The translations under genes and the position numbers were made by a program. A DNA stretch of 39,222 nucleotides, from the NCBI GenBank assembly GCA_001821615.1, contig MHMS01000023.1, positions 1,183-40,404 of the forward strand, given 5' to 3'. The stretch's first letter is position 1, and each line of letters begins with the position of its first letter. Source of the DNA: Candidatus Niyogibacteria bacterium RIFCSPLOWO2_12_FULL_41_13 (GTDB lineage Bacteria > Patescibacteriota > Minisyncoccia > 2-12-FULL-41-13). This document shows, one piece after another, positions 1 through 39,222 of this stretch. The notes below the pieces were generated by a model that did no database searches, was not told the origin of the DNA, and saw only the letters and a program-made list of their open reading frames with translations.

Positions 1-36
1 CTACGGCGGACAAGCAAGTTTTTCTTCGGCGGCAAA

Positions 37-234
37 TTATAATTTTTCTTTGCATTGTGGACAATCGAAATCTAGTGGCCGTAAAGGATTTGCTTCGCTG
101 TCGGTATTAATAATTGAATTTTCTAAATGCATGATGCCATGTAATTTACACTTTTTACATTCAAAAATCAATTCTTTTGAAGTATTCAGGGGTGTAATAT
201 TTATAGGTTTTATCATTTTATTATTTTTTCCCAT
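37..234 (-). CDS. hypothetical small zinc-ribbon-like protein (CxxC...CPQC)
   Basis: ORF track 37..387; a start at MGKNNKM/MIKPIN gives about 65 aa with ECKKC and CPQC motifs, directly downstream of the 221..718 gene. Confidence 0.45.
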   Translation of the reverse strand: MGKNNKMIKPINITPLNTSKELIFECKKCKLHGIMHLENSIINTDSEANPLRPLDFDCPQCKEKL

Positions 235-718
235 AAATATTAGGGTTGTATGCTCTTGCCATTTGATCATATAAACTTGTAGCTTCTTTATCCAATCTTT
301 CCCAAGAGCTAACTTCAGTTTGATACTGCTGTCGTGTATAAGTTCTATCCCCCAAAGTCTTTTTGTGCAGCTTTTCAATGATACCAATCAAACACACAAT
401 CGCTTCTATTATTTTTTTAGTGTAGCTTAAGCTTGTAGAAAGAAAGCTTTTATCATTTTCAGTAATAACATCCGCTGCAGCAAGACCGGTTCTTTTAAGT
501 CTGCTCATTTCAACTATTAGGTGTGATTTTATATCCTGCAATTCTACTAATAAAGCTTGATAATCTATTTTTTCAAAAAGACCGGGAATCGGCAGAATTC
601 TTCTGAGAGAAAATTTAAAAAGGTTTCTGTGCACATCCAAATATCTTGTTGTTACATTTTCTAACGAAATAGCTATGGATGATTTTAATTCCGGCTTTAG
701 TGGTAAAAAATTATTCAT
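221..718 (-). CDS. hypothetical protein
   Basis: 165-aa ORF (MNNFLPLKPEL...); no family recognised. Confidence 0.5.
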   Translation of the reverse strand: MNNFLPLKPELKSSIAISLENVTTRYLDVHRNLFKFSLRRILPIPGLFEKIDYQALLVELQDIKSHLIVEMSRLKRTGLAAADVITENDKSFLSTSLSYTKKIIEAIVCLIGIIEKLHKKTLGDRTYTRQQYQTEVSSWERLDKEATSLYDQMARAYNPNIYGKK

Positions 719-865
719 ATAAGATGCTGTTTATTGGCTATAATGTAAGGCGATTTATTTCTTGATCAAATTTATTAATTATCGTCTTTTTTATTTTTTT
801 CCCCCAAACGAAACCGCCAATTCGTTTTTGCCCCGAAAATTGAATACAAATTGAAATTTTCTACG

Positions 866-940
866 TGGTGCCTGGGGAGAGAATCGAACTCACGACCCTT
901 TCTTTTTCAGAGAAATGCTCTACCACTGAGCTACCCAGGC
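866..940 (-). tRNA. tRNA-Phe (GAA), CCA encoded
   Basis: Minus-strand cloverleaf GCCTGGG-TA-GCTC..GCA-TTTCT-CTGAAAA-AGAAA-...-GTGAG-TTCGATT-CTCTC-CCCAGGC-ACCA. Confidence 0.95.
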
Positions 941-950
941 GTTATAAAAC

Positions 951-985
951 TAGAAAATAGAATCTAGAATTTAGAATATAGAATC
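951..985. repeat. degenerate heptamer tract (tagaatc)n, 5 units
   Basis: tagaaaa tagaatc tagaatt tagaata tagaatc. Confidence 0.85.
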
Positions 986-1359
986 AGGACTTAGTTTTCA
1001 AGATGTATGTTAAAATTACGCCGGAAAATAAAGCGCCGGTTAAATCAAAAAATAAGTCGCTCATTGTGTCTATAAGTCCGGCTTGGGCGCGCCATCCGAT
1101 TAAATTTTCTTTGATGAACGCGTAATCTAATCCGAACTCCATAAATTCCCACAAAACTCCAATTAGAGCTGCAAAACTTACGCCGGCGATTAAAAAAATA
1201 AATCTTGTACAGGCGGGTTTATCCAGTTTGCGCGAGTATTCAAAAAACCAAAAATAAAAAACAAAAACCCACGCTCCGCCGAAAAAATGTAAAACGCTGT
1301 CAAGATTTTGATATTTTAAATAATAAGAAAAAAAGAATAATTTTTTCGGCTTTCAGCAT
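984..1359 (-). pseudogene. frameshifted small membrane protein (N-term MLKAEKIILF.. then ..YQNLDSVLHFFGGAWVFVFYFWFFEYS...ILTYILKTKS)
   Basis: Manual translation: an open minus frame ending with TGA at 986..984 has no ATG at its N-terminus; ATG 1359..1357 lies one frame off, and removing one T from a 7-T run (about 1328-1334) joins the frames. Confidence 0.6.
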
Positions 1360-1377
1360 TTTTTACAATAACAAAGA

Positions 1378-1556
1378 GAACTCGGTTTTAGCTTCTAGCT
1401 TTATGAAAAATTGGAGTCCGCAGCCCCGGGTCTAAACCCAATATTACTCACTCCGTCCTCTTTACCGTCAAATATTTTCAACAGTAAAGAGGACGGAGAT
1501 CGGCATTAGGACCCCTTCAATAAAACCTTTGATCTGGAAGCTTAAATACCGAGTTC
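1378..1556 (-). ncRNA. ssrS: putative 6S-like (SsrS) RNA
   Basis: About 179 nt. Closing stem GAACTCGGT..AGCTTC/GAAGCT..ACCGAGTTC, 17-bp apical stem 1451-1467/1482-1498, inner pairing GGGGTCC/GGACTCC, small GGGTTTAGACCC hairpin followed by GGGGCTGCGG on the 3' side of the central bubble, and TATAAT just upstream (minus strand). Confidence 0.55.
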
Positions 1557-1563
1557 CCATTTT

Positions 1564-1569
1564 ATTATA
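1564..1569 (-). promoter_or_regulatory. candidate -10 box (TATAAT) of the 6S-like RNA
   Basis: Perfect TATAAT on the minus strand about 7 nt before the G at the start of the closing stem; no convincing -35. Confidence 0.5.
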
Positions 1570-1654
1570 CCAAAAATAAAGTCAAATATAAATAGGTTTG
1601 AGTTATTTTTTTTGCCTTGTTAATATGTAAAAATCAAGAAGAATAAAAATAAAT

Positions 1655-2257
1655 ATGAGCGCGCGCAAATATCATCTTAAACAAGAAAGAACGGTCCTTT
1701 TGATAAAGCCGGACGGAGTTAAAAGAGGGCTTATCGGCGAAATTATTTCCAGAATTGAAAAAAGAGGGCTTAAAATCATCGCGCTTTCAATGATTAAGCC
1801 GGAAAGAAGGCAAATTAACGAGCATTATCCGAAAGATGCCGTTTGGATTAAGCGGCTCGGAGAAAAATCGCTTGCCACTTACGCGAAATACGGTCTTGAG
1901 CCGCTTAAAGAAATAGGGACTGATAATCCAATGAAAATCGGCAAGCGAGTAAGAGAATGGATTTTGGATTTTATGATTTCCGGCCCGCTCGTGAAAATCG
2001 TTGTGGAAGGCGTTCACTCCGTTGATATGGTCAGGAAATTGGTTGGAAATTCAATCCCGGCTCTTGCTGAAATGGGCACGATTAGGGGCGATTTTTCGGT
2101 TGATTCAACCGCTCTTGCCAATAAAAATAAAAGAGCGGTTCATAATCTTATTCACGCTTCTGAAACTCCGGAAGAAGCGAGGCACGAATTGGAATTTTGG
2201 TTTTCTCGCGAGGAAATTCACGACTATAAAAGGGCGGAGGAAGACACGATGTTTTGA
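1655..2257 (+). CDS. ndk: nucleoside diphosphate kinase (long form with internal insertion)
   Basis: ERTVLLIKPDGVKRGLIGEII.., GPLVKIVVEG, VRKLVGNSIPALAEMGTIRGDFS, NLIHASETPEEA. Confidence 0.93.
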   Translation: MSARKYHLKQERTVLLIKPDGVKRGLIGEIISRIEKRGLKIIALSMIKPERRQINEHYPKDAVWIKRLGEKSLATYAKYGLEPLKEIGTDNPMKIGKRVREWILDFMISGPLVKIVVEGVHSVDMVRKLVGNSIPALAEMGTIRGDFSVDSTALANKNKRAVHNLIHASETPEEARHELEFWFSREEIHDYKRAEEDTMF

Positions 2258-2276
2258 AATTATAGTTTCTAAAACT

Positions 2277-3284
2277 ATGTTAAACGACGAACCCAAGGAA
2301 CAGCAAAACGACACTTCTTTGGACGCGGTTTTAAGGCCAAATTCCTGGGGCAATTATATCGGCCAGGAAACAATCAAGAAAAATTTGTCTATTTTGATTC
2401 GGGCCTCGCGGGAAAGAGAAGAGCCGGTGGAGCATCTTCTTTTTTACGGGCCCTCGGGGCTCGGTAAAACCACCCTCGCTTATTTAGTGGCGAAAGAAAT
2501 GGGAGTGTCAATGAAAATCACTTCCGGTCCGGCGATTGAACGGGCCGGAGACCTGGCTTCCATTTTGACCAATTTGATGCCGGGCGAAATTCTTTTTATT
2601 GACGAGATTCATCGGCTCAATAAAATGATTGAAGAAATCCTTTATCCGGCGATGGAAAATCGCCAGCTGGACATTATCATCGGCAAGGGGCCCGGGGCGA
2701 GGTCCATTCAAATTGACCTTCCGCCTTTTTCTCTCATTGCCGCAACCACCAGAATTTCTCTTCTTTCTTCGCCTTTGAGGGCGCGTTTTTCCGGAGGAAT
2801 CTTTAAGCTTGATTATTACATACCCGAAGAAATCAAAAAAATTATTTTGAATTCGGCGAAAATTTTAAAAATACCGGTGGACGAAGACGCGGCTTTATTT
2901 TTGGCCGAGCGAAGCAGATTTACGCCGAGGGTGGCAAATAGGCTTTTAAAAAGAGCCCGCGATTACGCTCAAATCCACCGCTATGAAAAAATCAATTTGG
3001 AGGTCGTCCAGAAAACCTTGGAACTTCTTCAGATTGACGAACACGGCCTGGAAGAACACGACAGAAAAATTCTTGAATCAATTGTTTTGAAGTTTAACGG
3101 CGGACCGGTGGGAGTGCAGACTTTGGCCGCGGCCGCCTCCGAAGAAATCGGGACGATTGAAGATGTCTATGAGCCGTATTTGTTGCGGCTCGGTTTTCTT
3201 GAAAAAACGCCAAGAGGGCGGAAAGCCACGGAAAAAGCGTTTGGATTATTCGGCAAAAAATTGCCCCAGCAAAAATTAGTTTGA
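2277..3284 (+). CDS. ruvB: Holliday junction DNA helicase RuvB
   Basis: LRPNSWGNYIGQETIKKNL, GPSGLGKTTLA, FIDEIHRLN, PAMENRQLDIIIGKGP, RGRKATEKAF; ATG at 2277 in the 2001..3284 ORF. Confidence 0.96.
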   Translation: MLNDEPKEQQNDTSLDAVLRPNSWGNYIGQETIKKNLSILIRASREREEPVEHLLFYGPSGLGKTTLAYLVAKEMGVSMKITSGPAIERAGDLASILTNLMPGEILFIDEIHRLNKMIEEILYPAMENRQLDIIIGKGPGARSIQIDLPPFSLIAATTRISLLSSPLRARFSGGIFKLDYYIPEEIKKIILNSAKILKIPVDEDAALFLAERSRFTPRVANRLLKRARDYAQIHRYEKINLEVVQKTLELLQIDEHGLEEHDRKILESIVLKFNGGPVGVQTLAAAASEEIGTIEDVYEPYLLRLGFLEKTPRGRKATEKAFGLFGKKLPQQKLV

Positions 3285-3290
3285 CGCAAA

Positions 3291-3536
3291 ATGATTATCG
3301 CCGTTATCTTTAACACCCTGATTTTAATCGTCTACGCGAGCTTGGTTTTGGCGATTTTATATCATTACCGCAAATACAGCTTGCTCGGCGATCGCTATCG
3401 CTGGGTCGTCAATATCTTTTTGATGACAACGATAATTTTGTTTGTTTTGTCTTATTTGATAATTATCTTTTTTATAGATTGGGAGAGCTTGAAGCCGGAA
3501 AATTTAAGAGAGCAAAATTTCTTTCGTATTTTTTAG
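3291..3536 (+). CDS. small two-TM membrane protein
   Basis: 81-aa hydrophobic ORF directly after ruvB. Confidence 0.6.
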   Translation: MIIAVIFNTLILIVYASLVLAILYHYRKYSLLGDRYRWVVNIFLMTTIILFVLSYLIIIFFIDWESLKPENLREQNFFRIF

Positions 3537-4643
3537 CATTTTTTCAAAGCCGAATTCTTCCATAATTTTTTTGTGAAGATTTAAACCAAATTCTTTTCTT
3601 AATTTTTCGTCATTTATTAAGTTTCCGAGCGCTTCAGCGATTGCCTCGGGATTTTTCGGTTCAACCAATAAGCCGGTTTTTCGGTCCTCAATAATTTCCG
3701 GAATTCCGCCGACTTTCGCGGCCACAACCGCTACCGCCGCCAAACCGGCCTCCAGCAAAACATAGGGGAGCCCTTCTTTTATTGAAGGAAGAACGAAAAT
3801 ATCAAACGCTTTGAGATAAGAAACGGCCTCGGGAATGAATTCATGAAGATAGACATTGCCGAATCCGTATTTTTTGACGGCTTTACGCATTAATTCTTTG
3901 TCCGGATTCTCGCCACTGCCGATTAAAACAACATCAATTTTTTTTTCTTTTATTTTGTCTAACGCTTCAAAAAGGTAAATTAATCCTTTGTTTTTCGTCC
4001 ATTCGGCAATCGCGCCGATAACCAAAGGAGAAGTTTTGTTGAGAAGCTTTTTTTGAGCTTCGTCTCGGGAAAGAAAAGAAACGGGTTTAACGCCATTATG
4101 AATGACAATAAGTTTATCGGATGGAGCAATTTTATTTTCAACAGCCAAATTATAATCATTTTGAGAAACAACGATAATTTTGTCGTAAAACCAGCAGGTG
4201 ATTTTAGTAAATAATTTTATGAGAAAAATTTGCCATCGTGGTCTGTTTTCAGCGAAAGCCCAGCCGTGAGCGGTGAAAAAACATTTGACATTTGACAATT
4301 GACGGTTGCCAATTTTATAAAACCAGAAGGCGAGACCGGTAACGCCGCCGGCTTTTGAGGAATTAACTTGAATGATATCGGGTTTAAATTCCCGCAAAAC
4401 AGAAAGAATCTCAAAGAAAGAAAAAACATCGGAGAAAAAGGCGATGTTTCTTTGAAAATGCGGAATTTGGTAAAGTTTTATTTTTTCTTGTTCCAGTTTT
4501 TGCCAGAGCAGTTCTTTGCCGCCCATTGACATCGCGATTTCAAATTCTTCTTTCGGCAGATTCGTTGCCAAATCAAAAACATATTTTCCCGCCCCGGCCC
4601 AGACGGATTTGGTGATGATAAAGAGAAGGCGAGTTTTGTTCAT
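3504..4643 (-). CDS. glycosyltransferase family 4-like protein
   Basis: ITKSVWAGAGKYVFDLA..., HGWAFAENRP, VSQND, HNGV, GAIAEWTKNKGL, PSIKEGLPYVLLEAG. Confidence 0.92.
   Translation of the reverse strand: MNKTRLLFIITKSVWAGAGKYVFDLATNLPKEEFEIAMSMGGKELLWQKLEQEKIKLYQIPHFQRNIAFFSDVFSFFEILSVLREFKPDIIQVNSSKAGGVTGLAFWFYKIGNRQLSNVKCFFTAHGWAFAENRPRWQIFLIKLFTKITCWFYDKIIVVSQNDYNLAVENKIAPSDKLIVIHNGVKPVSFLSRDEAQKKLLNKTSPLVIGAIAEWTKNKGLIYLFEALDKIKEKKIDVVLIGSGENPDKELMRKAVKKYGFGNVYLHEFIPEAVSYLKAFDIFVLPSIKEGLPYVLLEAGLAAVAVVAAKVGGIPEIIEDRKTGLLVEPKNPEAIAEALGNLINDEKLRKEFGLNLHKKIMEEFGFEKMLKNTKEILLS
4282..4309. repeat. in-frame heptamer tract (tgtcaaa-type) inside the GT4 gene
   Basis: catttga catttga caattga cggttgc; encodes RQLSNVKC. 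Confidence 0.75.
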
Positions 4644-4646
4644 TTA

Positions 4647-4717
4647 TGCGGATACCGGGAATTGAACCCGGATCTTTTCCTTGGCAAGGAAATATTCTGC
4701 CGTTAAACCATATCCGC
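4647..4717 (-). tRNA. tRNA-Gly (GCC)
   Basis: GCGGATA..TTTCC-TTGCCAA-GGAAA..CCGGGTTCAATTCCCGGTATCCGC A. Confidence 0.93.
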
Positions 4718-4735
4718 TTAATTTAAATATAAAAA

Positions 4736-4779
4736 ATCAAACATCAAAAATCAAATTGGAAATTAGAAATTAGAAATTC
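4736..4779. repeat. heptamer tracts (atcaaaa)n and (aattaga)n
   Basis: atcaaac atcaaaa atcaaat ... aattaga aattaga aatt. Confidence 0.8.
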
Positions 4780-4790
4780 TATAATAAGAT

Positions 4791-5543
4791 ATGTTTTCCT
4801 GGCGGGTAAAAAAACAGCTTTTTTATTTCGGCATTTTCGCGGCGATTGTTTTTATTGTTGTTTTCGGTTTGATTTCATTGCTTCGGTCCTCTCCAACCTG
4901 TTTTGACAAAAAGCAAAATCAGGGCGAACAAGGGATTGATTGCGGCGGGCCGTGCCAATCCTGCGTTTTTAGCGCGAAAGAGCCGATTGTTTTGTGGTCC
5001 CGGCTTTTTGAAACCGCTCAAAAGGGATTTTACGACGCCGCCGCCCTGATTGAAAATCCCAATCCAAATTTTAAAATTTCGTCTTTTAAATATCGTTTTA
5101 AGCTTTACGACGAGCAAAACATTTTGGTCGCGCTCAAAGAGGGAGAAAATTTTTTATCCTCCGGCGACAAGTTGCTGATTCTTGAAAGGGGATTGCGAGC
5201 GGGCGAAAGAACGCCTAAGCGCGCCGGCTTTGAAATAATTTCAAAAATTTTTGAATCGGGCCAAAAACAAGAAATCCCCGTTAAAATCATTGACAAAAAA
5301 TTTTCAAAACAATTGTTTCCGGAGGTGAAAATAATTTTGGAAAATACGAGTCTTTTCCCGGTTGAAAACATCGCGCTTCAAATCGCTTTGCTTGACGAAA
5401 GCGGCAATGTTTATCAGGTTCACAAAACAAAAATTGACAAAATAGAGGGCGAGGCGCGAAAATCCGTTGTTTTAACCTGGCCGTTTGATTTTAAAGAGCC
5501 GCAGAACATTGAAGTTTATTTCCAGCAAATTCCCCGGATATGA
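4791..5543 (+). CDS. hypothetical membrane-anchored protein with CxGGxCxxC-type motif
   Basis: N-terminal TM followed by SSPTCFDKKQNQGEQGIDCGGPCQSC. Confidence 0.7.
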   Translation: MFSWRVKKQLFYFGIFAAIVFIVVFGLISLLRSSPTCFDKKQNQGEQGIDCGGPCQSCVFSAKEPIVLWSRLFETAQKGFYDAAALIENPNPNFKISSFKYRFKLYDEQNILVALKEGENFLSSGDKLLILERGLRAGERTPKRAGFEIISKIFESGQKQEIPVKIIDKKFSKQLFPEVKIILENTSLFPVENIALQIALLDESGNVYQVHKTKIDKIEGEARKSVVLTWPFDFKEPQNIEVYFQQIPRI

Positions 5544-6628
5544 ATTATTTTTTGAGGATAATCCGGGAAACAGACTGGTTTTTATTTTTTTTCATCGCGC
5601 CTCTTTTGGTTCTCGGCTTGCTGATAATTAAATCTTTCGGCTTCGGGGCGGATTATTTTTTCCCGCGCCAGTTGGTTTGGATTTTCATTTCAATTTTTGT
5701 TTTTTTCGTTTTTTCGCGGATTGATTGGCGAATTTTTAAAAACAGTCTTTTAATCTCCGTTATTTATTTATTCGGCGTTTTAAGTTTGGCCTTGCTTTTG
5801 CTCTCGGGCGGAGGAGGGAAAATAGAAAGCTGGTTTAGATTTTATTCTTTTTCAATTCAGCCGTCCGAACCGATGAAAATAATTTTAATTCTGATTTTGG
5901 CGCAATACTTTTCAAAACGCCACATAGAAATTTCTCATTTCAAGCACATTATTGTTTCCGGCATTTACGCTCTTCTACCGATATCTTTGGTTTTTTTTCA
6001 GCCGGACCTGGGTTCCGCGATTATTTTCGTTTTAATCTGGTTCGGGCTTATTCTTTCTTCGGAAATTTCAAAAAAACATCTGCTTTTGCTGTTTTTGGTT
6101 TTTATTCTGGTTGCCGGTTTGGGCTGGTCGTTCCTGCTCGCTCCTTACCAGAAAGCGAGGATTTTTTCATTTTTAGACCCTTATTTTGACCCGATGGGCA
6201 GAAGTTACCAAGCGTATCAATCAATGCTCGCTGTGGGCTCCGGAGGGCTTTGGGGCAAGGGAATTGGACAAGGCGTCCAGACAAGATTGGAGTTTTTGCC
6301 TGAATACCAGACTGATTTTATGTTTGCCGCGCTTTCCGAAGAATTAGGGCTGGTCGGCGTTTTTTTTGTTTTGCTTCTTTTTATATTGATTATTTGGGAA
6401 ATCTTATCTTTGGCGAGAACGGGAGAGAGCAATTTTGAGCGGTTTTTCGCCTTGGGATTTTGCTTTTTTTTAATGGGGCACATTTTCATCCATATCGGGT
6501 CAAACATCGGCCTTTTTCCAATCACCGGCCTTCCTCTGCCGTTTTTAAGCTACGGCGGGTCGCACTTGGTTTCTGTTTTTGCCGGTCTGGGAATCTGGCA
6601 GGGAATGAGAAGATACAGCTTACACTAA
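5540..6628 (+). CDS. rodA: RodA/FtsW/SpoVE (SEDS) family protein
   Basis: Multiple TMs; QPSEPMKIILILILAQYF, GKGIGQGVQTRLEFLPEYQTDFMFAALSEELG, GLPLPFLSYGGS. Confidence 0.93.
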   Translation: MNYFLRIIRETDWFLFFFIAPLLVLGLLIIKSFGFGADYFFPRQLVWIFISIFVFFVFSRIDWRIFKNSLLISVIYLFGVLSLALLLLSGGGGKIESWFRFYSFSIQPSEPMKIILILILAQYFSKRHIEISHFKHIIVSGIYALLPISLVFFQPDLGSAIIFVLIWFGLILSSEISKKHLLLLFLVFILVAGLGWSFLLAPYQKARIFSFLDPYFDPMGRSYQAYQSMLAVGSGGLWGKGIGQGVQTRLEFLPEYQTDFMFAALSEELGLVGVFFVLLLFILIIWEILSLARTGESNFERFFALGFCFFLMGHIFIHIGSNIGLFPITGLPLPFLSYGGSHLVSVFAGLGIWQGMRRYSLH

Positions 6629-6752
6629 ATTTCTAATTTCTAATGTCTAATCAAATCTCAATAATAAATGACCAATGACCAAAAATCAAACATTAGACAT
6701 TTAAGGCATTGGATATTGATTAGAAATTAGGTCAATTAGGTATTAGAAATTT
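6629..6752. repeat. paired, inverted heptamer tracts (ctaattt / attagaa) between convergent genes
   Basis: ctaattt ctaattt ctaatgt ctaatca... and ...attgattagaaattaggtcaattaggtattagaaatt, roughly inverse complements. Confidence 0.75.
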
Positions 6753-6755
6753 TAT

Positions 6756-7724
6756 TTATACGGTGAATTCTCGGAGATAATTTTTTTCTTCCGGTTCGTT
6801 GTCAAAATTCGCGAGGTCGTGGTCAAGCGGCGCGAAACTTTTGATGGCGAGTTGCGTTTCCATCAGAAGAGGACCTTCAATCGTTTCTCCGGCGTTGGTT
6901 ATTTTCTGAAGGAAGCCCTGCAGTTCTTCTTCCGAGAAAAAATCAAAAGAAACGCGGCCTCCTTCTTCGCCCCTTCTTTCAATGCTTACTCTCGCTCCTA
7001 AAACCTGCTTTAATTTTTCTTCAATTGATTTGACATAAGGGTCAATCTTGAATTCCTTTTTTCTTGCCCGATGGGAAGCGAGCCGGCGGCTGATAGATTC
7101 CGCTTCGCGGACGGACATCGGCCTCACAAGCATTGAATTGAAAAGATTTTCCTGCTCCAAGGGCTGGTCGGAAAGCATTAAGAGCGGCCTCGTGTGCCCT
7201 TCGTTTATTTTTTCCTCGGCAAGGGCGATTTGGATTTTTTCCGGAAGGTCTAAAATCCGCAGGCTGTTTGAAACATACGGCCTGCTTTTGCTGATTTTTT
7301 TCGCGAGGGAATCCAAAGTGTAGGAAAATTTTTCAAGAAGTTCTTTAAACGCTTTCGCCCTTTCAACGGGGTTTAAGTCTTCCCGTTGGATGTTTTCAAC
7401 CAGGGCAAGTTCAAGTTTTATTTTGTCGGCCGGTTCGTCGCGGATGATTATTGGGACCTGTTTTAATCCGACGAGCTTGGCGGCTCTAAGTCGCCTTTCG
7501 CCGGCGATAAGCTCGTATTCAACAATCGTTCCGGATTCAATTTCTTTTTCTTGACGAACAACCACTAATGGCTGTAAAATGCCGTATTGTTTGATTGAAT
7601 CGGCCAGTTCCTTAAGCTTGTTTTCGTCAAATTCTTTTCTTGGCTGGAAGGGGTTGGCTTTGATGTTTTCGGTTTCAACCCAGAAAATTGTTTGCTCTTT
7701 TTGCTGGACTTGCGGATGTCGCAT
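6756..7724 (-). CDS. parB: ParB/RepB/Spo0J family partition protein
   Basis: IKANPFQPRKEFDENKLKELADSIKQYGILQPLVV, ELIAGERRLRAAKLVGLKQVP, ENIQREDLNPVERAKAF. Confidence 0.95.
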   Translation of the reverse strand: MRHPQVQQKEQTIFWVETENIKANPFQPRKEFDENKLKELADSIKQYGILQPLVVVRQEKEIESGTIVEYELIAGERRLRAAKLVGLKQVPIIIRDEPADKIKLELALVENIQREDLNPVERAKAFKELLEKFSYTLDSLAKKISKSRPYVSNSLRILDLPEKIQIALAEEKINEGHTRPLLMLSDQPLEQENLFNSMLVRPMSVREAESISRRLASHRARKKEFKIDPYVKSIEEKLKQVLGARVSIERRGEEGGRVSFDFFSEEELQGFLQKITNAGETIEGPLLMETQLAIKSFAPLDHDLANFDNEPEEKNYLREFTV

Positions 7725-7778
7725 ATTTTATTTAAAAATAGAATAGCAAAAATTTTGCGGTTTGGCAATGATAATTTT

Positions 7779-7862
7779 GCCCGAGTGGCGGAACTGGGAT
7801 ACGCGTACGACTCAAAATCGTATGACCGCAAGGTCTTGTGGGTTCAACTCCCACCTCGGGCA
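7779..7862 (+). tRNA. tRNA-Leu (CAA)
   Basis: GCCCGAG..TACGA-CTCAAAA-TCGTA-long variable arm-GTGGGTTCAACTCCCACCTCGGGC A. Confidence 0.93.
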
Positions 7863-7914
7863 TAATTTTAATGAGAAAATGCGAAGTAATGCAGTATTTT
7901 CGAATATAAAATTA

Positions 7915-8046
7915 GCCCAAGGGGTGGGAGTTGAAAGTCGCAGGCGAGCGTGAGCGAGCCGAGACGGGGTCGCGAGTACTTAGTAAATTTCAAGCGAAGC
8001 GAAGAAATTTGCTTAGTAACTCGTGACCAACTCCCACCTCGGGCAT
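7915..8046. repeat. structured palindromic element carrying inverted and direct copies of the tRNA-Leu 3' end
   Basis: gcccaaggggtgggagttg (7915-7933) is the near-inverse of caactcccacctcgggcat (8028-8046), itself a direct copy of tRNA-Leu 7845-7863; inner hairpin cgagtacttagtaaatttc/gaaatttgcttagtaactcg. Confidence 0.7.
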
Positions 8047-8134
8047 TTGACATATTTTTTTGATTGGTCTGCCGAGTTAAAAACCCTATAATCCTTGTTT
8101 TTATGGGGATTTTTTAATTATTTGTTTTTAGGGC

Positions 8135-8163
8135 TTGACAACTGCGATTTTTTGATATAAAAT
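8135..8163 (+). promoter_or_regulatory. sigma70-like promoter upstream of the 8226 gene
   Basis: ttgaca (8135-8140), 15/17-nt spacer, tataaaat. Confidence 0.5.
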
Positions 8164-8225
8164 ATAAATGGATAATTTTAGGGAGGCTCTTTATTTTTTA
8201 GGCTTTTAAACCAAGGGAGGGCAAG

Positions 8226-8999
8226 ATGATTGCCAAAGAGATTGCTGTAAAAAGAACGCTAGAAATAATATTTGAAGACGACAAGGAGCAGTTTGAACTC
8301 TTTAAGTTCTCGCTGTTTTCAGAATTTGGAGAAATTCTTCCGTTGAAGATTGTATTGCCATCAACAGAAGAATATGCGGTTTTCCCGTTCAGGAGAGTTA
8401 ATAGGGGCGGTAAAAAAGATTTTGATTTTAAGTTGTTGCCGACATTAGATGGCGCTGTAAAAACAACTATTCCGTTGCGAGTCGCAAATGGAATAGTTTA
8501 TGCGCTCTATCCAGAGAATGCCCTTAACTTTATTGTAATCTCTTCTGATGGCGCATTGAGAATTTATCAATACAGCGTTATTGGAAGATGGGATGGGCTG
8601 TTCTTTGTAAAGCAATTGCTTTTTGAAGGTATGATGAATGGCAATGGCGTTCATTGTCCCGAAAAACCATGGATGAGTTTTAAACCATGGGGGCAATTGT
8701 TGGAAGAAAATGTCGTCAAAGAAGTTCTTATCAAGCAAGGATTCTCGTCAAGGTTTAATGGTGAAGAAAAAATTTCTTTCATCACTGACTCAAAGAAGAA
8801 AGAAGCTTTTGTTATCTGGTATAATGTAGCCATGGGAATTGGTTATGGAATATTGCCAGATGATAAAATTGCCGTGATTCATTGGAGACAATTGCCGCAA
8901 AACCAGTTATTTTTGTCCCCGGGCAGTTTAATCAGTTTTCAATCCGAGTTTTATGACAAGGACGGAAGATTACAATTGCTTGGTGTTAAACTCCTTTAA
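8226..8999 (+). CDS. hypothetical protein with possible divergent cold-shock/OB-like C-terminus
   Basis: 257-aa ORF with gggagg RBS, upstream promoter and downstream hairpin; C-terminus VIWYNVAMGIGYGILPDDKIAVIHWRQL..LSPGSLISFQSEFYDKDGRLQLLGVKLL. Confidence 0.75.
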   Translation: MIAKEIAVKRTLEIIFEDDKEQFELFKFSLFSEFGEILPLKIVLPSTEEYAVFPFRRVNRGGKKDFDFKLLPTLDGAVKTTIPLRVANGIVYALYPENALNFIVISSDGALRIYQYSVIGRWDGLFFVKQLLFEGMMNGNGVHCPEKPWMSFKPWGQLLEENVVKEVLIKQGFSSRFNGEEKISFITDSKKKEAFVIWYNVAMGIGYGILPDDKIAVIHWRQLPQNQLFLSPGSLISFQSEFYDKDGRLQLLGVKLL

Positions 9000-9007
9000 C
9001 CTTTTAG

Positions 9008-9031
9008 GGGGCTGTTTAAAAACAGCCCCCA
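9008..9031 (+). terminator. rho-independent-like hairpin
   Basis: gggggctgttt-aa-aaacagccccc. Confidence 0.7.
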
Positions 9032-9078
9032 TAATGTTTAAGAATATTTTTTTAAAAAAATATTAAATTGATTTAGAA

Positions 9079-10047
9079 ATGTTTTATAAAAAAATTATCA
9101 TCCCGACCCAACCTCACCCAGATACTATTGTGGCAATTTTTTTATTGAAAAAATTCGGCGAAGAAAAATTTCCCGGCATTAAAGAAGCCCAAATTGAAAT
9201 TAAATCGGTAATTACCCAAAAAGAAACCGAAGAGAATTTAGCGAAACAAGGGATTCTTATTTTAGATTTGGGCGGGGGCAAATTTGACCATCACAACAAA
9301 AAAAATCAGACGCTTTCGGATTTGGTAGCCGATGATTTGGAAATCAAAGACGACCCAGCTCTCACTAAATTACTGCAATACGCAAGGCGCGATGATATTT
9401 TCGGCAAAGGCATTATTTCAACCGATTTGTTGGACAGAGCGTTTGGCCTCTCGGCTTTGATAGCCAATCTCAACAAATCTTTAATTGGCAATCCCAATCG
9501 CGTAGTTGATATAATTTTGCCCATTTTAACGGCCCATTACAATGAAGAAGAAAGAAGAACAAAATTATTACCCAGAGAATTGGAAAAAAAAATAAAATCA
9601 GAAGAAGTTTTGATTTTTGAAATAAAATCAGACGAAAAAAAAATAAAAATAATAATGATAAAATCAGATAATCCAAGCATGGCTGGTTACTTAAAATCTC
9701 AAATTGGCGGGAAATTTGATATTGTTGTCCAATGCCTTTCAAGCGGCCATATAAATATTCTTACACGGCCGACCAAAAGAATTAACTTAAAAGGACTTGC
9801 CGCGGCAATAAGATTGAAAGAGGCGGAATTTTCCGGAATTAACCTTGAAATTAACGCTAATGAATTAATGAAATACGGTCGGCTGAATGAAGCGCCTCAA
9901 TGGTATTATGACCCGGCGACTAATTCTTTATTGAACGGAGGATTAAATCCTCAAGGCATTGAATCAACAAAAATAAAATGGGAAGATTTTTCTAATATTT
10001 TAAAAATCGCTTTTTCTAAGAATTTTTTAGAAAAATTATTTCACTAA
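9079..10047 (+). CDS. MYG1/DHH-like putative phosphoesterase
   Basis: TQPHPDTIVAIFLLKKFG, ILDLGGGKFDHHNKK, YARRDDIFGKG. Confidence 0.6.
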   Translation: MFYKKIIIPTQPHPDTIVAIFLLKKFGEEKFPGIKEAQIEIKSVITQKETEENLAKQGILILDLGGGKFDHHNKKNQTLSDLVADDLEIKDDPALTKLLQYARRDDIFGKGIISTDLLDRAFGLSALIANLNKSLIGNPNRVVDIILPILTAHYNEEERRTKLLPRELEKKIKSEEVLIFEIKSDEKKIKIIMIKSDNPSMAGYLKSQIGGKFDIVVQCLSSGHINILTRPTKRINLKGLAAAIRLKEAEFSGINLEINANELMKYGRLNEAPQWYYDPATNSLLNGGLNPQGIESTKIKWEDFSNILKIAFSKNFLEKLFH

Positions 10048-10100
10048 ATTCGGCGGAGCTTTGCCTTCCAAAGCCGCGATGATGTTTTCCGCCGCAAGTT
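10046..10100. repeat. 55-bp direct repeat, copy 1 (relic 3' end of 2-hydroxyacid dehydrogenase)
   Basis: 53/55 identical to 10997-11051; minus-strand reading ..LAAENIIAALEGKAPPNLVK*. Confidence 0.9.
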
Positions 10101-10147
10101 TATAACGTTTATTGATTTAGTTTAGATTATTTTTTAAGATAAAATCA

Positions 10148-10990
10148 ATGGATGAAGAAAAACTGCGAAAATTAAAAGAATATTTTGAAGGCCGTAAAGA
10201 TATTGTTATGGCTTTTATCTTCGGTTCTTATGCCAAAGAAAAACAAATTTCTGTTTCCGATGTTGACATTGCGATTTATTTTAAACCGGCAGGCAGAGAA
10301 TTAGAATGGGAAATTAAGAAGGAATACGAGAATGAAAACGCTATCTGGCTTGAAATTGAAAAAATAATAGGCAGGGACACGGATTTGGTTATCCTAAACC
10401 GCGCTTCTTCCTGTTTAGCGTTTGAAATTTTGCGAACCGGTGTTCCAATACTGATTAAAGACAAAAATCTTTATTGGCGGTTTTTGCTGACCGTAAGCAT
10501 GGCGGCAGAGGATTTTCGGCAAATAATAAAAGATTGGTGGCAAATCAGAGAAAGGTCAAAATCGTTAAGCAAAGAGGACGAAAGACGGCTGATGAAAATA
10601 GTTGATTTTTTGGAAAGAGAAATTCTGGAAATAAATAAATTTCAAAAAATTACTCAAAAAGAATACGAAGGAGATTCGGACAGAAGAAGAAATCTTGAAA
10701 GATGGGTTGAGACGATTGTCAATGCTTCAATCGACGCCGCGAAAATAATTTTAGCTTCGGAAAAAGAGCCGCTTCCGGAAACATACGCCGATATTTTATC
10801 TTCATTCAAACGATTTGACGACTTTCCGGAAAACACGGCAAAAATTTTGGGAGAATTCGCCAAACTTAGAAATGTTTTAGCCCATGAATATCTTGATTTG
10901 AGATTTGCAAAGATAAGAAAATTTTTGGATATTGCCGAGAAAGTTTACGGCGAATTTATAAATTTTGTTAAAAATAAACTTAAAATTTAA
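10148..10990 (+). CDS. fused nucleotidyltransferase-HEPN protein (MntA-HepT-like)
   Basis: N-terminal IFGSYAKEKQISVSDVDIAIYF (GSx10DxD-type MNT motif); C-terminal LRNVLAHEYLDLRF (RX4HXY HEPN motif). Confidence 0.82.
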   Translation: MDEEKLRKLKEYFEGRKDIVMAFIFGSYAKEKQISVSDVDIAIYFKPAGRELEWEIKKEYENENAIWLEIEKIIGRDTDLVILNRASSCLAFEILRTGVPILIKDKNLYWRFLLTVSMAAEDFRQIIKDWWQIRERSKSLSKEDERRLMKIVDFLEREILEINKFQKITQKEYEGDSDRRRNLERWVETIVNASIDAAKIILASEKEPLPETYADILSSFKRFDDFPENTAKILGEFAKLRNVLAHEYLDLRFAKIRKFLDIAEKVYGEFINFVKNKLKI

Positions 10991-11958
10991 GATATCAAAT
11001 TCGGCGGAGTTTTTCCTTCCAAAGCCGCGATGATGTTTTCCGCCGCAAGTTCGCTCATTTTTGCCCTTGTTTTTTCCGTTGCCGAAGCGATGTGAGGAGT
11101 TAAAATTACATTGTCTAATTCAGCGAGCCCCGGCGTTAAATTCGGTTCGTTTTCAAAAACATCCAAAGCCGCGGACCTTATCCATCCTTCTTTTAATGCC
11201 CTTACAAGCGCCTGCTCGTTAATAATAGGCCCTCGCGATGTATTTATTAAATAAGAAGTCGGCTTCATTATTTTTAATTTTTCTTCGTTGATTAAGTGAT
11301 GAGTGGCTGGGAGGAGCGGTATATGAAGGGTTACATAATTGGCTTCTTTCAGCAAATCTTCCAAATTTTCTTTGTATTGCGCGCCGATTTCTTTTTCAAA
11401 AGATTCATTTCGGCGAATATCATGATAAATGATTTTTGCTTTGTATCCTTTGGCAAGAATCTCCGCCACCCGTTCTCCAATTCGGCCAAGTCCGACAATT
11501 CCTATTGTTTTTTCGGCGATATCGTTGCCCAGCATTAACATCGGCGCCCAGCCTTGATAATTTCCCTGCCGCGTGAATTTATCGGCTTCAACTATGCGTC
11601 GCGATATCGCGAGCATTAAGGCAATGGTATGTTCGGCAACGCTTTCCGTCAAGACTTCGGGGGTGTTGGTTATCATTATCTTTTTTTCTTTTGCCGATTT
11701 AATGTCAATGTTGTCAAACCCAACCGCCATATTGGCAAAAATTTTAATTTGCGTTCCGGCGGCTTCAATTACATCTTTATCAATTTTATCCGTGAGTAAA
11801 CAAAGAACAGCGTCGTAATTTTTGTCTTTTAAACTATCAATAAGCTCGTCTTTGGATAAAATTTTATCTTCCGGATTGATAACAATCTCGTATCCTTTTT
11901 CTCTCAATTTATTTATTCCTCGCTCCGGAATTTTTCTCGTGATAAAAATTTTTGGCAT
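10987..11958 (-). CDS. D-isomer-specific 2-hydroxyacid dehydrogenase (glyoxylate/hydroxypyruvate reductase type)
   Basis: KTIGIVGLGRIGERVAEILAKGY, NTSRGPIINEQALVRAL, ALDVFENEP, LTPHIASAT. Confidence 0.93.
   Translation of the reverse strand: MPKIFITRKIPERGINKLREKGYEIVINPEDKILSKDELIDSLKDKNYDAVLCLLTDKIDKDVIEAAGTQIKIFANMAVGFDNIDIKSAKEKKIMITNTPEVLTESVAEHTIALMLAISRRIVEADKFTRQGNYQGWAPMLMLGNDIAEKTIGIVGLGRIGERVAEILAKGYKAKIIYHDIRRNESFEKEIGAQYKENLEDLLKEANYVTLHIPLLPATHHLINEEKLKIMKPTSYLINTSRGPIINEQALVRALKEGWIRSAALDVFENEPNLTPGLAELDNVILTPHIASATEKTRAKMSELAAENIIAALEGKTPPNLIS
10997..11051. repeat. 55-bp direct repeat, copy 2 (3' end of the intact dehydrogenase gene)
   Basis: Direct comparison with 10046-10100. 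Confidence 0.9.
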
Positions 11959-11981
11959 AAATTATCGCATAATTCCTTTTA

Positions 11982-12863
11982 TTATATTTTATCTTCGCTT
12001 CCGAATAATTTTATTTTTTCCGCGACTTTTTCTTTCATCGCTTCAATGGTCTGCGGCAATATTTTATAGGGCGTTGTTTCTTCCGGATTTTCGGCCAAAA
12101 CCCTGCGCAAAGTTTCGGCGTAAACAACTCTGATTTCCGTGTTGATGTGAATGTTTGAAATTCCCGCCTCAATCGCTTTTTTTATTTGTTCGTCCGGTAT
12201 TCCCGAGCCGCCGTGCAAAACTAGAGCGACATTTTCCGGCAAAATTTTCCGCAAAGCTTTTATTCTTTCAATGTCCAGCTTTGGCTCATTTGCCGAAATT
12301 CCGTGAATATTGCCGACAACCGGCGCAAAGCGGTCAATTCCTGTTTTTTCAACGAATTCAAGGGCTTTTTCAGGCTTGGTCAAGTCTTCTTCTTTTATTT
12401 CAATGATTTCCTTCTGGATTCGCGACTCGCCGCGAAGATAGCCCAGTTCTCCTTCAACGCTAATTTGACATTTGACATCTGACGTTTGACATTTGACCTT
12501 TGCATACTTCACTACTTCTTTTGTTCCTTTTATATTTTCTTCAAAGGAAAGCTTTGACAAATCAATATGAACGGAGTCAAAACCCGCGTCAATCGCTTTT
12601 TTTGCCGATTCAACTGATTTGGAATGGTCGGCGTTCAAAAAGAGCGGCAAGCCGGTTTCTTCGCGAAAAGATTTTATCAAAGCGACTATTTGCTTTAATC
12701 CCAAGTATTCTCTCTCGCCTTCGGAAACGCCGAGCATTAACGGCGAATTTAATTCTTTTGCCGCCAAAATTATCGCTTTTATTTGTTCAAAACTCGCGAC
12801 ATTAAAATGTCCCAAAGACCATTTTTCTTTTAACGCTTTTTTAAGAAAATTATTTAAAATCAT
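11982..12863 (-). CDS. fba: class II fructose-bisphosphate aldolase family
   Basis: GHFNVASFEQIKAI, LFLNADHSKSVESAKKAIDAGFDSVHIDLS, VEGELGYLRG, LVLHGGSGIPDEQIKKAIEAGISNIHINTEIR. Confidence 0.92.
   Translation of the reverse strand: MILNNFLKKALKEKWSLGHFNVASFEQIKAIILAAKELNSPLMLGVSEGEREYLGLKQIVALIKSFREETGLPLFLNADHSKSVESAKKAIDAGFDSVHIDLSKLSFEENIKGTKEVVKYAKVKCQTSDVKCQISVEGELGYLRGESRIQKEIIEIKEEDLTKPEKALEFVEKTGIDRFAPVVGNIHGISANEPKLDIERIKALRKILPENVALVLHGGSGIPDEQIKKAIEAGISNIHINTEIRVVYAETLRRVLAENPEETTPYKILPQTIEAMKEKVAEKIKLFGSEDKI
12464..12498. repeat. in-frame heptamer tract (tgtcaaa)5 inside the aldolase gene
   Basis: tttgaca tttgaca tctgacg tttgaca tttgacc; encodes KVKCQTSDVKCQIS. Confidence 0.9.
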
Positions 12864-12872
12864 TTTTTGAGA

Positions 12873-13496
12873 TTACGCTTTAAAAACGATAAATTTGTAT
12901 CCGACAAAATTCCAGACGAGCTGAAAGACCGCGCCGACAACAGCGCCGACATTTGCCCATACTTGAGGCGAAGCGCCGAATTGCGGGCTGATGACATTGA
13001 CAATCAGCGAAGCGACGCCGACATTGACGAAAATCGCCCCAATGCTGATTAAGAAATAGCGATAATATTCTTTTGTTTGAAAAGAAAACAGCTCTTTTAA
13101 CGAGATTTTTTTTTCGTCTTTTTTTCCGCCAAATGACCAATATTGGTTCCAGAAATAACTGTTTATATTGGCAACAAGAAAACTTCCCGCCTTGAAAACC
13201 GAGAACCAAAAGCCAAAAGCGATTCCCGTCGCGGCCATCAGAAAATTTAGAATGACAAAATCAATGCTGGTGTTTAAAAATCCGGTGATTGAAAATTTGG
13301 CAAGCTGGTAAAACCAAGGGAGATACCTGCCGATGTATTTTGAAACGATAATCGCGGCGAGCCATAAAATAGGCAAAATCGCCAAAAAGTAAATCGGGTT
13401 TGCGGGAAAAGAATAATTCAAGCTTTTTAAAATGACAATAACGAACAAAGCCGTGAAAAAACCGGCAATAATTGAAAGAATGTAATCGCGGTTCAT
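12873..13496 (-). CDS. GtrA-like membrane protein
   Basis: LAKFSITGFLNTSIDFVILNFLM..., KAGSFLVANINSYFWNQYWSF, FQLVWNFVGYKFIVF. Confidence 0.88.
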   Translation of the reverse strand: MNRDYILSIIAGFFTALFVIVILKSLNYSFPANPIYFLAILPILWLAAIIVSKYIGRYLPWFYQLAKFSITGFLNTSIDFVILNFLMAATGIAFGFWFSVFKAGSFLVANINSYFWNQYWSFGGKKDEKKISLKELFSFQTKEYYRYFLISIGAIFVNVGVASLIVNVISPQFGASPQVWANVGAVVGAVFQLVWNFVGYKFIVFKA

Positions 13497-13651
13497 TGCG
13501 CGTAGTATAAAATATTTTTTCTTTAATTAGAATTTTTTTCCGCAAAGTTATCCACAGTTGATTGGCTCGCGGCAAAGTTTTAAAATTTATAAGAGAAATA
13601 AAAAAGGAGTTTGGTCGGACTCTTGTTCTCAAATTAATTTTCTTAAAAAAA

Positions 13652-13696
13652 ATGGCTAAGAAAAAAGCGAAGAAAGCAGGAAAAAAGAGAAGATAA
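13652..13696 (+). CDS. 14-aa Lys/Arg-rich micropeptide MAKKKAKKAGKKRR
   Basis: atggctaagaaaaaagcgaagaaagcaggaaaaaagagaagataa followed closely by a GC-rich terminator. Confidence 0.4.
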   Translation: MAKKKAKKAGKKRR

Positions 13697-13702
13697 AACA
13701 AG

Positions 13703-13724
13703 CCCCGCCAATAAAACGGCGGGG
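13703..13724 (+). terminator. rho-independent terminator
   Basis: ccccgcc-aataaaac-ggcgggg-ttt. Confidence 0.75.
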
Positions 13725-13760
13725 TTTGATTTTTAGTTGAAAATTGATACATTGAAAGCA

Positions 13761-14369
13761 ATGGACACATTGGCTAAATTATTCGGTTCGGATTTAAAAA
13801 TCAAGCTTTTGCGGCTTTTTTTAAACAAGCCGGACGAGGTGTTTATTTTGCCTGAAATCGCAAAGCTTCTTAGCGCGAATCCCGCAGGTTTGAAAAAACA
13901 GATAAAAGAACTTTTAGCTTTGAATTTCATCAAGCCGGATTTAAAAGAACTGATTATTGGATTTAAAAATAAAAAACAGAAGAAGACGAAAATAAAAGGA
14001 TTCCGGCTTAATAAATTTTTTCCGTTTTATTGGCCGTTGAAAAATTTGATTTTAGACACGCCGGCTGTTTCCCGCGAAATTATCGTCCGGAAATTAAAAG
14101 CGGGGGGAAAATTAAGTTTGGTGATTTTGGCCGGAAGTTTCGTCCAAGACGGCAAATCAAAACTTGACTTGCTTGTTGTCGGCGACCGATTAAGCCGGGC
14201 AAAAATCGAGAAAGCGGTAAAATCAATTGAGTCTTCCATCGCGAGAGAATTGAATTACAGCGTTATGCCGACCGATGAATTCAAATACCGCCGCAATATG
14301 CGCGACCGGTTTTTATACGATATTTTAGAATCTCCTCACGAGAAAATTTTGGATAAATTGGAGATATAG
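13761..14369 (+). CDS. winged-helix regulator / nucleotidyltransferase-like protein
   Basis: Track ORF 13737..14369 (TTG start); ATG at 13761 gives MDTLAKLFGSDLKIKLLRLFLNKPDEVFILPEIAKLL..., then VILAGSFVQDGKSKLDLLVVGD. Confidence 0.7.
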   Translation: MDTLAKLFGSDLKIKLLRLFLNKPDEVFILPEIAKLLSANPAGLKKQIKELLALNFIKPDLKELIIGFKNKKQKKTKIKGFRLNKFFPFYWPLKNLILDTPAVSREIIVRKLKAGGKLSLVILAGSFVQDGKSKLDLLVVGDRLSRAKIEKAVKSIESSIARELNYSVMPTDEFKYRRNMRDRFLYDILESPHEKILDKLEI

Positions 14370-14371
14370 AG

Positions 14372-14387
14372 TGAGGGGTGATTAGCC
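14372..14387. repeat. 16-bp direct repeat of tRNA-Val 5' end (left copy)
   Basis: gtgaggggtgattagc, identical to 14676-14691. Confidence 0.9.
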
Positions 14388-14683
14388 CCTCACCTAGAAA
14401 ACTTTAATTATGTTCTATGTGTATATTCTTAAAAGTAAAAAAGATGGTAGTATTTACATAGGTTATACAAGTAATTTAATAAGACGTTTTGAAGAACATA
14501 ATAATTTAAAAAACAAATCAACAAGATATAAAGCGCCTTTTGAGCTTATTTACTACGAAGCATACAAGTCAAATGCTGATGCAAGATACCGGGAAACTAA
14601 TTTAAAGAGATTTGCCCAAGCTTATTCACAATTAAAAAATAGAATCAGAAATAGTTTAATTTAAAAGTTTTCTGGGTGAGGGG
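14387..14683. mobile_element. putative GIY-YIG mini-element with terminal inverted repeats
   Basis: Left ccccTCACCTAGAAAACTTTAA (14387-14408); right end reads CCCCTCACCCAGAAAACTTTTAA on the complementary strand (14683-14661). Confidence 0.65.
14410..14664 (+). CDS. GIY-YIG domain protein (UPF0213-like)
   Basis: MFYVYILKSKKDGSIYIGYTSNLIRRFEEHNNLKNKSTRYKAPFELIYYE. Confidence 0.92.
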   Translation: MFYVYILKSKKDGSIYIGYTSNLIRRFEEHNNLKNKSTRYKAPFELIYYEAYKSNADARYRETNLKRFAQAYSQLKNRIRNSLI

Positions 14684-14752
14684 TGATTAGCTCAGTGGCA
14701 GAGCATTATCTTCACACGATAGGGGCCGCAGGTTCAATCCCTGCATCACCCA
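14681..14752 (+). tRNA. tRNA-Val (CAC)
   Basis: GGGTGAT-TA-GCTC..TTATC-TTCACAC-GATAG..GCAGGTTCAATCCCTGC-ATCACCC A. Confidence 0.92.
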
Positions 14753-14762
14753 TTTAGAAATT

Positions 14763-14954
14763 ATGGCAACTTTATCAAACAAAGCGTGGATTTTCATAAT
14801 TATTTTTGTTTTAGCGTTTGGATTTGTCATTGGTTATTCTTTTGGGAAATCAGTCGGATTTAACGCCAACCAAGAACTGTTAAAAAGCGAAGTAAATAAA
14901 GCCCAACAGGGAATTTTAGACCTTCAGAAAAAATTGGAAAATTTCAAATTTTGA
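14763..14954 (+). CDS. small single-TM protein
   Basis: MATLSNKAWIFIIIFVLAFGFVIGYSFG..., TM plus coiled coil. Confidence 0.6.
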   Translation: MATLSNKAWIFIIIFVLAFGFVIGYSFGKSVGFNANQELLKSEVNKAQQGILDLQKKLENFKF

Positions 14955-14965
14955 TTAATTATATG

Positions 14966-15107
14966 CCCAGTAAGACAAAATCGAATGCTAAATCTGGTTT
15001 CTTGCGCGGTATAAACATGTTTTATTGCAAAATTAAAATTAAACATAATAATAGTCGGATGTCCGCTTGCGGATTTAGCAAGAAATATTCGATTTAGTCT
15101 TACTGGG
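14966..15107 (+). mobile_element. MITE copy 1 (142 bp), TSD tatg
   Basis: TIR CCCAGTAAGAC[A/T]AAATCGAAT at both ends; flanked by tatg (14962-14965, 15108-15111); near-identical inverted copy at 25028-25170. Confidence 0.85.
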
Positions 15108-15108
15108 T

Positions 15109-16347
15109 ATGCTGGATATAAAATTTATTCGCCAAAACTCGGAATTAGTCAGAGAAGCAATTAGGAAAAAATATATTGATTTGGATTTAAACCGGCTTTT
15201 AGATGTGGACGAAAAAAGATTAGAGTTGCTCAAAGAAATTGAAGGATTAAGAGCAAAGCAAAATAAACTTGCCGGAGAAATCGCCGGATTGAAAGGAGAA
15301 GAAAGAGACGCAAAAATCGGCGAATCAAAAAACATAAAAAAGAATCTTCAAGAAAAAGAAGGCGAATATAAAAAAATTGAAGAGGAATTCAACGGCTTAA
15401 TGCTTAAAGTTCCCAACATTCCCGATCCGTCCGTTCCGGAAGGCAAAGACGAATCTTTTAATCAGGAAATCAGAAAATGGGGAGAGAAGCCGACTTTTGA
15501 TTTTCCGGCAAAAGATTATTTAAACATAATGGAGCAAAACGGATGGCTTGATTTGGAGCGGGGGGTGAAAGTTTCCGGTTTCCGCGGTTATTTTTTAAAA
15601 GGAAAAGCGGCCCTGCTTTCAATGGCGATTTGGAAATTTGTTGTGGACGAACTTGTCAAAAAAGGATTTGAGCCGGTGTTGGCGCCGTCCCTCGCAAGAA
15701 AAGAAAATTTTGTAGGCACCGGCTGGCTTCCGTCGGGAGAAAAAGAAATTTATCAAATGGACGATATGGGCCTTGTCGGAACTTCAGAAGTTTCAATGAT
15801 GGGCTATCATAAAGACGAAATCTTAAAAGAAGAAGAATTACCCAAAAAATATGTCGCTTTTTCTCCTTGTTTCAGAAAAGAAGCGGGCGCGTACGGCAAA
15901 GATACCAAAGGAATTTTGCGGGTTCACGAGTTTTATAAAGTTGAACAGGTAATTTTGTGCAAGGCCGACCATCAGGAATCCGTGAAATGGCATGAAGAAC
16001 TTACGAAAAACGCCGAAGAATTAAATCAAAAATTAGGCCTTCATTACAGGGCGGTAATTTGTTCCACCGGCGAGACCGGCTTGGGTCAGGTTAAAAAATA
16101 CGACATTGAAACCTGGATTCCTTCGGAAAACAAATATCGCGAAACCCATTCTTCCTCTTATTTCCACGATTTTCAGACAAGACGATTAAATATCCGGTAT
16201 CGCGCCAAAGACGGCGAGCTTTATTTCGCGCATTCTTTAAACAACACCGCCATCGCCACGCCGAGAATTTTAATCGCCATCATTGAACAGCGTCAGCAAA
16301 AAGACGGAACTTTCAAACTTCCCGAAATTTTGGAAAAGTATTTATGA
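15109..16347 (+). CDS. serS: seryl-tRNA synthetase
   Basis: MLDIKFIRQNSELVREAI..., VPNIPDPSVPEGKDE, FSPCFRKEAGAYGKDTKGILRVHEFYKVEQ, ETHSSSYFHDFQTRRLNIRYR. Confidence 0.97.
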   Translation: MLDIKFIRQNSELVREAIRKKYIDLDLNRLLDVDEKRLELLKEIEGLRAKQNKLAGEIAGLKGEERDAKIGESKNIKKNLQEKEGEYKKIEEEFNGLMLKVPNIPDPSVPEGKDESFNQEIRKWGEKPTFDFPAKDYLNIMEQNGWLDLERGVKVSGFRGYFLKGKAALLSMAIWKFVVDELVKKGFEPVLAPSLARKENFVGTGWLPSGEKEIYQMDDMGLVGTSEVSMMGYHKDEILKEEELPKKYVAFSPCFRKEAGAYGKDTKGILRVHEFYKVEQVILCKADHQESVKWHEELTKNAEELNQKLGLHYRAVICSTGETGLGQVKKYDIETWIPSENKYRETHSSSYFHDFQTRRLNIRYRAKDGELYFAHSLNNTAIATPRILIAIIEQRQQKDGTFKLPEILEKYL

Positions 16348-17498
16348 GTTTAATTAAAAATTTGAGAACATGGGTTGAAATTGACAAGCGGGCTTTAATT
16401 CATAATCTCAAAACTTTCCAAAAAATAATTGGGCGAGAGACCGAATTAATGGCGGTTGTAAAAGCCAACGCTTATGGTCACGGAATTAATGTTGTTGGAA
16501 GTATCCTAAAAAGCTACAAGCTAAAAGCTAAAAGCTGTTTATGGTTTGGGGTTGATTCAATAGACGAAGCGATAGCGCTTCGCAAGGCCGGCGTTAAAAA
16601 TAAAATTCTGATTTTGGGCTGGATTCCGGAAAACCGGCTTGAAGAAACCATAAAATACAATTTAAGTTTTTCTCTTTATAATTCGGAAATTCCGGAAAAA
16701 TTCGCCGACAAGCGGTTTAAAGTTCATTTAAAAATAGAAACCGGAACGAATCGGCAGGGGATTTTGATTGACGATTTGAATAGATTTGCCAAGCTCCTCG
16801 CTGATTCAAATTTTAAAATTGAGGGATTATACAGCCATTTGGCTGACAGCGAAAATCCAGATTCCAATTTTTGGATTTCGCAAGTCCAAAATCTGGAAAA
16901 AGCCCGGAAAATTTTAGCTTATAATTTTATTTTTCCGCGATATGTTCACCTTGCTTCTACCGCCGCTTGTCTTCTTTATCCCGAAACTCATTTTAACTTG
17001 GCAAGAGTCGGTCTCGGTTTATATGGTTTATACCCTGCAAAAAACCTAAAAGCCAACAGCTATAAGCTAAAAGCTGAATTAAAACCTGTTTTAACTTGGA
17101 AAACAAGAATCGCGCAAATCAAAAATATTAAAAAAGGCGGCGCCATCGGCTATGGCAAAACCTATAAAGCGAAAAAAGATTTAAAAATCGCGATTTTGCC
17201 GGTTGGTTATTACGACGGTTATGACAGAGGGCTTTCCAATCGCGGCGAAGTTCTGATTAAAAGCAAACGGCTGAAAATTTTAGGCAGAGTTTGCATGAAT
17301 ATGATTATGGTGGATGTTACGGAAACGCAAAGCGCAAATCGCAAAGCGCAAAATATTAGAGTTGGGGATGAAGTTATTCTTCTCGGCGGAAAGGGAAAAA
17401 ACAGAATTTCAGCTGAAGAAATGGCGAAAAAATTGGATACGATTAATTACGAAATCATTACCAGAATCAATCCTTTAATCGCGAGGATTGTGATATGA
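16344..17498 (+). CDS. alr: alanine racemase
   Basis: TWVEIDKRALIHNL, MAVVKANAYGHG, KIETGTNRQGI, GLGLYGLYP, VGYYDGYDRGLSNRGEVLI, GRVCMNMIMVDVT. Confidence 0.96.
   Translation: MSLIKNLRTWVEIDKRALIHNLKTFQKIIGRETELMAVVKANAYGHGINVVGSILKSYKLKAKSCLWFGVDSIDEAIALRKAGVKNKILILGWIPENRLEETIKYNLSFSLYNSEIPEKFADKRFKVHLKIETGTNRQGILIDDLNRFAKLLADSNFKIEGLYSHLADSENPDSNFWISQVQNLEKARKILAYNFIFPRYVHLASTAACLLYPETHFNLARVGLGLYGLYPAKNLKANSYKLKAELKPVLTWKTRIAQIKNIKKGGAIGYGKTYKAKKDLKIAILPVGYYDGYDRGLSNRGEVLIKSKRLKILGRVCMNMIMVDVTETQSANRKAQNIRVGDEVILLGGKGKNRISAEEMAKKLDTINYEIITRINPLIARIVI
16512..16539. repeat. in-frame heptamer tract (agctaaa)4 in alr
   Basis: agctaca agctaaa agctaaa agctgtt. Confidence 0.9.
17051..17078. 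repeat. second in-frame heptamer tract (agctaaa)4 in alr
   Basis: agccaac agctata agctaaa agctgaa. Confidence 0.9.
17325..17352. repeat. third in-frame heptamer tract (gcgcaaa)4 in alr
   Basis: acgcaaa gcgcaaa tcgcaaa gcgcaaa. Confidence 0.9.
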
Positions 17499-18256
17499 AG
17501 GAGGATATTTTAATTTCATCAAAGCGTTTAAAAAGAGAACGGACAATCCGCCGTTATTTGAAAATTTTGGCCATTCCGTTTTTATCGGCCCTTTTTTTGT
17601 TTGTTTTGGCGAATTTATCGTGGTTCCGAATTCAGGACATTGAAATCAACGGAGGGGAAGAAAACAAAAAAGCCGTGAGAGACTTAATAAAAGAAAATTT
17701 AAGCAAAAGAATTTTTTTGTTTTTCCCGGCTGATAATATTTTTTTGGTTAACAAAGATAATTTAATCCGGGAAATTAAAAATAAATTTCCGGAGATTGAG
17801 AACGCAACCGCAATAACTGATTTTTTCAGCCGCAAAATAAAGGTTGATGTTAATAACCGCCAAATTTTCGCTTTTACTTGCAGGGAGGAAAAGTGTTTTT
17901 ATTTGGACGAAAAAGGAGTCCTTTTCAGGCAATCGCCGATTGTGTCGGGCGGGATTCTTTTGGAAGTTGTCGCGAGCTCAACCGAGGCATTTCGCGATTT
18001 TCATAAAATTTCTTTTCTTGCCCGAAAAATTGAAGAAAATTTGAAAGAAGAAAGATTAAGCAAGATTATTCTGAAAGACGAAAACTCGTTTGAGTTGGTT
18101 TTTGCCTCCGGCTTTAAAATAATTTCCGGCTTGGAAACAACTCCGGAGAAAATTTTGAGAAACCTGAACATTGTTTTGCAGAACATCAAAGACAGAAAAA
18201 ATCTGGAGTATATTGACTTGCGACTAGGCAATAAAGCGTATTACAAATTCAGATAG
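17495..18256 (+). CDS. ftsQ: FtsQ/POTRA-like cell division protein
   Basis: Single TM then FRIQDIEINGGEENKKAVRDLI...; follows alr with overlapping stop/start. Confidence 0.7.
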   Translation: MKEDILISSKRLKRERTIRRYLKILAIPFLSALFLFVLANLSWFRIQDIEINGGEENKKAVRDLIKENLSKRIFLFFPADNIFLVNKDNLIREIKNKFPEIENATAITDFFSRKIKVDVNNRQIFAFTCREEKCFYLDEKGVLFRQSPIVSGGILLEVVASSTEAFRDFHKISFLARKIEENLKEERLSKIILKDENSFELVFASGFKIISGLETTPEKILRNLNIVLQNIKDRKNLEYIDLRLGNKAYYKFR

Positions 18257-18259
18257 CGC

Positions 18260-18448
18260 CTATTTTTTTATTGAGCCGATAAGAATCAAAAAGTCTTTCA
18301 AAATAAAACTTATCCAATTCCACAAAAAAGACAGATTTTCTTTTAAGGCCGGGTTTTCCGTCAGTTTGGAAAGCGAAACCCCAAGCAGGCTCATGATGAC
18401 GATAATAAGCAGGAAAATAACAATGAGCTGAAAAAATCCTTTATTCAT
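18260..18448 (-). CDS. small membrane protein
   Basis: C-terminal part of track ORF 18260..18628; internal start MNKGFFQLIVIFLLIIVIMSLLGVSLSKL. Confidence 0.6.
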   Translation of the reverse strand: MNKGFFQLIVIFLLIIVIMSLLGVSLSKLTENPALKENLSFLWNWISFILKDFLILIGSIKK

Positions 18449-18506
18449 GGAATTTATTTTATCGCAAAAATTGACATAAAGCAAATTTTTTTTTAAATTA
18501 AAGTTT

Positions 18507-20498
18507 ATGACCATAAATATAGCTGTTTTCAGTTTAATTGTCGGCGTTATTTCAATATTATTCGCGATTTTTTGGCTGGTTAAAATCAGGAAAAGCCCTT
18601 CGGGAACAAAAGAAATGCTTGAAATCAATCAGGCGGTTGATATCGGCTCCCGGGCTTACTTAAAAAGGCAATATCAGGTTATCGGTTTGGTTGGATTCAT
18701 TATTTTTTTTATTTTGTTTTTCGCCTTAGGGAAGATTCTGGCTTTGGGATTTTTAATCGGCGCTCTGGGTTCGGCCATTGCCGGCTATTTTGGAATGCTA
18801 AATTCAGTCAAAACGAGCGTCAGGACGGCTGAAGCGGCAAAGACAAGCTTAAGTCAAGCTTTCAAGCTCGCTTTTTACGGTGGCGGAGTAACCGGATTTT
18901 TGGTAATGGGGCTCGGTTTAATCGCGGTTTCCGGATTTTTTCTTCTTACCGGAAACATTGAATCGCTCATAGGGTTGGGATTCGGCGGCTCGCTTATTTC
19001 TGTTTTTGCCCGGCTCGGCGGAGGAATTTACACCAAAGCGGCCGATGTCGGAGCGGATTTAGTCGGCAAAATTGAAAAAAATATTCCCGAAGACGACCCG
19101 AGAAATCCCGGGGTCATCGCCGACAATGTCGGCGACAATGTCGGAGACTGCGCCGGAATGGCCGCGGACTTGTTTGAAACTTATGTCGTTACTCTTATCG
19201 GCGCGATGCTGGTCGGCCATTTGTTTTTTGAAAGTGAGCCGATTTTTGTTTTTCTTCCTCTTTTATTGGCCGGTTTAGCCGGACTCGCTTCAATCATCGG
19301 AAGTTTTTTCGCCAGAATCGGCGAAGATTCTTCAAAAATAATGAGAGGATTGTATTATTCGCTTTTCGCGTCTTCGGCGATTTCTTTAATCCTGTTTTAT
19401 TTCGCGCTCAAGTTTCTTGCGATTGAAAACTGGTTTAATTTGTTCCTGGCTTCTTTGGTCGGAATTTCAATCGCTCTTCTGATGGTTTTTATCACCGATT
19501 ATTTCACTTCCAAAAATTTTTGGCCGGTGAGAATGATAGCGCGCTCCAGCGAGCAGGGTCATGCGACGAATATTATCGCCGGGCTTTCCATTTCAATGCT
19601 CGCGACTATTTTTCCGATTATTCTGATTAGCTTGGGAATTGTCGCGAGTTTTTCGCTTTTCGGATTGTACGGCGTGGCGACCAGCGCGGTGGCGATGCTT
19701 TCAATGGCCGGGCTGATAATCACTTTGGACGCTTTCGGCCCGATTACCGACAACGCCGGAGGCATCAGCGAAATGGCTCATTTGTCGGAAGAAACGAGAA
19801 AAAGAACCGACGCTTTGGACAGCGTTGGCAATACGACAAAAGCCGTTACCAAGGGATACGCCATTGCTTCGGCCGGACTCGCGGCTTTGGTGCTTTTCGG
19901 CGATTACGCCGTTTCTTTGGAAAAATTGGGAGGCAAAAAGATTTTATTTGAACTTAACGACCCTTTGGTTTTAATCGGTTTGTTTTTCGGCGCGATGTTG
20001 CCTTATATTTTCGGCTCGCTCGCAATGCTTTCGGTTTCAAGAACCGCGGGCAAGATAGTTGAAGAAATAAGAAGGCAATTTCGGGAAATCAAGGGTTTGA
20101 TGGAAGGAACAGCCAAGCCGGATTACAGCCGAACAGTTGACATCGCCACCAAGGCCGCTTTAAGAGAAATGATTTTGCCTTCCTTGCTTCCGATTTTAAT
20201 TACGATCGTTGCCGCTTTTGTTTTCGGACCCAAGACTTTGGGCGGGATATTAATCGGCGTCATTATTTCGGGTTTGTTTTTGGCGATTTCAATGACAACA
20301 GGAGGAGGCGCTTGGGACAACGCCAAAAAATACATTGAAGACGGAAATCACGGCGGCAAAGGCTTGTTTGCCCATCAGGCGGCAGTTACCGGCGACACTG
20401 TCGGCGACCCTTACAAAGACACCGCCGGTCCGGCCATCAACCCTTTGATTAAAGTAATCAACGTCATTGCTTTATTAATCGTCGGATTTTTGGTCTAA
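18507..20498 (+). CDS. hppA: membrane-bound ion-translocating pyrophosphatase (K+-independent type)
   Basis: [94 protein letters not shown]. Confidence 0.96.
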
Positions 20499-20499
20499 A

Positions 20500-21489
20500 A
20501 TGAAAACTGAAGTTCAAAAACTTCCTCAATCTTTGGTTGAAATTAAAGGCGAAATTTCGGCTGAAGAATTTGAGGCATATATTGAAAAAGCGATTGAAGA
20601 ATACAATCAAGAAGCGGAAATCCCGGGTTTTCGGCGCGGTTTAACGCCCGAGAAAATCCTTTTGGAAAAAATAGGAGAGGATAAAGTTTTGGAAAAAGCG
20701 GCGACAAGCGCTTTCCGGAATTTTTATCCTAAAATTATTGAAGAAAACAAAATTGAAGCCATCGGCGGGCCGGAATTCCGGATTTTGAAATTAGCCAGAA
20801 AAAATCCCCTTGAATTTAAAATTATCGTTTCCGTTTTGCCGGAGGTTGAGCTTCCGGATTACAAAAAAATTTCAAGAGAGGAGTTTGGCGCAAAAGTGGA
20901 AATCGCGATTGATAATAAGGAAATTGACGAAAAACTTGAGCAATTAAAAAAAATCGTGGAATCAAAAAATAACACTAAGGAGGAATTAAACGATGAATTC
21001 GCGAAAAAAGTCGGCAATTTTCAAAACCTTGAAGAGTTGAGAAAAATAACGGCTCAAAATTTGGAATTTGAAAAGAAAAGAAAAACGCAAGACAAAAAAA
21101 GAATAGAGGTTTTGAAAAAAATCTCGGAACAGGCGGAAATTGACATTCCGTTGATTTTGATTGAGGCCGAGAAAGAAAAAATGCTCGGAGAATTGAAAAA
21201 AAGCGTTTCCGAAACAGGGTTTAAATGGGACGATTACCTTTCACAAATCAAAAAAAGTGAACAAGAGCTTTTAAAATCTTTTGATGGCGAAGCGCGCCAA
21301 AGGGTGAATTTCGGCTTGATTTTAAGAGAGATTGCAGAACAAGAAAAGATTGAGGTTAACGAGGAAGAAGTTGAAAAGTTGAGCGAAAGCTACGCGAAAA
21401 TTTATTCAAGAGACAAAATAAGCCGGGATTATATTTACGGTCTGCTTAAAAACGAAAAAACTTTCGCTTTTCTTGAAAATTTAAATTAA
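20500..21489 (+). CDS. tig: trigger factor lacking PPIase domain
   Basis: MKTEVQKLPQSLVEIKGEISAEEFEAYIEKAIEEYNQEAEIPGFRRGLTPEKIL; ELNDEFAKKVGNFQNLEELR. Confidence 0.92.
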   Translation: MKTEVQKLPQSLVEIKGEISAEEFEAYIEKAIEEYNQEAEIPGFRRGLTPEKILLEKIGEDKVLEKAATSAFRNFYPKIIEENKIEAIGGPEFRILKLARKNPLEFKIIVSVLPEVELPDYKKISREEFGAKVEIAIDNKEIDEKLEQLKKIVESKNNTKEELNDEFAKKVGNFQNLEELRKITAQNLEFEKKRKTQDKKRIEVLKKISEQAEIDIPLILIEAEKEKMLGELKKSVSETGFKWDDYLSQIKKSEQELLKSFDGEARQRVNFGLILREIAEQEKIEVNEEEVEKLSESYAKIYSRDKISRDYIYGLLKNEKTFAFLENLN

Positions 21490-21506
21490 ATCGTTTAAAA
21501 TAAAAA

Positions 21507-22163
21507 ATGGACGAAGAATATGAAGAAGAACATTTTATGAGTTATCTTATTCCAACGGTTATAGAAAAATCTCCTTTTGGCGAGCGCGCCTACGATATTT
21601 ATTCCCGTCTTTTAAAAGACAGAATAGTGTTTCTTTCCGGCCCGATTTCCGACCCCTTGGCGAATATCGTTATCGCCCAGCTTTTATTTTTGCAGTCGCA
21701 GGACCCAAAAAAAGACATCCAGCTTTATGTAAATTCGCCGGGAGGAGTGGTTTCTTCGTTCTTGGCGATTTACGACACCATTCAGCACATTAAGCCCGAT
21801 GTTTCCACCATTTGCGTCGGCATCGCGGCTTCGGGCGCGGCGATTTTGCTCTCGGCCGGAACCAAAGGAAAGCGTTTTGCCCTGCCTAATTCCGAAATAA
21901 TGATTCACCAGTTGTTCGGAACGGCCGAAGGCCAGGCGATTGACATTGACATCCACGCCCGCCACATAGTCAAAATAAAGGACAGGTTGAACAAAATTTT
22001 GGCCTATCATACCAATCAGCCGATTGAAAAAATTGAAGATGACACGGACCGCGATTATTTTATGGACCCGAAAGAAGCGAAAGAATACGGCATAATTGAC
22101 GAGATTATAAAAATCAAAAACCCGATTCCCGCTTCAATGTTCAAAAACCACGGGAAAAAATAA
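21507..22163 (+). CDS. clpP: ATP-dependent Clp protease proteolytic subunit
   Basis: [61 protein letters not shown]. Confidence 0.96.
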
Positions 22164-22194
22164 ATATAATATATTTTCTATTCTTAATAAAAAT

Positions 22195-23145
22195 TTAGTT
22201 ATTTTCAGAGTATTTTTTTAAATGATATAGGAGCGCAGAAACAAATTCGGAAGTATAAGAAAAGTGTATATACGGGAAAGCCGTATGTCCATTAATTTCG
22301 AAAAGCATTGGTCCTTGAGGAGTATTCCCGATATCCATACTATAAAGTTGCATCGGAAAACTTGCTGAAATCTTAGAACAAACTCGATTTCTAAAATCTA
22401 ATATTTCTTTTGGCAACGAATTTGTGGCAACTTCTGTATAGGGTGAGTCCCCGGTAATAATAAGAGTCTTCTTTTCGGGAGTTCTTAAATTAGCAAAAAT
22501 CGAATCGCCAATATTTAAAAATTTAAGGTCATGAACTCCTTCCACGACGCCAGGAATACCGCCATTTGTATTCACAAAAGCTTGTAATAGATAGCCGCCA
22601 TTGGCTAGTTTTTCTTCCTGAATAGATTCACCCTTAAATTCTTGGTTTTTATTCCAAACAAAAACACCAGCTCCTTTTTCGCCATGCCTAGGTTTTATTA
22701 CAACTTGTTCTCCGGGTACGATCTCCATGGCCCTTTTAATTTCGTCGATAGATTGTGCAAGATGTGTTTCGGGGGAAAATTCTTTAAGTAGTCGATACAC
22801 TTGGTATTTATCCCGGGAAAATAATCTAAATTCCGGAGTATTAATAACTTTTGCCGGTTCAAATTCTTTGCTTGTGGTTCCAAATAATCTTCTTTGATAT
22901 ATTAGATCTGCTTTAAATTCGCTCTCTGCTATCGCAAGAAGCCCGTCATTTAATTTCCATACATTACTAAATATACCATTTCCTATGTATGATTCTTTTC
23001 CATAAGCAACACGAAATATAAATTGTTCCGAAGCTTTGGCAAAAAAGTAATAATATTCAGGTTTTTCTGAGAAAAAATCTTCTACGGGATTACTGGTTTT
23101 ATTTACCCAGTATACTAAGCCAATTTGTGGCATAGATTCTTTCAT
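22195..23145 (-). CDS. ATP-grasp-like protein
   Basis: EQVVIKPRHGEKGAGVFVW, YLLQAFV, YSMDIGNTPQGPMLFEINGHTAF. Confidence 0.7.
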   Translation of the reverse strand: MKESMPQIGLVYWVNKTSNPVEDFFSEKPEYYYFFAKASEQFIFRVAYGKESYIGNGIFSNVWKLNDGLLAIAESEFKADLIYQRRLFGTTSKEFEPAKVINTPEFRLFSRDKYQVYRLLKEFSPETHLAQSIDEIKRAMEIVPGEQVVIKPRHGEKGAGVFVWNKNQEFKGESIQEEKLANGGYLLQAFVNTNGGIPGVVEGVHDLKFLNIGDSIFANLRTPEKKTLIITGDSPYTEVATNSLPKEILDFRNRVCSKISASFPMQLYSMDIGNTPQGPMLFEINGHTAFPYIHFSYTSEFVSALLYHLKKYSENN

Positions 23146-23188
23146 GTTTGTTTATATCAACTTATGAACTTTTGAACAAAAAATAAAT

Positions 23189-23209
23189 GGCGCCCGAGTG
23201 GTGGGCGCC
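23189..23209 (-). terminator. rho-independent terminator
   Basis: ggcgccc-gagtggt-gggcgcc, followed on the minus strand by atttattttttg. Confidence 0.75.
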
Positions 23210-23229
23210 GATGCCCTTATAATATCCGA

Positions 23230-23787
23230 CTATACGGGATCATATGCGCTTTCGTAATGAGCCTTCAAAGTTTCTTCATGCGTTGCCGTTTCTGGCAGGC
23301 CATATTCTTTGATCCACCATTGCCGTTGCACTTCTCTGGATTTGTCTTCTGGCGTGTCAATTACCAAGCCTAGACGAAGACGTTCCTTAGCCCCTATGAT
23401 CTCTAGAGTTGTTGAGTCTTCAGGAAGACCAAGTTGTCGAGTATCCCTGCGATTCTGGATCTTCTTAATATAATCCAAGATCCTATTATTACTCATGAAC
23501 ACCAGTGGCGGAATCAGGTCGCCTTTTTCTTGTCCGAATCCAAATTCCCGGTGGGCCAAAAGCATATGATGTCTTAACACCATGAGACTGCGAAAATATT
23601 CCCAGTTTTTCATTTTCTTCCATCGTTTGAATCCAAGTTTTTTCGCAATCCTCATCCTGTCCCTCTCCTTCAGTTCGTGATCGGGTTCTGAAACAAGAAG
23701 CTTATTTAATGGATAATCAAACGGGAAAGCAAGTACATCAGCCAATCTCAAGTGAATCCAATCTGGTACGATACGAAGAATAATCAT
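23230..23787 (-). CDS. hypothetical protein with LGLPE/YGLPE-type repeats
   Basis: QLGLPEDSTTLEIIGAKERLRLGL and EYGLPETATHEETLKAHYE. Confidence 0.6.
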   Translation of the reverse strand: MIILRIVPDWIHLRLADVLAFPFDYPLNKLLVSEPDHELKERDRMRIAKKLGFKRWKKMKNWEYFRSLMVLRHHMLLAHREFGFGQEKGDLIPPLVFMSNNRILDYIKKIQNRRDTRQLGLPEDSTTLEIIGAKERLRLGLVIDTPEDKSREVQRQWWIKEYGLPETATHEETLKAHYESAYDPV

Positions 23788-23926
23788 AATCCCTCCTATT
23801 TTCTTAAGAACAGTTTGCCAATTTCGGATTCATGAGCAAAATACTCATATTTATGGGGGTACTAAACCGAGTTAAATATAATATATTATAATCTGAAAAT
23901 CAAGTTAAAATTTTTCGCGTGTTACA

Positions 23927-24520
23927 TTACAACTGGCTCTGCTTTTCCGATTGAGCCAAAATTTCTTCGCATATTTTTTGATTTTTGGCGATTTGCGGAA
24001 GCGTCAACGGGAAGTCTATTTTTTCATGATTTAAGTGGCCAAGTTCCTTCAACGCATTCAATTTAAACAGCAAGTCAAAATTTTTCAAATCCTCGCCGTT
24101 TAGATTTTGTTTGTTCAAAAAGTCAAATCCGCTAAGGATTATTTTCCAAAGCAGAGCGTCTTCCTGCGGTCCGATAATGAATCTTTTGAGAAACAACGAC
24201 CAGTTGCCCGCCAGAAAAAATTTTTTCTCATTTTTTTTGACGCTCGGGAACGAATCTATTTCCGCGGCGTCGGTCAGTAGCCAGTTGTTGCCATTTGCGT
24301 TGCCGTTTGAAGAAGAGAACGATTTTTTGGCGACAAAAACGATTTCAAGAAGCGAAAAAAGAGCGAGATTGGGCCCAAGTTTTGATTGGGCGCTTCTGAC
24401 CCCTTTTCCCAAAATGTTGATTTTGCCGAAGTTTTTCGCGTAAAAAACAAGGAGTTTGTCCCGTTCGTTTCTCTCGCTGTAATCAAGAAGAATGGCGTCG
24501 GTTTTGTATAAATTTGACAT
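23927..24520 (-). CDS. recO: DNA repair protein RecO
   Basis: YKTDAILLDYSERNERDKLLVFYAKNFGKINILGKGVRSAQSKLGPNL. Confidence 0.82.
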   Translation of the reverse strand: MSNLYKTDAILLDYSERNERDKLLVFYAKNFGKINILGKGVRSAQSKLGPNLALFSLLEIVFVAKKSFSSSNGNANGNNWLLTDAAEIDSFPSVKKNEKKFFLAGNWSLFLKRFIIGPQEDALLWKIILSGFDFLNKQNLNGEDLKNFDLLFKLNALKELGHLNHEKIDFPLTLPQIAKNQKICEEILAQSEKQSQL

Positions 24521-24626
24521 TATAGACTATTGTAAAAATCCCAAGCGTTGTTTACGTTTTATGGTTAGCGGCTTTGTTTGAGAAAAGCGTCTCGCAATAA
24601 AATCTTACATATAAACATCAAAAAAA

Positions 24627-24653
24627 GAAATCCTCTTTTTAAGGGAGGATTTC
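24627..24653 (-). terminator. rho-independent terminator of the HU gene
   Basis: gaaatcctc-tttttaagg-gaggatttc with T-run on the minus strand. Confidence 0.8.
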
Positions 24654-24677
24654 TTTTTTAACTTATTTGAAAACCGG

Positions 24678-24962
24678 TTATTTGACCGCTTCTTTGAAAG
24701 GTTTGGCCGGCCGGAATTTCGGAACTTTGCTTGCCGGAACTTGAACAGGCGCTCCTGTTTTCGGGTTTCTCGCGGTTCTTGCTTTTCTGTCCTTAACTTT
24801 AAAAACGCCAAAACCGGCAATTGCGACCTCCTGCCCGCTTTTTAATGTTTCAACGATTTTGTCAAACACTAAATCGGTGATTTCGTTCGCCAGTTTTTTT
24901 GTGCTGCCTTGCAACCCTTCTATTTTTCCGTACACTAAATCGGCTAAATCTGGTTTGTGCAT
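24678..24962 (-). CDS. hup: HU family DNA-binding protein
   Basis: KLANEITDLVFDKIVETLKSGQEVAIAGFGVFKVKDRKARTARNPKTGAPVQVPASKVPKFRPAKPFKEAV. Confidence 0.96.
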   Translation of the reverse strand: MHKPDLADLVYGKIEGLQGSTKKLANEITDLVFDKIVETLKSGQEVAIAGFGVFKVKDRKARTARNPKTGAPVQVPASKVPKFRPAKPFKEAVK

Positions 24963-25027
24963 AATTATTTTATTTTTTTTAAATTCGACCTTTGGATTGT
25001 CTCAAAAATGTTATGTTTTTAAGCATA

Positions 25028-25170
25028 CCCAGTAAGACTAAATCGAATATTTCTTGCTAAATCCGCAAGTGGACATCCGATTATTATTTATGCTTAATTT
25101 TAATTTTGTAATAAGACATGTTTATACCGCGCAAGAAACTGGATTTAGCATTCGATTTTGTCTTACTGGG
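25028..25170 (-). mobile_element. MITE copy 2 (143 bp), TSD cata
   Basis: Inverse complement of copy 1, about 94% identical by eye; flanked by cata (25024-25027, 25171-25174). Confidence 0.85.
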
Positions 25171-25257
25171 CATATTAAACCATAGCAAATAATTCAACAT
25201 TTTCAAGGCTCTTTTTGATGATAACAAAAATACGCAATAAAATCAAGGAATTTCGCG

Positions 25258-26778
25258 CTATCTCGCGAATTCAACTATGCGATTTTCTCGGATAAGATGG
25301 ACTTTTATTTCCCCGGGGTATTTAAGGTCTTTTTCTATCTGGTCGGCTATTTGGCGGCATAAAATTTTCGCCTGATAGTCGGAAATTTTTTCGGGATTGA
25401 TGAAAATTCTGATTTCGCGGCCGGCTTGCAAAGCGTACGCTTTGTCAACGCCTTCAAAATTCAAGGCGATTTTTTCAAGGTCTTCAAGCCGCCTTAAATA
25501 ATTTTCCAGAGTGTCTCTTCTCGCCCCCGGGCGGCTCGCGGAAATCGCTTCCGCCGTTTGAACGACGATTGATTCCAACGTTTCGTAAGGATAGTCTCCG
25601 TGATGGGCTATCGCGGCTAAAATTATTTTTTTGTCAACGCCGAATTTTTCCAAAATTCTTTTTCCTATTTCAACATGGCTTCCCTGAATCTCGTGGTCCA
25701 TCGCCTTGCCGATGTCGTGAAGCAAAGCCGCTGTTTTTGACACATTGACATCCGCTCCCAATTCCGAGGCAAGCATTCCGGCAAGATGAGCGGCTTCAAT
25801 TGAATGCTGAAGGACATTTTGGCCGTAGCTCGTTCTGAATTTAAGCCGGCCCAAAATATTGAGAAGTTTCGGCTCAAGATTCATTACGCCAACCTCGTAA
25901 GCCGCTTGTTCGCCGGCCTCTTTAACCAATTTTTCTATTTCTAATTGCGCTTTTGAAACCGCTTCTTCAATCCGCACCGGCTGGATTCTTCCGTCCAAAA
26001 TCAGGTTTTCCAGAGCTATTTTCGCGATGTGCCGGCGCAAAGGGTCAAAACTTGAAATGATGATGACGCCGGGAGTGTCGTCCACGATAAGTTCCACTCC
26101 GGCCGCTCTTTCAAGCGCTCTGATGTTTCTTCCTTCTTTGCCGATGATTCTTCCTTTAAGGTCTTCCGAAGGAATGGAAACAGTGGAAGTGGTTATTTCG
26201 GAAGCCGTGGAAGTCGCGAGCCGTTGGATAATTGACAAAATAATTTCCCTGGATTTGTTTTTCAGCTGTTCTTCGCCGTTCATTTCCAGCTTTTGCAGAT
26301 GAGAGAGCAAATCAGTCTGATATTTTTTTTCGGCTTCAATAAAAAGCGCTTTTTTCGCTTCTTCGGCCGAGAGCCCCGAGAGTTTTTCCAATTCTTTCCG
26401 TTTCAATTCCTCGGATTTTTCAAGCTCGGCTTTTTTCGCTTCAATTGTTTCAATCTGCCCCTCTATCCGCTTTTTTTCGTCTTCAATTTTCTGTTTTTGG
26501 TTTTCAATGAGAATTTCTTTTTCCGCGAGCTTTGTTTCAAGCTTCTGAAATCCCAATTTGAGTTCTTTTTCTTCTTTTCTCGCTTCTTCAACTATTTCTT
26601 CGGCCTTTTTTTTGGCTTCTTCAAGCCGTTCTTCGGCTTTTGTCTTGGCGTCAAGCAAAACTTGCTGGGTTTTAAGTTCTAGAGAACTCTTGTCCAGTTT
26701 CGCCTTAGTTTGGCGAAGAAAATAACCAAGAACAATTCCTCCGATTAGAGGAATAATTATCCACAGATCTAAAGTCAT
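25258..26778 (-). CDS. rny: ribonuclease Y
   Basis: N-terminal TM, long coiled coil, KH region GRIIGKEGRNIRALERAAGVELIVDDTP, HD region TAALLHDIGKAMDHEIQGSHVEIG. Confidence 0.96.
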   Translation of the reverse strand: MTLDLWIIIPLIGGIVLGYFLRQTKAKLDKSSLELKTQQVLLDAKTKAEERLEEAKKKAEEIVEEARKEEKELKLGFQKLETKLAEKEILIENQKQKIEDEKKRIEGQIETIEAKKAELEKSEELKRKELEKLSGLSAEEAKKALFIEAEKKYQTDLLSHLQKLEMNGEEQLKNKSREIILSIIQRLATSTASEITTSTVSIPSEDLKGRIIGKEGRNIRALERAAGVELIVDDTPGVIIISSFDPLRRHIAKIALENLILDGRIQPVRIEEAVSKAQLEIEKLVKEAGEQAAYEVGVMNLEPKLLNILGRLKFRTSYGQNVLQHSIEAAHLAGMLASELGADVNVSKTAALLHDIGKAMDHEIQGSHVEIGKRILEKFGVDKKIILAAIAHHGDYPYETLESIVVQTAEAISASRPGARRDTLENYLRRLEDLEKIALNFEGVDKAYALQAGREIRIFINPEKISDYQAKILCRQIADQIEKDLKYPGEIKVHLIRENRIVEFAR

Positions 26779-26892
26779 AGATTTTTGTCAAAAAAATAAA
26801 ATTAATAAACCGCGAAAATTCGACTTTTAAGCGAAACATATTTTAAACATAGCAGATATAATTTTTTATGCAAATTCTGATAAAATCAAACA

Positions 26893-28494
26893 ATGAGCTT
26901 GAAAGAAAAACTTAAAATTCCCTATAAAACGGCGGTTCTGGTCATTCTTGACGGTTTCGGGGTTAATGTTGATTCGCCGCATTCAACCTGGGTTCGCGCA
27001 AAGCGGCCGACTTTTGAGGAGCTTGAAAAATTTTATCCTTTTACGACCTTGCAGGCGTCGGGAATCGCGGTTGGCCTTCCCTGGGGAGAAGAAGGAAATT
27101 CCGAAGTGGGGCATCTTACCATTGGTTCGGGCCAGGCGATTTTTCATCATTTGCCGAGAATCATCAACGCCATTTATAACGGCTCTTTTTTTGAAAACGA
27201 AGCTTTTTTGGCGCTGTCCGAAAAAACAAAACAAGGAGGGAGTTTTCATTTAATGGGATTGTTTTCCTCCGGTTCGGTTCACGCCTATATTGAGCATCTT
27301 TACGCTCTTTTGGATTTTGCCTCCGCGAAAAAAATTCCAAAAGTTTATCTGCATCTTTTTACCGACGGCCGGGACGCGCCGCCCCTTGAAGCGGCAAAAT
27401 TCCTTTCTCAATTTCAATTAAGGATTCAAGAAAAGCATCCCGAAGCGAAAATCGCTTCGCTTGTCGGAAGGCATTTTGCGATGGACAGGGACGACAATTG
27501 GGACCGCATTCAAAAAACTTATGAATTGCTGGTTTCGGGACAAGGCAACGGCTTTAACGATCCGGTTTCTTATATTGAGAGTCAATATAAGAAGGGGATT
27601 GCCGACGAATTCATTGAGCCGGCGTTTTTAACCGGAGAAGACGGAAAGCCGTTGGGCCGGATTCAAAACGGAGACAGCGTTATTTTTTTTAATTATCGCG
27701 AAGACAGCGCGAGAGAACTCGCAAGGGCGTTTGTCGCGGAGGATTTTGAAAAATTTCAGAGGGAAAAACTTGATTTGCTTTTTACGACAATGACCGAATA
27801 CGAACAGGATTTGCCTTCGCTTGTCGCCTTTCCGCCGCTTAAAATAGAAAATCCTCTGGCTAAGGTTATTTCAGAGGCGGGCTTAAAACAACTTCACATC
27901 GCCGAGACGGAGAAATACGCCCACATCACTTATTTTTTTAACGGAGGGAGGGAAAAATCTTTTGAAGGCGAGGAGAGAATTTTGGTCGCTTCGCCCCGCG
28001 CCGTTCATTTTGAAAAAAAGCCGGAAATGTCCGGTTTTGAAATAACGGAAAGAGTCATTGAAGCCCTGGATAAAAATTACGGCTTTATTCTCGTGAATTT
28101 CGCGAACGGGGACATGGTGGGACACACCGGCGACTCGGACGCGACGATTAAAGCGATAGAATTTCTTGATTTGTTTGTCGCCAAAATCAAAGAGAAAGTT
28201 TTTGAAAAAAATTCCGTTCTGCTCGTAACGGCCGACCACGGCAACGCCGAAGAAAAAATTTACGCGGCAAGCGGCCGGCCGAGAACAAAGCACACTATGA
28301 ATCCAGTTCCTTTTTATTTCGCGGCAAAAGAAATCAAAAGAGATATCCCTCTCAATCAAGAAGCAATCAAAGAAAAGTACCGCAAAGTTGAAGGAATAAT
28401 AACCGATGTCGCGCCGGCAGTCCTTGAATTGCTGGGGCTCAAAAAGCCGAACGAAATGAACGGGATTTCAATTTTGGATAAATTTGACGTATAA
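26893..28494 (+). CDS. gpmI: 2,3-bisphosphoglycerate-independent phosphoglycerate mutase
   Basis: VLVILDGFGVN, GNSEVGHLTIGSGQ, FTDGRDAPP, GRHFAMDRDDNWDRI, VTADHGNAEE, TKHTMNPVPF. Confidence 0.96.
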   Translation: MSLKEKLKIPYKTAVLVILDGFGVNVDSPHSTWVRAKRPTFEELEKFYPFTTLQASGIAVGLPWGEEGNSEVGHLTIGSGQAIFHHLPRIINAIYNGSFFENEAFLALSEKTKQGGSFHLMGLFSSGSVHAYIEHLYALLDFASAKKIPKVYLHLFTDGRDAPPLEAAKFLSQFQLRIQEKHPEAKIASLVGRHFAMDRDDNWDRIQKTYELLVSGQGNGFNDPVSYIESQYKKGIADEFIEPAFLTGEDGKPLGRIQNGDSVIFFNYREDSARELARAFVAEDFEKFQREKLDLLFTTMTEYEQDLPSLVAFPPLKIENPLAKVISEAGLKQLHIAETEKYAHITYFFNGGREKSFEGEERILVASPRAVHFEKKPEMSGFEITERVIEALDKNYGFILVNFANGDMVGHTGDSDATIKAIEFLDLFVAKIKEKVFEKNSVLLVTADHGNAEEKIYAASGRPRTKHTMNPVPFYFAAKEIKRDIPLNQEAIKEKYRKVEGIITDVAPAVLELLGLKKPNEMNGISILDKFDV

Positions 28495-28522
28495 TTTTAT
28501 AATAAACTTAATCTATGCTAAA

Positions 28523-29542
28523 ATGGAAAATATAGAAGGTTTAGAAAAAAAACACGGTGGACCCGATCGAATAATTGGGGTCGATAATAAAATTGAGGCC
28601 TATTTGAAGTTGGTAGAAGCAGAAAAAGTATTAAAGAATCAAGAACTAACAGTATTTGAAAGAGAAAAAACTCCCGAAGAGATGGAGATTATATATGAGG
28701 TCTTTGAAAGACTCCCCGATTTTATAAGGGAGTATGGTGCCGACCAAAAGAGGTTCATATCCTCAAAGCAGGTTCATATTTTAGATGAGACAAGTCCACA
28801 TACTAAAGGAATTCGTTCTTTCTTAGAAAGAGATACTCCTGGAAGATACTCGCCTTCAAGTGGGCGAATTGAAATATTACCCGAGGGATTAAGTTATGTG
28901 CGTCTGGCACATGTATTAGTCCATGAACTTATGCACGTCAACTCTTTTTTCAGTATTACTTCCAAAAAAGATGGTGAAGGAACAGAACAAAGTCTTCGTG
29001 CTTCTTTTCGAAGATTTGGTGTATCTGTTAACGAGAAAGGCAAAACGGAAGAATCATTATTTAATTTTATCAACGAAGCCGTGACAGAAGAATTAACGAA
29101 AAGATTTTGTGAAAAATATTTTCAAGATATAAGACTTTTAAGAGATAGTTTTATCGCCCTAAAAGATAAAAAAAAACAAGTGGAGTTTCTGGATTCTCCA
29201 ACGTTTTCTGTTCTGGGCGAACTACTTGATCCGCAATCATTGTATTCTTACACAAATGAAAGAGCTGGTTTTGCTTCTTTAGTGGAATTATTATATGAGA
29301 AAAATAAAAACGAATTTGATTCATATGAAGACGTATTTAAATTATTTTCTCAAGCGATGTTTAAAGGCCATTTATTGCCAATAGCAAGACTTATTGAGAA
29401 AACTTTCGGCAAGGGAAGTTTTAGAACAATCGGGCAAAAAACAAAAGATGAATCGCCAAGTGTTGTAGATACCCTTTCTAGTTTATATGCTGATTCCAGT
29501 CCAGAACCAAAAGATAAATCAAAACAAGAGAAGCCAGTTTAG
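28523..29542 (+). CDS. putative HExxH-type metalloprotease-like protein
   Basis: Track ORF 28484..29542; likely start at MENIEGLEKK; LAHVLVHELMHVNSFF motif. Confidence 0.6.
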   Translation: MENIEGLEKKHGGPDRIIGVDNKIEAYLKLVEAEKVLKNQELTVFEREKTPEEMEIIYEVFERLPDFIREYGADQKRFISSKQVHILDETSPHTKGIRSFLERDTPGRYSPSSGRIEILPEGLSYVRLAHVLVHELMHVNSFFSITSKKDGEGTEQSLRASFRRFGVSVNEKGKTEESLFNFINEAVTEELTKRFCEKYFQDIRLLRDSFIALKDKKKQVEFLDSPTFSVLGELLDPQSLYSYTNERAGFASLVELLYEKNKNEFDSYEDVFKLFSQAMFKGHLLPIARLIEKTFGKGSFRTIGQKTKDESPSVVDTLSSLYADSSPEPKDKSKQEKPV

Positions 29543-29592
29543 TTTTAAATTTTGTACTAAAATCGACTTGTTAATAATATTTTATAGATTCC

Positions 29593-30543
29593 ATGGGTTC
29601 CATCAAAAATTTTTTCCAGCAATTGAATGTCGCGGCTGAATGCCGAAAATATGATTCTCCGCTTCTTGCCTGTCCTCAATTTCTTTTCATTTTAATGGGG
29701 GTTGTCATCATCGCGAGCATTATCGCCGTTCATTTGGCGGCGAGCCGTTTTGCCGAACCGGAAATATCGGCTTTGATTGTTTTGTTCGTGGCCGCGTTTC
29801 TTTTAATTGTGGGAAAAGTCATTGTCGGCTCTTTTGAGCGGCTGGTCGAGGTTTCCAAGGCAAAATCAAATTTTATCGCCATAATTTCCCATCAGCTTCG
29901 CGAACCTCTTTCGGCGATAAAATGGCAGACGGAATTGTTGCTTTCCGGCGATTTCAGCGGCGAGAAAGGAAAAACCGGGATTGAAAGAATCGGGGACCAG
30001 AATCAGAAAATGCTGAATTTAATCAATAATTTTATCATCGCTTATCAGATTGAAGATAATACGATACGGTTGGAAAAAAAACATTTTTCTCTTCAAGATT
30101 TGACTCGGGATGTTTTGGCAAAAATTAGCCCTGAAACAGCCTCCGCCGACATTAAAATTAATTTTTTCGCCCAAGAAGGATTGCTTCCAGTTTTTGCCGA
30201 CCAGAAAAAAATTCAAACCGTTGTTGAGCACTTGACAAGCAACAGCGTTAATTACAGTTCTCCGGGAACGGCAGTTAATATTTATTTGAAAAAAGAAGGA
30301 AATTTTATCGGCTGGTCAATCAGCGATTCCGGCTCGGGCGTTCCCGAAACAGAAGCTAAGGAGATTTTTAAAAAATTTTTTCGTTCAAGCAATGTTTTCC
30401 TTTATCAAAAAGGAGGGCTGGGTCTTGGATTATATTTGGCGAAAAAACTGGTTGAACTTAACGGCGGCAGAATCGGTTTTAGTTCAATTGAAGGCAAGGG
30501 TTCAACCTTTTGGTTTATTTTGCCGACTTCCCAAACTAAATAA
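29593..30543 (+). CDS. membrane sensor histidine kinase
   Basis: Two TMs; FIAIISHQLREPLSAIKWQTELLL; SISDSGSGVPETEAKEIFKKFFRS; GGLGLGLYLAKKLVELNGGRI. Confidence 0.93.
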   Translation: MGSIKNFFQQLNVAAECRKYDSPLLACPQFLFILMGVVIIASIIAVHLAASRFAEPEISALIVLFVAAFLLIVGKVIVGSFERLVEVSKAKSNFIAIISHQLREPLSAIKWQTELLLSGDFSGEKGKTGIERIGDQNQKMLNLINNFIIAYQIEDNTIRLEKKHFSLQDLTRDVLAKISPETASADIKINFFAQEGLLPVFADQKKIQTVVEHLTSNSVNYSSPGTAVNIYLKKEGNFIGWSISDSGSGVPETEAKEIFKKFFRSSNVFLYQKGGLGLGLYLAKKLVELNGGRIGFSSIEGKGSTFWFILPTSQTK

Positions 30544-30548
30544 CAAAT

Positions 30549-30938
30549 ATGGACAAAATAACGAATCAAAATAAAAAAAACATAGTCATCATTGAAGACG
30601 ACCCGGAGCTTCAAAAATCTTTATTTGCGGCTTTATCCGTTGATTTTAATGTTTTTCAAGCTCATGAAGGAGAAGGAGGGCTTAGGGCTGTTTTTGATTT
30701 AAAGCCCGACCTTATCGTTTTGGATTTGATTTTGCCGAAAAAAAGCGGTTTTGAAGTGTTGGAAGAAATAAAAGGAAAACAAGAGTTCAAGGAGATTCCG
30801 GTTATTGTTTTAAGCAATCTTGAAGGCAGGGCGGAAATTAATCGGGTAATGGCGCTGGGCGCGAAGGCCTATTTGATAAAGGCTTATTACGATTTGGCGG
30901 AAGTGGTGAAAATAATAAAAAAAGAGTTTGATAAATAG
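30549..30938 (+). CDS. response regulator (stand-alone receiver domain)
   Basis: KNIVIIEDDPELQKSLFAAL, DLIVLDLILPKKSGFEVL, IPVIVLSNLEG, KAYLIKAYYD. Confidence 0.93.
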   Translation: MDKITNQNKKNIVIIEDDPELQKSLFAALSVDFNVFQAHEGEGGLRAVFDLKPDLIVLDLILPKKSGFEVLEEIKGKQEFKEIPVIVLSNLEGRAEINRVMALGAKAYLIKAYYDLAEVVKIIKKEFDK

Positions 30939-30952
30939 TTTTTATCGCCAGA

Positions 30953-32707
30953 ATGATTATCGCAGCCGAACAACTTAAAGCGTTTTTGCTGGATTCCGGC
31001 TTGGTTTTAAAAAGCGACATTGAAGACGGCGAAAACAAAGCGCAAAAAGAGAACAAGGATCTGGGAACGGTTTTAGTTGAGGAGGGAAAATTAAGCAAAG
31101 ACGACCTTATTCATCTTCAGGGCTATATTTTGGGAATGCCTTTTGTCAATTTGATTGAAGAAAAGATTCCGAAAGAAATTCTTGAGATTGTTCCGGAACC
31201 AATCGCCAAATCCCACAACATCGTCGCCTACGGAAAAAACGGCGATGTTTTAGAAGTGGCGATGCTGAACCCTCAAGACCTGGAGGCGATTGAATTCATT
31301 AAAAAGAAAACTAATTTTAAAATTCTCGCCCGCTTGACCGATTTGGCTTCAATGAAGTATGTTTTGAGCCAATATCAAAAAGGGCTCGCGGCGGAATTTA
31401 AGGAAATCATCGGCAGGGAAGCGAGCGGTTTCCAGCCGATTAAAATTGAAGGAGAAAAAGAAATTCCCGAGGAAGATTTGAAAAAAGCGGCTCAAGATTT
31501 GCCCGTTGTTAAAATCGTTGATACTTTGATTCGTCACGCCATTTTGCAGCGCGCTTCCGACATTCACATTGAGCCGATGGAAAACGAAGTTTTGGCAAGG
31601 TACAGAATTGACGGAATTTTGCGCGACGCGATGGTTTTGCCTAAAAAAATTTCTTCAAGCGTTGTCGCCAGAATTAAAGTTTTGTCAAATTTGCGGCTTG
31701 ACGAGCGCAGATTGCCCCAGGACGGGAGGTTTAAAATTGAAACTCCGGAAGAAAAAGTTTCTTTCCGGGTTTCAATCTTGCCGACATATTACGGCGAAAA
31801 AGTGGTTTTGCGGCTTTTAGTGGAAAGCGCCAAGGGCTTTACTTTGGAATCGCTCGGCTTCAGCAATGACAATATAGACAAGCTTCACAAAGCAATCAGA
31901 AAGCCGGTGGGAATGGTTTTAGCCACCGGTCCGACAGGTTCCGGGAAAACAACCACTCTTTACACTGTTTTGGATATTTTAAACACTCCGGAAGTTAACA
32001 TCTCCACGATTGAAGACCCGATAGAATATCAGATTCCGAGAATAAACCAAACGCAGGTTAAACCGGATATCGGCTATACTTTCGCGAACGGTCTCCGCTC
32101 TTTATTGCGTCAAGACCCCAATGTTATTATGGTGGGCGAGATACGAGACAATGAAACCGCTTCTTTGGCGGTTAACGCCTCTCTTACCGGGCATCTTGTT
32201 CTTTCAACCTTGCACACTAATTCAGCCGCCGGCGCTATTCCCCGTCTGATTGATATGAAAGTTGAGCCGTTTTTAATCGCTTCAACCCTGGAAGTCATAA
32301 TTGCCCAACGTTTAGTCCGGAAATTGTGCAAAAACGCCAAATCTTACAAGCCTCCAAAAAGGCAAATTGACGACTTGTCAAAAGAAATTAATTTGGAAAA
32401 AGTTTTAGAGACCCTGCGAAAAGAAAGGATTATAAAACCAGAACAAAAAATTGAAGATGTTGAATTTTTTGAGCCCCAGCCGTCAGGCGATTGTCCCGAT
32501 GGTTACAGCGACCGGGTCGGCATTCACGAAGTGTTGGAAGTGACGCAGAGCGTTAAAAATCTCATTATCAATCGCGCTTCGGCCGAAGAAATTGAGCGCC
32601 GGGCGAAGAGCGAAGGAATGCTGACGATGTTTGAAGACGGGTTTGTCAAAGCCGCCAAAGGCATTACTTCGCTTGAAGAAGTGTTGAGGGTGACGAAGAT
32701 TGAATAA
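30953..32707 (+). CDS. pilB: type IV pilus assembly ATPase PilB/GspE
   Basis: RASDIHIEP, GPTGSGKTTTLYTVLDILN, TIEDPIEYQIPRINQTQV, LLRQDPNVIMVGEIRD, STLHTNSAAGAIPRLIDM. Confidence 0.96.
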   Translation: MIIAAEQLKAFLLDSGLVLKSDIEDGENKAQKENKDLGTVLVEEGKLSKDDLIHLQGYILGMPFVNLIEEKIPKEILEIVPEPIAKSHNIVAYGKNGDVLEVAMLNPQDLEAIEFIKKKTNFKILARLTDLASMKYVLSQYQKGLAAEFKEIIGREASGFQPIKIEGEKEIPEEDLKKAAQDLPVVKIVDTLIRHAILQRASDIHIEPMENEVLARYRIDGILRDAMVLPKKISSSVVARIKVLSNLRLDERRLPQDGRFKIETPEEKVSFRVSILPTYYGEKVVLRLLVESAKGFTLESLGFSNDNIDKLHKAIRKPVGMVLATGPTGSGKTTTLYTVLDILNTPEVNISTIEDPIEYQIPRINQTQVKPDIGYTFANGLRSLLRQDPNVIMVGEIRDNETASLAVNASLTGHLVLSTLHTNSAAGAIPRLIDMKVEPFLIASTLEVIIAQRLVRKLCKNAKSYKPPKRQIDDLSKEINLEKVLETLRKERIIKPEQKIEDVEFFEPQPSGDCPDGYSDRVGIHEVLEVTQSVKNLIINRASAEEIERRAKSEGMLTMFEDGFVKAAKGITSLEEVLRVTKIE

Positions 32708-32725
32708 AATTGGTATTATTAAATA

Positions 32726-33943
32726 ATGGCCGTATTCAAATACAAGGCGAAAAAATTAAACGGAGAAGAGACGGAAGGAGAAGAAGAATTTTCAAGTCCG
32801 GAAGAGCTCGCGAAAGTTCTCGGAGAGCGGGGCTATATTCTGACATTTTTTAAAAAGAAAGAGCGGGAACAAAAGACGGATTTTTCCATTTTTTCTTTTT
32901 TTCAAGGAGTTTCAGCCAAGGATAAAATGAATTTTGCCAAAAATCTGGGAGCGATGGTCGGTTCGGGGATTTCTTTGGTTAAAGGGCTTGAAATTTTGGA
33001 TAATCAGACCGCGAGCAAAAAATTCAAGAAAATCCTGCAAGGATTGAAAGAAACGATTTTGCGGGGAAAATCGCTTTCTGAAGCGATGGAAGAACATCCC
33101 AATGTTTTTTCTTCCCTTTTCCGGGCGATGGTTAAAGCCGGCGAGGCCTCGGGCAAACTTGAAGAATCTTTAAAGCTCGTTGCTTTGCAATTGGAGCAGG
33201 ATTACGAACTCAAAAGAAAAATAAAAGGAGCGATGATTTATCCGGCGGTTATTCTTTTGGCGATGTTGGGAGTGGCGATTTTTATGTTGATTTATGTCGT
33301 GCCGACTTTAACCAGCACTTTCGGAGAGCTTAGTATCGCGCTTCCGCCGACCACTCTTTTCATTATTAATCTTTCAAATTTTATTCTTCATCAGACAGTT
33401 GTCGCTTTTTTGGGCGCCTTTGTTTCGGTTTTCCTGATTTGGTTTTATTTTTTCAAGAGCGGCGCGGGGCAGAGAACAATGGCGAGAATTTTTTTGAAGT
33501 TTCCGGTTATTTCAACCATTGTCAAGGAAATAAACGCGGCGAGAACAAGCCGGACATTGAGTTCATTAATCAGTTCGGGCGTAAATACGCTTGACGCGCT
33601 TAAAATAACCGAAGATGTTTTGCAAAATCATTTTTATAAAAATGTTCTTCGGGAAGCGGGAGAAGAAATTCAAAAAGGAAAACCGATTTCCTCGGTTTTT
33701 ATCCGCCACGACGACATTTACCCCCGGATTATGGGAGAAATGATGGCGGTCGGCGAGGAAACCGGCAAAGTTTCGGAAATGCTTTTGAATGTCGCCGTAT
33801 TTTACGAGGGAGAAGTTTCGGAGAAAACAAAAAATTTATCTTCCATTATTGAGCCGGTTTTGATGATTGTCATCGGCGTGGCCGTGGGCTTTTTTGCCGT
33901 TTCAATGATTCAGCCGATGTACAGTATGGTCGGGGCTTTATAA
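32726..33943 (+). CDS. pilC: type IV pilus inner-membrane platform protein PilC/GspF
   Basis: MAVFKYKAKKLNGEETEGEEEFSS..., two GspF repeats (MVGSGISLVKGLEIL / LISSGVNTLDALKI), GEETGKVSEML. Confidence 0.95.
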   Translation: MAVFKYKAKKLNGEETEGEEEFSSPEELAKVLGERGYILTFFKKKEREQKTDFSIFSFFQGVSAKDKMNFAKNLGAMVGSGISLVKGLEILDNQTASKKFKKILQGLKETILRGKSLSEAMEEHPNVFSSLFRAMVKAGEASGKLEESLKLVALQLEQDYELKRKIKGAMIYPAVILLAMLGVAIFMLIYVVPTLTSTFGELSIALPPTTLFIINLSNFILHQTVVAFLGAFVSVFLIWFYFFKSGAGQRTMARIFLKFPVISTIVKEINAARTSRTLSSLISSGVNTLDALKITEDVLQNHFYKNVLREAGEEIQKGKPISSVFIRHDDIYPRIMGEMMAVGEETGKVSEMLLNVAVFYEGEVSEKTKNLSSIIEPVLMIVIGVAVGFFAVSMIQPMYSMVGAL

Positions 33944-33945
33944 AA

Positions 33946-34085
33946 AATCTCAATCTTAAAATCCAAATGTCAAATAAAATCTCAAATCCAAAATCACTCA
34001 AATATGATTTGATAGAACGAACCAAGAAAAAACAGAGAATAATTTGGGATTTATGATTTGGGATTTTATTAGAAATTTGAAATTG
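33946..34085. repeat. inverted heptamer-type tracts (aatccaa / tttggga) overlapping the start of the pilin-like ORF
   Basis: aatctca..aatccaa..atgtcaa..aatctca aatccaa aatcact versus tttggga tttatga tttggga tttta..ggggtttgagatttt. Confidence 0.7.
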
Positions 34086-35834
34086 GGGTTTGAGATTTTC
34101 ACCAAGGGCTTTTCTCTTATTGAAACAATTATTGGCGTTGCTTTGCTTTTAGTCGCTTTTCTGGGCATTTTTGGAGCTTATCAATTGGGATTGAAAGTAA
34201 TCGGGCAATCAAAAGCGAGAATTATCGCCATTGCTTTGGCAAACCAAAAAATTGAATCGGCGAGAAACCTTTCTTACGAGAATATTGGAACGGTTGGCGG
34301 AATTCCGCCGGGCGCGATTCTTGAAACGGAAATAATCGTCCGCAATAACATAACTTTTACGGTCAAAACCGCGGTTATTTATATTGACGATTCTTTTGAC
34401 GGCTTGGTTCCGGCAGACGCCCTGCCGAATGATTATAAAAGAGCGAAAGTTAAAGTTTCGTGGGGAGGATTATTCGGAGGAGATGTTGTTTTAATCACCG
34501 ACATAACGCCAAAAGGACTGGAAACAACCGTTGGCGGAGGGAATCTTTTAATAACGGTTTTTAACGCCTCGGGTTTGGCGGTGCCCCAAGCCGACATTCA
34601 TCTTGTTAATTCCTCCACCACTCCGCCCATTGATGTCAATTATCAGACCAATAACGAAGGCAAATATTTGGTTGCCGGCGCTCCGGCAGATGTCGCGAAT
34701 TATAAAATTATTGTTTCAAAATCCGGCTATAGTTCCGCTCGGACTTACGGAACCGAAGAAATCGCCAATCCCCAAAAACCCCATGCCACGGTTATTGAAG
34801 GAGAATTGACTCAAACAAGCTTTTCCATTGATAGATTGAGCAGTTTTTCAATTAACACTCTTTCTCAATTCGGGCTGGAAAGTTTTTCAGATTCTTTTGC
34901 CGACCAGAGCAAAATTTCCGAAGGAAGCAATATCGCGGTAATCGGCGGAAAAGCGATTTTAGCGACAACCACCGGCGGTTATCTTCCTTCCGGATACGCG
35001 GTTTCAACGCCGATTCAGCCGTCTGATTTAATGAGTTGGGACAAATTTTCGTGGAACGACGACGAACCGCAAAACACCGAAATAAAGCACCAGATTTTTT
35101 ACGCCACAACCACTGATTGGTATTTGATTCCGAACAGCGATTTGCCGGGAAATTCGTCCGGCTTTGCTTCTTCGCCGGTTGATTTGTCTTCACTGGCGAC
35201 AACCACTTATTCAAATTTGAAGTTAAAAGGAATTTTTTCAACAAACGACGCGTCTTCCACTCCGGAATTATACGATTGGCAGGCGTCATGGAGAACGGTT
35301 ACCCCGGCGCCAATCGGCGATATTCAATTTCATCTTCAGGGAAACAAAATCATCGGCAACGACATTGACGACCAGCCGGTTTATAAGTATTCGCAAAATC
35401 ATACTACCGATAGCTCCGGCAATCTCACTCTTTCAAATATGGAATGGGACGCGTATAATTTTACCATTGACAGAGTTTTGACCGGACTCAATCTTGTTGG
35501 CATTGACCCGTCGCCGCAGCCGGTTAATCTTTTGCCGAACGCGAACCAAGTTGTAAAACTTTATTTGTCGGCCGAGAACAGTTTGCTCGCAAAGGTCAAA
35601 GACATTGAGACCAGCGGGCCGATTTTCAGCGCCAGCGTTAGATTGCGCAACGCGGGTCTTGGCTATGACACCACTCAATATAGCGACCAAAAAGGGGAGA
35701 CGATTTTTATTCCTCTTCAATCCGGTTCTTACGATTATGAAGTTCAAGCTGGCGGCTACCAAAACGCCGCCGGAAGCGTTCCCGTTTCAGCGGACAGTTC
35801 AATAATAATTTATTTGACACCGGGAGAAATATGA
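34044..35834 (+). CDS. prepilin-like protein with N-methylation signal and repeated carboxypeptidase-regulatory-like domains
   Basis: KGFSLIETIIGVALLLVAFLGIFGAYQLGL; Gly/Thr-rich C-terminal region. Confidence 0.85.
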   Translation: MGFMIWDFIRNLKLGFEIFTKGFSLIETIIGVALLLVAFLGIFGAYQLGLKVIGQSKARIIAIALANQKIESARNLSYENIGTVGGIPPGAILETEIIVRNNITFTVKTAVIYIDDSFDGLVPADALPNDYKRAKVKVSWGGLFGGDVVLITDITPKGLETTVGGGNLLITVFNASGLAVPQADIHLVNSSTTPPIDVNYQTNNEGKYLVAGAPADVANYKIIVSKSGYSSARTYGTEEIANPQKPHATVIEGELTQTSFSIDRLSSFSINTLSQFGLESFSDSFADQSKISEGSNIAVIGGKAILATTTGGYLPSGYAVSTPIQPSDLMSWDKFSWNDDEPQNTEIKHQIFYATTTDWYLIPNSDLPGNSSGFASSPVDLSSLATTTYSNLKLKGIFSTNDASSTPELYDWQASWRTVTPAPIGDIQFHLQGNKIIGNDIDDQPVYKYSQNHTTDSSGNLTLSNMEWDAYNFTIDRVLTGLNLVGIDPSPQPVNLLPNANQVVKLYLSAENSLLAKVKDIETSGPIFSASVRLRNAGLGYDTTQYSDQKGETIFIPLQSGSYDYEVQAGGYQNAAGSVPVSADSSIIIYLTPGEI

Positions 35835-36904
35835 TAAAAAGTCAAAAGTCAAAAGTCCCGCCTTCGCTAACCTGCGCTTCGCCAAAGGCTTCGGCAAGGC
35901 GAGAGCTTCGGCGGGCAAGCAAAAGTCAAAACCGCGGATTTACTCTTATTGAAACTTTGGCGGCAATCGGGATTTTTACTCTGGCGTTCGGAGCGACAAC
36001 TGCTTTTATTCTCGTTATTTACCGGACCCAAGGATACGCTTTTCAGCAATCAACCGCTATAAATGAAGCCAGAAAAGGCATTGAGACAATGGTTAAGGAA
36101 ATAAGAGAAGCGAAAACCGGAGACAACGGCTCTTATCTTATTGAAAAAGCCGACGACAACGAATTTATTTTCTACAGCGATATTGACAAAGACGGCGAAA
36201 TTGAGCGAGTCAGGTATTTTTTAGGCGGAAGTTCTTCGGCAACCTCAACCGAGGAATGCGTAAGTTATAGCGACGGCGGAACTTGCGCTGTTAATTTTTC
36301 AAATTTTTTTAGCGGAAGTCTGGAAACAGCTAAAATAACGACAAGCGTGGAGGGCGATTTTGGCGCGAGCAATGAATACGCCGATATTTTTACCGATGGC
36401 GGTTCGTCGGGACAAAGCTGCCAAAATAATTGCGACGATTGCGCCGGCCTCTGGCAAGGTCAATTGACTTTTGATGTCAAAAATCAGGCGCTGGACAACA
36501 ATCTGACCTTGCTTGCCGACGCTTCAAGCAGGGTTGATTCCATTTGCGATTGGATTGAGCCGAATCATTCAATGAAAGCCAAGTTTGATTTGGCTTGGAC
36601 CGAAACCTTTTCTTCTGGACAAACTGATTTTAAAAAAGGAGTCATTAATCCGAGCGGATTTCCGGCGAGTTATCTTCCGGAAAACGAAAAAACATCTGTT
36701 TTGTCGCAATATGTCCGCAACGGCCCGGCCATTTTCCGGTATTTTGACAAAAACGGAAACGAGGTTCAGTCTTTGCCGGCCCGGCCCGAGGAAACAACCT
36801 TAATGAGAGTTAATCTGATTATTAATGTTGACCCAAACAGGCCGCCAAACAATTTTACGCTGGAAAGCGATGTTCAATTGAGAAATCTTAAAACTAATTT
36901 ATGA
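35831..36904 (+). CDS. prepilin-like protein
   Basis: NRGFTLIETLAAIGIFTLAFGATTAFILVIYRTQ after an unusually long leader. Confidence 0.85.
   Translation: MIKSQKSKVPPSLTCASPKASARRELRRASKSQNRGFTLIETLAAIGIFTLAFGATTAFILVIYRTQGYAFQQSTAINEARKGIETMVKEIREAKTGDNGSYLIEKADDNEFIFYSDIDKDGEIERVRYFLGGSSSATSTEECVSYSDGGTCAVNFSNFFSGSLETAKITTSVEGDFGASNEYADIFTDGGSSGQSCQNNCDDCAGLWQGQLTFDVKNQALDNNLTLLADASSRVDSICDWIEPNHSMKAKFDLAWTETFSSGQTDFKKGVINPSGFPASYLPENEKTSVLSQYVRNGPAIFRYFDKNGNEVQSLPARPEETTLMRVNLIINVDPNRPPNNFTLESDVQLRNLKTNL
35837..35927. repeat. heptamer tract (aaaagtc)3 split from a further unit by a GC-rich imperfect palindrome (35857-35915)
   Basis: aaaagtc aaaagtc aaaagtc | cccgccttcgct...agcttcggcggg | caagc aaaagtc. 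Confidence 0.75.
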
Positions 36905-38307
36905 ATTGCGCGTTAGGAAAAAATAGCGGGACGATTTTAGTGTTAGCGCTGGTGTTCAGTTCAATTTTTTTGGTTATGTTCGGAGGGCTCGCCGGTTTTA
37001 TTTTGCTCCAGCACAAGCAATCTTTGGAAAAAGCGGATTGGAACCAAGCTCTTGAAATCGCCGAAGCCGGACTGAATTATTATCGGTGGCATCTTGCTCA
37101 CGCTCCGGACGATTTGCAGGACGGCACCGGCTCGCCCGGTCCCTATGAGCATCAATATTCCGACCCCGAGGGAGGCGCGGTCGGCAAATACAGTTTGGAA
37201 ATAAACGCGGCAAACCAGTGCGGCGCGGTCTCGGGAATTGCCATATCCTCAACCGGCTGGACCGATAAATTTCCAAATGTCAAAAGAAAAGTTCAGGCAA
37301 AATATGTAAGACCGACCATTGCCGATTATTCTTTTGTCATAAACGACAATGTTTGGGTCGGAGCCGACCATCAAATAACCGGACCCTATCATTCAAACGG
37401 CGGAATAAGATTTGACGGGACCAATAATTCGCTGGTAACCTCGGCAAAACAAACTTGGTGGTGCTCTTCTTCTTTCGGCTGCAATCCGGCGCAGGAAAAG
37501 CCCGGAATATTCGGCGCCGGGCCGAACAGCGATTTATGGCGTTTTCCGGTTCCGCCTTTTGATTTTAACGCGATTACAATGGATTTGGCGGAGATTAAAA
37601 ATTTGACCCAAAGCGGCCAAGGTCTTTATTTCGGGCCGTCGGGCGCCGAGGGCTACCATATTTTATTAAAAGACAACAGAACTCTTGACGCTTACCGGAT
37701 AAATTCGCTCAATAGAGTTTACGCCTATGATTTGGAACAGGGCTGGCACTGGGAATATTCAATTATCGGGAGCGAAAGTTTTTTGGGAAATTATCAAATA
37801 CCTCAAGATTGCGGCTTGGTTTTTATTGAAGACGATTTGTGGGTTGGCGGCTTAAGCCAAGGGAGCAAAGTTAAGGGGAAAATAACCGTTGTTTCGGCTG
37901 ATTTGATAAATCCAATGGGAACCACCGATGTTTGGCTCGGCGGAAACATTACTTATACCGCGACTGACGGCTCCGACGGATTGCTTTTAATCGCCGAGCG
38001 CAACAATTTAATCGTTTCAAATTCTCCGGACGATTTGAATCTTGACGGCGTTTATGTCGCCCAAACCGGCAAGTTCGGCAGAAACCATTATTCCGGCTCC
38101 GATATGAAAAAAAACAAATTAACGGTTTACGGCTCAATAATCAGCAATGGCCGGGTGGGCACGAAATGGACTTGCAACGGCATATTCTGCTCCGGCTACA
38201 AAGAAAGACAAACAAATTACGATTCAAAATTAAGTTTAAACCCTCCGCCTTTCCTGACGGCGATTTCCCAAGAATACCAATTAAAAGACTGGGAAGAAGT
38301 TGAATGA
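36901..38307 (+). CDS. PilX-like pilus assembly / surface protein
   Basis: NSGTILVLALVFSSIFLVMFGGLAGFILLQHKQSLEKADWNQALEIAEAGLNYYRWHLA. Confidence 0.7.
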   Translation: MNCALGKNSGTILVLALVFSSIFLVMFGGLAGFILLQHKQSLEKADWNQALEIAEAGLNYYRWHLAHAPDDLQDGTGSPGPYEHQYSDPEGGAVGKYSLEINAANQCGAVSGIAISSTGWTDKFPNVKRKVQAKYVRPTIADYSFVINDNVWVGADHQITGPYHSNGGIRFDGTNNSLVTSAKQTWWCSSSFGCNPAQEKPGIFGAGPNSDLWRFPVPPFDFNAITMDLAEIKNLTQSGQGLYFGPSGAEGYHILLKDNRTLDAYRINSLNRVYAYDLEQGWHWEYSIIGSESFLGNYQIPQDCGLVFIEDDLWVGGLSQGSKVKGKITVVSADLINPMGTTDVWLGGNITYTATDGSDGLLLIAERNNLIVSNSPDDLNLDGVYVAQTGKFGRNHYSGSDMKKNKLTVYGSIISNGRVGTKWTCNGIFCSGYKERQTNYDSKLSLNPPPFLTAISQEYQLKDWEEVE

Positions 38308-38357
38308 CACGTATCACATATCACATATCACATATCACGAAACACATAACACATAAC
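38306..38357. repeat. heptamer tract (tatcaca / cacataa)n upstream of the four-helix-bundle gene
   Basis: acacgtatcacatatcacatatcacatatcacgaaacacataacacataac. Confidence 0.85.
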
Positions 38358-38714
38358 ATGGAGCGGTTTCATGACAAGTTAAAGAAAAAGATGGATAAGT
38401 TTGCGCATCTAGCTTATAAAATCACTAAAGATTTCCCCAAGAATGAGTTGTATGGCGCGACATCGCAATTGCGCCGCGCCGCGCTTTCAGTAATCTTAAA
38501 CTACATAGAGGGTTATGCCAGAAAAAGACATCTCATAAAAATTAACTTTTTTGAAACATCATACGGCTCTTTACAGGAAAGTAAATATCTTTTAGAGTTT
38601 GCCTTAAAAGAAAATTGGCTTAAACATGATGATTACGCTTCTATAGATGGTTTAGCTAATGAGATCGGAGCTATGTTGTGGAAAACCATAGAACACATAA
38701 CACGAGACACATAA
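38358..38714 (+). CDS. four-helix-bundle protein (23S rRNA IVS / S23-like)
   Basis: Likely start MERFHDKLKKKMDKFAHLAYKITKDFPKNELYGATSQLRRAALSVILNYIEGYARK...; 18 upstream codons of track ORF 38304..38714 are heptamer repeat. Confidence 0.85.
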   Translation: MERFHDKLKKKMDKFAHLAYKITKDFPKNELYGATSQLRRAALSVILNYIEGYARKRHLIKINFFETSYGSLQESKYLLEFALKENWLKHDDYASIDGLANEIGAMLWKTIEHITRDT

Positions 38715-38788
38715 CACATAACACGAGACAGGTTGTTTTGTGTTACGTGTTTCGTGATACGTGTTATGTGTCTCGTGATACGTGTTCT
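38688..38788. repeat. two opposed heptamer arrays (cacataa/cacgaga, then gtgttac/gtgatac) able to form a long hairpin
   Basis: aacacataacacgagacacataacacataacacgagac ... gtgttacgtgtttcgtgatacgtgttatgtgtctcgtgatacgtgtt. Confidence 0.85.
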
Positions 38789-38966
38789 TTTCCCCGGGAG
38801 GAATCGAACCCCCATCCGCTCCTTACCTGCCCGCCGTTGCCTATACCCCCGGGAGGAATCGAACCCCCATCTAGAACTTAGAAGGTTCCTATTCTATCCG
38901 TTGAACTACGGGGGCAACTTTGGCAGGCGGAGAAGGGAGCTATTCTGTCCGTTGAACTACAGGGAG
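38789..38966 (-). tRNA. split/outer tRNA-Arg (TCT), interrupted in the anticodon loop by a 106-nt insert that contains a complete tRNA
   Basis: 5' part CTCCCTG-TA-GTTC-AACGGACA-GAAT-A-GCTCC-CTTCT (38966-38931); 3' part AA-GGAGC-GGATG-GGGGG-TTCGATT-CCTCC-CGGGGAA (38824-38790). Confidence 0.6.
38844..38915 (-). tRNA. tRNA-Arg (TCT), nested inside the outer tRNA
   Basis: GCCCCCG-TA-GTTC-AACGGATA-GAAT-A-GGAAC-CTTCTAA-GTTCT-AGATG-GGGGG-TTCGATT-CCTCC-CGGGGGT A. Confidence 0.88.
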
Positions 38967-39059
38967 ATAACTGAAGTTATCCACAATTTCTTTAAAAATC
39001 AAGTTTGATTGTTTGTTTTGTTTGACTTATAAATTTTTATTGTGTTAAATATAATTAAA

Positions 39060-39222
39060 ATGAATACAATTACTATTCCTAAAAAAGAATTAAAAACAAT
39101 AGTTAAAGAGAGTGTTCGAGAAATTTTTGAACAGGAATCAATAAAGTTTCGAGCTTTATTTACGCCCTTTGTGTCTCAGAAAGAACAGAAAGATATTGAA
39201 AAAAAATATAACAAACCTTCTC
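39060..39222 (+). CDS. partial hypothetical (antitoxin-like?) truncated by the window end
   Basis: MNTITIPKKELKTIVKESVREIFEQESIKFRALFTPFVSQKEQKDIEKKYNKPS... open to the end of the window. Confidence 0.5.
   Translation, partial: MNTITIPKKELKTIVKESVREIFEQESIKFRALFTPFVSQKEQKDIEKKYNKPS

Follow-up and report, generated by a model that had tools for sequence, protein, structure and literature searches.

The window analyzed here, a 39,222-nucleotide stretch of the genome of Candidatus Niyogibacteria bacterium RIFCSPLOWO2_12_FULL_41_13 (Patescibacteriota), contains a tRNA-Val(CAC) gene with a very short element at its 5′ end. The whole element occupies positions 14386-14683 (+ strand, 298 bp) and consists of a left inverted end, a single open reading frame (ORF) for a GIY-YIG nuclease and a right inverted end. 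The features of the locus, together with two ORF-less copies of another end type in the same window, are as follows:

13737-14369, + strand: upstream gene (210 aa), relatives of which directly precede tRNA-Val(CAC) in element-free genomes
14371-14386, + strand: left copy of the 16-bp direct repeat GTGAGGGGTGATTAGC (16/16), a dead tRNA 5′ fragment
14379-14385, + strand: left copy of the 7-bp target duplication TGATTAG, from comparison of seven elements
14386-14405, + strand: left terminal inverted repeat CCCCTCACCTAGAAAACTTT, 19/20 to the right arm
14410-14664, + strand: stand-alone GIY-YIG nuclease (84 aa), the only ORF of the element (ORF list, Pfam)
14664-14683, − strand: right terminal inverted repeat CCCCTCACCCAGAAAACTTT (reverse complement), from the inverted-repeat comparison
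14676-14691, + strand: right copy of GTGAGGGGTGATTAGC (16/16), part element end and part intact tRNA
14681-14752, + strand: intact tRNA-Val(CAC), the target (ARAGORN)
14684-14690, + strand: right copy of TGATTAG, corresponding to tRNA nucleotides 4-10 (seven-element comparison, ARAGORN)
14966-15107, + strand: ORF-less 142-bp copy of the CCCAGTAAGAC type, with TATG duplicated, at the start codon of a serS-like ORF (15109-16347)
25028-25170, − strand: a further CCCAGTAAGAC-type copy of 143 bp, also lacking an ORF and flanked by duplicated TATG

The inverted ends are complementary at 19 of 20 positions, only about 25 bp lie outside the ORF on each side, and the 84-aa product matches the Pfam GIY-YIG family (E=2.9e-16). 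In shuffled-flank controls, the inverted-repeat score was reached in none of 200 shuffles and the direct-repeat score in none of 100. The original prediction, which described a unit of about 300 bp with a single nuclease-like gene of 84 aa and terminal inverted repeats of about 20 bp, inserted so as to leave the tRNA-Val intact, is borne out in all these respects, ARAGORN recognizing the tRNA in full. The same prediction regarded the 16-bp direct repeat as an exact target duplication. The repeat itself is real, with its left copy one base off from the predicted start (14371 rather than 14372), but the true duplication is 7 bp long, and the 16-bp reading was dropped once seven elements with window-type ends had been compared. 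All seven carry a 7-bp target duplication, exact in five (TGATTAG, TTATCCA, CGCTTAG, CGGTTAG and CCCGTAG) and with one and two mismatches, respectively, in the remaining two, which occupy tRNA-Ala-like sites. Six of the seven targets are tRNA or tRNA-like 5′ ends, the seventh being TTATCCACA.

The right junction in the window reads GGGG-TGATTAG-C. GGGG and C also border the left copy, and most of the 16-bp repeat is thus explained by bases common to the target and the element ends; four further bases of the repeat (GTGA) match the right end of the element, which may reflect chance or the scar of an earlier insertion. Element-end-like bases are found to the left of the duplication in L276 and L024 as they are in the window, and to judge from these remnants repeated insertion at one tRNA is likely. 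The left 16-bp repeat and the left element end fold into a strong hairpin, GTGAGGGG-TGATTAG-CCCCTCAC, which is a possible terminator but a by-product of the insertion geometry.

Across 67 sequences, residues Y5, L7, Y16, G18, R26, H30, A58, E62 and K66 are invariant, a set which includes the catalytic Tyr, Tyr, Arg and Glu and fits an active nuclease; by domain and catalytic residues alike, the 84-aa protein belongs to the GIY-YIG superfamily. Its confident AlphaFold model (pLDDT 93, pTM 0.81) has PDB entry 1zg2 as best fold match, and 1zg2 (E=7e-19) and 1ywl (E=3e-15), both UPF0213, are also the closest solved relatives in sequence-profile matches. These hypothetical proteins are of the same size and share the single domain, and no report of inverted ends or mobility was found for UPF0213 in the open-access literature searched, in which the one paper that names the family deals with a different topic. 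The fold match to SLX1 reaches a TM-score of up to 0.69 by query length, and there are weak matches to homing endonuclease families.

Empty tRNA-Val sites, which the original prediction proposed to seek, are present in other genera of the same class. The 210-aa upstream gene was matched in 52 of the 57 genomes searched, all from the same class and none from the same genus, and the empty-site comparison is therefore one between genera. A tRNA-Val(CAC) lies nearby at 25 of 29 scanned loci of this gene; at most of them, the tRNA either overlaps the end of the gene or starts no more than a few tens of bases beyond its stop, with no GIY-YIG gene in between (spacing of 1 bp in L139 and −1 bp in L153 and L154). 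At L151 and L156, tRNA 5′ fragments and CACCCCGTTA pieces are present at this place, and these look like scars of older insertions.

The genome of the organism itself (562 kb, 26 contigs, analyzed except for 404 bases at the end of C23 and 556 of C11) holds GIY-YIG matches on C6, C7 and C23, which belong to elements with three different inverted ends, including C7:2530-2835 (CCCAGTAAGAC ends) and C6:44079-44356 (CCCCGTTAGA ends). A fourth, weak match on C16 is partial and lies inside a shortened 232-bp copy of the CCCAGTAAGAC type. For the three end types, there are about 20, 15 and 1 ORF-less mini-copies, and most copies of the CCCAGTAAGAC and CCCCGTTAGA types are 59-143 bp long and devoid of ORFs. 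A search blind to the gene, for 11-mers with a nearby reverse complement, returned CCCAGTAAGAC (25) and CCCCGTTAGA (12) at the top. The window-type ends recur once more, in a 62-bp ORF-less insert with GGGGTTATCCAC on both sides (C24:1284-1345, L118 685-746). This copy sits in TTATCCACA, which resembles a DnaA box, after a DNA-ligase-like ORF. One 30-bp ACCCCCACACC palindrome is also present (G000:C15:504-533), but none of the GIY-YIG genes seen in this genome has ends of that type.

In three other end types, the target duplications are 4 bp long. Exact 4-bp duplications flank 41 of 49 CCCAGTAAGAC rows, which list both strands and correspond to about half as many insertions, 10 of 15 CCCCGTTAGA copies (permuted mean 1.8) and, in other genomes, 23 of 37 CCCCCACACC copies (permuted mean 9.8). 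The counts of all three end types were reached in 0 of 500 permutations, and there were no matches at 5 bp. An ORF of at least 60 aa opens at the flanking ATG of 15 of the 22 CCCAGTAAGAC-type copies, compared with 29.7% of all TATG in the genome, a bias that selection against other insertions may explain as well as targeting. The copy at 14966-15107 displaces the serS-like gene's own upstream region by 146 bp. Copies of the CCCCGTTAGA type on C4, C5, C6, C16 and C25 are inserted at ATGAA/ATGAC start codons and rebuild the gene with a GTG start, using the last G of the element.

Beyond this genome, the closest named relatives of the 84-aa protein are mostly from Patescibacteria. The closest relatives elsewhere (76, 68 and 65% identity) share the window-type ends, lie at the 5′ ends of tRNA-Ala or tRNA-Val genes and carry 7-bp duplications, one with a mismatch. 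The search for the same ends in the genome and its relatives thus yielded both these elements and the 62-bp copy, and the notion of a minimal mobile element stands, since other copies keep the conserved ends as well as the target duplication. In a test that scored inverted ends up to 60 bases away from the gene (score reaching 28), such ends were detected at 39 of the 58 close relatives, at 41 of all 101 relatives and at 3 of 721 control small ORFs; about a third of the close relatives and most of the distant ones, from Bacteroidota, have no such ends in the same test. End sequences, chosen by eye, correlate with protein similarity (r=0.53, 0/2000 permutations), which shows co-inheritance and not binding.

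ACCCCCACACC occurs 131 times, compared with 8 for a reversed-motif control, in 14 genomes selected for carrying a relative of the GIY-YIG gene. Thirty-six stretches from these genomes contain ORF-less palindromes of 26-136 bp, and in one case a 287-bp copy with the gene, bounded by CCCCCACACC. In a class-wide survey of 114 genomes, the motif was present in 52 and a small GIY-YIG gene in 96. All 11 phage records are below 60% identity, so no phage vector was found.

Insertion at a tRNA 5′ end, as originally predicted, is true for the element in the window, but other members of the family have targets other than tRNA genes. Members or mini-copies are also located at start codons, inside an RNase P RNA gene (L013 1350-1990), where Rfam still matches the whole RNA across the member, in a 16S rRNA gene, with inverted ends and AGCG on both sides (L296), and in 23S rRNA (L288). 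An Rfam scan identified no introns around the ORFs of L013, L017, L018, L028, L029, L288 and L296. The GIY-YIG genes of Bacteroidota (L044, L057, L060, L074, L076 and others) have an intact tRNA on one side and a second, duplicated tRNA piece on the other, in which the anticodon arm has given way in part to a palindrome, for example, TCCGCCTGAGGCGGA or TCCGCCNNNNGGCGGA; this arrangement may represent a different mode. At L042 (1388-1485), a small SRP RNA gene precedes a GIY-YIG gene, beyond which part of the SRP RNA is repeated, and at L290 (790-1029), a group I intron is flanked by tRNA genes and preceded by a broken GIY-YIG copy.

The element architecture is well supported, and we consider it likely that these loci represent a transposon-like family of very small elements with CCC...GGG inverted ends and a stand-alone GIY-YIG gene as sole gene, of which the window contains an autonomous copy. 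One could suppose instead that the GIY-YIG gene is a passenger and that the elements are moved by another enzyme, be it a Y1/RAYT or an unseen DDE transposase. Y1/RAYT enzymes do move palindromes in other bacteria, and the genome holds two Y1_Tnp genes, but none of the four end types is found at either Y1 locus, Y1_Tnp has no match in 5 of the 14 palindrome-bearing genomes, and the two models used for DDE transposases, DDE_Tnp_1 and rve, have no match in the organism's own genome, all of which disfavors passenger status. Furthermore, enzymes of the IS200/IS605 type are not known to make target duplications, which the elements described here have, and GIY-YIG is the sole ORF seen in several different end types. 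We thus judge the passenger explanation unlikely.

Even less probable, in our estimation, is a classic homing endonuclease gene, whereby the nuclease would cut the unoccupied allele and the gene would be copied in by homologous repair. GIY-YIG is indeed a homing-endonuclease fold, the weak family matches point in the same direction, and the Bacteroidota relatives, flanked by an intact tRNA and a long duplicated tRNA piece, look more like homing with target-gene repair. However, one end type occupies many unrelated sites of one genome with 4-bp duplications, rather than a single homologous site, ORF-less palindromes of 26-136 bp exist, and inverted ends are typical of transposons, not of homing genes. 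Finally, it could be argued that there is no mobile element at all and that a hairpin or terminator lies by chance next to an ordinary UPF0213 gene, on the grounds that small GIY-YIG genes are common in the class (96 of 114 genomes) and that the left repeat folds strongly, but this reading is refuted by the flank shuffles, the control ORFs, the empty sites and the recurrence of the same ends in other copies and genomes, and we give it almost no credence.

Within the transposon-like family, GIY-YIG is the only protein and hence probably the mobility enzyme. We envisage that it would bind its own inverted ends, or the hairpin formed by them, and make a staggered cut in the target, with nicks 7 nt apart for the end type of the window and 4 nt apart for three others. 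The element would then be joined in, and gap filling would produce the target duplication. Joining could be accomplished by host ligase and repair, or by replication restart, host repair being the simplest guess; GIY-YIG enzymes are known to cut DNA and not to join it, which counts against the model. Insertion at the 5′ ends of genes (tRNA nucleotides 4-10, start codons) would rebuild the target gene downstream, allowing the elements to persist in a compact genome, and ORF-less copies, down to 26-bp palindromes, would probably be moved in trans.

Like insertion sequences and MITEs, the family has inverted ends, target duplications of fixed length, and both autonomous and ORF-less copies, with duplications that co-vary with the site and with empty sites at class distance only. 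In contrast to DDE insertion sequences, the element is 298 bp in total and has GIY-YIG as its sole gene; it carries no known type of transposase (DDE, Y1, serine or tyrosine), for which reason we do not class it as an insertion sequence. The catalytic fold and key residues are those of GIY-YIG homing endonucleases of the I-TevI type, but the family has neither an intron nor a separate DNA-binding domain, and its copies are dispersed over unrelated, non-homologous sites with short duplications, so that we do not class it as a homing gene either. SLX1, similar in fold, is a eukaryotic repair nuclease with extra domains and a partner, and is not mobile; it cuts branched DNA, which suggests a hairpin formed by the element ends as a possible substrate of the GIY-YIG protein. 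Rickettsia palindromic elements and REP/RAYT palindromes are likewise short and dispersed in or between genes, but occur in different hosts, and REPs are linked to Y1 transposases, of which the two in the genome studied here lie apart from the present end types.

We know of no bacterial transposon with a GIY-YIG nuclease as its only enzyme, and no description of GIY-YIG elements that have both inverted ends and target duplications was found in the open-access literature searched. On balance, we lean toward the view that these elements constitute a new class of prokaryotic transposable element, in which an 84-aa GIY-YIG nuclease acting on CCC...GGG ends would be the transposase and the 26-bp palindromes its non-autonomous derivatives. 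In rRNA genes of CPR bacteria, non-intron insertions that contain GIY-YIG genes have been described, along with many short insertions of unexplained origin, with no mention of inverted repeats or tRNA in the main text (PMC11270868); some of these insertions can be explained by the present family. If confirmed, the mechanism would be an additional chemistry of transposition, and the element would rank among the smallest autonomous mobile elements. If true, it would also explain many of the short insertions so far unaccounted for in Patescibacteria, in genes for tRNA, rRNA and RNase P, providing a testable cause for the palindromes and for the insertions in structured-RNA genes of these bacteria, as well as a possible role for the UPF0213-like proteins present in 96 of the 114 surveyed genomes.
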